Of a DNA stretch of 64,000 nt, positions 1 to 64,000 are shown piece by piece. The DNA is taken from assembly GCA_003112755.1 (NCBI GenBank), contig BFBT01000001.1, positions 2,480,001-2,544,000 of the forward strand, given 5' to 3'. How positions within the stretch are numbered: the first letter of the stretch is position 1; every line of letters starts with the position of its first letter. The DNA comes from Lawsonibacter asaccharolyticus (GTDB lineage: Bacteria > Bacillota > Clostridia > Oscillospirales > Oscillospiraceae). The notes beneath the pieces were generated by a model. The model did no database searches and was not told the DNA's origin. It worked only from the letters and a program-made list of their open reading frames with translations. A program made the position numbers and the translations under genes.

Positions 1-1
1 C

Positions 2-313
2 CTCCAGCGGCTGACGCCCGACCGGGCCATCGGCCTGGACCAGCTGGGGGAAGAGCTGAAAAAGGTGGAAAAAGAGAAAATTGTAGTTGGAGACGGGGCC
101 AGGCTGTGCTATAATACTTTAACAGAGCAGGGTATCACCCTGAAAATGGCCCCGGAGCATCTGCGGATGCAGAGCGCCTGGGGTGTGGCCCGCGCGGCGC
201 TGGAGCTGGTCCGTTCAGGCGGACTGGTCTCCGGAGAGGAGCTGGCCCCCGTGTACTGCCGTCTGTCTCAGGCGGAGCGGGAGCGGCTGGAGCGGGAAGC
301 TAAATCAAAATAA
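2..313 (+). CDS. tsaB: TsaB C-terminal part (5' truncated by window edge)
   Basis: An open frame enters the window at base 2 and ends at 313, giving about 103 residues. It resembles the C-terminal third of TsaB, the partner of TsaD in making threonylcarbamoyladenosine (t6A) at position 37 of ANN-decoding tRNAs. Visible marks are the VVGDGA turn followed by a Tyr (ARLCYNTL) and the closing [15 protein letters not shown] segment; many Firmicute TsaB proteins end with a similar P-x-Y-x-R-x-x-x-AER pattern. TsaB is catalytically inactive in known systems and acts as a scaffold. The in-frame GTG at 65 is internal, not the true start. The next gene, upp, begins 17 bp downstream, so co-transcription is likely. 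Confidence 0.8.
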
Positions 314-330
314 AAAGGGGAGCGTTTCAG

Positions 331-966
331 ATGTTTGACAGCAAAGTCCATGTTTTGGATCACCCGCTGCTCCAGCACAAGCTGAGTATCCTGCGGGACG
401 AGCGCACCGGTGTGAAGGAGTTCCGGGAGATCGTGTCCGAGATCGCTACACTGGAGTGTTATGAGGCTACCCGTGATCTGCCTCTGGAGGATGTGGAGAT
501 CAAGACTCCCGTGGCCACCGGCACCTTCAAGTGCCTGACGGGGAAGAAGCTGGCCATTGTTCCCATCCTGCGGGCTGGGCTGGGCATGGTGGACGGCATC
601 CTGACGCTGATCCCCTCCGCCAAGGTGGGGCACATCGGCCTGTACCGGGACCCGGAGACCCTGGCACCGGTGGAGTATTACTGCAAGATGCCTCACGACA
701 TCGCCGAGCGGGACGTCATCGTCCTGGATCCCATGCTGGCTACCGGCGGCTCCGCCGTGGCGGCCATCCAGTTCCTGAAAAACTATGAGTGCAGGAGCAT
801 CAAGCTGATGAACATCCTGGCCGCCCCTGAGGGCATCCAGGCAGTGCGTACCGCCCATCCCGATGTGGACATCTATGTGGCCGCGGTGGACGAGAAGCTC
901 AATGACCACGGCTATATCGTCCCCGGCCTGGGCGACGCAGGCGACCGAATTTTCGGCACTAAATAA
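331..966 (+). CDS. upp: Uracil phosphoribosyltransferase
   Basis: This 211-residue protein has the usual length and sequence of Upp, which converts uracil and PRPP to UMP in pyrimidine salvage. The PRPP-binding loop is clear in the middle ([14 protein letters not shown], about residues 130-143), and the uracil-binding C-terminal segment [18 protein letters not shown] is intact. The ATG at 331 has an AAGGGGAG ribosome site 8 bases upstream. It follows tsaB closely. A hairpin at 983-1020 may end the transcript before the promoter at 1079. Confidence 0.96.
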
Positions 967-982
967 GTATCGGATACAGGCA

Positions 983-1020
983 AGGCGGCGGGCCCCTCTG
1001 GCAGGAAGGGTCCGCCGCCT
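983..1020 (+). terminator. Possible terminator after upp
   Basis: Arms AGGCGGCGGG (983-992) and TCCGCCGCCT (1011-1020) pair over 9 of 10 positions, and further C/G pairs close the loop. The following bases contain scattered T residues but no clean T tract, so termination efficiency is uncertain. Confidence 0.4.
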
Positions 1021-1078
1021 CTGCACTGTTGTCATTTTCTGGGGTGCTGGGGATGAAAGGGAGACGGCGAGGGAGGAT

Positions 1079-1107
1079 TTGACAGGGGCGCGGAATTCCT
1101 CTATAAT
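1079..1107 (+). promoter_or_regulatory. Sigma-A promoter for DUF951-hisC-radical SAM operon
   Basis: TTGACA at 1079-1084 and TATAAT at 1102-1107 are separated by exactly 17 bp. Both hexamers match the vegetative consensus perfectly. The likely transcript start lies about 55 bases before the DUF951 start codon. Confidence 0.85.
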
Positions 1108-1169
1108 AGTAAAAAACTGCAAAAGGAAGCGGCCCGAGCCAGAGAGAGGCCGGAATGGAGGAGCATGTG

Positions 1170-1412
1170 ATGGACATCCATGTGGGAGATGTGCTGAAAA
1201 TGAAGAAGGCTCACCCCTGTGGAAGCCAGGAGTGGCTGGTCCTCCGGGTGGGCATGGATTTTCGGATGCGCTGTCTGGGCTGCGGACACGAGGTGATGCT
1301 TCCCCGGAACAAGGCGGAGAAAAGTGTCCGAAAGGTGTATCGGGACGGCACGGAGGTCAAACTGGAGGCGCGCCCGGCAAAGGGCGGCCAAGGAGGAGGG
1401 GAAGAGGCATGA
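1170..1412 (+). CDS. DUF951 family small protein
   Basis: This 80-residue basic protein matches the DUF951 family: it has HVGDVLKMKKAHPCGS, then WLVLRVGMDFRMRCLGCG and HEVMLPR. The C-x-x-C pair suggests a metal or nucleic-acid contact; the family's role is not known to me. I chose ATG 1170 because GGAGGAG ends 6 bases before it; ATG 1155 would add five residues but has a poorer site. Its stop overlaps the hisC start in an ATGA (1409-1412), so hisC translation is probably coupled to it. Confidence 0.85.
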   Translation: MDIHVGDVLKMKKAHPCGSQEWLVLRVGMDFRMRCLGCGHEVMLPRNKAEKSVRKVYRDGTEVKLEARPAKGGQGGGEEA

Positions 1413-2476
1413 ATCAACGATACTGGAGCAGCCGGATCCAGGGACTGGTGCCCTACACCCCCGGGGAGCAGCCCAAGGACCGGACGTTCATCAAGCTGAA
1501 CACCAACGAGAACCCCTACCCCCCTTCTCCCCGGGTGCTGGAGGCCATCCGGCGGGAGGCGGATCAGCGCCTGCGGCTCTATCCTGATCCGGAGTCTGCC
1601 GCGCTGCGGGGGGCGCTGGCGGAGCACTATGGCGTGGAGCCGGAGCAGGTGTTCTGCGGCAACGGCTCAGACGAGGTGCTGGGGCTGTGCTTTTACGCCC
1701 TGTTCAGCCCCGGGCGGAAGGTGGTGTTCCCAGACATCACATACAGCTTCTATCCGGTCTATACCGAGCTGTTCGGGCTGGACTATGAGGAGATCCCCCT
1801 CAACGAGGACTTCACCCTGCCGGTGGAGCGCTTTCTGGGGGGGAACGGCGGCGCGGTGATCTGCAACCCCAACGCACCCACGGGCCGGGCCCTGCCTCTG
1901 TCTGACATCCGGCGGATCGTGGAGGCCAACCCGGCAGCGGCGGTGCTGGTAGACGAGGCCTACGCCGACTTCGGGGCCCAGTCCGCTGTGGAGCTCATCG
2001 ACCAGTATCCCAACCTGCTGGTGGTCCGCACCATGTCCAAGTCCCGGTCCCTGGCGGGGATGCGGATCGGCTACGCCCTGGGCAGCCAGGACCTGATCGA
2101 TGGGGTGAACTGCGTGAAGAACTCCTTCAACTCCTACCCCCTGGACCGGCTGGCCCAGGCGGCAGGGGAGGCGGCCGTGCGGGACACGGCATATTTTGAG
2201 GAGACCCGGGGCAAGATCATGGCGACCCGGACGTGGGTCACCCACAGGCTGCGGGAGATGGGCTTCCAGGTCCATGACTCCAGCTCCAATTTCCTGTTCA
2301 TCGCCCACCCGGACCACTCCGGGCGGGTGCTCCAGCAGGGGCTGCGGGACCGGGGCGTGCTGGTGCGCCGGTTTGAACGCCCTAGGATACAGGACCATCT
2401 GCGGGTGTCCATCGGGACAGACGAGGAGATGGAGGCCATGTGCCGGGCTATGGAAGAGATTTTGAAAGGACAGTGA
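1409..2476 (+). CDS. hisC: Histidinol-phosphate aminotransferase (HisC-type, class I/II fold)
   Basis: This 355-residue PLP enzyme fits HisC, which transaminates imidazole-acetol phosphate with glutamate in histidine synthesis. Visible landmarks are LNTNENPYPPSP near the N-terminus, NGSDE, CNPNAPTG, VDEAYADF, and the lysine motif TMSKSRSLAGMRIGY, with the PLP lysine near residue 211. Arg at the C-terminus (LRVSIGT) matches substrate binding. The ATG at 1409 overlaps the DUF951 stop by 4 bp; an open frame extends far upstream but has no coding sense there. Lone hisC copies outside a his operon can act on related substrates, so the exact amino donor or acceptor is less sure. Confidence 0.85.
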   Translation: MNQRYWSSRIQGLVPYTPGEQPKDRTFIKLNTNENPYPPSPRVLEAIRREADQRLRLYPDPESAALRGALAEHYGVEPEQVFCGNGSDEVLGLCFYALFSPGRKVVFPDITYSFYPVYTELFGLDYEEIPLNEDFTLPVERFLGGNGGAVICNPNAPTGRALPLSDIRRIVEANPAAAVLVDEAYADFGAQSAVELIDQYPNLLVVRTMSKSRSLAGMRIGYALGSQDLIDGVNCVKNSFNSYPLDRLAQAAGEAAVRDTAYFEETRGKIMATRTWVTHRLREMGFQVHDSSSNFLFIAHPDHSGRVLQQGLRDRGVLVRRFERPRIQDHLRVSIGTDEEMEAMCRAMEEILKGQ

Positions 2477-2479
2477 CCC

Positions 2480-3358
2480 ATGCGATACGACAGTGACCTG
2501 CTGTACCGTCCCCCAGGGGAGTGGCGCAGCTATCTGCTCCAGTGCACCATCGGGTGTTCCCACAACAAATGCACCTTCTGTGCCATGTACAAGGAGAAGA
2601 AGTTTCGGGTCCGCCCGGTGGAGGAGATCCTGGAGGACATCGACATGGCCCGCAGCTACTACGGGCCCAATGTGGAGCGGGTCTTCCTCATGGACGGGGA
2701 TGCCATTGTGATGAGGACGGAGCAGCTGCTCCAGATCCTGGAGAAGCTGTATGCTGCCTTCCCTAAGCTCCAGAAGGTGACCACCTACGCCGGCCCCAGG
2801 AGCACCCTGAGCAAGACGCCGGAGGAACTGCGCGCCCTGCGGGAGGCCGGACTGACCCGGGCCTATCTGGGGGTGGAGAGCGGCAGCGACGCAGTGCTCC
2901 AGGCCATCCAAAAGGGCTGCACCGCCGCGGAGATGCTCCAGGCGGGCCAGAACCTGGTGGCGGCGGGCATCGACCTGTGGGCCATCGTCATCCTGGGCCT
3001 CACCGGCCAGGGGGGCGACTGGGAGGAGCACGTCCTGTCCACCGCCGGCATCATCAACAAAATGAAGCCCCGCCACCTCTCAGCCATGACTTTTGCCCCT
3101 GCGGCGGGCACCCCGCTGGGGGAGGACGTGCTGGCCGGGCGCTTTCAGGTGTGTACCCCGGACCAGATCCTGGAGGAGTGCCACCTGCTGCTGGAGCACC
3201 TGGATGTGGACCCCCTCCACTTCACCAGCAACCACGCCTCCAACTACCTGCCCCTGAAGGGGGGGCTGCCGGAGGACCGGGAGAAGTTCCTCTCCCTGAT
3301 CGACCAGGCGCTGGAAGGCAAGATCCGCCTGCGCAAGACGCTGAATCGGGGGATCTGA
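2480..3358 (+). CDS. Radical SAM protein (B12-independent type)
   Basis: The 292-residue protein carries a cysteine cluster at residues 22-34 (C22-x3-C26-x4-C31-x2-C34, within CTIGCSHNKCTFC), which I take as the site for the SAM-bound 4Fe-4S cluster. A glycine-rich segment (LMDGDA), YLGVESGSD and later barrel strands follow, as in HemN/Elp3-like radical SAM folds. Related single-domain proteins are common in Clostridia and have no assigned reaction. It starts 3 bases after the hisC stop and is the last gene of the operon; a perfect 15-bp terminator hairpin follows. Confidence 0.85.
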   Translation: MRYDSDLLYRPPGEWRSYLLQCTIGCSHNKCTFCAMYKEKKFRVRPVEEILEDIDMARSYYGPNVERVFLMDGDAIVMRTEQLLQILEKLYAAFPKLQKVTTYAGPRSTLSKTPEELRALREAGLTRAYLGVESGSDAVLQAIQKGCTAAEMLQAGQNLVAAGIDLWAIVILGLTGQGGDWEEHVLSTAGIINKMKPRHLSAMTFAPAAGTPLGEDVLAGRFQVCTPDQILEECHLLLEHLDVDPLHFTSNHASNYLPLKGGLPEDREKFLSLIDQALEGKIRLRKTLNRGI

Positions 3359-3375
3359 GATGTCCCGAAAGTGAA

Positions 3376-3418
3376 GACCGCCCCGCCGGAGCCTTTGGTT
3401 CCGGCGGGGCGGTCTTTA
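3376..3418 (+). terminator. Intrinsic terminator after radical SAM gene
   Basis: A perfect 15-bp stem (3376-3390 with 3400-3414) is followed by TTTAT. It separates the rightward operon from the convergent leftward membrane-protein pair. Confidence 0.85.
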
Positions 3419-3423
3419 TCGGT

Positions 3424-4080
3424 TCAGCGGCGGCGGCGTCCCAGCCACAGGTCCGTCCCGATAAGGATGGCGCACCAGAGCAGGATCAGCCCCCCGATGA
3501 GCAGAGCGCAGTTGCGGAAAAAGACCTCCGGCAGGATCAGGATGATCTGGTCCACCGCCGGGTCGAAGAGCCAGTTGTCCTTCCCCGGGAAGAACAGGGC
3601 GTGGAATACCACAAAAGCCCGCTCAAAGTCCAGGGAGGCCAGCAGGCCCACCACGGCGAAGACGATGCCCAGCCCCGCGGCAGACCAGAAGCCGGGGCCC
3701 CGGCCCAGAAGGGGGCGGGGCACCAGGCCCATCCGCCGGCCCAGCAGGAACCAGAGGAGCAGGAGGGCGGCAGACAAGGCCAGCACGGCCAGATCCAGCA
3801 GGAAGAGGACCCGCACATCGGCAAAATGGTCCCGGCCGGACTGTGACCAGGACAGCGCGCCGGTGGAGAACTCCGGGGCGCCCAGGCAGAAGTCCAGCAT
3901 CTCGTCATAGGCCTGGCGGATCGCCTCCTCTGTCAGGCCGGTAGCCTGGACCAGCCCCAGAGGGCCGATATGGGCGTAATAGAAAGGGCGGCAGAGGATG
4001 GGGACCGCCACAGAGGAGGAGAGCACGAGGCAGGCCGTAAGGACGGCCAGCAGGACGGACAGGATCTTACTCTGTTTCAT
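3424..4080 (-). CDS. TIGR01906/DUF1461 integral membrane protein
   Basis: About 218 residues, with an N-terminal hydrophobic segment, an extracytoplasmic loop, and three further membrane segments. The signature FHALFFPGKDNWLFDP-x2-DQII followed by LPEVFF places it in the DUF1461 (TIGR01906) family, whose function is unknown. ATG 4080 is preferred because GGGAGG lies 8 bases upstream; the alternative GTG 4089 sits on that ribosome site. The start overlaps the end of the upstream membrane gene by 14 bp, so the two are translated together. Confidence 0.8.
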   Translation of the reverse strand: MKQSKILSVLLAVLTACLVLSSSVAVPILCRPFYYAHIGPLGLVQATGLTEEAIRQAYDEMLDFCLGAPEFSTGALSWSQSGRDHFADVRVLFLLDLAVLALSAALLLLWFLLGRRMGLVPRPLLGRGPGFWSAAGLGIVFAVVGLLASLDFERAFVVFHALFFPGKDNWLFDPAVDQIILILPEVFFRNCALLIGGLILLWCAILIGTDLWLGRRRR

Positions 4081-4750
4081 CAGGGACACCTCCCGAAGGG
4101 ATGACCAGACCGGACAGGACGATGAGCACCTGCCCGGGGAGGTAGAAGAGCCACATCCCTACCTGGGCCACGGAAGAGAGGGGGGGAGGGAAGAGGCTGG
4201 GGAACTGAGAGACTGCGACCAGCATGTCGCACATGAGGTAGAGGAGCAGTCCCAGGGAGAAGAGGCGGCCCCCGGCGTCCCGCAGAGACAGGCTCAGCAG
4301 GGCGTTGAAGAGGAAGTGGGAGAAGTAGAGGGCCGCGGCTGCGGTCTCCGGTGTGAAGAGCTCCAACTGGTACAGGGACACCAGAAGCAGGGAGAACAGA
4401 AGGAACCTGGGAATGAGCAGGGCATGGCCTCCGTTGGCCTTACAGATGCGGACCATATACGCAACCTGGACCCCGTAAAAGAGGAGGATGCCCAGGAGGT
4501 ACCAGCGGTCCAGCACCAGCAGGAAGAGGTCGGCCGCTACGGTCATGGCCAGCGCGGCGGCCACCAGGCGGTCTCCGCCCCGGGAAGCCCCCGCCAGGGC
4601 CATGAGCAGGCACAGCAGCAGGGCGGCATACTTCAGGGCGGTGCTCAGAGGACCAGGAGAGAGCAGGTCCAGGGCCAGGAAGGAGAGGTAGAGCGCCCCC
4701 TCCAGCAGCAAAAAAGCCGGCACGCTCCACCGGCAGAGCCGCTCGATCAG
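4067..4750 (-). CDS. YhhN/TMEM86-like polytopic membrane protein, non-AUG start
   Basis: About 227 residues with seven or eight hydrophobic segments. Repeated Asp-containing helices (MTVAADLFLL, LMCDMLVAV) and the closing FYLPGQVLIVLS segment recall the YhhN/lysoplasmalogenase-like family; this is a resemblance, not a firm call. No ATG, GTG or TTG fits the ribosome site. The clear GGGAGGAG is followed after 6 bases by CTG (4750) or after 3 by ATT (4753), so I infer a rare CTG or ATT start. GTG further in would cut off the start of helix 1. It overlaps the next gene. Confidence 0.6.
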   Translation of the reverse strand: MIERLCRWSVPAFLLLEGALYLSFLALDLLSPGPLSTALKYAALLLCLLMALAGASRGGDRLVAAALAMTVAADLFLLVLDRWYLLGILLFYGVQVAYMVRICKANGGHALLIPRFLLFSLLLVSLYQLELFTPETAAAALYFSHFLFNALLSLSLRDAGGRLFSLGLLLYLMCDMLVAVSQFPSLFPPPLSSVAQVGMWLFYLPGQVLIVLSGLVIPSGGVPDETE

Positions 4751-4831
4751 AATGTTCTCCTCCCTTCCACAAAGGCTGTCCCGTTCAGTGTAGCACGAAT
4801 GAGAAAAAAATACAATCCTTGTCAACAGAAG

Positions 4832-4867
4832 AGGACCGCAGCGCCCGGAAAAAGGCACTGCGGTCCT
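4832..4867 (-). terminator. Terminator after cstA
   Basis: AGGACCGCAG (4832-4841) pairs with CTGCGGTCCT (4858-4867). On the minus strand it lies just past the cstA stop and is followed by a CT-rich run rather than a pure T tract. Confidence 0.6.
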
Positions 4868-4895
4868 TGCTGATGTCGTGAAGCAGGATGGAAGG

Positions 4896-6641
4896 TTACT
4901 TCGCGGCGGTGTTTTTCTTCTTGCCGAAGATGGTCATGCAGCCCTCAACAGCCAGCACGATAGCCAGGATGAACAGCAGCACGCCCAGGATGGCCTGCGC
5001 ATAGGGGGCCCAGTCGGTGGCAGCGCCGGCGGTGATCTTACCCACCTGAGTGCTGATGGTCTGAGCCAGGGAAGTCAGGGTGACGATCAGCATGAAGATC
5101 ATGGGGATATAGAACATCTTGTTGTTCTTGCCGATGTTGCCCAGCCAGGCACAGACGGCCAGCAGGGCCAGCGCGGCCAGCAGCTGGTTGGCGGCGCCGA
5201 ACAGGGGCCAGATCTTGGAGTAGCCGGTCATGCCCAGACCCACGCCCAGCACCACGGTGATGGCGGTGGCGACCACGGGGTTGGTGAGGATGGCCTTGAA
5301 GCCGGTGGCCTCCTTATAGGTCTGGCCGGGCTTCAGCCAGAACTCCTGGAACATGTAGCGGGCCAGACGGGTGGCAGTATCCAGGGAGGTCAGGCAGAAG
5401 ACAGATACGGTCAGCACCAACAGGGAGCTGACGGTGGCCTGTGTGCCCGCCAGGCCGGGGATGGAGGCGATCATGCGGGAAATGCCGGTGGCAAACACCT
5501 GGGTGGGGGTGACGATCTCGCCGGAGGCGTACTCGGTCCAGATGAAGGACACAGCACACAGGGAGACCAGGGCCAGCGCACACTCGATGAGCATGCCGCC
5601 GTAGGCGATGGGCTTGGCGTCCCGCTCGTGATCCAGCTGCTTGGCGGTGGTGCCGGAGCCCACCAGGGAGTGGAAGCCGGAGATGGCGCCGCAGGCGATG
5701 GTAACGAACAGGGCGGGGAAGACATAGCCCAGGGAGGTGCCGGTGGGCGCCAAGTTGTCATAGAAGCCGGTGAAGGCGGGCATATCCATGTGGGCAGCGT
5801 CCGCACCAGTGAGACCGGCCCCGATGACGCCCACAGCGGCGATGGCCATCATGGCGTACAGCAGGAAGGAGGACAGATAATCACGGGGCTGGAGCAGGAT
5901 CCACACGGGAGCCACAGAGGCCACCAGAATGTAGGCGCCGATGATCCACATCCACACGGAGTTGGACAGATAGATGGGGTGCCAGTTCAGGCCGATGAGC
6001 AGGCAGATCACGATGCCCACGCAGCCGGCAATGGTGGCCACTGCCAGGGAGGCCCCGCGGCGGTAGACAAAGAAGCCGAACAGGACGGCCATGACAATGA
6101 ACAGCAGGGAGATCATGGCCACGGACGCGTTGGTGGCAGAGGCGGCGGTGTCCAGCACGCCGTCCACATAGGTGGCCTGGAAGGTGCTGGCCACGATGGA
6201 GGCGAAAGCGGCCACCACCAGCACCAGGGTCAGGTAGGAAAAGATCAGGAACAGCTTCTTGGAACGGTCGCCGATGTTCAGGGCGACCACCTCGCCGATG
6301 GACTGGCCCTTGTGGCGGATGGAAGCGAACAGGGCACCGTAGTCATGGACGGCGCCGAAAAAGATGCCGCCGATCAGCACCCACAGCACCACAGGCATCC
6401 AGCCGAATACGGCGGCCTGGATGGGGCCGTTGATGGGGCCGGCGCCGGCGATAGACGAAAAGTGGTGGCCCATCAGCACCGGAGCCTTGGCGGGGACATA
6501 GTCCATGCCGTCCTCCAGCTCATGGGCAGGGGTGGGCCGGGAGTCATCCACGCCCCACTGCTTGGCAAGCCATCCGCCGTAGAAGATGTAACCTACGATC
6601 AGAATGACAATGCCAATGGAAAGAACTAACACTGCATTCAT
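4896..6641 (-). CDS. cstA: CstA family carbon-starvation membrane transporter
   Basis: The 581-residue polytopic protein matches CstA, a family linked to peptide and pyruvate uptake during carbon limitation. Landmarks are the N-terminal helix VLSIGIVILIVGYIFYGGWL, then the strongly conserved HHFSSIAGAGPINGPI, and later SGFHSLVGSGTTAKQL. About 14-16 hydrophobic segments are visible. The ATG directly follows the TAA of the upstream gene, with GGAGAGGAG as ribosome site, so translation is coupled. This is the shorter Firmicute form. Substrate is not decided by sequence. Confidence 0.92.
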   Translation of the reverse strand: MNAVLVLSIGIVILIVGYIFYGGWLAKQWGVDDSRPTPAHELEDGMDYVPAKAPVLMGHHFSSIAGAGPINGPIQAAVFGWMPVVLWVLIGGIFFGAVHDYGALFASIRHKGQSIGEVVALNIGDRSKKLFLIFSYLTLVLVVAAFASIVASTFQATYVDGVLDTAASATNASVAMISLLFIVMAVLFGFFVYRRGASLAVATIAGCVGIVICLLIGLNWHPIYLSNSVWMWIIGAYILVASVAPVWILLQPRDYLSSFLLYAMMAIAAVGVIGAGLTGADAAHMDMPAFTGFYDNLAPTGTSLGYVFPALFVTIACGAISGFHSLVGSGTTAKQLDHERDAKPIAYGGMLIECALALVSLCAVSFIWTEYASGEIVTPTQVFATGISRMIASIPGLAGTQATVSSLLVLTVSVFCLTSLDTATRLARYMFQEFWLKPGQTYKEATGFKAILTNPVVATAITVVLGVGLGMTGYSKIWPLFGAANQLLAALALLAVCAWLGNIGKNNKMFYIPMIFMLIVTLTSLAQTISTQVGKITAGAATDWAPYAQAILGVLLFILAIVLAVEGCMTIFGKKKNTAAK

Positions 6642-7199
6642 TTAAGTTTCTCCTCTCCTTAACTTAAATTTCTGGATCTCGCGGGCCACAAGACCACTCA
6701 GGCTCTTCCCCAGATCTTTGCCGCTGCGGTTCGTGGCGATGTCGCCGGTGGACAGGTCCACCGCTGCTATACGAAACTCCATCCATCCATGGAGCGATAG
6801 CTTAAAGTCCCGGTGCTTCTTCAGCTTTTGAAGCTGGGCCAGAGCGTCCGGGTCGGCCTGATCACACAGGACCACGGCCGACAGATAGGTGCACATATGC
6901 TGGGAATGGGGGCGGATGCGTGGCATCCCGTCCTCCAGCGTGCGGGCCTGAAGCTCCACCAGGCTGGTGAAGTCCAGCCGGGGGAGGGAGTATAGGTAGA
7001 GGTATTCGTGGGTCTCCGCCGCCCACAGCTCCGCCTTTTTGATCAGTACATACTGAGAGCCGCGGGAGTGATAGGCGCACAGTGCTTTCAGGGGGGAGCC
7101 GTCTTGGACGGGCTCTACGTCAAAATAGGCTGTGTATGCCTCCGAGAGGCGGGCGAGGAGGGTATCGCGCAGTTCAGACACAGGGGACCTCATTTCCAT
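6642..7199 (-). CDS. Unknown soluble protein co-transcribed with cstA
   Basis: About 185 residues, mixed alpha/beta, without membrane segments or signal peptide. I do not recognise a family. It contains KAELWAAETHEYLYLYSL, and ends with a basic helix (VAREIQKFKLRRGET). Its stop codon abuts the cstA start, and one promoter (7286-7314) serves both, so a role connected to CstA use or regulation is plausible but unproven. Start choice is uncertain: ATG 7199 or 7193 fit the promoter, neither has a strong ribosome site, and an open frame reaches 7250. Confidence 0.6.
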   Translation of the reverse strand: MEMRSPVSELRDTLLARLSEAYTAYFDVEPVQDGSPLKALCAYHSRGSQYVLIKKAELWAAETHEYLYLYSLPRLDFTSLVELQARTLEDGMPRIRPHSQHMCTYLSAVVLCDQADPDALAQLQKLKKHRDFKLSLHGWMEFRIAAVDLSTGDIATNRSGKDLGKSLSGLVAREIQKFKLRRGET

Positions 7200-7285
7200 G
7201 GGGCGCCATAGGCAGAACAGAAGCGGAAACCGATTCCCGCTCCCGCCCAAATAAACCCCAAAATTATGAATAAAATGTTAAAATC

Positions 7286-7314
7286 ATGATAGCAGATTTC
7301 CACATATTTTGCAA
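7286..7314 (-). promoter_or_regulatory. Promoter for the unknown gene and cstA
   Basis: On the minus strand TTGCAA (7314-7309), a 17-bp spacer and TATCAT (7291-7286) form a plausible sigma-A promoter about 85 bases before the first gene. The rest of the 7200-7535 gap is AT-rich and shows no gene. Confidence 0.65.
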
Positions 7315-7535
7315 GGAAATTCTTCAAAAAGGGAGGAAAGAAATGAAGATCCTCCATCAAATTCTTTTGATTAAGATAGAATAAACAAAAAAATAAAGAA
7401 GAAGGAGAAGAAATTGTGCAGAAAACCGCGGGATGGGAGAAAAAAGAAAAAAAGGGACAGCGCTGTGCAGGATTACCGCCGTTTTTTATAGGGGAAATAT
7501 GGAGGGCGTGGGGAGAGGGGAGACGTTCCGGGGAT

Positions 7536-7564
7536 TTGACAGCGGGTGCGGGATTGAGTACAAT
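7536..7564 (+). promoter_or_regulatory. Promoter for LTA-synthase-like gene
   Basis: TTGACA (7536-7541), 17 bp, TACAAT (7559-7564). The implied leader to the start codon at 7670 is about 100 bases long and GC-rich. Confidence 0.8.
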
Positions 7565-7669
7565 GGGAAATCATGCGCCAGGCCGCGCCGGCCCCCGGAG
7601 AGAGGGGGGGCGCGGAGACGGACAGGGCGCTCTTCCCAAAAGTGAGTCCCGCGAGCGGAGGTTGTCTAC

Positions 7670-9763
7670 ATGAGTTGGGAAAGAATGACTGCTATGGGCC
7701 CGGCGGGGGAGAACAGATGGAGCCGTTGGCGGCGGCTGCTGGTCCCGTCCCTGTTTTTTGCTGGGGTCATCTACTATGAAGAACTGTTTTTGAAGCTGTT
7801 TTGTTTCCACGCCGTCACGCCGGTGGGGGCGCTGTTCACCCTGTTGTTCACCCTGCCCATCGCGATCCTGCTGGGACTGCTGTGCGGCGGGGTCGCCCCA
7901 CGAAAGGGGCGGGTGCTGCTGCTGGCAATGACCCTGCTGCTCTCCGTGTGGATGGGAGCCCAGAGCATCTATTATCACCTGTTCAAGACCTTCCTCACAG
8001 CTTTCTCCCTGACTAAGATGGGGATGGTGGCCGGTGCTTTCGGAGACATGGCGGTTGGGGAGATCCTGCTCAACTGGTTCCCCATCGCCATGATGGCGGT
8101 CCCCTTCGGACTGGCGGTGGTCCTCCGCCGGCGTCTGATCCCGGAGGAGGGCCCCATGTCCAGAAGGATGGGGGCACGGTGGGCCCTCCTGGCGGCGGTG
8201 GTCCAGCTGGCTGCCATGGGCATCGTGATGTGCTGCGGCGGGGGCTCCATGTCCCTGCGCTTCATCTATCTCCAGGCGGCGGTGCCGGAACTGGAGGTGC
8301 AGAACTTTGGGATGCTGACCCAGAACCAGCTGGAGCTGCGCAGAGTGCTCTTCGGGATTACCCCGGAGGACCAGAGCCTCCGGAAGGGGCAGGCGCTCCA
8401 CCTCTACCGGCCGGCCAGTGAGCCGGTAGAGGTGGAGTCCGCGGAGTATTCCTCCGCGGACTATCACATCTTGGACATCGATTTCGACCGGCTGATAGCG
8501 GAGGAGACAGACGAGGACCTGCTCCAGATGCACACCTATTTTTCCCAGCAGGTGCCCACAGCAAAAAATGAGTGGACGGGCTATTTTCAGGGAAAGAATT
8601 TGATCTGGATCGTGGCAGAGGGGTTCTGTACCCTGGCTATGGACCCGGAGCGCACTCCTGTGCTCTATGAGATGGCCCACTCTGGCTTTGTGTTTGACCA
8701 CTTCTACACCCCGCTGTGGGGGGTGTCCACCTCGGATGGGGAGTACACCACCACCACGGGGCTCATCCCAAAGTCCGGGGTGTGGAGCTACTCCCAGTCC
8801 GCAGGAAATTACATGCCCTTCGGTTTTGGAAACCAGTTCAGCCAGCTGGGCTACCGGACGATGGCCTTCCACGACTACCTCTATACCTACTATGACCGGG
8901 ATAAGTCCTTCCCCAACATGGGCTATGAGTACTATGCCCTGGGGCACGGGTTAGAACTGGAAGAGATCTGGCCTCCCTCTGACCTGGAGATGATGGAAGA
9001 GATCGTTCCCATGTTCGTGGACGAGGAGCAGTTTATGGTCTACTGCCTGACGGTGAGCGGCCATCTGAACTACACCTATGAGGAGAACGCCATGTCCCGC
9101 AGGCACTGGGACGAGGTGGCTGGCCTGCCGTACAGCGAGGGGCCCAAGGCATATCTGGCCTGTCAGATGGAGCTGGAACTGGCCATGGAGAGCCTGCTCA
9201 CCCAGCTGGAGGAGGCGGGCAGGCTGGATGACACCGTCATCGTCCTTTCAGGCGACCACTACCCCTACGGACTGACCGACGAGGAGTACAGTGAGCTGCT
9301 GGGCCGTCAAGTGGACCCCAACTTTGAGATATTCCAGAACACCCTGATTCTGTGGAACGCCCAGATGGAGGAGCCGGTGCGGGTGGAGAAGCTTTGCTCC
9401 AGCCTGGATGTAATGCCCACCCTGGCTAACCTGTTCGGCCTGGAGTATGACTCGCGGCTGATGGCGGGGCGGGATATCCTGTCTGACGAACCCGGGTTGG
9501 TGATCTTCTCGAATTACAGCTTCCTGACAGAGGAGGGGGCATACAACTCAGTGCTGGATGAGTTCCGGTCCTGGGACGGCTCCCCGCCGGACGAGGCGTA
9601 TGTGCAGAGCCAGATCGCCGAAGTGCAGAACCGGGTGGCCTATTCGGCCATGATCCTGGACCACGACTACTACCGGGTGGCCCTGAACGGGCCGCCCAGG
9701 GAGGAAGGCTCCCTGTTCAGTGCCCATCGGGAGCCCCAGCCGGACTCCGGCTGGCTGGACTGA
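7670..9763 (+). CDS. LTA synthase-like membrane sulfatase-fold phosphotransferase
   Basis: A 697-residue protein: about five membrane helices in the first 200 residues, then a large outer domain of the alkaline phosphatase/sulfatase fold. The likely nucleophile Thr lies in GVSTSDGEYTTTTG, equivalent to the T-S-D/E motif of LtaS, and metal ligands are visible in SGDHYPYG. LtaS-type enzymes move glycerol phosphate from phosphatidylglycerol onto a glycolipid or growing teichoic acid outside the membrane. ATG 7670 has GGAGG 8 bases before. Some relatives modify other polymers or oligosaccharides, so the polymer is not certain. It is a single-gene unit with its own promoter and terminator. Confidence 0.85.
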   Translation: MSWERMTAMGPAGENRWSRWRRLLVPSLFFAGVIYYEELFLKLFCFHAVTPVGALFTLLFTLPIAILLGLLCGGVAPRKGRVLLLAMTLLLSVWMGAQSIYYHLFKTFLTAFSLTKMGMVAGAFGDMAVGEILLNWFPIAMMAVPFGLAVVLRRRLIPEEGPMSRRMGARWALLAAVVQLAAMGIVMCCGGGSMSLRFIYLQAAVPELEVQNFGMLTQNQLELRRVLFGITPEDQSLRKGQALHLYRPASEPVEVESAEYSSADYHILDIDFDRLIAEETDEDLLQMHTYFSQQVPTAKNEWTGYFQGKNLIWIVAEGFCTLAMDPERTPVLYEMAHSGFVFDHFYTPLWGVSTSDGEYTTTTGLIPKSGVWSYSQSAGNYMPFGFGNQFSQLGYRTMAFHDYLYTYYDRDKSFPNMGYEYYALGHGLELEEIWPPSDLEMMEEIVPMFVDEEQFMVYCLTVSGHLNYTYEENAMSRRHWDEVAGLPYSEGPKAYLACQMELELAMESLLTQLEEAGRLDDTVIVLSGDHYPYGLTDEEYSELLGRQVDPNFEIFQNTLILWNAQMEEPVRVEKLCSSLDVMPTLANLFGLEYDSRLMAGRDILSDEPGLVIFSNYSFLTEEGAYNSVLDEFRSWDGSPPDEAYVQSQIAEVQNRVAYSAMILDHDYYRVALNGPPREEGSLFSAHREPQPDSGWLD

Positions 9764-9767
9764 ATCC

Positions 9768-9815
9768 AAAAATGCCCGGCCCACTCAATGCGTTGAGCGG
9801 GCCGGGCATTTTGTA
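9768..9815 (+). terminator. Terminator after LTA-synthase-like gene
   Basis: AATGCCCGGCCC (9771-9782) pairs with GGGCCGGGCATT (9799-9810), with a second inner stem in the loop and T residues after. A T run also exists on the minus side, so it can work in both directions. Confidence 0.85.
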
Positions 9816-10106
9816 TGATGGGAACCGGACCATAGATGGGGGCCGGAGAGTCTTTGGTCTGTCTCCCGGGCAGGCTGTTGTCCGTGCGGGAGACAGTGGG
9901 CGCACCGCCGTGCGCCGGAGGTGAGACGCAGCCCGGGGAGAACGGGCCGCATACTCGGGGTTGGGAGGGGATGGAGCCCTCCGTGGATTCTGGAAGGGGA
10001 AAGCCGGATCGCTCCGACCACCCATAGAATACCATACCAGGAGGGAAAAACATCAAGAAATTTGAGACAAAGCGTGAACGAATTGTAAATTGCTATGGAA
10101 GAAAAA
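9816..10106. other. Structured GC-rich intergenic region, no gene recognised
   Basis: About 290 bases without a convincing gene. Several local hairpins are visible: TGTCTCCCG (9860-9868) with CGGGAGACA (9887-9895), GGCGCACCG with CGGTGCGCC-like halves near 9899-9916, and GCCCG/CGGGC near 9930-9946. On the minus strand the block would end at the bidirectional terminator 9768-9815. It could hold a small RNA, but I match it to no known RNA family. Confidence 0.35.
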
Positions 10107-10130
10107 GGACCCAGCCTTCCGGCTGGGTCC
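10107..10130 (-). terminator. Terminator of the pot operon
   Basis: GGACCCAGCC (10107-10116), loop TTCC, GGCTGGGTCC (10121-10130). On the minus strand it is followed by TTTTTC, 27 bases after the potD stop. Confidence 0.85.
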
Positions 10131-10156
10131 AATGGTTTTTTTGAAGGGAGCTGAGC

Positions 10157-11242
10157 TCAGGAGAGAATGCCCAAATCGGTCCACAGGTCGTTGTAGAGGG
10201 TGCGGGTGTCTACCGGGCGCACCAGATAGGCCTCGCAGCGGTCCAGAACCTCCTGGGGGGCAGCCATGATCTCATAGCGCTCCATGTCCAGGGGTTCGCC
10301 ATAGGTCTCCTCGTAGTAGTCGGGATAGGAATCCAGGGCCTCCTGATTGGGGGAGGCGTACCAGATATAGTCCATATTTTTCAGGCTGGCATCGGTGGAA
10401 GCCATGAAGTTGATCCACTCATGAGCCTCATCCACATTCTCTGCGTTCTTAAGGATACACATGGCATCCACGAACCAGTTGGAGCCCTCCTCGGGGACCA
10501 CGTAGACCAGGTCCTCATTGTTCTCCAGCATGCTCAGGTAGTCGCCGGCATAGTAGGTGGCCACGGCGGCCTCGCCGGCCTCCATCTTGTCGAAGACCTC
10601 GTCCATGACCCATGCCTGATACACACCGGCCTTCTTGGCTTCAGCAAGCAGATCGTAGGCGGCCCGCAGCTCCTCCTCGCTGTCGGTGTTGACGGAGTAG
10701 CCCAGATCCATCAGTGCGATGCCCAGGGCATCCCGGGAGTTGTTGATCATCAGGACCTGGTCGGCATACTGGGGGTCAAACATGGCGTCCCAGCTGGTGA
10801 TGGGCTGGTCCACCATGGTGCTGTTGTAGATGATGCCCAGGGTGCCCCAGGTGTAGGGGACCGTATAGAGATTCTCCGGGTCATAGGACAGGTTCTTGAA
10901 CCGGTCGGCGATTTTGGAAAAGTTGGGGATCTTGTCGTAGTCCAGAGGCTGGAGCATGTCCTCCTCGATGAGCTGGGAGATCATATAGTCCGAGGGGACG
11001 ATCACATCGTAGCTGGTGCCGCCCAGAGTGAGAGAGGAGTAGAGCTCCTCGTTGCTGGGAGAGGTCTGGTAGTTGACTTCGATCCCGGTCGCCTCCTCAA
11101 ACTGCTGGATGAGGCTCTCATCAATATATTCACCCCAGCTGCACACGTTGACCACCCGCTTTTCGGTACCGGAGCCGGAGCAGCCAGCCAGCAGGCCGGC
11201 GGACAGGGACAGGGTAAGAATGAGGGAAAATGCTTTTTTCAA
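10157..11242 (-). CDS. potD: Spermidine/putrescine ABC transporter binding lipoprotein PotD
   Basis: A 361-residue extracytoplasmic binding protein. The signal peptide ends in a lipobox LLAGC with the lipidated Cys at residue 21. The remainder has the periplasmic-binding fold of PotD (VNVCSWGEYIDESLIQQFEEATG near the start; VPSDYMISQLI; YTWGTLGIIYN). It captures polyamines for PotBC. The start is TTG 11242, with GGAGGA 8 bases upstream. It is the last gene of the potABCD transcript, 58 bp after potC. Confidence 0.93.
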   Translation of the reverse strand: MKKAFSLILTLSLSAGLLAGCSGSGTEKRVVNVCSWGEYIDESLIQQFEEATGIEVNYQTSPSNEELYSSLTLGGTSYDVIVPSDYMISQLIEEDMLQPLDYDKIPNFSKIADRFKNLSYDPENLYTVPYTWGTLGIIYNSTMVDQPITSWDAMFDPQYADQVLMINNSRDALGIALMDLGYSVNTDSEEELRAAYDLLAEAKKAGVYQAWVMDEVFDKMEAGEAAVATYYAGDYLSMLENNEDLVYVVPEEGSNWFVDAMCILKNAENVDEAHEWINFMASTDASLKNMDYIWYASPNQEALDSYPDYYEETYGEPLDMERYEIMAAPQEVLDRCEAYLVRPVDTRTLYNDLWTDLGILS

Positions 11243-11300
11243 TGGATCATTCCTCCAATATTCTATGGTTTTCTATTTTCACGGCTGAAGGCCGCAAAAA

Positions 11301-12164
11301 TCAGCGGCGGAGCTTCCTGGCCGCCTTCTCCTGACTGGCCTCCCGCAGGTTGATGACGATCAGCAGGATGAGCACGGTGGCGAACAGCAGGGTGGAGATG
11401 GCGTTGACCTCCGGACTGATGCGTTTTTTGGTCATGGCGTAGATGCGCATGGCCAGGTTGGCGGTGGTGGAGCCGGCGGTGAAGTAGCTGATGACAAAGT
11501 CGTCCACCGACATGGTGAAGGCGATGAGCAGGCCGTTGACGATGCCCGGCTTGATCTCAGGCACCACCACCTTCCAGAAAGCCTGCATCCAGGTGCAGCC
11601 CAGGTCCTGGGCCGCGTCCACCAGGTTCTTGTCCATCTGCCGCAGCTTGGGCATGATGGACAGGATCACATAGGGGATGTTGAAGGTGATGTGGGCGATG
11701 AGCATGGTGCCGAAGCCCAGATAGAGCTTGGTGGGCAGATCGGTGCCCAGACTGGCGTTGATCCACTCCGCAGCCTGTCCCCACAGGGAGAAGGCTGCCA
11801 CAAAGAACAGACACATGCTCACACCGGTGACAATATCGGCGTTGACCATGGGTATATTGTTGATGGTCATCAGGGGACTGCGCCAGCGCCGCTTCATGTT
11901 GTAGAAGCCGATGGCGGCGAAGGTGCCCGCCACGGTAGCGATGACCGCCGCCAGGACGGAGACTGCCAAGGTGGTGTAGAAGGCGTCCAGGATCAGGTCA
12001 TCCCGAAGCAGCTCCCGATACCAGTCCAGGGTAAAGCCGGCCCATACCGAGCGGCTGCTGGAGTCGTTGAAGGAAAAGACGATGAGTACCAGAATGGGGG
12101 CGTAAAGGAACACAAAGACCAGCGCCATGGAGAGGCGGCGGAAGAGAGAGGCGGAACGGCTCAT
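11301..12164 (-). CDS. potC: Spermidine/putrescine ABC transporter permease PotC
   Basis: A 287-residue inner-membrane permease with six predicted helices. The EAA loop contacting PotA appears as VDAAQDLGCTWMQAFWKVVVPEIKPGI in the expected position. The N-terminus (FLYAPILVLIVFSFNDS) is typical of PotC. Its ATG overlaps the potB stop by 4 bp (ATGA). Confidence 0.93.
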   Translation of the reverse strand: MSRSASLFRRLSMALVFVFLYAPILVLIVFSFNDSSSRSVWAGFTLDWYRELLRDDLILDAFYTTLAVSVLAAVIATVAGTFAAIGFYNMKRRWRSPLMTINNIPMVNADIVTGVSMCLFFVAAFSLWGQAAEWINASLGTDLPTKLYLGFGTMLIAHITFNIPYVILSIMPKLRQMDKNLVDAAQDLGCTWMQAFWKVVVPEIKPGIVNGLLIAFTMSVDDFVISYFTAGSTTANLAMRIYAMTKKRISPEVNAISTLLFATVLILLIVINLREASQEKAARKLRR

Positions 12165-13018
12165 AGCATCACCGCCTGTTCCTCGCCCTCACCGAAGCGA
12201 TTCATTACCGACATGCAGATGACCACGATCACCATCATCACCAGCGCCACGGCGGAGCCCAGATAGGGGTTATAGGCCGAGCCCTTGAACTGCATCTCAA
12301 TCAGGTTGCCCAGCAGAAGATGCTTGCCGCCCCCCAGCAGATGGGAGATGGCGAAGGTGGACACCGCAGGGACGAACACCATGGTGATGCCCGAGAGGAC
12401 CCCAGGCAGGGACAGGGGCAGGGTCACACGGCGGAACACCGTGACCGAATCGGCCCCCAGGTCCCGGGCGGCCTCGATCAGCCGGTGGTCCAGCTTGACG
12501 ATGACCGAGTAGATGGGCAGGATCATGAAGGGCAGGAAGTTGTACACCATGCCCAGCACCACCGCGCCCTGGGTGTTGATCATTTTGAAATACTCGATCT
12601 CCGTGCCAAAGAGGCCGTTGATGAGGTCGAACAGGCCGATAGCGTCAAAAAAACGGTTGAGCAGGCCGGTGTTCTCCAGGATGGACATCCAGGCGTAGGT
12701 GCGCAGCAGGAAATTCATCCACATGGGCAGCATGATGAGCATCATGGCCACCCGCTGGAAGCCGGCTCCCTCCCGGGCCAGGAAACAGGAAATGGGGTAG
12801 CCCACCAACAGGCAGATCACGGTGGCGATGAGGGCCAGCTTGAAGGACCGGGTGAAGACCACCGCGTAGTCCCAGATGCGGGCGAAGTTGTCCAGGGTGA
12901 AGCCGCCTCCGGCGGAAGAAAAGGCATAGACCACCACCATCAGAATGGGGATGACCACAAAGATGGCCATCCAGACCACATAGGGGATGGAAAACAGGGA
13001 GAGCTTATTCCGCTTCAT
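12161..13018 (-). CDS. potB: Spermidine/putrescine ABC transporter permease PotB
   Basis: A 285-residue permease with six helices and an EAA loop ([26 protein letters not shown]). ATG 13018 ([16 protein letters not shown]) is chosen because it gives the normal PotB N-terminus; the frame is open to 13108 but that stretch lies over potA's acidic tail. The start overlaps potA by 14 bp and the end overlaps potC by 4 bp, so all three are translationally linked. Confidence 0.92.
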
Positions 13019-14213
13019 CTCCGGCCTCCTCCCCCTCTGCCTCCTCGGGGTCATAGGCGGCGTCGCTGATCTCGTCATACTCCTCGCTGTAAGAGGAGTA
13101 GTCTCCAAACATGCCGGAGTAATGGCTCTTCTTCATCACGTGGAAGCCGTCGGGATCGATCTTGATGCCGATACGGCTGCCCACCGGGGACAGGTCCGTG
13201 GTCTGGATCAGCCATTTGAAGCCATAGAAGTCTACGATGATGTCATACTGCATCCCCTTGAAGGTGACGGAGGTGACGGTCCCCTTCAGCTGGCCCTGCT
13301 CCTCTGGCACGATGTCCACATCCTCGGGGCGGATGACCACGTCCACCGGCTCGTTGGGGGCAAAGCCCTTGTCCAGGCACTGGAAACGGCGGTTGAAGAT
13401 CTCCACCACGCCATCGGTGCGCATAATGCCGTCGATGATGTTGGACTCGCCGATGAAGTCGGCCACAAAGGCATTCTGAGGCTCGTTGTAGATGTCCTCC
13501 GGGGTGCCGATCTGCTGGATCTGCCCCTTGTCCATCACTACCACCGTGTCCGACATGGACAGGGCCTCCTCCTGGTCGTGGGTGACATAGATGAAGGTGA
13601 TGCCCATGGCTTGCTGGATGCGCTTAAGTTCGTTCTGCATGTCTTTGCGCAGCCGCATATCCAGCGCCCCCAGAGGCTCATCCAGCAGCAGCACCTTGGG
13701 ACGGTTCACCAGGGCGCGGGCAATGGCCACCCGCTGCTGCTGTCCACCGGACAGGGAAGACACAGAGCGCTTCTCAAACCCCTTCAGGTTGACGACATCC
13801 AGCATCTCCATGACCCGCTCCTGGATCTCCTTCTCAGTGAGCTTGACTTTTTGACGACGGATGACCTTTCCCTTCTCGTCCCGCTCCTCCTTCGCCTTGG
13901 GGATGCGCAGGCCGAAGGCGATGTTTTCAAAGACATTCAGGTGGGGAAACAGAGCGTATCTCTGAAATACTGTATTGATGGCCCGTTTGTGCGCCGGGAC
14001 AGCATTGATCCTCACACCGTCAAAAAATACGTCGCCAGCGGTGGGCGTCTGGAAACCACCGATAATGCGCAGAGTGGTGGTCTTGCCGCATCCACTGGGA
14101 CCGAGCAGTGTGAGGAACTCCTTGTCATGGATATTCAGCGTAATGTTATCGAGCACGACCTCGTCGTCAAACGCCATGGTGCAGTCCACCAGGCGGATCA
14201 ACTCCTTGGACAT
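13005..14213 (-). CDS. potA: Spermidine/putrescine ABC transporter ATPase PotA
   Basis: A 402-residue ATPase: Walker [10 protein letters not shown], signature [15 protein letters not shown], Walker [14 protein letters not shown]-loop VTHDQEEA, and a C-terminal TOBE-type domain. Between Q-loop and signature there is a charged insert rich in Lys and Glu (around [15 protein letters not shown]). The last 25 residues are very acidic ([13 protein letters not shown]), beyond the normal PotA end. ATG 14213 has GGGGGAGG before it; upstream in-frame codons belong to the leader. First gene of the operon; promoter at 14335-14363. Confidence 0.93.
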
Positions 14214-14334
14214 GTATCCTCCCCCATTTCCTTTCAACTTACAGCTTGTCAGCTCCCTCGGTCTCATTCCCGCCGCTGTCCGCAGCAGAGGGACAGCTGG
14301 AGGTCCCGGCGGGGATTCACAGATAGCGAGATAC

Positions 14335-14363
14335 ACTATATCCGCTTACCGATAAAATGTCAA
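14335..14363 (-). promoter_or_regulatory. Promoter of the potABCD operon
   Basis: On the minus strand TTGACA (14363-14358), 17-bp spacer, TATAGT (14340-14335). The leader to the potA start is about 115 bases. I see no clear operator or riboswitch in it. Confidence 0.8.
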
Positions 14364-14482
14364 TGGATTTTGTCGAAAATCTCGGTGAAATCCCCCCGCC
14401 GGAAAACCGGGAAAGCCCGGCCGGGGCAAGGAAAACTGGGGGTGCGCCGGAGTGAGGGGAGATCCCGGCGGACCGGCGGGGA

Positions 14483-15451
14483 TCACAGGGAAAAGCCGGG
14501 AAAATATTCCGTCACGAAGTCCACCTGCTCCACCTGGAACTGCTGTCCGTCCAGAGGAGCCAGCGCCCCGGCGTCGGTAGTGAAGCAGAACTCCAGCCGG
14601 TAGGAGTACAGGGCCTGATAGCTGCGGCCGTAGCGCTTGTTCTGCCGCTCGCTGCCATATTTGCCGTCTCCCAGCAGGGGGTGCCCGGCGGCGGCGAACT
14701 GGGCCCGGATCTGGTGGGTGCGCCCGGTGATGAGCTGGCAGCGCACCAGGGAGAGCCCGTTCCGGACGGCCAGGGTCTCGTACAGTGTGACGGCCGTCTT
14801 GGCCCCCGGCCTGGGACGGCTGCTCACGGTGACCTGTTTTTTTGCCTCATCTTTCAGAATGTAGCCCTCCAGCCGGCCCGCGGGGCGCGGGAGAGTTCCG
14901 TGGACTATGCAGAGGTAGTATTTTTTCAGCTCACGGTCCCGGATCTTCTGGTTCATCACCCGAAGTCCCTCCGCCGTTTTGGCGGCGATGACGATGCCCC
15001 CGGTGTTCCGGTCGATACGGTTGCACAGGGCGGGGGCAAAGGCCCCCTCCTGGTAGGGGGACCACTCCTTTTTCTGGTAGAGGTAGGCCTGGATGTGGGT
15101 GATGAGTGTGTTGACCCGCTCCGTCTCGTCGGGGTGGACCACCAGGCCGGGGCGCTTGTCCACTAGAAGGATGTGCTCATCCTCATAAAGGATCGTGAGT
15201 TTGGGCTGGTAGAGGGAGAGAAAGGCGTTTTCCGGTGTGGGGGTCTGGAAAAACTCGTCGTTGATATAAAGCTGGAGCAAGTCCCCCTGGACCAGACGCA
15301 CGTCCCGCTTTGCCCCCCTGCCGTTGAGCTTGACCCGCTTGAGACGGATGTACTTCTGGGCCAGCGGGGCGGGGAGGAGGGGGAGGGTCTTGGCCAGCCA
15401 GCGGTCCAGGCGCTGTCCAGCGTCGTTCGTTCCAACGATAAATTCCTTCAT
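14483..15451 (-). CDS. RluA/RluD family 23S rRNA pseudouridine synthase
   Basis: About 322 residues. An S4 RNA-binding domain occupies residues 10-75 (RLDRWLAKTL, YIRLKRVKLNG), followed by the synthase domain with the catalytic aspartate in CNRIDRNTGG and the later RTHQIRAQF motif. It converts specific uridines of 23S rRNA to pseudouridine; which site (RluC- or RluD-type) cannot be told. ATG 15451 gives the usual N-terminus (MKEFIVGTNDAGQRLDRW); the frame extends to 15511 without support. Confidence 0.88.
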   Translation of the reverse strand: MKEFIVGTNDAGQRLDRWLAKTLPLLPAPLAQKYIRLKRVKLNGRGAKRDVRLVQGDLLQLYINDEFFQTPTPENAFLSLYQPKLTILYEDEHILLVDKRPGLVVHPDETERVNTLITHIQAYLYQKKEWSPYQEGAFAPALCNRIDRNTGGIVIAAKTAEGLRVMNQKIRDRELKKYYLCIVHGTLPRPAGRLEGYILKDEAKKQVTVSSRPRPGAKTAVTLYETLAVRNGLSLVRCQLITGRTHQIRAQFAAAGHPLLGDGKYGSERQNKRYGRSYQALYSYRLEFCFTTDAGALAPLDGQQFQVEQVDFVTEYFPGFSL

Positions 15452-15599
15452 GGGGCAAGTCGGTCCCTTCCACAGTATTGAGCGTGTGATATCCTGCCAC
15501 CATTCCACCATATTCTTGTTTTTTTGTCAATCCCGATTTCGCCCGGCGGGCCGGCGGGGCGCCGCAAAAAAAATTTTTTCCTCAAATGCAAAAAAGTAT

Positions 15600-15628
15600 T
15601 TGACATTATTCCCCGATTTGTTTATAAT
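15600..15628 (+). promoter_or_regulatory. Promoter for yceD-rpmF
   Basis: TTGACA (15600-15605), 17 bp, TATAAT (15623-15628): perfect sigma-A consensus, as expected for a ribosomal-protein operon. Confidence 0.88.
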
Positions 15629-15682
15629 ACTCGCTGTACCATTCTGCGAGTATGGGGTCCATACCCCGGAGGGAGGTTCCAT

Positions 15683-16183
15683 ATGCGGCTGGATCTGAAG
15701 GACATCATCCACGTTCCGGGCGCGTCCAAGGACTTCCAATTTCAGCTGGACCTGTCCCAGCTGGAGTTTTATGGCTCCCATCCCATCAGCCGGCCGGTAG
15801 AGGCCGCGGGCACCGTGACCAACCACGCCGGGGCCTTGGAGCTGACGGGCACGGCCCGCTCCCTTCTGGACCTGGCCTGCGACCGCTGCGGGAAGGAATT
15901 TTCCCGGGAAAAGGCGGTGCCTTTGGACTGCCTCCTGGCCGATGAGCTGGAGGACGAGGAGAACGACGAGATCGTGCTCCTGGAGGGCAGCGAGGTGGAT
16001 CTGGACGAGCTGGTGACCACGGCTTTCGTCCTCGCAATGGATACAAAGAACCTTTGCTCAGAAGACTGCAAAGGGCTGTGCGCCAAGTGCGGAGCAGACC
16101 TGAACCTGGGTCCGTGCGGGTGCAGACCTGAAGTGGATCCACGATTGGCGGCGCTTGCGCAGCTGTTGGATGATGAAAACTGA
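15683..16183 (+). CDS. yceD: YceD/DUF177 family protein
   Basis: A 166-residue protein of the DUF177/YceD family, normally encoded before rpmF as here. The N-terminal half is beta-rich, with C-x-x-C in CDRCGKEF; the C-terminal half has CSEDCKGLCAKCGADLN and a further CGC, so it likely binds zinc. Family members are linked to 23S rRNA accumulation. ATG 15683 has GGGAGG 6 bases upstream. The frame is open from 15524 but the promoter at 15600-15628 lies inside that stretch. Confidence 0.9.
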   Translation: MRLDLKDIIHVPGASKDFQFQLDLSQLEFYGSHPISRPVEAAGTVTNHAGALELTGTARSLLDLACDRCGKEFSREKAVPLDCLLADELEDEENDEIVLLEGSEVDLDELVTTAFVLAMDTKNLCSEDCKGLCAKCGADLNLGPCGCRPEVDPRLAALAQLLDDEN

Positions 16184-16244
16184 GTAGTCCGAGAAGTGCC
16201 TGCGGGAGGAACGCAGGGCACGTAAACCGAAGGAGGTGTCACCA

Positions 16245-16430
16245 ATGGCGGTTCCCAAAGGAAAAGTTTCGAAGGCCAGACGCGATAAGCGGCGCAGCTC
16301 CCACTGGAAGCTGGAGACTCCCGGTATCGTGACCTGCCCCAAGTGCGGTGCCTATCGGCTGCCCCACCGGATGTGCAAGTCCTGCCTGACCTATAATGGC
16401 CGCGAGTTCGGCCAGGTCGAAGCCCAGTAA
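16245..16430 (+). CDS. rpmF: Ribosomal protein L32
   Basis: The 61-residue L32 of the large subunit: MAVPKGKVSKARRDKRRS, then CPKCGAYRLPHRMCKSC, a four-cysteine zinc ribbon. ATG 16245 follows AAGGAGG closely. It lies 61 bp after yceD and ends the operon. Confidence 0.96.
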   Translation: MAVPKGKVSKARRDKRRSSHWKLETPGIVTCPKCGAYRLPHRMCKSCLTYNGREFGQVEAQ

Positions 16431-16437
16431 TAAAAAA

Positions 16438-16470
16438 AGACGCTGTGTGCAAACACAGCGTCTTTTTTTT
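16438..16470 (+). terminator. Terminator after rpmF
   Basis: Perfect 11-bp stem (16438-16448 with 16453-16463), GCAA loop and eight T residues; A residues precede it, so it may also act leftward. The following 230 bases hold no gene I can support. Confidence 0.93.
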
Positions 16471-16700
16471 GTCCTGCTGGCTCCAACAAAATTTCCCCCT
16501 GGATTTTGCATCGGGGAGAAGGCAGGAAAGTTTGGAAGGAGTGGTACGCCTGAAAGAGAAGAAACAGATCCCGTGGAGACGCTGGACCGGACAAGCGTCA
16601 AAAGAGATGAGATCCTGCTGGGAGGCAGTTTTCTATGGGGAAAACTGGGAGGATCCAGACTCTGGGGACAACAAAAGGGTGCTGGGCAATGAAAAATTTC

Positions 16701-16728
16701 TTGAAATCCCGGGGAAATGCGGTACAAT
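16701..16728 (+). promoter_or_regulatory. Likely promoter of the HIT gene
   Basis: TTGAAA (16701-16706), 16 bp, TACAAT (16723-16728), 32 bases before the start codon. Confidence 0.6.
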
Positions 16729-16760
16729 GGTCTTATATGACAAACAAAGGAGGTCCCCCA

Positions 16761-17099
16761 ATGTCCGATTGTCTGTTCTGTAAGATCGTCGCGGGAGAGA
16801 TCCCGTCCAACAAGGTGTATGAGGACGAGCAGTGCTTCGCCTTCTATGACATCGATCCCCAGGCGCCCACCCACTTCCTGGTCATCCCCAAGGCCCACAT
16901 CGCCTCCGCTGCCGAGGTGACGGCGGAAAACAGCGGGGCGGTGGCCCACATCTTTGAGGTCATTGCCAAGGTGGCCAGGGAGCTGGGACTGGACAGCTAC
17001 CGCATCGTCTCCAACATCGGGGAGCAGGCGGGGCAGAGTGTAAAGCATCTGCATTTCCATGTACTGTCCGGCCGGGATATGACTTGGCCTCCGGGCTGA
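16761..17099 (+). CDS. HIT family nucleotide hydrolase (HinT-like)
   Basis: A complete 112-residue HIT-domain protein. It starts CLFCKIVAGEIPSNKVYED, and the catalytic histidine triad is SVKHLHFHVLSG near the C-terminus. HinT-type enzymes cleave phosphoramidate bonds in nucleotides such as AMP-lysine. ATG 16761 follows AAAGGAGG. The last 79 coding bases, the stop, and 8 bases after it are repeated almost exactly 231 bp downstream (17252-17338), leaving a silent copy of the C-terminus. Confidence 0.93.
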   Translation: MSDCLFCKIVAGEIPSNKVYEDEQCFAFYDIDPQAPTHFLVIPKAHIASAAEVTAENSGAVAHIFEVIAKVARELGLDSYRIVSNIGEQAGQSVKHLHFHVLSGRDMTWPPG

Positions 17100-17107
17100 G
17101 AGGAGCC
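17021..17107 (+). repeat. Direct repeat copy 1 (3' end of HIT gene)
   Basis: This 87-bp stretch matches 17252-17338 at 86 of 87 positions; the difference is T17083 versus C17314. It covers the last 26 codons, the stop and a few bases beyond. Confidence 0.95.
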
Positions 17108-17251
17108 TGCTCCCCGGGGCCCCATCGAAGATGGGGCGGCGCCTTTGCGCCGCAGTTTCTCCGCCGCGATGCGGCGGAGAAACCCGGAGGGCGGATCTAC
17201 TCCGTCCGAGGATAAAGATATGGGTTCCCAATGGGGCCAGCCCCATTGGGA
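17108..17251. repeat. Palindrome-rich spacer between the HIT repeats
   Basis: 144 bp made of successive hairpins: GCGGCGC/GCGCCGC near 17130-17150, TTTCTCCGCCGC with GCGGCGGAGAAA near 17155-17181, and CCAATGGGGC with GCCCCATTGG near 17228-17249. No coding sense. It looks like a REP/MITE-type inserted or rearranged element. Confidence 0.6.
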
Positions 17252-17338
17252 GGAGCAGGCGGGGCAGAGTGTAAAGCATCTGCATTTCCATGTACTGTCC
17301 GGCCGGGATATGACCTGGCCTCCGGGCTGAGAGGAGCC
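17252..17338 (+). pseudogene. Duplicated remnant of the HIT C-terminus
   Basis: The second 87-bp copy could encode EQAGQSVKHLHFHVLSGRD-type residues in frame up to a stop at 17330 but has no start or ribosome site, so it is a silent fragment. A terminator follows directly. Confidence 0.85.
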
Positions 17339-17355
17339 CCGAGACGGATCTTTGT

Positions 17356-17400
17356 AAAAAGGGCCTGGGCGGCTGTGCACAGCCGCCCAGGCCCTTTTTA
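17356..17400 (+). terminator. Terminator after HIT locus
   Basis: A stem of about 20 bp (left arm 17356-17376, right arm 17379-17399) with a minimal loop, ending in TTTTT. A residues flank the left side, so it is bidirectional in form. Confidence 0.88.
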
Positions 17401-17420
17401 GAATATCCTACAGAGAACAG

Positions 17421-17449
17421 TTGCAAAAGGGAGGCGTTTCCTTTATGAT
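17421..17449 (+). promoter_or_regulatory. Promoter of the CBS gene
   Basis: TTGCAA (17421-17426), 17 bp, TATGAT (17444-17449); leader about 85 bases. Confidence 0.65.
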
Positions 17450-17539
17450 AGAAGGAAAGAGGCCGCAGGCCGAGATGCGGAGAACGGCTGGGGAGATTTC
17501 TCAGACTGGGTATCGATACGAAACTGCAAGGAGACCAAT

Positions 17540-17968
17540 ATGAATATCATCAAGATCATGACTCCCAAGGCTCTGACCGTGTTTTTACATACAGGGGACA
17601 CGGTGCGTCAGGGACTGGAGCTGCTGCGGCAGCATGGATACACCGCCATCCCGGTGCTGAATGACCAGGGAGAATACCTGGGCAGCATCACAGAGGGGGA
17701 CTTCCTGCGTCATATTTTGGCCGTGGGTACCACCGACAGGAAGGCTCACGAGAAGTACCGTATCGGGGGCCTTCTCCGCCCGGACTTCTGCCCGCCGCTG
17801 GGTATCCGGGCCACTCCGGATCAGGTGGCCCAGGCGCTTCTGCGGCAGAACTTCATCCCCATCGTGGACGACCGGAACTGCTTCTGCGGGATCGTTACCC
17901 GGCGCTCCTTCATGGCCTTCCTGGTGAAGCGGACAGATCTGGAGGAGCTGGAGGCATCCCCGGTGTAA
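17540..17968 (+). CDS. CBS-domain pair protein
   Basis: A 142-residue protein made almost wholly of two CBS motifs: residues 1-58 (IMTPKALTVFLHTGDTVRQG, YTAIPVLNDQGEYLGSITEGDFL) and 80-130 (NFIPIVDDRNCFCGIVTRRSFM). Such stand-alone Bateman modules bind adenine nucleotides and act as sensors. Start ATG 17540 has AAGGAG upstream. The gene stands alone between a promoter and a terminator, so no partner is suggested. Confidence 0.9.
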   Translation: MNIIKIMTPKALTVFLHTGDTVRQGLELLRQHGYTAIPVLNDQGEYLGSITEGDFLRHILAVGTTDRKAHEKYRIGGLLRPDFCPPLGIRATPDQVAQALLRQNFIPIVDDRNCFCGIVTRRSFMAFLVKRTDLEELEASPV

Positions 17969-17972
17969 AGAG

Positions 17973-18006
17973 AAAACCTCTGTACCGTGTGGTACAGAGG
18001 TTTTTT
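17973..18006 (+). terminator. Terminator after CBS gene
   Basis: AAAACCTCTGTACC (17973-17986) pairs with GGTACAGAGGTTTT (17991-18004), loop GTGT, then T's. It sits between the convergent CBS gene and rpmB and can serve both. Confidence 0.92.
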
Positions 18007-18022
18007 GTCAGCCTTATTCCAA

Positions 18023-18211
18023 TCACACAGCGCGGGTGACCTTACCGGAACGGAGGCATCTGGTGCAGACGTACACGTGGGTAGGAGTGCCCTTCACGAT
18101 CGCCTTCACGCGCTTCACATTGGGCTTCCAGACACGGTTGGAACGGCGGTGGGAGTGGGAGACCTGGATGCCAAAGGTGACGCCCTTGTCGCAGAATTCG
18201 CATTTAGCCAT
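18023..18211 (-). CDS. rpmB: Ribosomal protein L28
   Basis: The 62-residue L28: MAKCEFCDKGVTFGIQVSHS followed by NRVWKPNVKRVK and YVCTRCLRSGKVTR. The C-x-x-C pairs indicate the zinc-binding form. GAGGAGG precedes ATG 18211. Single-gene unit with its own promoter. Confidence 0.96.
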   Translation of the reverse strand: MAKCEFCDKGVTFGIQVSHSHRRSNRVWKPNVKRVKAIVKGTPTHVYVCTRCLRSGKVTRAV

Positions 18212-18261
18212 GTTGCTTACCTCCTCGCTATGAGAGTACGCTTATAGAAGCATCGACTGAT

Positions 18262-18290
18262 ATAATACCAGATGTTGCGTGAAAATGCAA
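18262..18290 (-). promoter_or_regulatory. Promoter of rpmB
   Basis: Minus strand: TTGCAT (18290-18285), 17 bp, TATTAT (18267-18262). The gap to the hprK promoter (18291-18458) holds only a 9-bp hairpin at 18336-18360. Confidence 0.75.
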
Positions 18291-18458
18291 GAGTTTTTTT
18301 CAAAAACTCCGCTTATTCTCAGGAGTGGAAGGGCAGGGGCGGCCTGTGGCCGGCCGCCCCTGGAAATTTTACGGGCACGCTCTGGCAGTTTTGACGAAAA
18401 AGGAGAGGGCAGCATCTCCTGCCTGTGTAAAATAGGACAAGAAAAAACAGCTGTTCTC

Positions 18459-18487
18459 TTGCGTGCCGGGTGGAAATGAGCTATACT
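18459..18487 (+). promoter_or_regulatory. Promoter of hprK-glucokinase
   Basis: TTGCGT (18459-18464), 17 bp, TATACT (18482-18487), close to the hprK start at 18524. Confidence 0.6.
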
Positions 18488-18523
18488 AATCCAGAACCAG
18501 AATATAGGAGAGGGGTGCACCCT

Positions 18524-19477
18524 GTGACAGAGACCCAAAACAGCGTCCGTCTGGGCGAGATCATCAAGGAATTCCACCTGGAGCTCCTCCACGAGGGAGA
18601 GGACTACCAGAATATCCCGCTGCGGACCCTGGACGTAAACCGCCCCGGACTTCCGCTGTCCGGCTTTTTTGAGCATTTTGACACCAAGCGCCTGCTGGTG
18701 ATGGGACTGACAGAGACTACCTATGTCAGCGGCATGAGTGAAGAGCGGCGCCGGGAGAGCTTTGACCGACTGCTCTCCTACCCGGTGCCTGCCCTGATCT
18801 ATACCCGGGGCATCGACCCGTTCCCAGAGTGTATGGAGATGGCCCAGAAATACGGGCGCACCGTGCTGCGCACCCAGGAGCAGACCTCGGCTTTTATGAG
18901 CTCTCTCATCGGCAGTCTCTACAACCATCTGGCTCCCCGGATCACCCGGTCAGGCGTGATGATGGAGATCTACGGCGAGGGGGTGCTCTTCCAGGGAGAG
19001 TCCGGCGTGGGCAAGAGCGAGGTAGCCATCGAGCTGATCAAGCGCGGCCACCGCATCATCGCGGACGATGCGGTGGAGATCAAGGAGACCAACCATGGCA
19101 CCCTGGTGGCTTCCGCCCCGGAGCTGATCCGCCACTACATGGAGCTGCGGGGCATCGGGGTCATCGATGTACGCCGCCTGTTCGGCATGGGGGCCATCAA
19201 GATGAATCAGGAGATCGATATGGTCATCAAGCTGGAGCCCTGGGATGACACCGCAGTCTATGACCGCCTGGGCCTGGAGAACACCTACACCGAGATCCTG
19301 GGGGTGCAGCTGCCCGCCCTGACCATCCCGGTGAAGCCGGGCCGGAACCTGGCCAGCATCGTGGAGGTGGCGGCCATGAACAACCGCAACCGCAAGATGG
19401 GCCACAACGCGGCGCTGGAGCTGACCAGAAGAATGGATCAACATTTTGCCCGGAAGATGGGTGTGGGAGATGAATGA
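18524..19477 (+). CDS. hprK: HPr kinase/phosphorylase
   Basis: About 317 residues. It phosphorylates HPr on Ser46 in response to glycolytic state, driving carbon-catabolite control. The Walker A loop GESGVGKSE, the following ADDAVEI, the HprK signature around RGIGVIDVRRLFG, and the C-terminal MNNRNRKMG are all present. GTG 18524 is chosen: AGGAGAGG lies 10 bases upstream and the protein then starts near the usual family N-terminus; the open frame reaches 18470. Its stop at 19477 abuts the glucokinase start. Confidence 0.93.
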   Translation: MTETQNSVRLGEIIKEFHLELLHEGEDYQNIPLRTLDVNRPGLPLSGFFEHFDTKRLLVMGLTETTYVSGMSEERRRESFDRLLSYPVPALIYTRGIDPFPECMEMAQKYGRTVLRTQEQTSAFMSSLIGSLYNHLAPRITRSGVMMEIYGEGVLFQGESGVGKSEVAIELIKRGHRIIADDAVEIKETNHGTLVASAPELIRHYMELRGIGVIDVRRLFGMGAIKMNQEIDMVIKLEPWDDTAVYDRLGLENTYTEILGVQLPALTIPVKPGRNLASIVEVAAMNNRNRKMGHNAALELTRRMDQHFARKMGVGDE

Positions 19478-19478
19478 G

Positions 19479-20426
19479 ATGTATATCGGGCTTGACATCG
19501 GCGGCACCAACATGGTGGCCGGACTGACTAATGGAGCGGGAAAGATCATCAACAAGGTGAGCCGTCCGGTGAACAAGGCGTGGGACCCGGCAGAGCTGTG
19601 CCGCCAGTCCGCCCAGCTGGCCCAGCAGGCGGCGGAGGTGGGGGGCTTCGCCGCAGATCAGATCAAGGCAGTGGGCCTGGGCCTGCCCGGTCTGGTGGAC
19701 AACAAGACGGGCTATGTGATCCAGACTCCCAACATGCCCTTTGACAACACTCCCATCCGGGAGATGTTCCAGGCGGAGTGGGACGTGCCCGTCTATCTGG
19801 GCAACGACGCCAACTGCGCCGCTATCGGTGAGTACTGGGCCGGCGCGGCCAAGGACTGCGACCCCGCAGTGGTGGTCACCCTGGGCACCGGCATCGGAGG
19901 CGGCCTGGTGGTGGGCGGCAAGCTGTACACCGGCTTCGCCCAGTCCGGGCTGGAGGTGGGCCACATGATCATCCGGCCCAACGGCGTGCTGTGCGGCTGC
20001 GGGAACCGGGGATGCTGGGAGCAGTACGGCTCCGCTACTGCCCTGATCCGTATTGCCCAGGAGGCCATGGAGCGGGACCCGGGCAGCGTGATGTGGGAGC
20101 TGTGCCAGGGGGACCGCTTCCGCGTGGACGGGCGCATCCCTTTCCAGGCTGCCCGGCTGGGGGACCTGTCGGCAAAGAAGGTGCTTCACCGCTATCTCGA
20201 GGGGCTGTCCATCGGCCTGATCAACCTGGTGAACATCCTCCAGCCGGAGATCATCTGCCTGGGCGGCGGCATCAGCAACGCAGAGGACGACCTGTTGCTG
20301 GACCCCCTGCGGGGGCTGGTGCTGGCGGGCTGCTTTGACAAGTCCAAGCCGCCGCGCCTGGAGAGAGCCTCCCTGGGCAACGACGCCGGAGTGGTAGGGG
20401 CTGCCATGCTGTACAAGATGCTGTAA
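19479..20426 (+). CDS. ROK family glucokinase
   Basis: About 315 residues. The N-terminal phosphate loop GLDIGGTNMVAGL, catalytic Asp region (YLGNDANCAA), TLGTGIGGG, EVGHM and the ROK zinc motif CGCGNRGCWEQY identify a ROK sugar kinase, most likely glucokinase. ATG 19479 has GGGAGA 8 bases upstream; ATG 19470, overlapping hprK, is the alternative. The pair hprK-glucokinase joins catabolite signalling with glucose entry into glycolysis. Confidence 0.9.
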   Translation: MYIGLDIGGTNMVAGLTNGAGKIINKVSRPVNKAWDPAELCRQSAQLAQQAAEVGGFAADQIKAVGLGLPGLVDNKTGYVIQTPNMPFDNTPIREMFQAEWDVPVYLGNDANCAAIGEYWAGAAKDCDPAVVVTLGTGIGGGLVVGGKLYTGFAQSGLEVGHMIIRPNGVLCGCGNRGCWEQYGSATALIRIAQEAMERDPGSVMWELCQGDRFRVDGRIPFQAARLGDLSAKKVLHRYLEGLSIGLINLVNILQPEIICLGGGISNAEDDLLLDPLRGLVLAGCFDKSKPPRLERASLGNDAGVVGAAMLYKML

Positions 20427-20470
20427 GGGCCCGGCTCCCGGCCGGGAGAGCAGCGGTGGAACAAGAACAG

Positions 20471-20498
20471 GGCGGCCTCCGCAGATGCGGAGGCCGCC
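20471..20498. terminator. Hairpin between converging units
   Basis: GGCGGCCTCCGCA (20471-20483) pairs with TGCGGAGGCCGCC (20486-20498). There is no real T tract, so it may be a weak or factor-aided terminator. The rest of 20427-20651 shows no gene. Confidence 0.45.
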
Positions 20499-20651
20499 TC
20501 GGCTTGTGGAAAAAGCTCTCCTGTGAGGAATTCCGCCACCCGCAGGCGACGGAATAAAAGTTTGATTTCGTCATTTCCAAGGGCGTGTACCTCGGGAATG
20601 ACAGTCTCTCCGCCCATTGCCTGGCTGGCAGGCTCCTGAGAACGTCCAGGT

Positions 20652-20864
20652 TCAGAGGACAAAATCCTCGTCCTTCAGCCTGGAGAAATCCGCCTTAGCC
20701 GGGCGGGGAGGGACCCGTTTCAATGGGTCGTACTTGAAGGATCGGCAGCTGGAACCGGCAGACATGACCCCCTTCCGGTCGCAGATCACCTGATCCTCGC
20801 TCAGGGCGCGCCCACGGGCGCAGTAGGTGCAGCGGGGTTCGATCTTTTTTTGAAACAGGCCCAT
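20652..20864 (-). CDS. Small cysteine-rich protein downstream of ylbJ
   Basis: About 70 residues, with RCTYCARGRAL, a following CDRKG and a fourth Cys in SSCRSFKYDP, spaced like a small zinc ribbon. Function unknown. ATG 20864 follows GGGAGGGA; an in-frame extension to 20924 lacks a site. It starts 31 bp after ylbJ and shares its transcript, so a sporulation-related role is possible. Confidence 0.7.
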   Translation of the reverse strand: MGLFQKKIEPRCTYCARGRALSEDQVICDRKGVMSAGSSCRSFKYDPLKRVPPRPAKADFSRLKDEDFVL

Positions 20865-20895
20865 GAAGGTCCCTCCCAATGCGTTGTTGGGACCA

Positions 20896-22080
20896 TTATA
20901 CTCTCTTTGGCCTGGGTTTTCCACTGCTTTTTTTCACCATATAGACGGCCAGTGCCACAAAGAGCAGCCAGACGCCCCAGGCGGCCGCGGTGGAGATGGT
21001 TAGGGCACGCTGAAAGTCCAGGCTGGCGATGCCCTCCACCTGTTCCGCCAGGTAGGAGGAGACCGGCGCCTCCAGGGGGAAGCGGCGGACCAGCAGGGCA
21101 GTGAAAAGGGCGGAGAGGCCGCCATGGAGCAGCTTGCCGGTGAGGTAGGTCCGCAGGGACAGGCCGCTGTCTCCCAGAAAGGCCAGCACCTGGCAGTGGA
21201 CAGAGAGGCCGGCCCACCCCAGCATGAAGGCGGCCATGGACAGCCGGCCGGTCACTGTGCCCGCTCCGGTGAGGGAGGAGACCCCGGAGGAGAGCTCCAA
21301 CAGGCCGGTGATGAGCCGCTGGGCCCATGCCTGATCCAGCCCCAGGGGGGAGAGCAGAGCGGCCGCCCCGCCGGCCAGAGCGCCCATGACGCCGGAGAGA
21401 AAGAGCATCCGGATGACCACCGTGAAAAACAGCACGAAGGCACAGATATTCAGGGTGGAGGACAGGGCCCCGGTGATGGAGTGGGTGAAGGCCACGGGGA
21501 AGCTGGCTGCCTGGAACTGGGGGGCCGCATGGCGTCCCGGCCGGGGCCCCTCGCCGGGCCGGTAGAAGCGGAAGAGCAGGCCTACGCACAGGGAAGCGGC
21601 GATATGTGCCAGATAGAGGAGCAGCCCCGCACGGCTGCTAGCGAAGATCCCGGTGCCCACCACCCCCAGGATAAAGGCGGGACCTGAATTGTTGCAGAAG
21701 GCCAGCAGCCGTTCTGCCTCTGTTTTGGAGCACTGGCCGTTCTCGTATAGGGCGATGGCAGTGCGGGCCCCCACCGGGTAGCCCCCCACAAAGCCCAGGG
21801 CGAGGGCAGAGGAGCAGGCGCCCCCCACCCGGAACAGGGGGGCCATGACCCCCTCCAGCAGACGGCCCAGGTAGCGGCTCATCCCCAGCTCTACCACCAG
21901 GGAGGAGAGGACAAAGAAGGGAAAAAGGGAGGGGATGATCACATTGCCGCACAGGGCCAGCCCGTCCCGGGCGGCGGCCATGCTCTCCTGGGGCCAGCGC
22001 ATCAGGGCCAGAACAGCGCACAGCAGAGCCAGACCCAGCATCAGGTCCCGGTATTTTCTTCTGGAGAACAGACGGCCCAT
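20896..22080 (-). CDS. ylbJ: YlbJ-like sporulation membrane protein (nucleoside-recognition fold)
   Basis: About 394 residues with 8-10 membrane helices. It resembles YlbJ: GNVIIPSLFPFFVLSSLVVE near the start, GFVGGYPVGART, CNNSGPAFILGVVGTG, and the mirrored second half (LLELSSGVSSLTG). In Bacillus ylbJ is sigma-E controlled and needed for heat-resistant spores. ATG 22080 has GGGAGGTGA upstream; the open frame reaches 22113. Presence supports a spore-forming lineage. Confidence 0.82.
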   Translation of the reverse strand: MGRLFSRRKYRDLMLGLALLCAVLALMRWPQESMAAARDGLALCGNVIIPSLFPFFVLSSLVVELGMSRYLGRLLEGVMAPLFRVGGACSSALALGFVGGYPVGARTAIALYENGQCSKTEAERLLAFCNNSGPAFILGVVGTGIFASSRAGLLLYLAHIAASLCVGLLFRFYRPGEGPRPGRHAAPQFQAASFPVAFTHSITGALSSTLNICAFVLFFTVVIRMLFLSGVMGALAGGAAALLSPLGLDQAWAQRLITGLLELSSGVSSLTGAGTVTGRLSMAAFMLGWAGLSVHCQVLAFLGDSGLSLRTYLTGKLLHGGLSALFTALLVRRFPLEAPVSSYLAEQVEGIASLDFQRALTISTAAAWGVWLLFVALAVYMVKKSSGKPRPKRV

Positions 22081-22182
22081 GGGGCTCACCTCCCGGCGCA
22101 GAGCGGGCCGCACGGAACGTGCGCGGTCCCTTATGGATCTATATGCGCGGGCAGAAAAAAGATGCCCTTTTTCTGAAACAGG

Positions 22183-22226
22183 AGAGAAAACTGCCCCGGC
22201 GCGGTCTCAGGACCGCGCCGGGGCAG
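22183..22226 (-). terminator. Terminator after secreted esterase gene
   Basis: A perfect 16-bp stem (22191-22206 with 22211-22226), loop TCAG; on the minus strand TTTTCTCT follows. Confidence 0.88.
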
Positions 22227-22246
22227 TTCAGTTGGAAGAAGGGGCT

Positions 22247-24448
22247 TCAGCCCTTAGTGATGGTCACAGCGTCGTTGTTGGCAAAGGCGGAGGGGCTGTA
22301 ATAGCGGGTGCCGTCCTCGGCCAGGCGGTAGTGCTCCAGGAAGTCCCAGGCCAGCCGGAACTCCTCGGGGTAGCAGTTGTGCTCCCGGGCCAGGGTGCGG
22401 GTGAACTGGACCAGGGGGATGCTGTTGCTGTCCGCCCAGGTGTAGGTGTAGTAGCGGCCGCTCTCGTCATAGCTGGAGCAGGCGGCCAGGAAGCTGGCGT
22501 GGTCGTTGGGGGTAAAGGTCACATCCAGGCCGTTCATCTTCTGCGCGCCGGTGACCCAGTCATGGATGGAATTGTTATCACCGGAGAGCCAGGGAGCGGC
22601 CACCAAGCTGTCGATGTCGGCCTGACCGGCCAGCAGATAGCTGGGCATCATGCTGTCAGCGGTAAACTGGGTGTTGTTGAAGGAGGTGGAGGCCACAGCG
22701 GCGAAGTAGTAGGCCTCGCTGTTGTGGGTCAGGGTCTGGACCGTCCGGCTGCCCAAGGAATGGCCGGTGCCGTACACCCGGGTGAGGTCCATCTGGACAC
22801 CAGCCTGCTTGCTGACCACCTGGTCCAGCAGCAGCAGGGCGGAGCGGGTCATGTTGACGTTGTCCTCTTCATCGCCATAAATCAGGCTGGCGGCGCTGGA
22901 GTTGCAATACTCGCCCATGATGAGCAGGATGCAGCCCTCATCGTTGGCCACGGCCCAGTAGCCGGAGCAGTCCATAAAGGTAGAGGCGGCCTGAGTCATA
23001 CCGGGGAAGACCACTAGGACAGGAGCGCCCTCAGCACTGTTGTTTTTCACAGAGTCGGGGATGTAAATCAGAGACTCGCGGGGGTCCAGGACGCCGTTGC
23101 TGTCATAGTCGTTGAAAGCGGAGATGCAGGAGTACACTGTACCGCCCACCAAGCTACCGGGGACGGAGACCCGGGTGGACTCCAGGGCCCGCAGCTCCAC
23201 AGTGGCATCGTTGCCGTCATAGCCATCGAAGGTATAGGTGGCGATGGCCTTGCCGCTCTCCGCAGCAGTCCGGGCAGCCTTGGTGGCCTGATAGTAGTCC
23301 AGACGGTAGGCCAGGTTGTTGCTGTAAGCAAATTGATAGGTGTAGCGGGTGTAGGCGGCCAGGAAGTCCCGGATCTGGGCGGCGTTCAGGTCAGCGCCGT
23401 CCTCCACCCGGACCTGAGAGATGCCGTAGCGGGTATTGGGGTCCCATGTCTTGGCGTTCTGGTTGGCATAGCGGGTAGTCCAGGAGCTGGAGGAGATGCT
23501 TTGACGATACAGCCCATCCACTGTGGGGACAGCATAGGCGTCATTGACGTTCTTCCAGTAGCTGACGCTGGCATCCCCCTGGGGATAGCCGGCGAAGAGG
23601 GTGGGCACAGGGACATCCGCATTGGTCATGAACTTCGCGGAGGCGATGGCACCGTCGTTCTTCATGTCAGTCAGGGTGGCAGTGAAGTCCTCATCGCTAT
23701 AGCCGGGGTGATAGGTGCTCACGTTATAGCCGTTATAGGTGCGGGCAGCGGCCTGGTCCAGATAGCCGGAGCCCACGCTCTTGCCGCCGATGAAGGCCTG
23801 GCTGATGACGTACAGGGGGTTCTCGGCGGTCCAGGACTCCAGCACCGCGCAGCCCTCGCCGTAGCCTACATAGTAGTTGCAGGAGTGGCCGGTGAAGAAG
23901 GAACAGGTGGTGCCGTCGCTGAGGGTCACCTTGCCGGTCTGGACCACGCCGCCGGGGGCGGTCTCGCGGGTGCCGCCGGCGTCGTTGCCGATCACCTCGC
24001 CCAGGCAGGCCTCCAGATAGGCGGCCTCGCTGTCAGGGGTGCCCCAGCCGCCCTGGCCGGGCTCCAGGACAAAGAGGAGCTCGCCATAGGTGTCGGCCTG
24101 CTCCAGCCAGCCCTGCTCCTGAAGGAAGGCGTAGGGGTCCGCAATGCCGTCGGGCAGGGCTATGACGGTGATGTAGGCGCGGAGGGCGGCGTGCTGGCCC
24201 ACATAGAGCTTGAAGGAGCGGCCGGCGGCCTCGCCGTCCTGGAAGGTGTAGGTGTAATAGCCGATGACGGGGTGCTCATTGACTTCAGTGCGGTCGATGG
24301 GCAGGGAGCGGGTCTCGCCGCTCCTGCTGGTGTGGGAGAGCAGATACCGGTTGAGATCGGTGGGCGCGGCGGAGGCCGCGGAGGCGCCCACAGACAGGCC
24401 CAGGACCAGGGCCATTGCCAGAAGCAGGGACAAAGCTCGTTTGCGCAT
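22247..24448 (-). CDS. Large secreted alpha/beta-hydrolase (esterase-like)
   Basis: A 733-residue exported protein: signal peptide of about 25 residues ending ASA, an N-terminal region of some 430 residues I cannot assign, then an alpha/beta-hydrolase domain. In that domain VLVVFPGMTQAAST looks like the oxyanion segment and GTGHSLGSR (Ser near residue 565) is the nucleophile elbow; LLAGQAD and a late NDHASF may supply Asp and His. The layout recalls PHB depolymerase/feruloyl-esterase-like proteins. No sortase, SLH or lipid anchor is seen, so it is probably released. Start ATG 24448 follows GAGGAGGA. Substrate unknown. Confidence 0.7.
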   Translation of the reverse strand: MRKRALSLLLAMALVLGLSVGASAASAAPTDLNRYLLSHTSRSGETRSLPIDRTEVNEHPVIGYYTYTFQDGEAAGRSFKLYVGQHAALRAYITVIALPDGIADPYAFLQEQGWLEQADTYGELLFVLEPGQGGWGTPDSEAAYLEACLGEVIGNDAGGTRETAPGGVVQTGKVTLSDGTTCSFFTGHSCNYYVGYGEGCAVLESWTAENPLYVISQAFIGGKSVGSGYLDQAAARTYNGYNVSTYHPGYSDEDFTATLTDMKNDGAIASAKFMTNADVPVPTLFAGYPQGDASVSYWKNVNDAYAVPTVDGLYRQSISSSSWTTRYANQNAKTWDPNTRYGISQVRVEDGADLNAAQIRDFLAAYTRYTYQFAYSNNLAYRLDYYQATKAARTAAESGKAIATYTFDGYDGNDATVELRALESTRVSVPGSLVGGTVYSCISAFNDYDSNGVLDPRESLIYIPDSVKNNSAEGAPVLVVFPGMTQAASTFMDCSGYWAVANDEGCILLIMGEYCNSSAASLIYGDEEDNVNMTRSALLLLDQVVSKQAGVQMDLTRVYGTGHSLGSRTVQTLTHNSEAYYFAAVASTSFNNTQFTADSMMPSYLLAGQADIDSLVAAPWLSGDNNSIHDWVTGAQKMNGLDVTFTPNDHASFLAACSSYDESGRYYTYTWADSNSIPLVQFTRTLAREHNCYPEEFRLAWDFLEHYRLAEDGTRYYSPSAFANNDAVTITKG

Positions 24449-24567
24449 GATGATTTCCTCCTCATTCCCTCGTTTGTTGGTGTGTGCTGGGCGCGGGCAT
24501 CGCTGTCGGCGGGGTCTAAAGACAGCAATTAGACAAAATTTACAATTTTTCCTGCGCTTTCGTCTTT

Positions 24568-24596
24568 ATTATAGCTGTTTTGACTGCCGCTTTCCA
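24568..24596 (-). promoter_or_regulatory. Promoter of the secreted esterase gene
   Basis: Minus strand: TGGAAA (24596-24591), 17 bp, TATAAT (24573-24568). Leader about 115 bases. Confidence 0.6.
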
Positions 24597-24659
24597 GTGA
24601 GAAATTTTGATAAATGGATGGGAAAAATGCATGGGATGGGATGAGAAAGGGGAAGGAGG

Positions 24660-26798
24660 TCAGCGGGGCCGGGAAGAGGACCGGATGGAAAGGGCGGAGC
24701 ATACCCGGCCCAGGGTGAAGCGGTACATGCCATATAAGAACAGAGAGAGGACGAGGACCACCAGGGCGCAGTTGGCCAGGCCGGCCAGCTCGCCGGGAGT
24801 GAAGCTGCCGCTGTTGAAGTACAGGATCATGGCGAAGAAGGCGTAGATCAGCAGGGTGCCCGTGCACAGGGGGACGAAGAACACCCGGGAGATCTGCCCC
24901 TTTACCGTGCGGCGGAGGAAGGCGTTGGAGGCCCCCAGATGCCGCAGGTCGTCATAGACCCGGGCGTTGGTCATGGCGATGGTCATGCAGCGGGTAAAGA
25001 GGATGACCACCATAGCGGCAAAGCAGACGATGGAGACAAAGACGAACAGCATCAGAAAGACCGCCATGGTAGTGGTAAAGTCCGCCTGGTCCAGCACCCG
25101 GAAGCGGGGCATGTATTTCCAGGAATTCCGGAAGTTGCTGGAATCCCGCTGGTCATATTCAATGGGAGAAAATCCATTGGGTTCCAGATGGGCCGGGTCC
25201 AGGAAGTAGTAGCCCTTCTCTGCCAGATAACGGTCCCGGACCACCGGGTCCCAACCGTCGAAGAGGGCCACCTCGGGGCCGGAGCGGTCCACGATCTCGT
25301 CGAACAGGGCCCTTGCAAAGAAGTAGGTGTCCTCCTCGTCCTCCACGTCAAAGACGGCCACCACCTCCCGCCATTCATCGGGCAGGCCCTGGGTGATGCG
25401 GGCATAATCCCCGTCGTCCAGCACCCGGTATCCCAGAAGGGAGGTGCTGCGCAGGGGCTCGGCCGGCGTGACGGCCAGCTGTTCCCCGGTGAGGTGGTTG
25501 GTGACCAGGGAGATGCTGTTCCCGGCGCCGCTGCTATCCCCGTTGCGGTCATAGACTGTGGCCGCTGTACCGGGTTCCAGATCCAGGTCATCCCCGGTAA
25601 GGATGTTCCAGGCGCTCTCCGACAGGAACACATCAGAGGCAGTTTCCTCACAGTAGACCACATCGTAGGTGGCGCCCAGGGGGCCCTCCGATACAACATC
25701 GGCGTAGCCGTCGTAGGCGAGCACCGCACCGGACTGCTGGGCGTAGCGGGTGACAGTCACTCCCATCTCCTCTGCCAGATGGAGCACCTCCTCCCGGCCG
25801 GGCATGTCCTGGTCAGCCCGGTAGTGGAACAGGTAATCGAATTCCCGGTCCTCCGTTGTGGACGAGGTGCCACTGCTCAGCATAGGGATATAGAAAGCGG
25901 CAAAGTAGGCCCCGGCGGCCAGCACCGTCACCACCACCATATTCCGCACGGTCTGGCGTCCCTGGAACTTCATCATGCTGGAGGTGATCAGGTCCCTGTA
26001 GCGGCTGCTGCCCCGCCGCCAGCCGTTGACTACCGTGTGGAGGAGGATCATGTAGAGGCCGGCCAGGGCGGGCAGATAGAACAGGGCCGTCAGGGCGTCG
26101 GGGGCGTACCAGTGGAGGACCAAAATAAAAAATTGGGGGGCCATATAGCCCAGAAAGCCGCCCGCCGCCAGCAGGATGATGCCCAGAGGACCGTACCACC
26201 GGGGGACCGCACGGATGGGCTCAGACTTCCGGGACTCGTTGACCACGTCCAGGATGTTGGTCCGCCGCAAAAAGCGGCCCAGCATAACAAACAGCATGAC
26301 AACCACAAAGAGGGAGAAGGCCAGGGCCAGCAGATAGGCATGGGAGTCAAAGGCCAGGGCCATCTCCTCTGAGTCCACCAGCAGGAGTCGGAACCCCTGC
26401 CAGATGAACCAGGCCAGCGGGGTGCCCAGCAGGGCGCCCAGGGCACAGGCAGACAGGGACATCAGAGTCAGCTCCCCCGTCAGCACTCGGCGCAGCTGGT
26501 CCTTGGAGGCACCCAGGGCCAGCAGGATGCCCACATCCCGGGACTTGTGGCGGAAGAACAGGCCGGAGGCGTAGGTAGTGAATACGCCGCAGCCCAGGAC
26601 AGCCAGCACGAAGATCATGGTCATCTGCTTGCGGCTGTCGCCCCCCTCGGGAAAGACGGAGAGCACCGTGGGGGAACCCATCATGGAGGCGTAAGCGGTG
26701 ATGAGGAGCACGGAGACGAAACAGCACAGGGTGAGCAGGGCATACTGCCCCAGGCTCTTCCGCCGCAGGGCGGCGGTCACTTGGGAGAAACGTGTCAT
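24660..26798 (-). CDS. FtsX-type ABC permease, BceB-like
   Basis: A 712-residue permease with about ten membrane helices and one large outer domain of roughly 200 residues between helices 7 and 8. This is the plan of BceB-type exporters that sense and remove cell-wall-active peptides. GLFFRHKSRDVGILLALGASKDQLRRV is the FtsX coupling region, echoed late as NARVYDDLRHLGASNAFLRRTV. ATG 26798 overlaps the ATPase stop by 4 bp. The open frame upstream belongs to the ATPase in another frame. Confidence 0.85.
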   Translation of the reverse strand: MTRFSQVTAALRRKSLGQYALLTLCCFVSVLLITAYASMMGSPTVLSVFPEGGDSRKQMTMIFVLAVLGCGVFTTYASGLFFRHKSRDVGILLALGASKDQLRRVLTGELTLMSLSACALGALLGTPLAWFIWQGFRLLLVDSEEMALAFDSHAYLLALAFSLFVVVMLFVMLGRFLRRTNILDVVNESRKSEPIRAVPRWYGPLGIILLAAGGFLGYMAPQFFILVLHWYAPDALTALFYLPALAGLYMILLHTVVNGWRRGSSRYRDLITSSMMKFQGRQTVRNMVVVTVLAAGAYFAAFYIPMLSSGTSSTTEDREFDYLFHYRADQDMPGREEVLHLAEEMGVTVTRYAQQSGAVLAYDGYADVVSEGPLGATYDVVYCEETASDVFLSESAWNILTGDDLDLEPGTAATVYDRNGDSSGAGNSISLVTNHLTGEQLAVTPAEPLRSTSLLGYRVLDDGDYARITQGLPDEWREVVAVFDVEDEEDTYFFARALFDEIVDRSGPEVALFDGWDPVVRDRYLAEKGYYFLDPAHLEPNGFSPIEYDQRDSSNFRNSWKYMPRFRVLDQADFTTTMAVFLMLFVFVSIVCFAAMVVILFTRCMTIAMTNARVYDDLRHLGASNAFLRRTVKGQISRVFFVPLCTGTLLIYAFFAMILYFNSGSFTPGELAGLANCALVVLVLSLFLYGMYRFTLGRVCSALSIRSSSRPR

Positions 26799-27547
26799 TG
26801 GGCGCTCGCCTCCCCCATCTCCCGCACCGCGTCCAGCAGCTCGTCCTGGAAGGTGCGTCGGTCCTTCTCGCCGCGGGCCAGGGTGCGCCACACCCCCCCG
26901 TCCCGCAGGATGATCACCCGGTCGCAGAAGGAGGCGGCAAAGGAGTCGTGGGTCACCATGAAGATGGTGGCCTCCAGGTCCGCCTTGGCCTGGAGAAAGG
27001 CGTCGATCACCGCCCGGGAGGAGCGGGAATCCAGATTTCCGGTGGGCTCGTCGGCCAGCAGGAGCATGGGGTGGTTGATGAGAGCGCGGGCCACGGCGGT
27101 GCGCTGCTTCTCTCCGCCGGAGATCTCTGCCGGATACTTGTTCCGGATGGCACCGATGCCGAAGATGCCGCACAGGCGGTCGGCGGCCTGCTCCATGTCG
27201 CCTCCGGTCTCCCCGGCGATGATGCGGGGCAGGAGGATGTTGTCCCGGACCGTGAGGCCGTCCAGCAGCAGGAAGTCCTGGAACACGAAGCCCAGCTTCT
27301 TGTTGCGCACTGCGGCCAGGGTGTCCTCGTCCAGCCGGGCCAGCTCCTGGCTGCCCAGGCGGATGCTGCCCGAGTCGGCGGGGATGTAGCAGGAGATGCA
27401 GTTGAGCAGGGTGGTCTTACCCGAGCCGGAGGGGCCCATTACGGCCACAAATTCCCCCTTTGCCACCTCCAGGGACACGCCCTTGAGCACCTCATAGGTG
27501 GTCTTGCCTACCTGATAGCTTTTGTGCAGATCTTGTACAGAGAGCAT
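26795..27547 (-). CDS. ABC transporter ATPase, BceA-like
   Basis: A 250-residue MacB/LolD/BceA-type ATPase: Walker A GPSGSGKTT, signature ISGGEKQRTAVARAL, Walker B LLLADEPTGNLD, switch MVTHD. It powers the BceB-like permease. ATG 27547 has GGAAGGA upstream. It is transcribed away from a LytTR two-component system with about 255 bp between start codons, suggesting that system controls it. Confidence 0.9.
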   Translation of the reverse strand: MLSVQDLHKSYQVGKTTYEVLKGVSLEVAKGEFVAVMGPSGSGKTTLLNCISCYIPADSGSIRLGSQELARLDEDTLAAVRNKKLGFVFQDFLLLDGLTVRDNILLPRIIAGETGGDMEQAADRLCGIFGIGAIRNKYPAEISGGEKQRTAVARALINHPMLLLADEPTGNLDSRSSRAVIDAFLQAKADLEATIFMVTHDSFAASFCDRVIILRDGGVWRTLARGEKDRRTFQDELLDAVREMGEASAQ

Positions 27548-27655
27548 AGTGATCCTTCCTTTCTGCTCCCAGCATAGCAGGGGAGGTGGATGGGAAGCAA
27601 CCGCCCCTGTCACAGACGGCGGGCCGGGTGAAAATTTTGGGGATGGGATGTCATA

Positions 27656-27676
27656 TTTGACCGCTCTGCTGTCAAA
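27656..27676. promoter_or_regulatory. Inverted repeat in the divergent exporter/TCS region
   Basis: TTTGAC (27656-27661), 9 bp, GTCAAA (27671-27676). It lies just upstream of the TCS promoter and before the exporter genes, a natural operator position. The binding protein is unproven. Confidence 0.45.
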
Positions 27677-27682
27677 CTTGGT

Positions 27683-27711
27683 TTGGAAGGGAAGCAGAAA
27701 TGTGGTATCAT
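27683..27711 (+). promoter_or_regulatory. Promoter of the LytTR two-component system
   Basis: TTGGAA (27683-27688), 17 bp, TATCAT (27706-27711). Confidence 0.6.
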
Positions 27712-27802
27712 ACTCTCTGTACACTGAGAGGGAGAAAAATTCCGGAAAACAGGGGCCGCCCCGGCGGGGAGGCGCGGCACAAGGCCATGGGAGGTGGAAG
27801 GT

Positions 27803-28510
27803 TTGCTTCAGATCGGGATCTGCGACGACGCACGGGAATCCCGCTTCCAGCTGCGGGTGCTGCTGGAGCGGGCGCTGGAGGGGCGGTCCGCGCCGGCGCG
27901 GCTGCTGGAGTTCTCCTCCGGAGATGCGCTGCTGGGCTGGATGGACCGGCACGCGGGGGAGCTGGATCTGGTGTTCCTGGACATCGAGATGGAGGGGACC
28001 AACGGCATGGACACGGCCAGGGCCCTGCGGGAGGCAGACCAGAGCCTCCAGCTGGTATTTGTCACAGGGTACAGTGACTATGTGTTTGACGGCTATGAGG
28101 TGGGAGCCCTGGGATACCTGCTCAAGCCCGCCGGGGCGGAGGAACTGGAGAAGGTCCTCACCCGAGCGCTGACCGCCCTTCAGCGGCAGGAGGAGGAGCT
28201 CTTCTTCTGCCGCAGCGGGGAGGTGTTCTACCGCATCCGGCGGGACGCCATCCTGTACTTCCGCTCAGACCGGAGGCAGGTGACCTGCGTCACCCCCAGG
28301 CGCGCCTATATTTTTTACGGGAAGCTGGACCAGGTGGCTGCCCAACTGGGGGCGGAGTTCGTCCGCATCCACCAGCGGTATCTGGTCCGGGCGGGGGCGG
28401 TGGACCGGGTGACAGGGAGCGAGGTGTGGGTAGGGGAGGAGATCCTGCCCATCAGCCGCTCCTGCCAGCGGGAGGCGCTGCTTGCCTTGACACGGGCGGC
28501 GCTGGAGTAG
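27803..28510 (+). CDS. LytTR family response regulator
   Basis: About 235 residues. The receiver domain has the acidic CDD pair at the start, the phospho-acceptor Asp in LVFLDIEMEG and Lys in LLKPAG. The C-terminal LytTR domain (FYRIRRDAILYFRSDRRQ, FVRIHQRYLVR) binds DNA. TTG 27803 is favoured: GGGAGGT lies 7 bases before it; GTG 27794 sits on that site. The kinase gene follows by 13 bp. AgrA/ComE-type systems respond to peptides, in line with the divergent BceAB-like exporter. Confidence 0.88.
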   Translation: MLQIGICDDARESRFQLRVLLERALEGRSAPARLLEFSSGDALLGWMDRHAGELDLVFLDIEMEGTNGMDTARALREADQSLQLVFVTGYSDYVFDGYEVGALGYLLKPAGAEELEKVLTRALTALQRQEEELFFCRSGEVFYRIRRDAILYFRSDRRQVTCVTPRRAYIFYGKLDQVAAQLGAEFVRIHQRYLVRAGAVDRVTGSEVWVGEEILPISRSCQREALLALTRAALE

Positions 28511-28523
28511 GGAGGGAATGGGA

Positions 28524-29816
28524 ATGATCGTTCTGCCTGTATGGAAGGAGCTGCTGCAATGGGGGCCGCTCTTGCTGGGAGGCGCAGCCATGGGCTCGAC
28601 AGTGGAGCGGGTGCTGGGGCTGTGCCAGAGCTGGCCGCGCCGGGGGGCGCTGTATCTGCTGCTTGGGTTCACCCTGGGGCTGCCCGCCTGGGTGGGGGAC
28701 CACAACCCCATCCTTCTGTTCCTCCCCTTCCTGACGGTATTCCTCCTGTGCGGCGGGGGACGCCCTCAGGCCCGGCTGGTGGCTGGAGGCGTCTTTTATA
28801 CGCTGCTGGTCCCCATTGGGATGATGGCGGATACAGTGCTCAAACAGGCGATCAACAGTGTGTCGCACAACGGGGAGAGGGTGGGGAGCAATCTGGTGAA
28901 GCTGGTATGCTGGGCGGTGCTGGTGCCGGTGATCTGGAAGCTGGTGCGGAGACCTGTGCGCCTGTCCTCCCGCCTGTGGAAGCTGCTGGGCGGGCTGACG
29001 CTGGCCCCCCTGATGGCCACCCTGTCCTTCTCCCTATGGGGGACGGGAATGGTGGGAGACGAGCTGGTGGATCACTTCGTGGAGGGGATCGCCTATACCA
29101 TCCTGCCCTTTGCCTCCCTGTCTGCCCTGGCCCTGCTGGCAGCCCTGGCCGTGCTCTCCCGGCACGAGGAGTTGGAGGAGGAGAACCGGCTGGCCGGCCT
29201 GCGGGAGGTGTACTACCAGGGGCTCCGGCAGGAGCAGGCCCAGGTGCGCGCCCTGCGCCATGACATGCGCAACCACCTGTCCGCCCTGCTGGGTCTGCTG
29301 GAGCGGGGCAGCTGGGAGGAGGCGGAGCGGTATCTGCGGCAGCTGGGCGGTTCCCCAGCCCTCACCGGACACAGGCGCTTCTGCGGTAATGAGACCGTGG
29401 ATGTGGTCCTTGCCTCCAAGGCCGCCGCCCTGGAGGAGGCGGGGCTGACGGGGGAATTTCAGGTCAGCCTGCCTGAGCAGATGGATATCCCGGCGCCGGA
29501 GCTGTGCGCCCTGCTGGGAAATGCCCTGGATAACGCCATCGAGGGGGCAGCGGGGGCGGAGGACCGGACGGTGCGGCTGAGGGCCCGGGCGGACAAGGGG
29601 CTGCTGATGCTGCGGGTGGAGAATGCCTTGGGACGCCCCGTGAAGCGGGGACCGGACGGAGCCTTTGTGACAACGAAGGGGGAGCGGGAGGCCCACGGCT
29701 TTGGCCTGGCGGGGATGGAAGAGATCGCCCGCCGCCGGGGCGGCTCCCTGGAGGCAAAGGCGGAGGGCGGGCGCTTCCAGCTGACGGTCTGCCTGCCCCT
29801 GGATGGGGGAAACTGA
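28524..29816 (+). CDS. GHKL sensor histidine kinase (AgrC-like)
   Basis: About 430 residues: five or six N-terminal membrane helices (to about residue 215), a coiled linker, the H-box LRHDMRNHLSALLGLLE, and a GHKL ATPase domain with N-box LGNALDNAIEGA and a glycine motif HGFGLAGM. It pairs with the LytTR regulator just upstream. ATG 28524 lies 7 bases after GGGAGGG; ATG 28518 is too close. The sensor region has only short loops, suggesting a membrane-borne or transporter-relayed signal. Confidence 0.88.
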   Translation: MIVLPVWKELLQWGPLLLGGAAMGSTVERVLGLCQSWPRRGALYLLLGFTLGLPAWVGDHNPILLFLPFLTVFLLCGGGRPQARLVAGGVFYTLLVPIGMMADTVLKQAINSVSHNGERVGSNLVKLVCWAVLVPVIWKLVRRPVRLSSRLWKLLGGLTLAPLMATLSFSLWGTGMVGDELVDHFVEGIAYTILPFASLSALALLAALAVLSRHEELEEENRLAGLREVYYQGLRQEQAQVRALRHDMRNHLSALLGLLERGSWEEAERYLRQLGGSPALTGHRRFCGNETVDVVLASKAAALEEAGLTGEFQVSLPEQMDIPAPELCALLGNALDNAIEGAAGAEDRTVRLRARADKGLLMLRVENALGRPVKRGPDGAFVTTKGEREAHGFGLAGMEEIARRRGGSLEAKAEGGRFQLTVCLPLDGGN

Positions 29817-29852
29817 GCCTCTGGGGACAGCGGAGACAGAAGGCGGGGACAG

Positions 29853-29895
29853 AGCAAGCCCCCCGGCGCCGCGGCGCCGGAGGGCTTGCTATTTG
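29853..29895 (+). terminator. Terminator after histidine kinase
   Basis: 18-bp imperfect stem (29853-29870 with 29873-29890) followed by ATTTGT; it also lies just past the convergent PII-like gene. Confidence 0.75.
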
Positions 29896-29906
29896 TCTGG
29901 TTCGGT

Positions 29907-30578
29907 TCAGGACTCTGCTTGGTCCAAATGACGCAGGCCGGCGATGTCGCTCACCGGAACGGAGAAGACCATAGCCTGGGCGGGCGTCTGGATGCCGGCC
30001 TGGGCCATGATGGCCTTCATGATGTTCTTCTTGTCCTGGGAGCGGGTCAGGATAAAGACCAACTCCCGCTCAGAGGCGATAGAGACGCCGAAAAACTTTT
30101 TGGCCAGTTCCATACCGGTCCCCTTGGCGTGGATGGTGGTCCCGCCAGTGGCGCCCGCGCCGCGGGCGGCCTCCATGACCTGGTCTGTATGCCCCTGATT
30201 GGCGATCACCAAGATCAGCTCATGGGCGATCTCTCTCTCCATGGGTTCCTCCCCCTCCTGATTCTGGGTCAGATATTCCTTGACGGACGTGCCGCCGATG
30301 CTGGACGCGGGCACCGTCATCAGTACGCCGTTGCCCGGCACGTCCAGCCACAGGTCCCGGGCCGCCCTGCGCACCATACACCGGGAATGGGGGGCAAGGC
30401 AGAACAGGACCGATTTTTCCGAGGCCTCCAGCCCGAGACAGTCCAGGATCTCCGTGGTGGCGGTCCCCTGTCCCAGCGCGGTGAGAACCAGCGGGATGTC
30501 ACGGCCGCGGAACCAGTTGATAAACAACTCACACTTGGACCGGTCAGTGATGGTGATGATAAGATCCAATCCGCTCAT
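29907..30578 (-). CDS. Tandem PII-like regulatory protein
   Basis: About 223 residues forming two successive PII-like (ferredoxin-fold) units. The first runs from residue 1 to about 98 (LIITITDRSKCELFINWF to MTVPASSIGG). The second runs from about 115 to the end (HELILVIANQGHTDQVM, GATGGTTIHAKGTG, VFSVPVSDIAGL). The second keeps a T-loop-like glycine patch; the first has lost it. Encoded 40 bp after a DUF1538 membrane protein, it probably gates or senses that protein, as PII does for AmtB. ATG 30578 follows GAGGAGGAG. Ligand unknown. Confidence 0.75.
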   Translation of the reverse strand: MSGLDLIITITDRSKCELFINWFRGRDIPLVLTALGQGTATTEILDCLGLEASEKSVLFCLAPHSRCMVRRAARDLWLDVPGNGVLMTVPASSIGGTSVKEYLTQNQEGEEPMEREIAHELILVIANQGHTDQVMEAARGAGATGGTTIHAKGTGMELAKKFFGVSIASERELVFILTRSQDKKNIMKAIMAQAGIQTPAQAMVFSVPVSDIAGLRHLDQAES

Positions 30579-30618
30579 AGCGGTCACTCCTCCTCGCGTC
30601 GTGGGGGCGGCAGCGCCC

Positions 30619-32133
30619 TCAGAGCTCGATGATGTCATCATCCGCCGGGGCGGTCTGCTCTCCGCTGGTGCCATTCTTCTTCAGGCGGTACTGATAGAGC
30701 ACTCCCAGCATCTGGATGGTGATCAGCGGCGTCATGGCCACCATGGCCACCACGCCGAAGGCGTCGGTGATGATGCTTCCGCCGATGGCGTCGCAGGCTC
30801 CCATGGCGAAGGGGAGCAGAAAGGTGGCGGTCATAGGGCCGGAGGCTACGCCGCCGGAGTCGAAGGCAATGGCGGTGAAGATCTTCGGCGTGAAAAAGGA
30901 CATGATGATAGCGGCCAGGTAGCCGGGGATCAGCAGCCAGAAGATGGAGATCCCGGTGAGCACCCGCACCATGGACAGTCCAATCGACATCGCCACGCCG
31001 ATGGACAGACTGGTGCTCATGGCCCGGCCGGGGATGGCACCGGAGGTGATCTCCTCCACCTGCTTGTTGAGCACGTGGACCGCCGGCTCCGCCTGGACGA
31101 TGAACCAGCCCATCAGCATGCCGATTGGGATCAGGACCCAGCGATAGGGCAGGGTGGCGATCTGATAGCCCAGATAGTTGCCGGCGGGCATGAAGCCCAC
31201 ATTGACGCCGGTGAGGAACAGTACCAGCCCAATATAAGTATATAAAATACCGACTACGATTTTCAAGACCTTTTTCTTTTTTAATTTCAGGGATACCACC
31301 TGAAACACGACAAAAAAGGCGGCGATGGGGGCCAGACACAGGGCCACCTCTGCGATGTACTCGGGGAGACCCTCCTCAAACAGCTTCCAGAGGGCACGGC
31401 TGTCCGGAACCTCTGGGATGGAGACAGGGGTGTAGGCCCCAGAGGCGGGGTAGAGCAGGGAGAGGACCATCACGGCCAGGATGGGGCCGATGGAGCACAG
31501 AGCCACCAGGCCGAAGCTGTCCTGAGAGGCGTCGGCGTCGCTGCGGATGGAGGAGACGCCCAGGCCCAGGGCCATGATGAAGGGGACGGTCATGGGGCCG
31601 GTGGTGACGCCTCCAGAGTCAAAGGCGATGGCGAGAAAGTCCCCGGGGATAAAGGCGGCAAGGGTGAACACGACCAGATAGAAGCCCACCAACAGGCGGT
31701 TCAGGGGGACCCGGAACAGGATGCGCAGCAGAGCGATGACAAGGAAGATCCCCACCCCTACGGCCACCGCCCCGATGAGCACCGGGTTGGGCACGCCGGG
31801 GACCTGGGTGGCCAGGACCTGGAGGTCGGGCTCGGACACGGTGACGATGACTCCAATGAGGAAGCTTACCGACACCACGATCCACAGCTTGCGGGAGCGG
31901 GTCATGGCCGCGCCTACCCGCTCGCCAATGGGGGTCATGGCCTGATCGGCTCCCAGAGTGAACAGCCCCATCCCACCGATCAGCAGCACCGCCCCGATGA
32001 GGAAAGTCATTAGGGTGGCGGTGGGGATGGGAGCGATGGAAAAGCACAGGACCAAAACGATCAGCACGATGGGGAGTACGGAGGAGAGGGCCTCCCGCAG
32101 CTTTTCCAGAAGGATGGTCTTGCTCTGGCCCAT
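30619..32133 (-). CDS. DUF1538 membrane protein with internal repeat
   Basis: About 504 residues, some 12-14 helices in two homologous halves. Each half carries an AFDSGGV-x2-GPMT motif (IAFDSGGVTTGPMTVPFIMALG and IAFDSGGVASGPMTATFLLPFAMG, quoted in parts), typical of DUF1538. The family is of unknown function and resembles transporters built by duplication. ATG 32133 has GGAGGG 5 bases upstream; earlier in-frame starts lack a good site. Followed by the tandem PII-like gene in the same transcript. Confidence 0.82.
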   Translation of the reverse strand: MGQSKTILLEKLREALSSVLPIVLIVLVLCFSIAPIPTATLMTFLIGAVLLIGGMGLFTLGADQAMTPIGERVGAAMTRSRKLWIVVSVSFLIGVIVTVSEPDLQVLATQVPGVPNPVLIGAVAVGVGIFLVIALLRILFRVPLNRLLVGFYLVVFTLAAFIPGDFLAIAFDSGGVTTGPMTVPFIMALGLGVSSIRSDADASQDSFGLVALCSIGPILAVMVLSLLYPASGAYTPVSIPEVPDSRALWKLFEEGLPEYIAEVALCLAPIAAFFVVFQVVSLKLKKKKVLKIVVGILYTYIGLVLFLTGVNVGFMPAGNYLGYQIATLPYRWVLIPIGMLMGWFIVQAEPAVHVLNKQVEEITSGAIPGRAMSTSLSIGVAMSIGLSMVRVLTGISIFWLLIPGYLAAIIMSFFTPKIFTAIAFDSGGVASGPMTATFLLPFAMGACDAIGGSIITDAFGVVAMVAMTPLITIQMLGVLYQYRLKKNGTSGEQTAPADDDIIEL

Positions 32134-32287
32134 CTGATCCCTCCAATTTTGCATATGTTCCCGGAGCAAAATCATCACCTCGATAGAGAATATCGTCCCA
32201 ATTCCTTTGTGAGCGCCAATCTCCCTGTGGGGCCGGGAGCAGAAAGGGGAAATTTCGGCCCAGGGGTACAAAGTGGAACTGAGCAAA

Positions 32288-32316
32288 AATATAAATTATT
32301 TTATGCGCTTTGATAA
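32288..32316 (-). promoter_or_regulatory. Possible promoter of DUF1538-PII
   Basis: Minus strand: TTATCA (32316-32311), 17 bp, TATATT (32293-32288). Leader about 150 bases without a structure I recognise. Confidence 0.5.
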
Positions 32317-32401
32317 CAGTTTACCATGGTTTTGCGGCTGGCTCAACCAAAAAGGGAGATATCTTAATACAATCTTAATGTTTGGGACAAAATAGGCAGA
32401 A

Positions 32402-32435
32402 AACGGCCGGACCCGTTAGAACGGGTCCGGCCGTT
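32402..32435 (-). terminator. Terminator after NSS symporter gene
   Basis: Perfect 16-bp stem (32402-32417 with 32420-32435); the minus strand continues TTTTCT. Confidence 0.88.
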
Positions 32436-32463
32436 ACCGGAACAGTGGAGAGGGATGCAGCAG

Positions 32464-33795
32464 TCAGCCGATGCCGCCCATCACGGAGCCCAGAATGAGC
32501 ACTGCCAGGGTGACCCCGCAGAACAGGTACTTTCCCAGGGGATAGAACCAGGGGCCCAAGGGCCTGGTCCGGGCCAGGTTCACCTGCTCCTCCACGAACT
32601 GCCTGCCGCAGATCCAGAAGAACATGACCGCCGCCAGCAGCGCACCCAGGGGACAGATGTAGATGGAGCAAATGTTCATCCAGGGGTCCACGATGGGGGC
32701 GATGATCAGCCCAACCAGGATGCCTGCTCCCCCGGTGATGGCTGCGGCGGCGGGGCGCTTCAGGTGGAACAGCTCCTGGAGAGTGGCGGTAGGCGCCTCG
32801 AACAGGTTGACCAGAGAAGTGAGGGCCGCGAAGATTACCGCAGCAAAGAAAAGGATCAGGATCAGCCAGCCGCCGGGGATGGTGCTGAGCACGTTGGGCA
32901 GATAGATGAACATGAGGCCGGGGCCGCTCTGGTCCAGCTGCTGGCCGGCCACCGCCATGGCGGGGATGATGACCAGGGCGGCCAGCAGAGCGGCCACAGT
33001 GTCAAAGACGGCCACCATCCTGGCGTCAGAGGGAACATTGGAGCTGCGGCTGAGGTAGGAGCCGTAGATCAGGGTGCCGTTTCCCGCTACCGAAAGGGAA
33101 AAGAAGGCCTGCCCCAGGGCATAGATCCACACCACTGGGTCCAGCAGCCCCTTGGGGTCCAGGACGAAGATGTACTGATAGCCCGCTCCGGAAGCGGGCA
33201 GGGTGAACAGATAGATGGCCAGCCCGACGAAGAGGACATAGAACAGGGGGGTCATGACCTTGTTGGCCAGTTCGATTCCACGGCCAATGCCGAAAGCTAG
33301 AATGGCGATGGTCACCGCCATGCCGACGAGCTGCCAGGGAACATTTCCAGCAGCAGTGGCATTGAAGTGGGCGGCGAAAGCGTCCAGGCCGGACATGCGG
33401 GACAGGGTGCCGGTGAGAGCGTCGGCGGTGTACTTGAAGATCCAGCCGGTGACGACCGAGTAGCCGATCGCCAAGGCCAGGGAGCCCAGCACCGGGATCA
33501 GGCCCAGCAGGCGGCCGGGCCGCTCATGGCCGAAGCGCAGCTTGGTGGCATAGCCGAAGGCACCGATGGGGCCGGAGCGGGTGGCCCGTCCAAAGGCCAT
33601 CTCCCCAATTACCCCGGTAGAGCCGATGATGACCACAAAAATGAGGTACGGGATGAGAAAGGTGGCCCCGCCGTACTGGGAGACACGGGCGGGGAAGAGC
33701 CAGATGTTGCCCATCCCCACCGCAGAGCCGATGCAGGCCAGGATGAACCCCCATTTAGACCCCCAGGAGTCGCGGACAGCGCTGTGTTTTTCCAT
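32464..33795 (-). CDS. Sodium-dependent neurotransmitter-symporter (NSS/SNF) family transporter
   Basis: A 443-residue LeuT-fold transporter. The N-terminal signature WGSKWGFILACIGSAVGMGNIWLFP is the unwound helix 1 that binds Na+ and substrate; helix 6 is FFSLSVAGNGTLIYGSYL. Bacterial members bring in amino acids with Na+. About 11 helices are visible. AAGGGG precedes ATG 33795; promoter at 33883-33911 and a strong terminator make it a single-gene unit. Confidence 0.92.
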   Translation of the reverse strand: MEKHSAVRDSWGSKWGFILACIGSAVGMGNIWLFPARVSQYGGATFLIPYLIFVVIIGSTGVIGEMAFGRATRSGPIGAFGYATKLRFGHERPGRLLGLIPVLGSLALAIGYSVVTGWIFKYTADALTGTLSRMSGLDAFAAHFNATAAGNVPWQLVGMAVTIAILAFGIGRGIELANKVMTPLFYVLFVGLAIYLFTLPASGAGYQYIFVLDPKGLLDPVVWIYALGQAFFSLSVAGNGTLIYGSYLSRSSNVPSDARMVAVFDTVAALLAALVIIPAMAVAGQQLDQSGPGLMFIYLPNVLSTIPGGWLILILFFAAVIFAALTSLVNLFEAPTATLQELFHLKRPAAAAITGGAGILVGLIIAPIVDPWMNICSIYICPLGALLAAVMFFWICGRQFVEEQVNLARTRPLGPWFYPLGKYLFCGVTLAVLILGSVMGGIG

Positions 33796-33882
33796 GGAAA
33801 GACGCCCCTTTTCAAAAAATACCGCCGGAACACGAGAAAACCGGCAGGGGCCATGCGGGCCATGCCGGGTAATACTTTTCTA

Positions 33883-33911
33883 ATTATAGCACACGCTTGG
33901 AAAAAAGGCAA
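33883..33911 (-). promoter_or_regulatory. Promoter of the NSS symporter
   Basis: Minus strand: TTGCCT (33911-33906), 17 bp, TATAAT (33888-33883). The stretch 33912-34136 holds nothing I can support. Confidence 0.7.
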
Positions 33912-34136
33912 AGAAAACCTGGTCACGTTCGTTTTCTCACCACTGCAGAGGCGCTGGGCTGCCGCAGGGAGGAAAATTTTCCCCAGACTCCGGCTGTAAG
34001 ATGTCTCCAAGGGGATACGTCGTGTGGGTGGGACCTCGCCCTATACTTGTCCTATCTACACCCGCCGCCGTGGTACCAGCATATACTGACTGTCGAGAAA
34101 CAGCATCCCACGCCACAGATGCGGGGAACAAAAATA

Positions 34137-34169
34137 GCCACGGCCGCCGGAAGAATTGGCAGCCGTGGC
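34137..34169 (-). terminator. Terminator downstream of ferredoxin
   Basis: Minus strand: GCCACGGCTGCC, 9-base loop, GGCGGCCGTGGC, then TATTTTTG. A second GC hairpin (34208-34240) lies between it and the ferredoxin stop. Confidence 0.75.
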
Positions 34170-34258
34170 CGTTATGAAAGATACAACAAGGCGAGCATAC
34201 AACAGAGCCCTCCGGACGGCGGAAGGACCGCTGCCGGAGGGAAAGGGGGCGGAAGTGC

Positions 34259-34441
34259 TCACTCCAGGTCGATGGCATTGACAGGGCAGGATTCCCTGGC
34301 CTGGGAGGCGGTCTTCTCCAGGGTCTCAGTGACCTCCTGAATGGGCTGAGCCAGTCCGTCGTCTCCGATCTCAAAGACCTCCGGACAGATGCTGACGCAC
34401 AGACCGCAGCCGATGCAGTTGGAATTGACAGTAGCGTTCAT
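34259..34441 (-). CDS. Small 4Fe-4S ferredoxin
   Basis: A 60-residue ferredoxin. CIGCGLCVSICP (Cys 9, 12, 15, 19) and a late SCPVNAI Cys are visible, but the second full C-x2-C-x2-C motif is absent, so it carries one 4Fe-4S cluster. The middle is acidic, as usual for electron carriers. ATG 34441 follows AAGGAG. Confidence 0.92.
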   Translation of the reverse strand: MNATVNSNCIGCGLCVSICPEVFEIGDDGLAQPIQEVTETLEKTASQARESCPVNAIDLE

Positions 34442-34534
34442 GATGTGCTCCTTTCCTCCCCGGCCAGCGGATGCCGCGGGGCGTATCTGAGCACAGTATG
34501 CCCGAAAAGCAGAAAAAATACACAAACAGAAAAA

Positions 34535-34566
34535 GGACAGGCAGGCCCCGCAGGGTCTGCCTGTCC
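34535..34566 (-). terminator. Terminator after NlpC/P60 gene
   Basis: GGACAGGCAG (34535-34544) pairs with CTGCCTGTCC (34557-34566); the minus strand continues TTTTTCTG. Confidence 0.88.
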
Positions 34567-34588
34567 GGTATAACGTAGGGGAAGAAAA

Positions 34589-35464
34589 TCAGAGGATCCG
34601 GCGGCCGCCCACGAAGCCGGTGGTGTAGTAGGCACTGTCCATGTCGCTGATGATGACGCCGGTGCTGGAGGTGGAGGCGTGGATGAACTGGCCCCCGCCG
34701 ATGTAGATGCCCACGTGGGAGGCACGGCTGGCACCGCTGCCCGACTTCAGGAAGAAGACCAGATCGCCGGGCTGGAGCTCACTCATAGAGACGGAGGTGC
34801 CGTTGCTCATCTGAGCGGAAGCAGTGCGGTTGAGGGAGCAGCCAAACTGAGAGTAGACATAGCGGACAAAGCCGGAGCAGTCAAAACCGCTGGGGGAGGA
34901 GCCGCCGTAACAGTAGGGATAGCCCAGATACTGCATGGCCAGATCCACCACCTCGGAGGCGGAGCCGGAAGAGGCGGCCTCGGCCGCGTCGATAATGGTC
35001 ACATAGTCCGCGGACACATAGCCCTCTTCCACCTTGTACCAGCCGTCCAGGGTCTCCAGAATGGTGAGGACCTTGCCAGTAGAGAAGGAGTCCACCTTCT
35101 CACTGTCGGTGCTGGGGGCGGAGCGGACATTCAAGGGGCCCTCCGTGACCTTGCCGTAGACGGGCTCCGCCACAGTGGGCAGCTCTACAGTCTCAGACAG
35201 CACTACATAATCGGTGGAGACATAGCCCTGAGTATCCTGGAAGGAGACCTGGTACCAGCCGCTTTCGGTAATACCAGACACCTCAATCTGGGAGCCGTCG
35301 GGGATGGTCTCCAGAACGGCGGCGTCGGTGCTGGAAGCGTTGCGCAGACGAAGACCGCCCTCGGCGTCCACTGTGCCGGACACAGCAAAAGCCGGAGCGA
35401 TCATACCGGTGACAGCCAGCAGGCCGGCGGTCAGCTTGGCAGCAAAAGACTGAGAAAAGTGCAT
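34589..35464 (-). CDS. Secreted SH3-SH3-NlpC/P60 cell-wall hydrolase
   Basis: About 291 residues: signal peptide (about 28 residues, ending AFA), two bacterial SH3 domains (about 30-95 with LRLRNASSTDAAVLETI, and about 105-165 with LNVRSAPSTDSEKV), then an NlpC/P60 domain. The catalytic Cys is in FDCSGFVRYVY, the His in SHVGIYIGG, and a third polar residue near FIHAS. It cuts peptide stems of peptidoglycan. ATG 35464 follows AGGAGG by 9 bases. Likely used in wall growth or separation. Confidence 0.92.
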   Translation of the reverse strand: MHFSQSFAAKLTAGLLAVTGMIAPAFAVSGTVDAEGGLRLRNASSTDAAVLETIPDGSQIEVSGITESGWYQVSFQDTQGYVSTDYVVLSETVELPTVAEPVYGKVTEGPLNVRSAPSTDSEKVDSFSTGKVLTILETLDGWYKVEEGYVSADYVTIIDAAEAASSGSASEVVDLAMQYLGYPYCYGGSSPSGFDCSGFVRYVYSQFGCSLNRTASAQMSNGTSVSMSELQPGDLVFFLKSGSGASRASHVGIYIGGGQFIHASTSSTGVIISDMDSAYYTTGFVGGRRIL

Positions 35465-35517
35465 GGCGGAAGTCCTCCTGATCGTCATATCTCTGTTTCT
35501 GGAGCGCGGGCGGCTCT

Positions 35518-35808
35518 TTACTTCGTGCTCAGTGCCCGGTCCAGCCAGACCGTGGCCACGTCCATTGCGGTGTATAAGCTGTCCTTCTCTGTCTTTTTGA
35601 CCACCCGGTCCCGGCTCTTCAGGTCGGGATCGGTCAACTGGAGCTGAACGGCCACCTTTGTGGCCACATCCAGATCGTCCACCTTCTTAGTGTCCAGGAT
35701 CTGGAGCATGATGATGTACTTTTCGGCCATCGTGCCGTAGTAGATGAGGTTGTCTTTCCGGCGCAGGGGATGGCCCTTATAGGAAAGAGGGATTTTTTCA
35801 GACGCCAT
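35518..35808 (-). CDS. Small unknown protein
   Basis: A 96-residue soluble protein with a basic front (YKGHPLRRKDNLIYYG) and a helical body. I do not recognise the family. GGAGG 7 bases before ATG 35808 and a consensus promoter make it a real gene. It lies 53 bp before the NlpC/P60 gene and could be co-transcribed with it. Confidence 0.75.
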   Translation of the reverse strand: MASEKIPLSYKGHPLRRKDNLIYYGTMAEKYIIMLQILDTKKVDDLDVATKVAVQLQLTDPDLKSRDRVVKKTEKDSLYTAMDVATVWLDRALSTK

Positions 35809-35846
35809 GGTCTGCCTCCTTAAGGAAATTTTAATGTTGTAACCGA

Positions 35847-35875
35847 ATTGTAACACATTTGAAACCCTTTGTCAA
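35847..35875 (-). promoter_or_regulatory. Promoter of the small unknown gene
   Basis: Minus strand: TTGACA (35875-35870), 17 bp, TACAAT (35852-35847). Confidence 0.8.
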
Positions 35876-35940
35876 ATACTCTCATCTAATTTTTTTCTGG
35901 GAAATGGAGGAAAGGCGGCGGCAGAGGGGATGGAAAGAGG

Positions 35941-35979
35941 AAAAACGGCCTCCGGAGCTGCCTCTGGAGACCGTTTTTC
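35941..35979 (-). terminator. Terminator of the glutaminase operon
   Basis: ACGGCCTCC (35945-35953) pairs with GGAGACCGT (35966-35974) with one G-U; five A's before and five T's after make it bidirectional. Confidence 0.75.
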
Positions 35980-36002
35980 GCCTGAATGGCGGAGATGCGG
36001 GG

Positions 36003-36920
36003 TCAGAATATGCTCAGGCTGAGCCGGCGGCCCAGCTGTTCCAGCAGCCGGATGCCAGCCAGACTGTTTCCCTTTTCGTCCAGCCCGGGGGAATAGATGC
36101 CGATGCCCATACGGGCAGGGGAGACCGCCATAATGCCGCCCCCCACGCCGCTTTTGGCTGGCAGTCCCACTTTGACGGCGAAGTCCCCCGAGCCGTTGTA
36201 CATGCCGCAGGTCATCAGCACGGCGTTGACATAGTGGGCATATCGGGCGGGGAACAGCCGCTCGCCGGAGGGGGAGCGGCGGCCCCGGCCGGCGAAGGTG
36301 CAGGCGATATGGGCCAGGTCCCGGCAGTCCACCCTGATGGAGCAGGCCCGGAAATAACAGTCCAGCACCTCCTCCGGGTCGTCATGAAGCAGTCCGCAGC
36401 TCTCCAGCAGAAAGGCCATGGCCCGGTTACGGCTGCCGGTCTGTTTTTCCGAGCGGTAGACCGCCTCGTCCACCGACAGGCTGGGATCTCCAGCCAGCCG
36501 GCGGGTCAGCTCCAGCAGCCGCTCCAGCCGCTGGGAATAGCTCGTCCCGTGGATCAGGGTGCACAGCAGGATGGCTCCCATGTTGACCATGGGATTGAGA
36601 TGCTCGCTGAGCAGGGCCTGGTCCGTATAGTTGATGGCGTCAAAGGGTTTGCCTGTGGCCTCCACTCCCACCCGGGCGCGGACCGTGTCCTCCCCGTTGT
36701 CCATCAGCGCCAGGAGGAGCAGGATGGGCTTGATGATGCTTTGAATGGTGAAGGTCCGCCTGTACTCCCCCGCGGAGCTGATACGTCCGTCGCTGGACAC
36801 CACGCAGATGCCCAACTCGTCCCGGTCCGCCTTGGCCAGCTCCGGGATGTAGCCAGCCACCCGGCCCTCCCGGGTGAAGGGGCGATTTTCCTCCACCAGC
36901 TTTTCCAGCAGCGCGTCCAT
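36003..36920 (-). CDS. glsA: Glutaminase (serine-dependent beta-lactamase-like fold)
   Basis: About 305 residues of the GlsA family, turning glutamine into glutamate and ammonia. The catalytic Ser-x-x-Lys is visible in FTIQSIIKP; NPMVNMGAI, the Tyr in MYNGSGDFA and VGLPAKSGVGGGI match the active site. ATG 36920 has GAGGGA upstream and starts 8 bases after the amidohydrolase stop; GTG 36947 is an overlapping alternative. Last gene of a four-gene unit, which suggests glutamine is a product of the upstream hydrolase. Confidence 0.93.
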   Translation of the reverse strand: MDALLEKLVEENRPFTREGRVAGYIPELAKADRDELGICVVSSDGRISSAGEYRRTFTIQSIIKPILLLLALMDNGEDTVRARVGVEATGKPFDAINYTDQALLSEHLNPMVNMGAILLCTLIHGTSYSQRLERLLELTRRLAGDPSLSVDEAVYRSEKQTGSRNRAMAFLLESCGLLHDDPEEVLDCYFRACSIRVDCRDLAHIACTFAGRGRRSPSGERLFPARYAHYVNAVLMTCGMYNGSGDFAVKVGLPAKSGVGGGIMAVSPARMGIGIYSPGLDEKGNSLAGIRLLEQLGRRLSLSIF

Positions 36921-36928
36921 GACGTCCC

Positions 36929-38092
36929 TCAGTGCAGCTCCAGCCACATGGCTGCGCCGGAGGCGTAGGCGGCGGCACCGTAGATGAGCGCCTCCTCCCG
37001 GAAGCGGATCTTGGGATTGTGGAGGCTGACACCGCAGCCGTCCTGGGCGGTGCCGCCTCCCACCACGAAGAAGGTGGAGGGGACGCGGGCGGCGATCTCG
37101 GCGAAGTCCTCGGAACCGCTCATTTTCTCACCCTGCTGGAGCATTTTCAGTCCCTCCCGCTGCCACCCCTGGGCGACGGCGGCGGCAGTATCCCCGTCGA
37201 TCTGGAGGGAGCAGGTGGAGCAGAGATCGGTGACTTGGGCTCTGCCCCGGAAGGCCTCCGCTGTGCAGGTGCAGATGGTGTCGATCCGTTCCAGCAGGTG
37301 GGTGCGCAGCGGCTCGCTGAAGGTGCGCAGGGTGCCCTCCAGCACCGCAGAGGAGGGGATAATGTTGGCCGCGTCTCCCCCCTGGAACTTCCCGAAGGTG
37401 AGGACCACCAGCTCAGCGGGGTCCGCCTCCCGGCTCAGCAGCTCCTGGAGCGCCAGATGGATGTGGACGCCGATGTTGATAGGGTCCACGGTGGACTGGG
37501 GATGGGCGCCGTGGCCTCCGCGGCCCTCCACCCGGATGACCAGGTGGTCACTGGAGGCGGAGACCACGCCGGTGCCGTAGCCGCCCAGGCCCGCTGGAAT
37601 CATGGGGATCATGTGGGCACCCATGGCCGCATCCACATGGGGATCTTCCAGGATGCCGGCCTCAATCATGGATCTGGCCCCTGACAGGACCTCCTCGCCG
37701 GGCTGGAACATGAACTTGACAGTGCCGTTGAGCTCTGCTGCCCGGTCCCGGAGCAGCTGGGCCGCCCCCAGCAGCATGGCGGTGTGCATGTCGTGGCCGC
37801 AGGTGTGGGCACAGCTGCGCTGAGAGGCGAAGGGGAGCCCGCTCTCCTCACGCATGGGCAGAGCGTCCATATCGGCCCGGAGCAGGAACACCTTCCCGTC
37901 GGGCTTTCCGGTCACGGTGGCGGTGACGCCCCCTCCCAGCCGCCGGGGCTGATAGCCCATCTCGGTCAGCCGTGCCATGACATAGGAACAGGTCTCGGGC
38001 AGGTCCATCCCCACCTCGGGATGCTGGTGGAGGTGCCGGCGGTCCCGGACCATCTGTTCATACAGCGCCTGAGCGCTCTGAAGATAATTCAT
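36929..38092 (-). CDS. M20D family metallo-amidohydrolase
   Basis: A 387-residue M20 peptidase/aminoacylase. Metal ligands: HTCGHDMH early, GEE in MFQPGEEVLSG, and a late His (SLHNPKIRF); the dimerisation domain has GGHGAHP. M20D enzymes split N-acyl or N-aminoacyl amino acids and p-aminobenzoyl-glutamate. Between two membrane proteins and a glutaminase, an N-acyl-glutamine type substrate is a reasonable inference. GGAGAG precedes ATG 38092. Confidence 0.9.
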   Translation of the reverse strand: MNYLQSAQALYEQMVRDRRHLHQHPEVGMDLPETCSYVMARLTEMGYQPRRLGGGVTATVTGKPDGKVFLLRADMDALPMREESGLPFASQRSCAHTCGHDMHTAMLLGAAQLLRDRAAELNGTVKFMFQPGEEVLSGARSMIEAGILEDPHVDAAMGAHMIPMIPAGLGGYGTGVVSASSDHLVIRVEGRGGHGAHPQSTVDPINIGVHIHLALQELLSREADPAELVVLTFGKFQGGDAANIIPSSAVLEGTLRTFSEPLRTHLLERIDTICTCTAEAFRGRAQVTDLCSTCSLQIDGDTAAAVAQGWQREGLKMLQQGEKMSGSEDFAEIAARVPSTFFVVGGGTAQDGCGVSLHNPKIRFREEALIYGAAAYASGAAMWLELH

Positions 38093-38113
38093 ACGATGTA
38101 CTCTCCTTTCCGG

Positions 38114-38827
38114 TCACCGGTCCCCACCCTGGGGAAGATGGACCACCCGGATCTGCCCCATCCGGTACAGCACCCAGGCGCACAGGATGCACAGGGGGAT
38201 GCAGGCCAGGATGGCGATGCCGCGGTTGACTGGTGTGACGAACACGTGGATCAGAAAGACCAGCACGCCGGGGAGGACGGCGGCCTTGAGCTTGCCCTTG
38301 ATGACAGTGCCGCCCGCCTTGCTGGTCATCTGGCTGAGGAACAGGCACCCATAAAGCGCCGGGAGCATATAGCTTCCGGCGATCTTCACCGGCTCGCTCT
38401 CCAGAATGGGCTGGAGAGGGACCAGAAGGAGGACGCCCAGTACGATGATAACGGTGGTTACGATAGAGGAGACGGCCACCGCCACCGTGGCCACCGCGTC
38501 TCCGGCGTCGGTATTCTGCTCCACATCCGCCATCTCCAGGGCGTTCAGGGCGCAGGGGAGCTTCAGGTTGGAGATGTTCCCGGTGATGAAGGTGATGTAA
38601 GAGGCGGAGCCCAGCATGGGGACGTAGGTGATGACCTCTGAGATGGCGGTGGGGACATACAGGGCCAGCAGGCCGCTGCCGAACAGCAGCAGGTCCGGGA
38701 TGGAAGGGAACATGTGATAGACGGTGCACATCACCGCAGGGATGCCCAGCATCCAGGCGATGGCCAGGATGCTGCCCAGCCGGCCCGTGCGGTGGATGGA
38801 GCGGTCGTAGCTTTCAGACTGCTTCAT
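38114..38827 (-). CDS. Membrane protein, partner of DUF5058-like protein
   Basis: 237 residues with about six helices and a polar loop (MADVEQNTDAGDAV). Not recognised beyond being an integral membrane protein. It starts 18 bp after the DUF5058-like gene and 22 bp before the M20 gene, so the two membrane proteins probably form one importer. GGAGG lies about 10 bases before ATG 38827. Confidence 0.75.
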   Translation of the reverse strand: MKQSESYDRSIHRTGRLGSILAIAWMLGIPAVMCTVYHMFPSIPDLLLFGSGLLALYVPTAISEVITYVPMLGSASYITFITGNISNLKLPCALNALEMADVEQNTDAGDAVATVAVAVSSIVTTVIIVLGVLLLVPLQPILESEPVKIAGSYMLPALYGCLFLSQMTSKAGGTVIKGKLKAAVLPGVLVFLIHVFVTPVNRGIAILACIPLCILCAWVLYRMGQIRVVHLPQGGDR

Positions 38828-38845
38828 GTGAGAACGAGCCTCCTT

Positions 38846-39562
38846 TTAAAATATCTGTTCCAGCAGGACGGACGCGGCCATGCTGACGATCAGAGAGATG
38901 GACATGATGAAGCTCCCCAGCCACTTGAGATGAAAGCGCCTCATGCACAAAGCGCACAGGGCCGCCACTCCCATGCTGATGAGGAAGGTCAGGGCGTAAA
39001 CTGTTCCGGAGGCGAAGATCAGCGGCGTGAAGGCGGCCACGATCCCCAGGAAGAAGCAGGAGTTGACGATGGTGCCCCAGTCGCCCCGCTTTTTCTTCAG
39101 GGTGCTCATCCCAGTCTGGATCTTTTCCACCGCGAAGATGTTGATGATGATGCCGGCCAGGATGCAGATGCTCATTACGAACATGACCGCGCCGAAGACG
39201 GTGTGGTCGGCCTGGGCGGCCATCTCGCCTACGGAGCTGTAGCCCATGCCGTCGGCCACCATGTCTGCCGCCATCAGCTCATAGCTCACCGAGCCCACCA
39301 CCGACAGCCGATACCAGGGCCATGGGATGCCCAGTACAGTGGACAGGGTGAACAGCCCGATGACGATGGAGACAGAGGGGACGATGGTGAAGACCGCCGA
39401 GCTGCGGGCCACGGCGCTCAGCTTTTCCTTGGAGATCCCAAGCTCCAGACACCGCCTCCAGGACTTGCGCAGAAAGACGGCGGACAGCCCCACGATATAC
39501 AGGACCCCGGCGGCGACCAGGACGTAGAGGAGCGGGGAATTTGCCACATCAAAATAACCCAT
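38846..39562 (-). CDS. DUF5058-like membrane protein
   Basis: About 238 residues, six or seven helices. The first part (NSPLLYVLVAAGVLYIVG, then LRKSWRRCLELGISKEKL and SSAVFTIVPSVSIVIG) fits what I recall of the DUF5058 family, found near M20 peptidases. ATG 39562 follows GGGAGGA. First gene of the four-gene unit, divergent from the LysR regulator. Confidence 0.75.
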   Translation of the reverse strand: MGYFDVANSPLLYVLVAAGVLYIVGLSAVFLRKSWRRCLELGISKEKLSAVARSSAVFTIVPSVSIVIGLFTLSTVLGIPWPWYRLSVVGSVSYELMAADMVADGMGYSSVGEMAAQADHTVFGAVMFVMSICILAGIIINIFAVEKIQTGMSTLKKKRGDWGTIVNSCFFLGIVAAFTPLIFASGTVYALTFLISMGVAALCALCMRRFHLKWLGSFIMSISLIVSMAASVLLEQIF

Positions 39563-39621
39563 GGTGTTCCTCCCTTGGCAGATAGCCAGATTTTTTTCCA
39601 AATACAGCTGTTTTGTTGTAA

Positions 39622-39651
39622 ATTATACTATCATGGCGGAGCCGGCTTGAA
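39622..39651 (-). promoter_or_regulatory. Promoter of the DUF5058-M20-glutaminase operon
   Basis: Minus strand: TATAAT (39627-39622) with only a weak -35 (TTCAAG, 18 bp away), as expected if an activator such as the divergent LysR protein is needed. Confidence 0.5.
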
Positions 39652-39666
39652 AAATATAAAATGCAT

Positions 39667-39694
39667 TTGCTTTCCATATCAAAAATGATATAAT
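39667..39694 (+). promoter_or_regulatory. LysR promoter with overlapping palindromic operator
   Basis: TTGCTT (39667-39672), 16 bp, TATAAT (39689-39694). Within it lies ATATCA-AAAA-TGATAT (39676-39691), a perfect palindrome of LysR-box type, suggesting self-repression. Confidence 0.6.
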
Positions 39695-39816
39695 TTAACG
39701 ACATGATCTCGTTTTGTGTCTCCGGGACAAGGGGAGCCTGGCGCTTCTGCCTGAGGGGACGGAAAATACACACAAAGATCGGGAGCCGGAAAAGAGAGAG
39801 CCGGGAGGGGATCGCA

Positions 39817-40743
39817 TTGGAAGAACTGGATCTGAAATACCTGCAATACGCCTTAGCCGTAGTTCGCTATGGCTCTGTGACTCAGGCGGCCCGGGCCCTG
39901 TACCTGGCCCAGCCCAACTTGAGCCGGGCCATCGGGGAGCTGGAGCAGTCCCTGGGCTTTCCCCTGTTCCTCCGTACCAGACAGGGTATGAGCCTGACGC
40001 CCCAGGGGGAGCGGTTCCTGACGGAGGTGGAGACGCTGCTGGACCGGCTTTCCGACCTGGCGCGGGAGTGCCGTCAGGAGAGCCGGCGCCGGGTCCACTT
40101 TGCCTGTGTCCCCTCCTCCCTGTTTGTCAACACGGTGCTGGAGACGGCCCGGGGCCTGCCGGACTGGTCCATCCAGTGTGAGGAGTACTATGATTGCCGG
40201 GAGCTCTTTGACCGGGTGGGAAAGGGGGCATCCCTGGCCGCCTTTCTCACCTTTGGAACAGAGATGCGGGAAGAGCTTTTCGCCTACTTTGCCCGGCGGA
40301 ACCTGCGCTACCACCCCCTGGCCCAGAGCCCGGCCTACGGGGTGGTCCGCCGGACCAGCAGCCTCTACCACCCGGAGACGGTCCCGCCGTCCATCCGGTA
40401 CGATGAGGCCCTTTTGATGCTGAATGTGACCTATTTCGACCCCATAGGGGTGCATTTTCAGCCGGAGCGCTCCCCGCTGCCCCCGGCCAAAGGGATCTGC
40501 CACGGCGTGGGCCGGGCGGGCAACCTGGATATGCTGGAGTCCATGGACCACCTGGTGATGATCTCCTGTCACATCCACTCCAAGATCATGGCGCGGAATG
40601 AGCTGGCGGCGGTGCCCATCCGGCCCGCGTCCATGGACTATGAATATGGCTTCCTGACCCGGGCGGACGTCCGGCTCAGCCTGGAAGAGCAGGCACTGCT
40701 GGAGAAGATCGAAGGGGAGGTGCAGCGGGAGTTCGAGGCGTGA
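39817..40743 (+). CDS. LysR family transcriptional regulator
   Basis: About 308 residues: N-terminal winged HTH (YALAVVRYGSVTQAARALYLAQPNLSRAI, in parts) and a substrate-binding-like domain. TTG 39817 is the start: GGGAGGGG ends 6 bases before it and the protein then begins in normal LysR fashion; the frame is open from 39703. Divergent from the glutaminase/M20 operon, which it most likely activates when the substrate is present. Confidence 0.9.
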   Translation: MEELDLKYLQYALAVVRYGSVTQAARALYLAQPNLSRAIGELEQSLGFPLFLRTRQGMSLTPQGERFLTEVETLLDRLSDLARECRQESRRRVHFACVPSSLFVNTVLETARGLPDWSIQCEEYYDCRELFDRVGKGASLAAFLTFGTEMREELFAYFARRNLRYHPLAQSPAYGVVRRTSSLYHPETVPPSIRYDEALLMLNVTYFDPIGVHFQPERSPLPPAKGICHGVGRAGNLDMLESMDHLVMISCHIHSKIMARNELAAVPIRPASMDYEYGFLTRADVRLSLEEQALLEKIEGEVQREFEA

Positions 40744-40779
40744 GGGCCAGATCGGTGCCCGGATCAGATATTATTGAAG

Positions 40780-40823
40780 AGAGGAGCGGCGCACTTCCTG
40801 TGGGGGAAGCGCGCCGCTCCTCT
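40780..40823 (+). terminator. Terminator after LysR gene
   Basis: AGAGGAGCGGCGC (40780-40792) pairs with GCGCCGCTCCTCT (40811-40823), with inner pairs in the loop and TTGCGTCT after. Confidence 0.65.
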
Positions 40824-40985
40824 TGCGTCTAGGAAGGGATGAAAGGGGGGCATAGGGGGCATGATACCAAAAGTCCCGATCCGTTGGTGAGTTCTCATCC
40901 CGTAGGGGGCTGGAACGGCAGGGGAAGCGTTTCCCCGGGCACACAAAACGGAATTGGAACGTACAGAAGAAAGGGGAAGAGGGCC

Positions 40986-41732
40986 ATGAAACTGAAGGAT
41001 CAGATCGCGGTGGTGACCGGCGGGAGCCGGGGGATCGGATATGCGGTGGTGAGAGCCTTCCTGAAGGAGGGGGCGGAAGTGGTGCTGTGCGCCAGCCGGA
41101 GCGAGACGGCGGAGCGGGCGGTATCCCAGCTGAAGGCGGAGCTGCCGGAGGCCCGGGTATGGGGCATCTGGCCCAGCCTGGAGGACCCGGAGCAGGTCCG
41201 GACGGCCTTTGACCGGATCGGGGCGGAGCATGGGCGGATCGACATCCTGGTCAACAACGCGGGGGTCTCAGAGAGCACGCCCTTTGGGGCGTACACCGGG
41301 GAGCTCTTTGACCGGGTGATGGACCTGAACGTAAAGGGAATGTTCCACTGTGCCCGTGGGGCGGTGCCCTGGATGGAGAGGCAGGGCAGAGGCGTGATCT
41401 TGAACACCTCCTCCATGGTGAGCTTCTATGGACAGCCCGCCGGCGTCGCCTATCCGGTCTCCAAGTTCGCGGTCAACGGCTTCACCCTGTCCCTGGCCCG
41501 GGAGCTGGCGCCGAAGGGGATACGGGTCAATGCGGTGGCCCCGGGCATCATCGAGACGGACATGCTGCGGGCAGTGCCGCGGGAGGTGCTGGCTCCTCTG
41601 GAGGCCCAGATCCCCCTGGGGCGTGTGGGGCAGCCGGGGGAGGTCGCGGAGGCCTTCGTATTCCTGGCCTCGGAGCAGGCATCCTATATCACCGGCGTGG
41701 TCCTCCGGGTGGACGGACTGGCCCGGGCCTGA
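40986..41732 (+). CDS. Short-chain dehydrogenase/reductase (FabG-like)
   Basis: A 248-residue classical SDR. Cofactor loop TGGSRGIGYA, NNAG, catalytic Ser in NTSSMVSFYG, YPVSK and a C-terminal ITGVVLRVDG are all present. An Arg after the second strand (CASRSE) favours NADPH. It resembles 3-oxoacyl-ACP reductase, but with no other fatty-acid genes nearby the substrate is open. ATG 40986 follows GGGGAAGAGG. It converges on rpoN. Confidence 0.88.
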   Translation: MKLKDQIAVVTGGSRGIGYAVVRAFLKEGAEVVLCASRSETAERAVSQLKAELPEARVWGIWPSLEDPEQVRTAFDRIGAEHGRIDILVNNAGVSESTPFGAYTGELFDRVMDLNVKGMFHCARGAVPWMERQGRGVILNTSSMVSFYGQPAGVAYPVSKFAVNGFTLSLARELAPKGIRVNAVAPGIIETDMLRAVPREVLAPLEAQIPLGRVGQPGEVAEAFVFLASEQASYITGVVLRVDGLARA

Positions 41733-41743
41733 ACAGTGCCGGG

Positions 41744-43099
41744 CTACGGCCGCTTTCTCCCAGAGGCACTGGGGATGTTCAGCTCCTCGCGGTATTTGGC
41801 CACGGTACGGCGGGAGATGGGGCAGCCCTGCTCCGTCAGCAGGGTGCATAGCTTCTGGTCGGAGAGAGGCTTGGTGCTGTCCTCCTCCCGAATCAGGCGG
41901 CGGAGCAGTTCCTTGGCGGCACAGCTGCCGACCTCGGCACCGCTCTCCCCGGCGGCCCGGCGGGAGAGAAAATGACGGAGGGGAAAGACCCCCCGGGGAC
42001 ACTGGACATATTTGTCCCGAATGGCGCGGCTGACCGTGGATTCATGGATCTCCAGCTCTTGGGCGATGTCGGACAGGCGCAGGGGCCGCAGGGCGCTGGG
42101 CCCCGATCGGAAGAAGTCCTGCTGGCGGCCGGCGATAGCCTGGGCACACCGGAGAAGCGTGGTCTCCCGCTGACCAATGGCCCAGAGCACGTTTTCGGCC
42201 TGGCGGAGCTTCAAGGTAAGATATTCCCGCACCTGGGCGTCATCGGACTGGGTCAGGAGACTGCGGTAATAGGAGTTGATCTGGAAGTAGGGACGGTCAC
42301 TGTTCCGCAGGCGGGCAGTGAAATGTCCGTCCATCTCTTCGATCAAAATATCCGGCTGAATATAGGAGATCTCGCTGGGGAGCGCGAAGATGGAACCGGG
42401 ACGGGGATTCAGCTCTCGGATCAGCCGTTCGGCGGAGCGGACCTCCTCCTGAGAGATGGAGAGACGGGCGGAGATGGCATGATAATGTTTTTTGGCCAGC
42501 TCCTCCAGGCAGTCCCGAACAATGGCAAGGGCGGGGCCCTCCTCATGGATGCGGAGCAACTGAAGCTCCAGACACTGGGAGAGGGAGGAAGCCCCCACAC
42601 CTGCGGGTTCCAGGGAGCGCAGTAGCTCCAGAGTGCGGGCGAGCCGCCTTTGGGAGATGCCAGAAGTCCGGGAGAGCTCGTCCAGTGGGATGCGGAAATA
42701 CCCATCCTCGTCCAGACAGGCGGACAGGTAGCACAGAAGCTGCTTGGCAGACTCATCCAGATCGAGCTGCTGGATCTGGCGGAAGAGAAAATTGGAGAGG
42801 GATTCCTCCAGACCGCCATCCGTCCCCACCTGGGCCAGCGGGTCCAATTCCTCGGCGTCCAAGCGCTGGTAATAGCGATTTTGACGGTCGCTGTCCTCCA
42901 GCCACTTCACACGGCGGAAGAGCTCCTGATCCCGGGGAGCTTCCTGCTCGGAGCGGGGCGGCTCCAGATCGATGATAGGGTTCTCCTGGGCGAGCTCCTG
43001 AACATAAGCCTCCAATTCCACTGTGCTCATCTGAAGGAGCGCGAGGCTCTGGAGCGTCTGCTGGGTGAGCTGTTGAGTCTGCCGTTGGACCAGTTCCAT
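41744..43099 (-). CDS. rpoN: RNA polymerase sigma-54 factor
   Basis: About 451 residues. Region I is Gln/Leu-rich (QRQTQQLTQQTLQSLALLQ), a core-binding middle follows, then the HTH (IAQELEIHESTVSRAIRDKY) and the RpoN box ISRRTVAKYREEL near the end. It directs polymerase to -24/-12 promoters that need an enhancer-binding ATPase. ATG 43099 follows AAAGGAGG. No enhancer-binding protein is encoded in this window. Confidence 0.95.
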   Translation of the reverse strand: MELVQRQTQQLTQQTLQSLALLQMSTVELEAYVQELAQENPIIDLEPPRSEQEAPRDQELFRRVKWLEDSDRQNRYYQRLDAEELDPLAQVGTDGGLEESLSNFLFRQIQQLDLDESAKQLLCYLSACLDEDGYFRIPLDELSRTSGISQRRLARTLELLRSLEPAGVGASSLSQCLELQLLRIHEEGPALAIVRDCLEELAKKHYHAISARLSISQEEVRSAERLIRELNPRPGSIFALPSEISYIQPDILIEEMDGHFTARLRNSDRPYFQINSYYRSLLTQSDDAQVREYLTLKLRQAENVLWAIGQRETTLLRCAQAIAGRQQDFFRSGPSALRPLRLSDIAQELEIHESTVSRAIRDKYVQCPRGVFPLRHFLSRRAAGESGAEVGSCAAKELLRRLIREEDSTKPLSDQKLCTLLTEQGCPISRRTVAKYREELNIPSASGRKRP

Positions 43100-43124
43100 A
43101 AGGGACGCCTCCTTTTTCAGAGCT

Positions 43125-43153
43125 ATTATAGCAAATATGCCAAGGGGAAACAA
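43125..43153 (-). promoter_or_regulatory. Promoter of rpoN
   Basis: Minus strand: TTGTTT (43153-43148), 17 bp, TATAAT (43130-43125). Confidence 0.7.
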
Positions 43154-43205
43154 GATAGGCATAAGGCATGACGGGACCGTACAGAAGCATACACCACATA
43201 AAATT

Positions 43206-43249
43206 AAGAATATTTTTATTCTTTTTCATCTGAATGAGGTGCACCTCAT
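43206..43249. promoter_or_regulatory. Two palindromes upstream of the HTH/Spo0A-C pair
   Basis: AAGAATA-TTTT-TATTCTT (43206-43223) and the perfect 16-bp palindrome ATGAGGTGCACCTCAT (43234-43249) lie 67-110 bases before the HTH gene. They are likely operators, perhaps for the HTH protein itself. Confidence 0.5.
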
Positions 43250-43315
43250 GGAAGTATGCATCCAATGATGGTAGGATTCTGCTTACAGTATTGTCGAAAT
43301 TTGGAGGGAAATGAA

Positions 43316-43582
43316 ATGCATGCATATACCAAGCTGGTCAAAAAGTTTCTGAATGGGTACATGGCCGAGACACGGGAACAGCGGGGCATGTCTAAGGAAG
43401 AGATGTCGGAACGCCTGCGCATCGAGCCACGTTCCTATGCGGATCTGGAAAAGGAGCGCTACTGCCTGTCCGCACCGTCTCTGATGTTCTTCCTGCTCTT
43501 CCTGGAAAGTCCCGGGGTGGAGGAGCTGATACAGAAATTTCGTCAGACAGTGGAGCAGGCGGACCAAAATGGGACAGTATAG
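43316..43582 (+). CDS. Small XRE-type HTH protein
   Basis: About 88 residues with one Cro/CI-like helix-turn-helix (AETREQRGMSKEEMSERLRI then RSYADLEKERYCLS) and a hydrophobic C-terminal helix. GGAGGG lies 7 bases before ATG 43316; an upstream in-frame start at 43256 lacks a site. It overlaps the Spo0A-C-like gene by 14 bp, so the two are made together. Confidence 0.8.
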   Translation: MHAYTKLVKKFLNGYMAETREQRGMSKEEMSERLRIEPRSYADLEKERYCLSAPSLMFFLLFLESPGVEELIQKFRQTVEQADQNGTV

Positions 43583-43940
43583 AACGGAGATCGGGACGGC
43601 GGAGGTATGTGACATGCTGTGCCGGCTGGGCGCCACGGCAAATTACAGGGGGTTCTCCTACACCGCCTATGCAGTGCTGCTCTGTGTCCAGCAGCAGGAC
43701 CGGCTCCTGCTGGTCACCAAATGGCTCTATCCGGATGTAGCGAAGCGGTATGGGACAAACTGGAAGGCGGTGGAGCGGAACATCCGGACCGTGATCACCG
43801 TGGTGTGGGAGCAGAATCGTGCCATGCTGGAGGGACTGGCCCGCCGTCCGCTGCTTCAGCGCCCCTGCGCGGCGCAGTTCCTGTCCATCCTGTCCAACAG
43901 CCTCCTGTGCGAGCAGAGGGCGGGACCGGTGCAGAGCTGA
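43569..43940 (+). CDS. Stand-alone Spo0A C-terminal DNA-binding domain protein
   Basis: A 123-residue protein equal to the effector half of Spo0A without the receiver domain. VTKWLYPDVAKRYGT followed by VERNIRTVITVVW parallels Spo0A's ITKVLYPDIAKKF and VERAIRHAIEVAW, which include the 0A-box recognition helix. With no phospho-acceptor domain it cannot be switched by the phosphorelay and might compete with Spo0A at 0A boxes or act constitutively. It depends on the overlapping HTH gene for translation (weak own ribosome site). Confidence 0.8.
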   Translation: MGQYRTEIGTAEVCDMLCRLGATANYRGFSYTAYAVLLCVQQQDRLLLVTKWLYPDVAKRYGTNWKAVERNIRTVITVVWEQNRAMLEGLARRPLLQRPCAAQFLSILSNSLLCEQRAGPVQS

Positions 43941-44071
43941 AAAGGAACATAAAAAGAGGCAGAGCGGACCCGGGAGTGCATCCCGGAGTGCCGCGCCGCC
44001 TGTTCTGTTTTGGACGGTGCCGCCCCACGACCCAGGGCGGGGGCAGGCGGAGATCTGGAGGGAGAGGAAGT

Positions 44072-44640
44072 TCAGATAACGCCCTTTTCCCGCCATGCGG
44101 AGATCTCCTCCGGTGTAAAGCCGAGGGACTGGTAGACCTCATCGTTGTGCTCGCCCAGCAGGGGAGCGCAGCCCCTCACATAGGGGTTCGTCTCTGACAT
44201 CTTGACGGCCTGATTCGTGATCCTGACAGGACCCAGCTGGGGGTGGGTGACCTCTGTGTACATGCTTCGCTCATCCCTGAAATGGGGGTCATTGGCCACA
44301 TCGGCCACTGTCATGACCGGCGCCGCCGCGATTTTGGCCTCTACCAGCCGCTCCAGAAGCACGTTTTTTTCGAATTTTGAGGTCTCCTCCGCGATCATGG
44401 GGTCCAGCAGCCGCGGTTTTTGACGCGGTCCTCCACACGCTGGAACTCCGGCATGTCGATCCACTCGTCATGCCCCAGAATGTGGGCGAATTTCGGCCAG
44501 GCGCTGGCTTGTCCGGCGCTGATCATCACCTTTTCTCCGCTTTTGGTGGGATAGGTGTTTCCAGGGGCACTGGCCTCGAAAAAGTTTCCCAGCTGGTCTA
44601 TGACGCCGGAGCGGAAATTTTCGATCAGAACGCAGCGTTT
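44072..44640 (-). pseudogene. Truncated, frameshifted class III CoA-transferase (CaiB/BaiF)
   Basis: Two reading frames together spell the C-terminal half of a CaiB/BaiF CoA-transferase. The first has FFEASAPGNTYPTKSGEKVM and EFQRVEDRVKNR, then breaks at a run of five A's near 44424. The other frame resumes with LLDPMIAEETSKFEKN and runs to PLLGEHNDEVYQSLGFTPEE and the normal C-terminus. The N-terminal half with the catalytic Asp is absent. It is a decayed remnant. Confidence 0.8.
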
Positions 44641-44751
44641 CAAAATGATTGATTTGCGATACATGATGGCGTATGACGAAACTGCATTTTTCAATCCCCA
44701 CGCAATGAAAACCCTGGACTGATGATTTACGCAAAATTAGAATAAGAATAG

Positions 44752-44790
44752 AAGGCCCGCCGCTGCGAATTTGTCGCAGCGGCGGGCCTT
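44752..44790 (-). terminator. Terminator after SLH surface-protein gene
   Basis: Perfect 17-bp stem (44752-44768 with 44774-44790), 5-base loop. It is followed by a T-rich run on the minus strand and TT on the plus strand. Confidence 0.88.
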
Positions 44791-44860
44791 TTGCGGGGGA
44801 AAGGGCCCCGGAGGCGCTGGAAAGGCGCCGCCGGAGCCGGGTTCCAGCCAGATCAGGGGA

Positions 44861-47800
44861 TTATCGTGCGCTGCGCAGGGCGTCCCGGACCAGGTCAGCA
44901 TAGGTGCGCATGTCAGTGATCTGGATCCACCGCTCCAGACTGCCGCTCCAGCGGTAGGTGTGGCAGTTGGTGGCCTCCTGCACGTCTTCATAGTACCAGG
45001 CGTCCTCCGGGTTGTCCGGCCAGTGGATCATGTCGTCCAGCATGTGATCGGTGTCGGGGGCGCGGTCCAGCACCTCATTGATGAGGGCCATGACCTCAGC
45101 GCGGGTGATGCTCCGGTCGGGGCCGTAGGTGCCGTCGGGATAACCGGCGATCCAGCCCTCAGCGGCGGCGCGGTTGATGTACTCCCGGGCCCAGTGGCCG
45201 GAGATATCGCTGAACTTGTCCGGGCCGGAGTACCGGGCGTCGGAGAACTGGGCGGCCACCACAGCGAACTCGGCACGGGTGATGTAGGCGCCGGGGTCAA
45301 AGTCGCCGCCGGTGCGGCCGGTCATGATGCCGCCGTTGTTCAGGGTGGTGATGGAGTAGAAGGACCAGCGGCTGGACTCCACATCAGGGAAGGGGTTCCG
45401 CTCGGTAATGTAGTCCGCCCGGGACGCGTCGGTGAGCAGGCGGAAGAAGATGGTGGCCACTTCCTCACGGGTGATGGGGTCGTTGGGCTGGACGGTGCCG
45501 TCGGGGTAGCCGGAGACGTAGGCGAAGTGGTCCTCCTTGTTCAGCTGAGGTGTTCCGCCGGAGCCGCCGTGCCCGCGGTCGTCGTCATCGTCATCATCGT
45601 CATCCTCATCCTCCCAGAACAGGGCGAAGGGGGAGAAGGAGTCCACAGTGAAGCGGATGCCTTCATCCATGGCCACCAGGGTGCCGTCCTCAGTGGAGTA
45701 GAGCTCCATGGTGTAGTTGCCTTGCTCCAGGTCGGTGTTGCTGTTGCGGTCCAGGCCCGCATAGTGGACCAGCTGGAACTCGCTGTTCCGATCCGTTCCA
45801 TCGGGGTAGGGCCAGTAGAGGGTGATCTCCCCGTCGGTGGTGACATAGGCGTTGCCGTTGCTGGTGTCCACCAGGTCCAGGTAGCGCAGCTCCGCACTGT
45901 GGTCCTCGGTGATGGAGTTGAATCCATCCACCGCGCTGTTGTGCAGGGTATTGCCCTGGTCGGGGACGATGCTGTCCACCAGCAGATGCACAGCATCAGG
46001 ATCAGCGACCTCCAGCCTGCTCTCATTGATGTAGAGAGCGGCGTCTGCGGGGATATGGGCGGTGATGCTGTTCACCTCATTGGTGGGGGGCTCATTGACC
46101 ACAGGGGTGGTGGCGGTGTCGAGATCAGTCACGCCCCGGATGGTCAGCGTACCGGATCCCACCGCCGCGCTGTACTGCTCCGTGTCTGCGCCTACCGTAA
46201 GCTCGGCCTTGACCCGCTGCTGCTCCAGATCTCCGGCATAGATGGTCATGTCATACTGCCGGAACACGCTGTTCACCTGGACAGTAAAGTCGTCACTGGT
46301 CATGAAGGAATCAGGGTCGTCCTGATCGGTGAACTGGAGGCGGATGGGGACCTCGCCATTGGGGGTCTCAGCGGGCAGGATGCGGTAGATGTAGCGGTCA
46401 TAGGCCATGCTGGTGTTGCCGGGATTGTTGTCGTACCGCTCCAGCTTCCAGATCCGCTGTTCTCCGCCGAAGTTGTAAGTAAAGGTCAGATATTTGGACA
46501 GGTCCACCACCTGCTGTCCATTTTCATTGGTGACAACATCGGCGGGATCTGCGTGTTTGATCAGCCGCTCATTCAAATCACTGGGCAGGGTGATGTAGAA
46601 GCCTGGCACGGGCAGTCCGTTGTCGGTGGCGCCGATCTCGTTTCCGCTGCCGTTGACCACGCTCTCATAGCTGCTGCCGCCGGTGTAGATGGTGATATCG
46701 GCGGGCTGGATCATGATCTGCCGGGCGTCGGGGGTACCGTCGCCGTTCCGGTCATAGGCCCACACGGCGTAGACCGTGGCCACCGCCGGGATGTTGACTT
46801 CGGATACCAGAGTGGGCAGCTGTTCGCCCGCGTCATAGATCTTCTCATGGTTGTCGGTGGTGGTCCAGCCCAGGAAGAGGACCGCTGCACCCTCGGTGTC
46901 AGTATGGGTGGGGGCGGTGTAGTCATCTTCTTCCCCCAGTTCATAACCAGTCTGCTGGGCCAGGTCCGGGACTACGAATGTGGTCTCCCCGGCGATGCGG
47001 CCGCCGTTGGCGTCATAGGTCAGGGAGTAAGCGGTCACCGGCACCGGATCAGTCGTATCTGTAACTGCGTCCTCGATCTCATCTGCGGTCACGGCAGCGG
47101 TATTCGTCACGCCTGCCGCCACGTCTGTCTGCGCCGCGGTATAGGCATAGGTGATGATGACCTTGTCGCCCACTCCAATGCTGGAGATGGTGTAGCTGCT
47201 GTCGCTAAGGGTATGATCGATGTCCCCTACCCGGATCACCGTGCCGGCGCTCCACAGGGTGTCTTCAATCGTCACATCAGTCAGGGGCGCATTGCCGGTA
47301 TTGCGCACTGTGATCGTGTAGTGGATCTGCTCTCCCACACGGACAGATGCCTCCTGAGCTGTTTTCTCCACCGTCATGGCGGGTGCCGCCGCAGTAAGTC
47401 TGTAGGTGTAGGTGGTGCTGGTCCCCGCCGTCAATGCCGCCCCGGCCACGGGGGACTCATCATCCCACGCGCCGCTCAGGATGTGCGCTGCATCAGGCTC
47501 AACTTTTGTGGTGTCAGGAATATTCGTCAAAGTCGGCGCGGGGCTGACCTCGACCCATTTGTCAGAGGTCTCATCATATTCCGACAAACGATAGACCTGT
47601 TCAATTTCCGTGCTTCCGTTTGCCCAGGTGCCCCCCACGACCTGATAGATCACTTGGGCCTGGTACTGATCCGGGGTACCGTCGCCGCCATCTTCGCCGC
47701 CGACTTTGTCCACGGCGTAATACAGCTTCAGCGTCACGATATCTTCCGGCTTCTCAATTTTGGTCAGCGTACCGGTCGTATTGGAGAGCGCAGGGTCCAG

Positions 47801-50170
47801 ACAGTACCCCTCATACGCTTTGGGGGTGGCCGTTACATCTGCCCCGATCGCCCCGGAGAAGCGCTCCGTCTCCGTCGCGGACACAGGATAAGTTCCATCG
47901 TCGTTTGCCTTGTAGTGCTCCACGACATACAGAACATTGCCGGGGACAATGGGGGTGGTGCTTTTGGCAAAGGTATAGGTGTACGTCACATCATCGGTCC
48001 CGGAAACTGTGGCAGGAGGCGTGGTATCCCAGCCGCCCTGCGTTCCGTCCGTGCCACCATAGCCAGCGTCCGGCTTCATTCCGGTGGGGGCTGTCAGGTA
48101 GGCGCTGCCGTTCATGTCCCACTTGCCGTCCTTCATCAGCGTCACATAGGTGACTCTGGCGGCGCTGGTGCCATCCTCCCAGGTCCCGTTTACCACCTGG
48201 AAGGTCACTTTCTTCTGGTACTTGTCCGGGACACCGTCACCGCCGCCATTCTCGCCGCCGACTTCATCCAGGCTGTAAACCGCCGTGATCTCCACATTGC
48301 CGGTGAGCGTGCCGGAGGTCACCCCCTTCACCGTGTCTTTGGCATAGCTCTGACCTTTATATGTGATCGAGTCAGGGATCTGGCCGCTCACATCATAGGG
48401 AGACTCCTTGGACATCTCTTCGCTGACATAAGAAGTTTGGATCTCCGTTTGCTCCGCATCATCCATCACATACTTGACGGTCACCGTGTACTGGTCCTCA
48501 CAGACCACCTGGAACGTGACCGCCTCTTTGCTCCCGTTTTTCAGCTTCCAGCCGTTGTGATACACATAAGTGACTGTGGCCATATCTTTCGCGGGGGTGT
48601 GAGTCGCACTGGTGGTCTCATTATACGCCGTCACGAAGCGCTCAGAGGAAATGGTGACCGTATATTCCAGATGGCGGTCCACCACCCGGGAGGATGTGGT
48701 ATAATCCCCTGCCGTCAAGGTCATCGGCTGAGAACCTGCATGGCCCGCGGCCTGGTTGGTGCAGCTCACGGTGACTTTGATGCTGTTCAGAAATTCAGGC
48801 GTCCCGGCCTCCACCCACTTGGCGGTCAGGGTCAGATCGCTGCCGCGGATGACGACCTTTCCGCCTGCGTCCACCTTGGAGCCGTCCTCATATCCTGTTC
48901 CGGAAATGGTCCAGCCGTCGAAGACATAGCCCGTAGCCAGCGCGGCCTGGACCGCCTCGTCAGAAGGAATGGCGGCTTGGACTTCCTCATTGCGCTTCAG
49001 ACCGGTCTGAGTTTCAGGAACAGCGTACTCAGTCAGTGCCCCGCTTTGGTCGCCCCAATCATACTGGATCTGATAGGTGTTCTCATCTTCCTTTAACTCC
49101 AGCAGCAGATAGAAGGGGTAAATGGTGTTCCCGCCTAGATAGCTGTTGTTCCAGTTGGCTTCACTAGGTTTTGAGGTGGGATAGTTTCGGCCTAAGCCGC
49201 CGACATTGCGCCAATGATTAAAATCATTTTCGTCAATGGAAACGTGCGTTACAGCGGAATAATCCCCGTTTTCGTCCGGCTCAATGGTGACAGCGTCACC
49301 ATATTCGACCACACCGCACCCGGTATAGTTTCCGCACACCAGACGGTAGGAGGAGAGATAGTAGCCCTCCGCCACCCGGATGTCCAGGCCGCTGCGGATC
49401 AGCTGGCCCGCGTTGGCCGCCTCCGAATCATCCAGGGCATCCTGAGGGGATACTTCTTTCCCTGTATAAGTGACATCCTTCGCCCCGGCAGACACCGTTA
49501 CCAGAGAGGGGTCCGTGATCTCTTCATTACCCCATCCATAATATCCGTCAAAGCTCCAATACACGGGCCACCAGTTGCGCCACTGGTCCCCACGTTCATT
49601 CTCATCGGTCTTTTCCTCCAGCGTCCAGGTATAGGTCCACTGGTAGCAGGCATCACCATGCTGGTGCTCTTCCTTGCTGCAGGTCAATGTGTAACATCCG
49701 GTTTTGAGAGAACATTCGTGCCTGCACTCGGTGGGGCCTTCGGTTTTGTCAATTACTTGGTATCCCCATGCCCAATCTAGGATGCTGAAGGAGTGCCACG
49801 TGCACCCTGTATCGTCTTTATGGAACCCGAGCCTATTATAATGGTCCGGATTGTCCTCCTTCGTACACTTCACCCACTGTGTGGGATAGCAGTCGTCATT
49901 GTGCTCATGTACACAGTCATGGCTGTAGCAGCTGTCCAGAGAGTGGGCGTGTTCCTCCTCTTTGCAGGTAAGATCTCCCCGCTCAGCGTCGGGCCCTACC
50001 CACTCTGTCCCATCCGGAATGTTTTCCGGCGGCTTTTGATCGGGGTCGGTCGTTTCAAACGTATCTCCTATCTCATACTCTGACCCTCCCGGCGCCGCAA
50101 AGGCGGACACCGGAAGCAGGGACAGCACCATGCACAGGGTCAGCAATACGGCCAAGAATCGCTTTTTCAT
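44861..50170 (-). CDS. Giant SLH-anchored multidomain surface protein
   Basis: 1769 residues. In order: signal peptide (1-26, ending AFA); a Cys/His-rich block (about 69-185) with repeated C-x3-EH-x-H-x4-CY motifs (CKEEEHAHSLDSCY, CSKEEHQHGDACY); InlB B-repeat-like unit (about 360-455, GYVFDGWTISG to LTAKWV); several 60-100-residue beta units separated by Asp/Gly-rich DGTPD linkers, including one MucBP-like (about 745-810) and one DUF11-like (about 930-1010); a second GWTT repeat (about 1060-1140); a run of nine aspartates near 1525; and three SLH domains (about 1545-1720) that would bind secondary wall polymer. AGGAGG precedes ATG 50170. It lies 64 bp behind the recombinase-like gene, with no room for its own promoter. 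Confidence 0.9.
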   Translation of the reverse strand: MKKRFLAVLLTLCMVLSLLPVSAFAAPGGSEYEIGDTFETTDPDQKPPENIPDGTEWVGPDAERGDLTCKEEEHAHSLDSCYSHDCVHEHNDDCYPTQWVKCTKEDNPDHYNRLGFHKDDTGCTWHSFSILDWAWGYQVIDKTEGPTECRHECSLKTGCYTLTCSKEEHQHGDACYQWTYTWTLEEKTDENERGDQWRNWWPVYWSFDGYYGWGNEEITDPSLVTVSAGAKDVTYTGKEVSPQDALDDSEAANAGQLIRSGLDIRVAEGYYLSSYRLVCGNYTGCGVVEYGDAVTIEPDENGDYSAVTHVSIDENDFNHWRNVGGLGRNYPTSKPSEANWNNSYLGGNTIYPFYLLLELKEDENTYQIQYDWGDQSGALTEYAVPETQTGLKRNEEVQAAIPSDEAVQAALATGYVFDGWTISGTGYEDGSKVDAGGKVVIRGSDLTLTAKWVEAGTPEFLNSIKVTVSCTNQAAGHAGSQPMTLTAGDYTTSSRVVDRHLEYTVTISSERFVTAYNETTSATHTPAKDMATVTYVYHNGWKLKNGSKEAVTFQVVCEDQYTVTVKYVMDDAEQTEIQTSYVSEEMSKESPYDVSGQIPDSITYKGQSYAKDTVKGVTSGTLTGNVEITAVYSLDEVGGENGGGDGVPDKYQKKVTFQVVNGTWEDGTSAARVTYVTLMKDGKWDMNGSAYLTAPTGMKPDAGYGGTDGTQGGWDTTPPATVSGTDDVTYTYTFAKSTTPIVPGNVLYVVEHYKANDDGTYPVSATETERFSGAIGADVTATPKAYEGYCLDPALSNTTGTLTKIEKPEDIVTLKLYYAVDKVGGEDGGDGTPDQYQAQVIYQVVGGTWANGSTEIEQVYRLSEYDETSDKWVEVSPAPTLTNIPDTTKVEPDAAHILSGAWDDESPVAGAALTAGTSTTYTYRLTAAAPAMTVEKTAQEASVRVGEQIHYTITVRNTGNAPLTDVTIEDTLWSAGTVIRVGDIDHTLSDSSYTISSIGVGDKVIITYAYTAAQTDVAAGVTNTAAVTADEIEDAVTDTTDPVPVTAYSLTYDANGGRIAGETTFVVPDLAQQTGYELGEEDDYTAPTHTDTEGAAVLFLGWTTTDNHEKIYDAGEQLPTLVSEVNIPAVATVYAVWAYDRNGDGTPDARQIMIQPADITIYTGGSSYESVVNGSGNEIGATDNGLPVPGFYITLPSDLNERLIKHADPADVVTNENGQQVVDLSKYLTFTYNFGGEQRIWKLERYDNNPGNTSMAYDRYIYRILPAETPNGEVPIRLQFTDQDDPDSFMTSDDFTVQVNSVFRQYDMTIYAGDLEQQRVKAELTVGADTEQYSAAVGSGTLTIRGVTDLDTATTPVVNEPPTNEVNSITAHIPADAALYINESRLEVADPDAVHLLVDSIVPDQGNTLHNSAVDGFNSITEDHSAELRYLDLVDTSNGNAYVTTDGEITLYWPYPDGTDRNSEFQLVHYAGLDRNSNTDLEQGNYTMELYSTEDGTLVAMDEGIRFTVDSFSPFALFWEDEDDDDDDDDDRGHGGSGGTPQLNKEDHFAYVSGYPDGTVQPNDPITREEVATIFFRLLTDASRADYITERNPFPDVESSRWSFYSITTLNNGGIMTGRTGGDFDPGAYITRAEFAVVAAQFSDARYSGPDKFSDISGHWAREYINRAAAEGWIAGYPDGTYGPDRSITRAEVMALINEVLDRAPDTDHMLDDMIHWPDNPEDAWYYEDVQEATNCHTYRWSGSLERWIQITDMRTYADLVRDALRSAR

Positions 50171-50234
50171 GTCATTTCTTTCCTCCTTAGTAGCTGATAT
50201 TCATGCCAGCGCAATCGAGAGCTGGGGGGTGTGG

Positions 50235-51062
50235 TCACATCATCCCCACCCCCTTTCCGGCATCCCAGCCCACGGAGAACTGTTCCGCCTCCATCATCTG
50301 GTCGAAGGCCTGGACCACCAGCTGGTCCACACTGACCCGGATGGCATCCTGGGTCTCCTGCCACAGCCGGCGCAGACAGCGTGGGTTCCCTTTTTCCTCC
50401 GGCACCCGGGCGTCCCGGCACAGGGACCGGATCTCGCCCGTCACCTGGGTCCGCCGCATTGGCTGCCCGTTCCGGCTGCGGAACACCGGTCCTGCGGTGA
50501 TGCCCTGCCGGGCCGCATAGCCCCGCAGCTCCTCCGCCAGCGGCGGCGGCAGACGCACGGGGCTGGGTCCCCGCCCGTCCAGCGCCTCCGCCGTCAGCCG
50601 GGGCAGCTCCCCCACCGACAGGCCCGTGCTGCCGAATACCTTCACCAGCAGGTAGAGCCGCTCCTTCTCCAGAACCCGGGCGGTGGACAGCAGACGCAGA
50701 TACTCCCCGCGGGTCAGCTCCGGCCGCTCCACCTCCGCCGGGGGCGGGAGGGCGGCGGTGGCCTGGAGTTCCCGGTGGCCCAGATAGGTCATCAGGCCGT
50801 TGGCCGCCGCCAGCCGCACATTGATAGTCCGGGGAAGATACCCCTGGTCCTCCAGCGTCTCCCGCCAGCGGTCCAGCGTCCCGCGGCCTACCCGCTTGTC
50901 CGGCGGCAGCGACCGGTACAGCCCATAGATGCTCCGCCGGTACGCCGCCAGGGTGTCTGCGCTCCGGCCCTGCTGGCGCAGGGTGTCCAGATAGGCGTCC
51001 ATGGCCTCCGGCGTGAGGCATACCTCCCCTGCCGGGGCCTCCTGTTCCATCACCAGTTCCAT
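50235..51062 (-). CDS. Catalytically degenerate tyrosine recombinase paralogue
   Basis: About 275 residues aligned with phage-integrase/XerCD proteins. A SAM-like N-terminal domain (LRQQGRSADTLAAYRRSIYG) and the catalytic fold are recognisable. The key residues are lost: the first Arg position reads GLSVGEL instead of GIRVSEV, the H-x-L-R-H box reads RCLRR, and the Tyr is missing. It is probably a DNA-binding helper or regulator. ATG 51062 follows GAGGGGAG; the frame is open to 51221 across the repeat. It sits between the invertible segment and the SLH gene, and the two are likely one transcript. Confidence 0.8.
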   Translation of the reverse strand: MELVMEQEAPAGEVCLTPEAMDAYLDTLRQQGRSADTLAAYRRSIYGLYRSLPPDKRVGRGTLDRWRETLEDQGYLPRTINVRLAAANGLMTYLGHRELQATAALPPPAEVERPELTRGEYLRLLSTARVLEKERLYLLVKVFGSTGLSVGELPRLTAEALDGRGPSPVRLPPPLAEELRGYAARQGITAGPVFRSRNGQPMRRTQVTGEIRSLCRDARVPEEKGNPRCLRRLWQETQDAIRVSVDQLVVQAFDQMMEAEQFSVGWDAGKGVGMM

Positions 51063-51090
51063 GCCGTTCTCCCCTCTCGCCCCCCAGTTG

Positions 51091-51111
51091 TAGGCAAAAT
51101 CAATATTTTGC
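51091..51111 (+). repeat. Left inverted repeat of invertible segment (IRL)
   Basis: 21 bp that match the reverse complement of 51334-51354 at 20 positions; the shared core is CAAAATCAATATTTTGC. The core is itself two inverted arms (GCAAAAT and ATTTTGC) around a CAAT centre, the usual form of a tyrosine-recombinase crossover site. Confidence 0.9.
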
Positions 51112-51146
51112 CGCGTTCTATCCCGGGGAAGGAGCTGTTCGGGCAG

Positions 51147-51170
51147 AAAAAAAGAGCGCCGGCGGCGCTC
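51147..51170 (-). terminator. Leftward terminator inside the invertible segment
   Basis: GAGCGCC (51154-51160), GGC loop, GGCGCTC (51164-51170); on the minus strand seven T's follow. It would stop read-through from the recombinase gene into the surface-protein operon. Confidence 0.85.
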
Positions 51171-51196
51171 CTGAGGGAAAAAGGGCGTGAAGATCG

Positions 51197-51227
51197 AGCC
51201 GTATGAGCAATTTGGGCTCATATGGCT
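51197..51227. promoter_or_regulatory. Inverted repeat upstream of the switch promoter
   Basis: AGCCGTATGAGC (51197-51208) and GCTCATATGGCT (51216-51227) pair at 11 of 12 positions, 30 bp upstream of the -35. Candidate regulator site that moves with the promoter. Confidence 0.5.
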
Positions 51228-51256
51228 GGTCTTTGCGCAAATTTAGCAGCTCCAGC

Positions 51257-51285
51257 TTGAATTTTCCATCGGCCTGTGCTATAAT
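51257..51285 (+). promoter_or_regulatory. Switch promoter, now pointing rightward (OFF for SLH operon)
   Basis: TTGAAT (51257-51262), 17 bp, TATAAT (51280-51285). It currently fires antisense to the recombinase gene. Confidence 0.85.
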
Positions 51286-51333
51286 CTACCAGAAATCTAT
51301 GTAGCCTCCTGCGGCCTTTCCTGGTCGCTGGAT

Positions 51334-51354
51334 GCAAAATATTGATTTTGTCTA
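51334..51354 (-). repeat. Right inverted repeat of invertible segment (IRR)
   Basis: Reverse complement of 51091-51111 with one mismatch. Its outer three bases are the TAG stop codon of the recombinase gene; the left repeat also starts TAG, so either orientation keeps the stop. Confidence 0.9.
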
Positions 51355-52197
51355 GCAGACGAGGCGCAGGCGGTCCAGATCCCGGCGGTGCTGGGCACCG
51401 GTGGAGATGAGATAGATGCGGGTGGTCTCAATGCTGGAGTGCCCCAGGACATCGGCCAGCTTGGCCACGTCCCGGGTGGCCTGATAGAAGGTGCGCGCAA
51501 AGAGATGGCGCAGGTTGTGAGGGAAGACCTTGGTGGGGGCCACCCCGGCCCGGAGGCACAGGCGCTTCATCTCCGCCCAGATCTGCCGCCTGGACAGAGG
51601 CTTGCCGCTTTTGGTGAGGAAGATCTCGCCGGAAGCGGTTTTTTGCTGTCTGGCGTACTTGAGCAGCTTGCGGCACAGCTTGCCGGGGAGGAGGATGGTG
51701 CGGACCTTGCCCTTGAGGGCGATATCCGCCTGACCGGAACGGGCGGCCTCCACAGTGATATAGCGCACCTCGCTGACTCGGATGCCGGCGGCGCAGATGG
51801 TCTCCATGACCAGGGCCAGGCGGTCCCGGCCCAAGGTGCGGGCGGTGTCCAGCAGGCGCTGGTACTCCTGGCGGCTCAGCTCCCGCTCCTCGCTCTGAAA
51901 GAGTCTGCGCTGCACCCGCAGGGCGCGGACACGGCAGTCCTCCAGGCCGATGAAACGGAGAAAGGTGTTGAGGGCGGCCAGCATGGAGTTGATGGTGGCG
52001 GGGCGGTAGCCGGAGCGGACCAAGTGGGCCTTCCAGCCCGTGACCGCCTCCCGGTTCACCGGCGCCCCCGCCAGCCACTCCAGAAAGGCCCCTGCGTCCC
52101 GCAGGTACTTCTCCACTGTCCCCGCGCTCCGCTCCTCCTCCGCCAGCCTCCGGGCAAAGGCAGACAGATGTTCCTGGGGCACATGGTGATCTTTCAT
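51352..52197 (-). CDS. Tyrosine recombinase (putative invertase of the promoter switch)
   Basis: 281 residues, XerC/D-like. N-terminal SAM-like domain (RSAGTVEKYLRDAGAFLEWL) and a catalytic domain with all key residues: Arg in AGIRVSEV, H-x-L-R-H in FPHNLRHLFA, His in LGHSS, and nucleophile Tyr in TRIYLIS. AAGGGGAG precedes ATG 52197. Its stop lies inside the right inverted repeat. The closeness to the repeats makes it the likely enzyme that flips 51112-51333. Confidence 0.9.
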   Translation of the reverse strand: MKDHHVPQEHLSAFARRLAEEERSAGTVEKYLRDAGAFLEWLAGAPVNREAVTGWKAHLVRSGYRPATINSMLAALNTFLRFIGLEDCRVRALRVQRRLFQSEERELSRQEYQRLLDTARTLGRDRLALVMETICAAGIRVSEVRYITVEAARSGQADIALKGKVRTILLPGKLCRKLLKYARQQKTASGEIFLTKSGKPLSRRQIWAEMKRLCLRAGVAPTKVFPHNLRHLFARTFYQATRDVAKLADVLGHSSIETTRIYLISTGAQHRRDLDRLRLVC

Positions 52198-52378
52198 ACA
52201 AAAACTCCCCTTTTCTTCCAGTGTGGTACTATTTTACCGGAAACGGGGGGCGTTTATCCGAAACCTAGGGGAAGAAAAGGAGGAAGGCTGTTCAATTTGC
52301 AGCCCAACCTCCGGCACCGGACACTCCTTTTTATATATAAGGTATGAAAATGCGGGGCGGGGGAGAAAAATCGTTGAC

Positions 52379-52407
52379 TTGAATATCCTGGGAGGGTATG
52401 CTATACT
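52379..52407 (+). promoter_or_regulatory. Promoter of the K+ uptake operon
   Basis: TTGAAT (52379-52384), 17 bp, TATACT (52402-52407); TTGACT (52374-52379) with TATGCT (52397-52402) is an overlapping second reading, also 17 bp. The leader to 52534 includes a possible hairpin (AGCATAC with GTATGCT) but no riboswitch I recognise. Confidence 0.7.
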
Positions 52408-52534
52408 CAACTTTGTATGAATCCACGGAGGGCCCGGGCCGCACAGCATACTGACAGGGGGAACTGCCGGTATGCTGTTCTGCATCGGGACAGGGGAGCC
52501 GGGGGCTCCGGCCCCGGCAGAAGGGGGAGGCAGC

Positions 52535-53890
52535 GTGCTGCGCCTGTTGTCCAATCAGAATTTTAACCCTACCCGCCTGATCGTGGTGAGCTTCGGGGCC
52601 ATCATCCTGCTGGGGACTTTTCTGCTCCACCTGCCTATCTCCGCCCGGGACGGGCAGTTCACCCCCTGGCTGACCTGCCTGTTCACCGCCACCTCCGCCA
52701 CCTGCGTCACCGGTCTGGTCCTGGTGGACAGCGCGCTCCACTGGACTCCTTTCGGTCAGGGGGTGATCCTGGCCATGATCCAGCTGGGCGGGCTGGGATT
52801 TGTCTCATTGATCAGCCTGATCCCTCTACTGCTGCGGCGGCGCATCGGCCTGTCCCAGCGGCTGGCCATCGCCTCCGCATTTAATCTGAATGGGATGTCC
52901 GGGGTAGTGCGGGTGGTGCGCCACGCCCTCATGGGCACCTTTCTGCTGGAGGGCTGTGGTGCGATCCTGCTGGCTACCCGCTTCGTCCCTCTCTTCGGCT
53001 GGGGGCGGGGGCTGTGGTACTCCATCTTTCACAGCGTGTCCGCTTTCTGCAATGCCGGATTCGACCTGATGGGGGAACACACCGGGGCCTTCTCCAGCCT
53101 TGCGGGCTTCCGGGAGGACCCGGTGGTGCTGGGCACCATCGGGTGCCTGATCGTGCTGGGCGGCCTGGGCTTTTTTGTTTGGGAGGACTGCCTGGAGCAT
53201 CGGAGCTGGCGGCGGCTGTCCTTCTACTCGAGAATGGTGCTTGCCGTCACCGGGGCGCTGATCCTGGGGGGCTGGCTGTTCTTTCTGGGGGCAGAGTGGA
53301 ACAATCTGGAGACCCTGGGTGGTATGACGGCGGGGGAGAAGGTGGGCAATGCTCTCTTTCAGTCGGTGACCCTGCGCACAGCAGGGTACAGCGTTCTGGA
53401 CCAGGGGGCCCTGCGGGACGGGGCGGCTGCCCTGTCCGTGGTGCTGATGCTGATCGGGGGCTCCTCCGGCTCCACCGCCGGCGGCATCAAGACGGCCACC
53501 GCCGGCGTGCTGCTGATCTCACTGTGGGCCGGCCTGCGGGGGAGAGACCAGGTGGTGCTCCGGCGGAGGACCATCCCCCAGGCCCGGGTGCTCAATGCCA
53601 TGACCCTGACCCTGGTGGTGACCTGCCTGTTCCTGGCCGGGTCCATCGCCCTGACATTGGCGGACGGGGTCCCCTACCTGGCTGCCGCCTTCGAAGTGGC
53701 CTCGGCCATGGGGACCGTGGGGCTGACCATGGGGATCACCACCGGCTTGTCCCCGCTGAGCCAGGGAATCATCATCGCGATGATGTTCCTGGGCCGGGTG
53801 GGCGTGCTGTCCTTCTCCATTGCGTTCCTGATCCGGGACCGGGGAGAGAATAAGATCCGCTACCCCAGTGTGGATGTGATGATCGGCTGA
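52535..53890 (+). CDS. TrkH/KtrB family potassium uptake channel subunit
   Basis: About 451 residues with four M1-P-M2 repeats; selectivity-filter loops appear as TSATCVTGL, SAFCNAGFD, LRTAGYS and SAMGTVGLT. It carries K+ across the membrane under control of the RCK protein encoded next. GTG 52535 follows GGGGGAGG; the frame is open to 52472. Only 11 bases separate it from the RCK gene. Confidence 0.93.
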   Translation: MLRLLSNQNFNPTRLIVVSFGAIILLGTFLLHLPISARDGQFTPWLTCLFTATSATCVTGLVLVDSALHWTPFGQGVILAMIQLGGLGFVSLISLIPLLLRRRIGLSQRLAIASAFNLNGMSGVVRVVRHALMGTFLLEGCGAILLATRFVPLFGWGRGLWYSIFHSVSAFCNAGFDLMGEHTGAFSSLAGFREDPVVLGTIGCLIVLGGLGFFVWEDCLEHRSWRRLSFYSRMVLAVTGALILGGWLFFLGAEWNNLETLGGMTAGEKVGNALFQSVTLRTAGYSVLDQGALRDGAAALSVVLMLIGGSSGSTAGGIKTATAGVLLISLWAGLRGRDQVVLRRRTIPQARVLNAMTLTLVVTCLFLAGSIALTLADGVPYLAAAFEVASAMGTVGLTMGITTGLSPLSQGIIIAMMFLGRVGVLSFSIAFLIRDRGENKIRYPSVDVMIG

Positions 53891-53901
53891 AGGAGATGTC
53901 T

Positions 53902-54549
53902 ATGAAAAGCTTTTTGGTGATTGGACTGGGCAGATTCGGCACATCGCTGGCCTGTGAGCTGTGTGCCCTGGGCCACGAAGTGATGGCGGTGGATCTGCGG
54001 GAGGAGCGGGTCCAGGAGGTGGCGGGCTCTGTGACCCACGCCGCCGCCGGAGATGCCCGGGACCCGGAGGTCCTCCGGGCCCTGGGAGCCAGGAACTTTG
54101 ACTGTGCTGTGGTGTCCGCAGGGGACGACGTGGGCACCAGCGCCCTCATCGTCCTCAACCTGAAGGAGCTGGGAGTGCCCCAGGTGGTGGGCAAGGCCCG
54201 CAGCGCCGTCCACCACCGGGTGCTGGAGAAGATCGGCGCCGACCGGGTGGTCTTTCCGGAGCAGGAGATGGCCCTGCGCCTGGCCCGGAACCTGGCCAAC
54301 GGGGACATTCTCAACTTTATCGAGCTGTCGGAGGAGTACTCCATCATGGAGTGCCGCTGTCCCCGCCAGTGGCAGGGGAAGAGCATCCGGGAACTGGACG
54401 TGCGGGCCAGACACCGCCTGAACATCATCGCTATCCGCCGGGGGGGCGGCATGACCATCTCCCCCGGAGGTGAGTACGCCCTTCAGGAGGAGGACGAGCT
54501 AGTGGTGCTGGGACGGAACGAGGATATCAGAGAGGTGGAGCGGCTGTGA
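53902..54549 (+). CDS. KtrA/TrkA family RCK regulatory subunit
   Basis: 215 residues: RCK_N Rossmann domain (VIGLGRFGTSLACEL, Asp in MAVDLRE) and a C-terminal RCK_C domain (residues about 140-215). It binds ATP/ADP or NAD(H) and gates the TrkH/KtrB subunit. RCK_C domains of Ktr systems can bind c-di-AMP. ATG 53902 lies 6 bases after AGGAG. Confidence 0.93.
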   Translation: MKSFLVIGLGRFGTSLACELCALGHEVMAVDLREERVQEVAGSVTHAAAGDARDPEVLRALGARNFDCAVVSAGDDVGTSALIVLNLKELGVPQVVGKARSAVHHRVLEKIGADRVVFPEQEMALRLARNLANGDILNFIELSEEYSIMECRCPRQWQGKSIRELDVRARHRLNIIAIRRGGGMTISPGGEYALQEEDELVVLGRNEDIREVERL

Positions 54550-55307
54550 GAGAGGAGTGGATCACCAGCCGGAAGAACCCTCTCCTGGTCCAGATCCGCC
54601 GCCTGGTCTCCAGCCGCGGCGCCCGGCGCTCAGCGGGGATGTTCCTGGGGGACGGCGTCAAGCTGCTGGAGGAGGCCCTGAAGTGGGGAGCGCCCCTGGA
54701 GACGGTGGTGTACTCGGAGGGGCTGGACGGGCCGGAGCTCCCGCCGGAGGTGCGGACGGTCCGGGTGCCGGAGGATGTGATGGCCTCCATCTCCCCCATG
54801 GAGTCCCCCCAGGGGGCGCTGTTCCTGTGCCGGATGTGGGACACCGCCCCGCCGCCCTGCCTGGAGGGCGGGCGCTATCTGGTGCTGGACGGTCTCCAGG
54901 ACCCGGGGAACGTAGGCACTATCTGGCGCACCGCCGATGCCCTGGAGGCGGACGGCCTGCTCCTGGTCCACGGATGTGCGGACCCCTTCGGCCCCAAGGT
55001 GGTGCGGGCCACCATGGGGGCCTGTTTCCGGCTCCCGGTGTGGGAGACCGGCCCGGAGAGGCTGGCGGGCCTGCTGGAGCGGTCAGGACTGGCGCTGTAC
55101 GCCACCGCCCTGCGGGAGGATACGGAGGATATCAAAACGGCGGACCTGAGCCGGTCCGCCGTGGTGATTGGGAGCGAGGGGCGCGGGGTCTCGCCGGAAC
55201 TGCTCGCTATGAGCCAGCGGGCCCTGAAGATCCCTATGCGGGAGCGGTGTGAGTCCCTGAACGCCGCCGCGGCCGCCGCGGTGGTGCTCTGGGAGATGGG
55301 CCGCTAA
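54546..55307 (+). CDS. SpoU/TrmH family RNA 2'-O-methyltransferase
   Basis: 253 residues: an N-terminal substrate-binding part (ITSRKNPLLVQIRRL) and a SPOUT domain with LDGLQDPGNVGTIWRTADA, VIGSEGRGVS and IPM-x4-SLNAAAAAAV, the three SpoU motifs forming the knot that holds SAM. Probably methylates 23S rRNA. GTG 54546 overlaps the ktrA stop (GTGA), so it is coupled to the K+ genes. Converges with the MFS gene, overlapping by 4 bp. Confidence 0.9.
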   Translation: MREEWITSRKNPLLVQIRRLVSSRGARRSAGMFLGDGVKLLEEALKWGAPLETVVYSEGLDGPELPPEVRTVRVPEDVMASISPMESPQGALFLCRMWDTAPPPCLEGGRYLVLDGLQDPGNVGTIWRTADALEADGLLLVHGCADPFGPKVVRATMGACFRLPVWETGPERLAGLLERSGLALYATALREDTEDIKTADLSRSAVVIGSEGRGVSPELLAMSQRALKIPMRERCESLNAAAAAAVVLWEMGR

Positions 55308-56542
55308 TCCCGGCGGGGCCGGTGTCCTGCGTCCAGCTTTCGGTAGGCCCGCTGGATGATGACCAGTGAGACGGCCAGACACAGGGCGAACAGGGCATAG
55401 GCCGGAACATAGCTGTGGAAGCGGTCAGCCAGCAGGCCCGGGATGGGGCCGAAGAGGAGCATCCCAAGAGCGTAGGACACAGTGAGGGAGCGCACCGCAC
55501 CCTCGTACTGGGCGTCCCCGAACAGGTCGGCGGACCAGATGGCAAAGGTCACCGCCGAGATGGGCAGGCCCAGGCCGAACAGGGTCATGGCCGCGAAAGC
55601 GGGGAGCATCCCACCCAGGTGGGCCAGACAGCACAGGAGCAGTCCGGCCAGAAAGACCAAATGGACGTACCAGTTGCCCGCCCGGCTGCCAAAGCGGTCA
55701 TAGATCTGGCCGCAGAGGATCTTGGATACGCAGATGACCAGCCCCAGGTAAGAGATGAGCAGAGCGGCGGAGGCGCTGTCATAGCCGGCGGTGGTGTAGA
55801 GCACCGTGAGGTGGGAGAAACCGGGCCCGCCGGGGCCGCCGATGAGAAAGACAGCCAGCAGCAGGGACAGCCGGAGGGCGGGAGTCATGCCCGCCGGCGC
55901 GGGGCGGGGCGGCGGCGCCGGAGTCTCCGGACCGCCCAGGTGGTAGGGCTCCAGGCCCAGGTCGCCGGGGACGTCCCGGACCAGGAGAAAGACCAGCAGC
56001 CCCAGCACCAGCACCGCCAGCCCCTCCAGCAGAAAGGCGGCGCGCATGCCGTGGGCCTGGATGATCCCGGTGATCAGCGTGGGGACAAAGATGGTGGACA
56101 CGCCGCTGCCCGCGGCGGCCAGCCCCAGAGCCAGGCCCCGCCGGTCCCGGAACCAGTGGCCCACCGCCAGGGAGAGGGGGACCATGCCGCCGTAGCCGTA
56201 GGCCAGACCGGTGAGGGCCCCCGCGGCACAGTAGAGGGGGAAACTGTCGGCCAGGCCGAAGCAGAAGCAGGACAGGGCCAGCAGCACTACCCCCAGGGTC
56301 ATCACCAGACGCAGTCCGATCCGGGCGCACAGCTGATTCACTGTCAGCATGGCGGCCAGGGTGAAGAGGCTGCGCGTGGTGGTGATCCAGGAGCCCTGGG
56401 CGTTGGAAAAGCCGTTGAGCTGGATGATGTAGGGCTGATACACGGAGAACACGTTGATGCCCATCCCCATGACCGCGAACAGGGACAGGGCGCCGCCCAG
56501 ACAGATGATCCAGGCGTAATGGGGCCGCCGAAGGGAGACCAT
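55304..56542 (-). CDS. MFS transporter, OFA (oxalate/formate antiporter) type
   Basis: 412 residues, 12 helices with a Pro-rich central loop (TPAPPPRPAPAG). The start (YAWIICLGGALSLFAVMGMG) and the FRDRRGLALGLAAAGSG segment after helix 4 match OFA-type carboxylate transporters. Substrate unassigned. AAGGAGG precedes ATG 56542. No neighbour indicates a pathway. Confidence 0.82.
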   Translation of the reverse strand: MVSLRRPHYAWIICLGGALSLFAVMGMGINVFSVYQPYIIQLNGFSNAQGSWITTTRSLFTLAAMLTVNQLCARIGLRLVMTLGVVLLALSCFCFGLADSFPLYCAAGALTGLAYGYGGMVPLSLAVGHWFRDRRGLALGLAAAGSGVSTIFVPTLITGIIQAHGMRAAFLLEGLAVLVLGLLVFLLVRDVPGDLGLEPYHLGGPETPAPPPRPAPAGMTPALRLSLLLAVFLIGGPGGPGFSHLTVLYTTAGYDSASAALLISYLGLVICVSKILCGQIYDRFGSRAGNWYVHLVFLAGLLLCCLAHLGGMLPAFAAMTLFGLGLPISAVTFAIWSADLFGDAQYEGAVRSLTVSYALGMLLFGPIPGLLADRFHSYVPAYALFALCLAVSLVIIQRAYRKLDAGHRPRRD

Positions 56543-56640
56543 GGGAACAGCACCTCCTTATTCCTATCTCCTACCATACAGGAGGCGGGGACGTTTGTAA
56601 AGGGGGATTTTACCGGAGGAGCGGGACGGAGGGAAGAAAA

Positions 56641-57858
56641 TTGGCGACGCTGAAATACTGGCTGTGGCTCACCGGCCGCAGGGGGCTGGGGAATGCCGGC
56701 GCCCTGCGGGTGCTGGACCACTTTGTCACCCCGGAGCGGGCCTTCTACGCCGACCCGGAGGAGTACGCCCTGGTGGAGGACCTGACTCCGGCGGCCCAGC
56801 GCGCCCTGCTGGACAAGGACACCGGCGGGGCGGAGCGCATCCTGGAGGACTGCGCCCGCCTGGACCTGCGGATCATGACCCTCCAGGACGCCGACTACCC
56901 GGAGCGGCTGCGGCAGCTGCCCGACCCGCCTCTGGCGCTGTACATCCGGGGCCGGGCCTTCGCCTTCGACGAGGAGGCGGCGGTGTGCATGGTGGGGGCA
57001 CGGGAGGCCACCCCCTATGGGATCGGCTCGGCGGGGCGGCTCGGCCTGGAGCTGGCCCGGGGCGGGGCCCTGGTGGTGTCTGGCATGGCCCAGGGCATCG
57101 ATACGGCCAGCGTCCAGGGCGCTTTGAAGGGCGGCGGACCGGTGGTGTCGGTGCTGGGGGGCGGAGTGGATGTACCCTACCCCCGGGAGAACCGCTGGCT
57201 CTATGAGGACGTGGCCGCCGCCGGGGCCCTCATCTCCGAGTACCCGCCGGGGACGGAGCACCGGGGGGAGCACTTCCCGGTGCGCAACCGCATCCTCAGC
57301 GGCCTGTGCCTGGGGGTAGTGGCGGTGGAATGCCGCCCTCACAGCGGCACTATGATTACGGTGGACCGGGCGCTGGAGCAGAACCGGGACCTGTTTGCCG
57401 TGCCAGGGAACATCGACGCCCCCATGAGCCAGGGCCCCAACCTGCTGATCCAGCAGGGGGCCAAGCTGGTGACCAGCGGGCGGGACATCCTGGAGGAATA
57501 CTGGGACCGATTCCCGGCCAAGCTGTCTCCGGGAGAGCCCCTCAGCCCGGCGGCGGCCGCCGCCCGGCTGGAGACAGCGGCCTGTCCGGCCCCTGCCCCG
57601 GCGGAGCGGGAGGAGGCACCGGCGGCACCCGGGCGGGAGCGCATCCCCGCCGCGGAGCAGCGGGACCGCTTTACCGACGACGAGCTGGCGCTGATCGCCG
57701 CCTTGGGCGGACGGCGCCGCTCCGCCGACGAGCTGGTGGAGGCCGCACAGATCCCGGCCCGCCGGGTGCTCTCTGCCCTGACCATGCTCCAGGTGCAGGG
57801 GGCGGTGGAAGAGGGGCCGGACCGCCGCTTCTCCGCCCTGGTGGAGCTGGAGGAATAG
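56641..57858 (+). CDS. dprA: DNA processing protein DprA
   Basis: 405 residues. A helical N-terminal part, the Rossmann-like DprA core (MVGAREATPYG; VSGMAQGIDTASVQGAL; VLGGGVDVPYP; RNRILSGL; VPGNIDAPMSQGPNLLI), an Ala/Pro-rich linker (about 300-340) and a winged-helix end (LGGRRRSADELVEAAQIPA). It loads RecA on incoming single-stranded DNA. TTG 56641 is used with GGAGGG upstream. topA follows, a common Firmicute order. Confidence 0.93.
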   Translation: MATLKYWLWLTGRRGLGNAGALRVLDHFVTPERAFYADPEEYALVEDLTPAAQRALLDKDTGGAERILEDCARLDLRIMTLQDADYPERLRQLPDPPLALYIRGRAFAFDEEAAVCMVGAREATPYGIGSAGRLGLELARGGALVVSGMAQGIDTASVQGALKGGGPVVSVLGGGVDVPYPRENRWLYEDVAAAGALISEYPPGTEHRGEHFPVRNRILSGLCLGVVAVECRPHSGTMITVDRALEQNRDLFAVPGNIDAPMSQGPNLLIQQGAKLVTSGRDILEEYWDRFPAKLSPGEPLSPAAAAARLETAACPAPAPAEREEAPAAPGRERIPAAEQRDRFTDDELALIAALGGRRRSADELVEAAQIPARRVLSALTMLQVQGAVEEGPDRRFSALVELEE

Positions 57859-57943
57859 ACCCTTGACAGACGCGCGCGGGGACGCTCCGCAGCTGCGTTT
57901 TGACTTATACTTTTTTCTTATCTTCGATTTTGGAGGTTATTTG

Positions 57944-60313
57944 ATGGCAGCAAAGACCGATTTGGTGATCGTAGAGTCTCCGTCCAAGGCCAAGACCATT
58001 GGGAAGTACCTGGGGCCGGGCTATGAGGTGAAGGCGTCCATGGGCCACGTCCGGGACCTGCCTAAGAGCAAGATCGGCGTGGACATCGAGGGAGGCTTTG
58101 TCCCCCAGTACCAGCCCATCAAGGGCAAAGAGGACGTGATCAGCGACCTGAAGAAGGCAGCCAAGAAGAGCGGCCGGGTCTATCTGGCCACCGACCCGGA
58201 CCGGGAGGGGGAGGCCATCTCCTGGCATCTGAAGGAGCTGCTGGATATCCCGGACGACAAGACCTATCGGGTCACCTTCAACGAGATCACCAAGAAGGTG
58301 GTCAACGACTCTATTGCCGCCCCCCGGGCCATCGACCAGAACCTGGTGGACGCCCAGCAGGCGCGGCGCATCCTGGACCGCATCGTGGGCTATGAACTCT
58401 CCCCCCTGCTGTGGCGGAAGATCCGGCGGGGCCTGTCCGCCGGGCGGGTCCAGTCGGTGGCCACCCGGCTGGTGGCGGAGCGGGAGGAGGAGATCCGGGC
58501 CTTTGTCCCCCAGGAGTACTGGACCATCGAGGCGGAGCTGGAGCGGGTGCGCCCCAATCTGGGGGGCTTCAAGGCCCAGTTCTACGGCCGGGAGAAGAAG
58601 ATGGAGCTCCGCAGCCGGGAGGAGGCGGAGGAGGTGGTCCGGGCGGTGTCCGCCGCCCCCTTCTCCGTGACCAGGGTGAAGCGGCAGGACAAGCTGCGCA
58701 ATCCGGCGCCCCCCTTCACGACCTCCACCCTCCAGCAGGAGGCCAGCCGCAAGCTGAACATGACCCCCGCCCGCACCATGTCCATCGCCCAGCAGCTCTA
58801 TGAGGGCGTGGACATCACCGGGGAGGGCACCGTGGGCCTGATCACCTATATGCGTACTGACTCTCTGCGCCTGTCCGAGGAGGCCATCGCCGCCGCCAAG
58901 GGCTTTATCGAGAGCCGCTACGGCAAGGAGTACTATCCCGCCCAGGCCCGACGCTACAAGACCAAGGGCAATGCCCAGGACGCCCACGAGGCCATCCGTC
59001 CCTCCGACGTGACCCTCACCCCGGAGGACGTGAAGAAGGACCTGACCTCGGAGCAGTACCGCCTCTACCGGCTGATCTGGGGCCGGTTCCTGGCCTGCCA
59101 GATGGCAAGCGCGGTCTATGACAGTGTATCCATCGAGGCCCAGTCCGCCGGCTACACCTTCCGGGCCAGCCACTCGGAGCTGAAATTCTCCGGCTTTACC
59201 GCCGTGTATGAGGAGGGCCGGGACGAGGACGACGAGGCACCCCAGTCCCCCCTCCCCGACCTGCGGGAGGGGGAGCCGCTGGACCGGAAGGGGCTGAAGC
59301 AGGACCAGCACTTCACCCAGCCCCCCACCCGGTACACCGAGGCCACCCTCATCAAGGCTCTGGAAGAGAAGGGTATCGGACGCCCCTCCACCTACGCCCC
59401 CACCATCTCCACCATCCTGAACCGGGAGTACGTGGTGAAGGAGGGGAAGTACCTCCGCACCACCCCTCTGGGCGAGGTGGTCACCGGCCTGATGAAGGAC
59501 AAATTCAACGATATCGTGGACTACGCCTTCACCGCCCAGATGGAGGAGCGGCTGGACAAGGTGGAGGAGGGAGAGGCCAACTGGAAGAAGGTGCTCTCTG
59601 ACTTCTACGGCGGCTTTGAGGCAGAGCTCCACCAGGCGGAGCAGGACCTGGACGGGGAGCGCATCAAGGTGCCAGACGAGGTTTCGGAGGAGATCTGTCC
59701 CCAGTGCGGGCGGAACCTGGTCATCAAGTCCGGCCGGTTCGGCCGCTTCCTGGCCTGTCCCGGCTGGCCGGAGTGCGACTTCACCATGCCGCTGGTGGTG
59801 GAGATGCCGGGCAAGTGCCCCAAGTGCGGAGGGCGTCTGTTCAAGCGCACGGGCAAGAGCAAAAAGACCAACAAGCAGTACACCTATTACTGCTGTGAGC
59901 ACCTCAACAGCAAGGACGAGTCCAAGCGATGCGACTTCATGACCTGGGACGTCCCGGTGAAGGACAACTGTCCCGTCTGCGGCTGGACCATGTTCAAGAA
60001 GGCGGGCCGGGGGGCGAAAAAGCCCTTCTGCATCAACGAGGCATGCTCCAACTTCACCCCGGAGGAGAAGCGGGGCGGCTGGCGGAAAAAGACGGAGGAG
60101 AGCGGGGAGGAGGCCCCTGCCCAGGAGGCGGCGGAGGAGGGCAAGACCGCCGAGAAGAAGGCTCCGGCCGCCAAAAAGACCACCGCGAAGGCGGCGGCCA
60201 AGAAGCCTGCCGCCAAAGCCGCGGCCTCGAAAAAGGCATCCGCGGCGAAAAAGCCCACGGCTAAGAAGACCGCCGGGAAAAAGACCGCCGCCAAGAAGAC
60301 GGAGGAGGGATGA
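57944..60313 (+). CDS. topA: DNA topoisomerase I (type IA)
   Basis: 789 residues. Toprim domain (LVIVESPSKAKTIGKYLG; ATDPDREGEAISWHL), active-site Tyr in GLITYMRTDS, then three C-terminal Cys4 zinc ribbons (CPQCGRNL, CPKCGGRL, CPVCGWTM). The last 60 residues are a Lys/Ala-rich tail (KKTTAKAAAKKPAAK pattern), like a histone-type DNA-binding extension. It relaxes negative supercoils. ATG 57944 has TGGAGG 7 bases upstream; the frame is open from 57863. Confidence 0.96.
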   Translation: MAAKTDLVIVESPSKAKTIGKYLGPGYEVKASMGHVRDLPKSKIGVDIEGGFVPQYQPIKGKEDVISDLKKAAKKSGRVYLATDPDREGEAISWHLKELLDIPDDKTYRVTFNEITKKVVNDSIAAPRAIDQNLVDAQQARRILDRIVGYELSPLLWRKIRRGLSAGRVQSVATRLVAEREEEIRAFVPQEYWTIEAELERVRPNLGGFKAQFYGREKKMELRSREEAEEVVRAVSAAPFSVTRVKRQDKLRNPAPPFTTSTLQQEASRKLNMTPARTMSIAQQLYEGVDITGEGTVGLITYMRTDSLRLSEEAIAAAKGFIESRYGKEYYPAQARRYKTKGNAQDAHEAIRPSDVTLTPEDVKKDLTSEQYRLYRLIWGRFLACQMASAVYDSVSIEAQSAGYTFRASHSELKFSGFTAVYEEGRDEDDEAPQSPLPDLREGEPLDRKGLKQDQHFTQPPTRYTEATLIKALEEKGIGRPSTYAPTISTILNREYVVKEGKYLRTTPLGEVVTGLMKDKFNDIVDYAFTAQMEERLDKVEEGEANWKKVLSDFYGGFEAELHQAEQDLDGERIKVPDEVSEEICPQCGRNLVIKSGRFGRFLACPGWPECDFTMPLVVEMPGKCPKCGGRLFKRTGKSKKTNKQYTYYCCEHLNSKDESKRCDFMTWDVPVKDNCPVCGWTMFKKAGRGAKKPFCINEACSNFTPEEKRGGWRKKTEESGEEAPAQEAAEEGKTAEKKAPAAKKTTAKAAAKKPAAKAAASKKASAAKKPTAKKTAGKKTAAKKTEEG

Positions 60314-60331
60314 CCGGCGGGGGCTGAACGC

Positions 60332-60598
60332 TCAGGCGGTCAGCCTTCCGTTCAGCTCCCGGCACAGGTCCACGGTGGCCAGGAACATGGCCTCCAGCAG
60401 GCAGGAGTTCTCCTGAAAGGCGGCCTTTTCATAGCGGTCGAACAGGGTGCGCCCCTCTTCATCCAGATGATCGAGGATCTCCAGGGACCAGATATCCCGC
60501 CGGGTGCTGCTGATCCGGTAATCGGAGTCCACAGCCAGGTAATTTTGAAGGGTAACTTTGTTGATGTACTCAAAGAGAGCTTCCATAAGATCGGTCAT
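60332..60598 (-). CDS. Small helical protein (DUF6809-like), module A
   Basis: About 88 residues, all helical and acidic (LEILDHLDEEGRTLFDRYEKAA, in parts, then EAMFLATVDLCREL). It resembles what I recall as DUF6809, small proteins encoded next to XRE regulators. Divergent from the XRE gene at 60677 across a 46-bp palindrome. Compare module B at 62859. Function unknown. Confidence 0.65.
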   Translation of the reverse strand: MTDLMEALFEYINKVTLQNYLAVDSDYRISSTRRDIWSLEILDHLDEEGRTLFDRYEKAAFQENSCLLEAMFLATVDLCRELNGRLTA

Positions 60599-60613
60599 TG
60601 TGATCAACTCCAA

Positions 60614-60659
60614 ACACGAATAATTTATACATGTTATAACACGTATAGATTATTCGTGT
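60614..60659. promoter_or_regulatory. 46-bp palindromic operator, module A
   Basis: Two 21-base arms (60614-60634 and 60639-60659) match at 19 positions around a TATA centre; each outer end reads ACACGAATAAT. It fills the gap between divergent genes and must overlap both promoters. Confidence 0.75.
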
Positions 60660-60676
60660 CAAGAGGAAGTAAAGAG

Positions 60677-60883
60677 ATGTATGGAGAACGATTAAAATTT
60701 TTGAGAAAAGAACGGAAGATTCCGCAGAAAGACCTTGCGGAGCTGCTGGGGATCAGCATCCGTGGATATCAGTTCTACGAGAGCGAGAACAATGAGCCCA
60801 ATATTGCCGCATTGGTGACATTGGCGGATTTTTACGGGGTGACCATCGACTTTCTGGTTGGGCGCACGGACGAGGAAACATAA
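60677..60883 (+). CDS. XRE family regulator, module A
   Basis: A 68-residue Cro/CI-type HTH protein (LKFLRKERKIPQKDLAELLG, then QFYESENNEPNIAALVTLAD and DFLVGRTDE). Start ATG 60677 with GAGGAAG upstream. It likely binds the palindrome just before it and controls itself and the divergent small gene. Confidence 0.9.
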   Translation: MYGERLKFLRKERKIPQKDLAELLGISIRGYQFYESENNEPNIAALVTLADFYGVTIDFLVGRTDEET

Positions 60884-60976
60884 CGGTACTGCGTATAGGG
60901 CGCAGCGGCCCGGCACACCGCTGCCCAAAGCCTTTCCCCTCGGGAAAGAGGTGCCCAGCGGATGCCGCATCCCCCC

Positions 60977-61405
60977 AAAAGCCTTCCCCCCTCCTGGGGG
61001 GAAGGTGTCGCGGCGTATGCCGCGACGGATGAGGGGGCTTCCTTCCCACGTCCCGCATCTATAGGGCGGGCAGGTCTAGGACCCGTCTCTACGCAAAGGC
61101 CGAAGGGAACCCGCAGGGGCGGCTTCCAGCCGCCCGAAAAGCCTTCCCCCTCCTGGGGGAAAGGTGTCACGGCGTATGCCGCGACGGATGAGGGGGCTTC
61201 CCTTCCCCGTCCTGTATCTATGGGGCGGGCAGGTCTAGGACCCGTCCCTGCGCAGAGACGAGGACCGCTCATGGGGACGGCGGGCGCACAAAGCGCGCCC
61301 CTACGCAAAGGCCGAAGGGAACCCGCAGGGGCGGCTTTCAGCCGCCCGAAAAGCCTTCCCCCTCCTGGGGGGAAGGTGTCGCGGCGTATGCCGCGACGGA
61401 TGAGA
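60977..61405. repeat. Intergenic repeat array (three copies)
   Basis: Three copies of a roughly 60-bp core begin at 60977, 61137 and 61349. Each has AAAAGCCTTCCCCC, a CTCCTGGGGG hairpin, AAGGTGTC, the palindrome CGGCGTATGCCG and CGACGGATGAG. Copies A and B, and B and C, are joined by related spacers sharing CTACGCAAAGGCCGAAGGGA and GCCGCCCG. GC-rich and hairpin-forming, without real genes; spurious frames cross it. The remaining bases to 61502 hold only the trmFO ribosome site. Confidence 0.85.
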
Positions 61406-61502
61406 GGGCGGTCCTCCGCCCGCCTCTGGCCGCAGGGCGGAACCCCCAAAACACTTCATCGCCGCCCTCTGGCAGGGCGGGCGGATCTCGAGGAGGAGAG
61501 CT

Positions 61503-62807
61503 ATGGAACCAGTGAAGATCATCGGCGCCGGTCTGGCGGGCTGCGAGGCGGCCTGGCAGCTGGCCCAGCGGGGCATCCCGGTGGAGCTGCACGAGATGAA
61601 GCCGGAGAAGATGACCCCCGCCCACCACAGCCCGGAGTTTGCGGAGCTGGTGTGCTCCAACTCCCTGCGCTCCGACCAGCTGGAGAACGCGGTGGGACTG
61701 CTGAAGGAGGAGCTGCGCCGCTGCGGCTCTCTCATCATGTCCTGTGCGGATGCCCACCGGGTGGAGGCGGGGGGCGCCCTGGCGGTGGACCGCCGCGCCT
61801 TCTCACAGGCAGTGACCCAGGCCATCCGCTCCCACCCCGCCGTCACGGTGGTGGAGGGGGAGGTAGAGCGCATTCCGGAGGAGGGGCAGGTCATCGTCGC
61901 CGCCGGCCCGCTGGCCTCCGACGCCCTGACGGAGGAGATCTCCCGCCTGTTCCCGGACAGCCGCTACCTGAATTTCTTCGACGCGGCGGCCCCCCTGGTC
62001 ACCTTTGAGAGCGTGAATATGGAGCGGGCCTGGTTTGCCTCCCGGTACGACCGGGGGACACCGGATTACATCAACTGTCCCATGGAGGAGGAGGAGTACC
62101 AGGCCTTCTGGGAGGCCCTCACCACCGCCCAGGAGGCGGAGGTCCACGGCTTTGAGGACTCCGGCGTCTTTGAGGGGTGCATGCCTGTGGAGGTAATGGC
62201 CCGCCGGGGGCGGGACACCCTGTGTTACGGCCCGCTGAAGCCGGTGGGCCTGAAGGACCCCAGGACGGGGCGGGAGCCCTTTGCGGTGGTCCAGCTCCGC
62301 CGGGACAACGCTCAGGGCTCCATCTATAATATCGTGGGCTTCCAGACCCACCTGAAATGGCCGGAGCAGAAGCGGGTGTTCTCCATGATCCCCGGGCTGG
62401 AGCGGGCGGAGTTCGTCCGCTATGGGGTGATGCACCGGAACACCTATCTGGACTCCCCCCGCCTGCTGGACCGGTACTACCGGGTGCGGGGGCAGGAGCG
62501 GATCATGTTCGCGGGACAGATCACCGGCGTGGAGGGATATGTGGAGTCCACCGCCTCCGGCGCGCTGGCGGCTATGGAGCTGGCCCGGCGGCTGGAGGGG
62601 AAGGAGCCCATCAATTTCCCCCGGGAGACCGCCATGGGCGCAATGGCCCTTTACATCAGCGACCAGAGTGTGGTAAACTTTCAACCGATGAATGTGAATT
62701 TCGGCCTGATCCCGCCCCTGGGCTACCGGGTCAAGGGCAAGCGCAACAAGAATGCCGAGCTGTCCAAGCGGGCGCTGGAGGCGCTGGGGGAGCTGGAGCT
62801 CTCCTGA
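61503..62807 (+). CDS. trmFO: Folate/FAD-dependent tRNA (uracil-5-)-methyltransferase TrmFO
   Basis: 434 residues. FAD-binding start IIGAGLAGCEAAWQLA, then HHSPEFAELVCSNSLRS with a conserved Cys, CMPVEVMARRGRDTLCYGP, LKPVGL and ITGVEGYVES near the end. It makes m5U54 (ribothymidine) in the T-loop of tRNA using methylene-THF. GAGGAGGAG precedes ATG 61503. Length and motifs are normal. Confidence 0.96.
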   Translation: MEPVKIIGAGLAGCEAAWQLAQRGIPVELHEMKPEKMTPAHHSPEFAELVCSNSLRSDQLENAVGLLKEELRRCGSLIMSCADAHRVEAGGALAVDRRAFSQAVTQAIRSHPAVTVVEGEVERIPEEGQVIVAAGPLASDALTEEISRLFPDSRYLNFFDAAAPLVTFESVNMERAWFASRYDRGTPDYINCPMEEEEYQAFWEALTTAQEAEVHGFEDSGVFEGCMPVEVMARRGRDTLCYGPLKPVGLKDPRTGREPFAVVQLRRDNAQGSIYNIVGFQTHLKWPEQKRVFSMIPGLERAEFVRYGVMHRNTYLDSPRLLDRYYRVRGQERIMFAGQITGVEGYVESTASGALAAMELARRLEGKEPINFPRETAMGAMALYISDQSVVNFQPMNVNFGLIPPLGYRVKGKRNKNAELSKRALEALGELELS

Positions 62808-62858
62808 CGGGACCGCTTGAGACCTCGGGACAGGACCGGAGCTGAGAAAGAGGCCGGT

Positions 62859-63116
62859 TCAGACCTTTCCGTCCCCTAGGGCCAGCCGAAGTCCCAGACG
62901 GAGGCCGTGGGCGAAGGAGACCAAATCGCTCTGGTCAGTGAAACGTAGGACGGCGTCCCAGAGAAGGTCCCGGGCCTCTGGGTCACGAATGACCTCCAGG
63001 CGGTCCAGACAGCTGGAGAGGGCCTGACGGCGGCGCTCATACTCTGGGTCGTCCTCATACATCAGCCGCCCAGAGTCTACCTCGGAAAAATAGAGTTCTT
63101 GGAGCTGGACTTCCAT
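62859..63116 (-). CDS. Small helical protein (DUF6809-like), module B
   Basis: 85 residues: ELYFSEVDSGRLMYEDDPEY, a middle with LDRLEVIRDPEARDLLWDAV, and the C-terminal FAHGLRLGLRLALGDG, which fits the F-x-x-G-x-R-L-G ending I associate with DUF6809. Divergent from an XRE gene, as in module A. No strong ribosome site is seen before ATG 63116. Confidence 0.7.
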   Translation of the reverse strand: MEVQLQELYFSEVDSGRLMYEDDPEYERRRQALSSCLDRLEVIRDPEARDLLWDAVLRFTDQSDLVSFAHGLRLGLRLALGDGKV

Positions 63117-63128
63117 TGCAACATCACA

Positions 63129-63167
63129 ACACTAAAAGGATGTATTTAATATATATTCTTTTAGTGT
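63129..63167. promoter_or_regulatory. Palindromic operator, module B
   Basis: Arms of 17 bp (63129-63145 and 63151-63167) match at 15 positions around 5 bp; outer ends read ACACTAAAAG. Same place as in module A but a different sequence, so each regulator has its own site. Confidence 0.7.
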
Positions 63168-63185
63168 GGTTGTCAAGGGGGAAAT

Positions 63186-63434
63186 ATGTTTCATAAAGAT
63201 CTATATGGGCTCCGCTTGAAAAAATTGAGAAATCTGTCTGGGGAGAGACAGGCAGATTTGGCGGCAGTTTTGGGCGTGAAGCCCAATCAGATCATGGAAA
63301 TGGAAAACGGGCGAAAGACCACCACATTGGAAAAGCTGGCTCTGATTTGTCGGCATTACAACGTCTCGGCGGACTATCTGCTGGGGCTGACCGACGAGCC
63401 CAGGCCGCTGGTACAGCAAGAGAAAGAAGGGTAA
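63186..63434 (+). CDS. XRE family regulator, module B
   Basis: 82 residues with a Cro/CI-type HTH (LKKLRNLSGERQADLAAVLG, then QIMEMENGRKTTTLEKLALI and ADYLLGLTDEP). AAGGGGG precedes ATG 63186. plsX starts 4 bp after its stop, so this regulator may also drive or attenuate plsX transcription. Confidence 0.9.
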   Translation: MFHKDLYGLRLKKLRNLSGERQADLAAVLGVKPNQIMEMENGRKTTTLEKLALICRHYNVSADYLLGLTDEPRPLVQQEKEG

Positions 63435-63438
63435 TGGA

Positions 63439-64000
63439 ATGAAGATCATAGTGGACGCCATGGGAGGAGACAACGCGCCCCAGGCTCCGGTGATGGGGGC
63501 CGTCCAGGCCAACCGGGAGTATGGTGTGGATATCATCCTGGTGGGGCGGGGGGAGGCCATCCTGAAGGTGCTGGAGGAAAACGGCATCCAGGAGCTGCCC
63601 GCCGGCGTGGAGATCGCCCACGCCAGCGAGGTGGTGGAGATGTGCGACAACCCGGCCACCGCCTTCCGGGAGAAGAAGGACTCCTCCCTGACAGTGGGGC
63701 TCAACCTGCTCAAGGACGGCAGCGGGGACGCCTTTGTCTCCGCCGGCTCCACCGGCGCCCTGCTGGCCGCCGCCACCCTGCTGGTCAAGCGCATCCGGGG
63801 CATCCGCCGGGCCGCCCTGGCCCCTGTGGTGCCCACGGGGAACGGCGGCGCGGTGCTCATCGACTGCGGCGCCAACGCCGAGTGTCCCCCTGAGTATCTG
63901 ATGCAGTTCGCCTATATGGGCTCCTACTACGCCGAGCACGTGCTGGGCCGCCCGGAGCCCCGGGTGGGCCTGCTGAACATCGGCGTGGAGCCCTCCAAGG
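63439..64000 (+). CDS. plsX: Phosphate acyltransferase PlsX (3' truncated by window edge)
   Basis: The first 187 residues of PlsX, which makes acyl-phosphate from acyl-ACP for phospholipid synthesis. MKIIVDAMGGDNAPQAPV, then ASEVVEMCDNPATAFREKKD, SAGSTGALLAAATLL and LIDCGANAECPP are characteristic. It continues beyond the window; fab genes often follow. Confidence 0.96.
   Translation, partial: MKIIVDAMGGDNAPQAPVMGAVQANREYGVDIILVGRGEAILKVLEENGIQELPAGVEIAHASEVVEMCDNPATAFREKKDSSLTVGLNLLKDGSGDAFVSAGSTGALLAAATLLVKRIRGIRRAALAPVVPTGNGGAVLIDCGANAECPPEYLMQFAYMGSYYAEHVLGRPEPRVGLLNIGVEPSK

What the first reader, a model, noticed from the sequence alone, without database searches (positions are those of the whole stretch)
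51091..51354. Invertible promoter switch upstream of a giant surface-protein operon, present in the OFF orientation
Two 21-bp inverted repeats (20/21 identical; core CAAAATCAATATTTTGC) bound 222 bp. Each repeat is two inverted arms with an asymmetric CAAT/ATTG centre, the form of a tyrosine-recombinase crossover site, and the two centres point in opposite directions, so recombination gives inversion. The segment carries a consensus rightward promoter (51257-51285) and a leftward terminator with seven T's (51147-51170). As read here, leftward transcription is blocked and the promoter faces away. After inversion the -10 would lie at about 51160-51165, roughly 100 bases before the 51062 start, driving the recombinase-like gene and then the SLH protein. 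The adjacent intact tyrosine recombinase supplies the enzyme. Invertible promoters controlling surface structures are known in gut bacteria; this exact cassette I have not seen described.
Basis: partly seen in the sequence, partly recalled or inferred. Interest (0 to 1): 0.95.

Follow-up and report, generated by a model that had tools for sequence, protein, structure and literature searches.

The report
Flippable promoter with dead recombinase
In this bacterium (likely a gut commensal), a short stretch of DNA bounded by inverted repeats and carrying a predicted promoter lies between an intact recombinase gene, whose product is predicted to flip it, and genes for a recombinase look-alike without the catalytic residues and a giant predicted surface protein, so flipping would likely switch that protein on and off; two near-identical cassettes of this kind in a related genome carry the stretch in opposite directions.

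Summary
It is not a one-off. Behind the adjacent recombinase gene (TR1) and its relatives, 59 of 65 testable loci carry an inverted-repeat pair that no shuffle of 100 reached. Among 38 segments, 31 have a clear promoter side: 21 face TR1, 10 the target. In one related single-contig genome two ~99%-identical TR1-switch-TR2 cassettes carry the same 252-bp segment in opposite orientations, exchanged inside a shared 13-nt core. So this cassette family inverts; inversion in the window's own strain is inferred. The new element is TR2, the first gene behind the switch: a single-clade, conserved tyrosine-recombinase paralogue that has lost the catalytic Arg, His and Tyr and has its own C-terminal signature. 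It lies directly behind TR1 and the switch in 14 of 23 loci examined. I propose that it is made only in the ON state and feeds back on the switch (untested). Invertible promoters are a known kind; the co-switched dead recombinase makes this a new variant.

The parts
51091..51111 (+). left recombination site (21-bp inverted repeat; CAAAAT-CAAT-ATTTTG core)
51334..51354 (-). right recombination site; contains the stop codon of TR1
51112..51333 (.). predicted invertible segment (222 bp), here in the OFF orientation
   Evidence: (homologous cassette with the segment inverted between two copies in G007)
51257..51285 (+). predicted promoter TTGAAT-17-TATAAT with extended -10, facing TR1 (away from TR2/SLH)
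51146..51172 (-). leftward intrinsic terminator-like hairpin with T-run, between TR1 and TR2 in this orientation
   Evidence: such matches are not above chance in the region as a whole
51197..51227 (.). central hairpin of the segment (11 Watson-Crick pairs plus one G-T, 7-nt loop, read by eye); in 15 of 38 segments a hairpin passes as a bidirectional terminator, in 12 of these 15 at mid-segment (0.49-0.54); the window's does not pass (no A/T runs)
   Evidence: sequence
51352..52197 (-). TR1, intact tyrosine recombinase (R,K,H,R,H,Y all present), predicted invertase of the switch
50235..51062 (-). TR2, tyrosine-recombinase paralogue without catalytic R1/H/Y, first gene behind the switch
44861..50170 (-). 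1769-aa predicted surface protein with a DUF11/DUF7507-type repeat and three SLH stretches; predicted switched target, 64 bp behind TR2

Best explanation
A 264-bp element made of two 21-bp inverted repeats and a predicted promoter that here points away from the surface-protein gene is predicted to be flipped by the tyrosine recombinase TR1 encoded beside it, and flipping would switch on a two-gene unit made of TR2, a recombinase paralogue that lacks the catalytic residues, and a 1769-aa SLH-domain protein, likely on the cell surface. In the present (OFF) orientation the promoter faces TR1 and a terminator-like hairpin lies between TR1 and TR2; after inversion the -10 would lie about 100 nt before the TR2 start and the hairpin would no longer stop leftward transcription. 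Cassettes differ in site sequence and each has its own recombinase, so the cassettes of one genome would flip independently (inferred). TR2, made only in the ON state, probably keeps DNA binding and acts back on TR1 or its sites, biasing or locking the switch (inferred, not tested).
For: Sequence anatomy. Geometry conserved: behind 59 of 65 TR1-type genes (45-100% identity to TR1; from the genus and other families of the order) a repeat pair starts within about 120 nt of the gene end and was reached by none of 100 shuffles (29 of 33, 30 of 32; 11 loci dropped because the contig or fetched stretch ended; identical gene ends counted once, but some loci are close relatives, e.g. L032/L033 and L034/L035). 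Both orientations occur: 38 segments, 31 with a clear promoter side, 21 facing TR1 and 10 facing the target; the -10 lies 30-60 bp from the repeat it faces in 29 of 31. Direct natural inversion: G007 copies L084 and L085, flanks 98.6-99.7% identical, 252-bp segment 99.2% identical on the opposite strand; outer-arm differences stay with the flanks and inner-arm differences move, which maps the exchange to AAAATAAAAATTT. Homologous segments in opposite orientation in other genomes (L039 against L087, L088, L090; L086 against L094). Of the downstream genes scanned, most are surface-type: SLH, VWA, LRR/MucBP proteins, glycosyltransferase or ABC-2 genes; also one EAL-GGDEF protein. The window's 16-nt site core occurs exactly only twice in the own genome.
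Against: No reads, transcripts or second genome of this species were available, so inversion in this strain is unseen. No promoter for TR1 was found by the scan. Repeats were not significant in 4 of 65 loci (L091, L037, fragment L086_7023, L072) and marginal, 1 of 100 shuffles, in L089 and L126. TR2 is not obligatory: 23 of the 38 segments have no TR2 match behind them in the sequence fetched, and 9 of 23 TR2 loci have no TR1 and switch directly upstream. The feedback role of TR2 has no direct evidence. The terminator is a chance-level match. The G007 pair itself has weak promoter calls (score difference 1.0) and is not among the 31 clear cases.
Confidence: 0.86

Rival explanations
1. The switch is real, but TR2 is only a passenger: a degenerate duplicate of TR1 caught in the switched unit, with no role in switching.
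For: TR2 is absent behind 23 of 38 segments, and 9 of 23 TR2 loci lie without TR1 and switch directly upstream; TR2 evolves faster than TR1 (median pairwise dN/dS 0.43 against 0.27); the L092 copy departs from the others after residue 254 and the database holds frame-shifted versions.
Against: TR2 forms one clade (100/100 support); 24 database members picked from the best 120 are 49-58% identical to it with 48 invariant columns, among them a C-terminal signature TR1 lacks; some pairs have dN/dS down to 0.11; its distances follow those of its TR1 partner (Mantel r 0.65, reached by 1 of 5000 permutations, 14 pairs). Relic genes rarely look like this.
Confidence: 0.2
2. TR2 is a transcription factor or nucleoid-type protein for the surface operon (DNA binding kept, catalysis lost), not a regulator of inversion.
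For: Catalytic residues gone while the N-terminal core-binding fold is kept; it sits in the switched unit; TR2 without a neighbouring TR1 exists.
Against: Its commonest place is directly behind a switch next to its own paralogue, and its divergence follows TR1, which is more readily explained by shared sites or partner contacts; shared host history can also give that.
Confidence: 0.3
3. The inverted repeats are a dead or locked remnant, or a regulatory palindrome, in this genome; the promoter is stuck in one direction.
For: Only one orientation is seen in this genome; no strain data.
Against: TR1 is intact with all catalytic residues, the repeats are 20/21 identical, a sister cassette of the same build has inverted recently, and the same 16-nt core borders the switch of another species (L074).
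Confidence: 0.1
4. Chance repeats in an AT-rich gap between two GC-rich genes.
For: The repeats themselves are AT-rich and lie in the gap between genes.
Against: 0 of 100 dinucleotide shuffles reach the score, and 59 of 65 loci show the same; best pair in the window.
Confidence: 0.01

Closest known systems
Invertons of gut bacteria, in particular 'inverton group 139' with 'invertase group 35' (PMC11892184; section 8 and passages read)
   Same: Clostridia, short inverted repeats, a tyrosine recombinase near nearly every inverton of the group (33 invertons, 32 from Clostridia); cell-surface genes enriched near invertons.
   Different: That paper links by statistics and does not, in the parts read, describe a catalytically dead paralogue inside the switched unit; its repeat motif is in supplements I could not open, so identity of the families is untested. 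Flavonifractor does not occur in its main text.
E. coli fim switch (FimB/FimE, fimS)
   Same: Promoter inside an invertible element; recombinase genes in the locus; a terminator behind fimE that depends on orientation (passages of PMC2784873), resembling the OFF-state hairpin behind TR1 here.
   Different: Both Fim recombinases are active and outside the switched unit (recalled); here the second one is dead and inside it. TR1 scores far below the NCBIfam cut-offs of the tyrosine-type DNA invertase models.
C. difficile cwpV and flagellar switches with RecV (PMC2784873, PMC5386303; passages read)
   Same: 21-bp imperfect inverted repeats 154-195 bp apart, an Xer-type tyrosine recombinase, a large cell-wall protein (CwpV) as target.
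   Different: RecV acts on several unlike sites; in cwpV the promoter lies outside and a terminator is switched; no co-switched dead paralogue is described in the passages read.
XerA/XerD and lambda-integrase fold
   Same: TR2's predicted structure (mean pLDDT 90) finds XerA, lambda Int and Tn1549 Int first.
   Different: The C-terminal part where TR1 has LGH...Y is one long predicted helix (residues 227-263) carrying its own conserved motif.

Membership tests
Inverton / invertible promoter switch | inverted repeats around a short promoter-bearing segment | tested here: met
   (promoter by consensus only)
Inverton / invertible promoter switch | segment found in both orientations | tested here: inconclusive
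   Met for the cassette family (near-identical copies in G007; both promoter directions); not testable for the window's own species, one genome held and no reads.
Inverton / invertible promoter switch | site-specific recombinase able to flip it | not testable with these tools
   TR1 is adjacent and keeps all six catalytic residues; activity needs an assay.
Inverton / invertible promoter switch | flipping changes expression of the neighbouring gene | not testable with these tools
   Predicted from promoter position only.
XerC / XerD / XerA equivalogs (for TR1) | score above the curated NCBIfam cut-off | tested here: not met
   133 bits against 220 (XerA), 117 against 330 (XerD), 107 against 335 (XerC)
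Tyrosine-type DNA invertase NF007370/NF007371, fim type by recall (for TR1) | score above the curated cut-off | tested here: not met
   30.5 against 221 and 27.8 against 222 bits
Catalytically active tyrosine recombinase (for TR2) | R-K-H-R-H/W-Y catalytic residues | tested here: not met
   of 19 distinct locus TR2s (window included, one partial) first Arg lost in 18, His of HxxR lost in 19, Tyr lost in 19; the same three lost in 12 of 12 non-chimeric database hits picked
Inverton group 139 / invertase group 35 (PMC11892184) | repeat motif and invertase cluster of that group | not testable with these tools
   motif and cluster members are in supplementary files; none could be opened
C. difficile RecV-type switch | recombinase is a RecV orthologue | not tested
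   RecV sequence not fetched

The most novel reading that the evidence does not exclude
A phase switch that reports its own state: the first protein made when the promoter flips ON is a catalytically dead copy of the flipping enzyme, which re-enters the recombination sites or the recombinase tetramer and locks, biases or times the ON state. This would be a built-in memory circuit made of an enzyme and its dead paralogue, repeated in many cassettes of the family.
Probability: 0.42. Interest if true: 0.78.

Novelty: new variant of a known kind. Interest (0 to 1): 0.62.

Why it matters
Phase variation of surface structures lets gut bacteria hedge against phages and immunity, but how such switches set their bias is known in few cases (recalled). 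This cassette gives a compact unit (enzyme, site pair, dead paralogue, target), so the role of a dead recombinase in setting ON/OFF bias can be tested directly in E. coli. It also gives a simple rule for finding such switches in genomes: look for inverted repeats directly behind a TR1-type gene, which held for 59 of 65 loci.

Tried and rejected
Near-exact copies of the segment in 60 related genomes: only the own copy in full; four short 24-29 nt matches to the terminator region, of no use. The 25-nt left site in viral contigs: none. TR1 in viral contigs: one relative, L149, cut off just behind the gene, not used. The genome-contig scan with TR2 gave 8 loci. Considered and rejected: chance repeats; TR2 as an active second recombinase; L082 as a broken TR2, which I had noted (note), but the aligned stretch re-read is open. 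Stops counted 'inside' some TR2 matches: in the six cases re-read (L082, L102, L120, L122, L123, L124) no stop lies inside the TR2 stretch; in L102 and L123 it lies at its end. ON against OFF does not visibly differ with TR2 presence (10 OFF and 5 ON with TR2; 14 OFF and 9 ON without; my count, weak promoter calls included). Paper searches for a dead recombinase in a phase switch showed none that I could recognise from listings and abstract starts; two listed papers (PMC4948785, PMC6837544) hold 'catalytically inactive' once each and were not opened. Text was read only as; of PMC2845655 only one entry of its reference list was seen, and it is not used. My promoter weights are ad hoc.

Full report
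What is there. The window holds, right to left: TR1 (52197-51352, minus strand), a 264-bp element (51354-51091), TR2 (51062-50235) and a 1769-aa SLH-domain protein (50170-44861). The element consists of two 21-bp inverted repeats, 20 of 21 identical, with 222 bp between. It is the best such pair of the window (score 18, next 14). It carries a promoter-like TTGAAT-17-TATAAT with a TG before the -10, pointing to TR1. Turned round in silico, the -10 falls at 51160-51165, about 100 nt before the TR2 start. The repeats are internally symmetric (CAAAAT-CAAT-ATTTTG). TR1's stop codon is the outer edge of the right repeat, so inversion leaves TR1 unchanged.

Is it a family? TR1 relatives were found in 60 of 61 genomes of the genus at E <= 0.001 (weak matches include recombinases of about 30% identity that need not be of this kind). 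For TR1-type loci of 45-100% identity with at least 350 bp behind the gene I searched for repeats behind the gene. In the first set 29 of 33 beat all of 100 shuffles; L089 was equalled by 1 of 100; L091, L037 and the fragment L086_7023 were not significant. In all further loci held, 30 of 32 did; L126 was equalled by 1 of 100 and L072 was not significant. Together 59 of 65; 11 loci were dropped for too little sequence behind the gene. The second set includes genomes of other families of the order. Loci with identical gene ends were counted once, but some remain close relatives. The own genome has three more loci of this kind (L079, L080, L081), each with another site sequence; the window's 16-nt core occurs exactly only at its own two sites. 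The same core borders the switch of L074, a Clostridiales MAG.

Does it invert? In the single-contig genome G007 two copies of a TR1-switch-TR2 cassette (L084: G007:C1:525000-539100; L085: G007:C1:1327800-1342800) are 98.6-99.7% identical over the adjoining flanks, while 252 bp are 99.2% identical on the opposite strand. The outer ends of the two sites (TCAC and TCAT) stay with the flanks and the inner ends move with the segment, which puts the exchange inside AAAATAAAAATTT. The mismatches between the copies (64 in 4.4 kb, 31 in 5.9 kb) argue against an assembly duplicate. Less close pairs in opposite orientation: L039 against L087, L088 and L090, and L086 (TR1 at 6642) against L094, at 70-74% identity. 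Over 38 segments (30 with a score of at least 12, and 8 added, two of them, L072 and L091, with weak repeats), 31 have a clear promoter side: 21 face TR1 and 10 face the target; in 29 of 31 the -10 lies 30-60 bp from the repeat it faces. The G007 pair scores OFF and ON by a small margin only and is not among the 31. Fifteen of 38 hold a hairpin with A-run and T-run fit to stop transcription both ways, 12 of these at mid-segment, against 17 of 760 shuffled segments; the window's central hairpin is not among them.

What is switched? Of the genes scanned behind the switch or behind TR2: SLH proteins (window, L073, L074, L080, two in L086, L089, L093, L097), VWA proteins (L090, L104, also L073 and L074), LRR_5 or MucBP proteins (L079, L098), a repeat protein (L088), ABC-2 transporter and glycosyltransferase genes (L084, L091, L112), an EAL-GGDEF protein (L094), an Hpt-domain protein (L116) and flagellar genes (L081). 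Two scanned genes gave no family (one each in L092 and L081), and one in L095 only weak Wzz-type matches. I scanned chosen downstream genes, not all.

TR2. Against the six catalytic positions of TR1, the 19 distinct TR2s read from loci (window included; L076 is partial) have lost the first Arg in 18 (L075 keeps it), the His of HxxR in 19 and the Tyr in 19; 12 of 12 non-chimeric database hits picked lost them as well (two further picked hits, P0008 and P0013, are TR1/TR2 chimeras). All 26 distinct TR1s keep R, K, H, R and Y, with one (L088_16179) having Tyr for the last His. TR2 has its own motif NPRCL(K/R)(K/R)L(W/Y)Q and a conserved end (..EQ..GW); 48 columns are invariant among 25 members picked from the search list. 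TR1 and TR2 are each one clade with 100/100 support (47 rows). Pairwise dN/dS (Nei-Gojobori, dS below 1.5): median 0.43 for TR2 (97 pairs, lowest 0.11) and 0.27 for TR1 (160 pairs). TR1 and TR2 distances correlate over 14 cassettes (r 0.65; 1 of 5000 permutations), but host history may add to this. The AlphaFold model of TR2 (mean pLDDT 90, pTM 0.63) ends in a 37-residue helix where TR1 has the LGH...Y part; Foldseek finds XerA, lambda Int and Tn1549 Int first, with TM-scores of 0.37-0.60 among the 19 matches at E <= 0.001. TR2 lies directly behind TR1 and the switch in 12 of 18 loci with at least 700 bp upstream, and L120 and L121 add two while L122-L124 add none: 14 of 23; repeats are weak in two of the 14 (L072, L091). 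Further TR2 matches without loci were not examined. Of the nine others, L071 keeps a TR2-facing promoter-like site and a lone site-like sequence (read by eye). In the database search 1604 proteins matched TR2 at E <= 0.001, TR1-like ones likely included; the best 120 were listed.

How it likely works. Shown: anatomy, family-wide geometry, natural inversion of a sister cassette, loss of catalytic residues in TR2. Inferred: TR1 flips its own element; ON transcription runs through TR2 into the SLH gene (64 bp apart, no promoter-like or terminator-like site found between them); TR2 acts back on the switch in the ON state. In OFF the promoter would also produce RNA antisense to the end of TR1, and the terminator-like hairpin behind TR1 is there only in OFF; for fimE, PMC2784873 (passages read) describes a terminator behind the gene in OFF cells and more FimE in ON cells. 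Whether TR1 is controlled in this way is open.

Known or new. Invertible promoters near surface genes are well known. PMC11892184 (section 8 and passages) reports a Clostridia inverton group (139) tied to one tyrosine-recombinase group (35), which may well be this family; I could not open its supplements. A co-switched dead paralogue was not recognisable in the listings. Hence: new variant of a known kind.

Organism. The genome carries no name. A genus mate, G010, has a contig of the same length and TR1/TR2 positions as a Pseudoflavonifractor capillosus An827 record (L078), so a Flavonifractor/Pseudoflavonifractor-type gut commensal is likely (inference).

Noticed in passing
own genome, L081 (G000:C1:296000-309000): A 45%-identical TR1 relative is followed by a 29-nt inverted-repeat pair and then flagellar genes (rod-protein domains and FliF), promoter side ON: a likely cis flagellar phase switch; L040 (G008) has a like repeat pair and the same rod-type protein behind it.
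   Followed up: partly
L073, L074, L079, L086, L115: A DUF4379 (treble-clef zinc finger repeat) gene recurs as first gene behind the switch or behind TR2, before the surface protein; function unknown.
   Followed up: partly
L094:8395-11643: A protein with EAL and GGDEF domains lies behind a switch that is in the ON orientation, recalling phase-variable c-di-GMP enzymes.
   Followed up: no
TR1-type genes in other families of the order (L127-L147): Repeat pairs directly behind the gene with ACATAAT-type as well as ACAAAAT-type arms: site types seem to go with the recombinase subgroup.
   Followed up: no
P0008, P0013, P0014: Database proteins joining a TR2 N-terminus to an active TR1 C-terminus, or the reverse, near the shared ELTRGEY motif (P0008 and P0013 read; P0014 only listed): assembly chimeras or real exchange between the neighbours.
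   Followed up: no
P0007, P0010, P0011, P0029, P0037: Frame-shifted or cut versions of the window's TR2 in the database; errors or real inactive alleles.
   Followed up: no
L032 against L033: 99.5% identical segments in the same orientation, but L032 is 41 bp longer and holds an extra copy of the site sequence.
   Followed up: no
L071, L075, L082, L100, L101, L102, L122-L124: TR2 genes with no TR1 and switch directly upstream; what controls them, and whether they act on a switch elsewhere, is open.
   Followed up: partly
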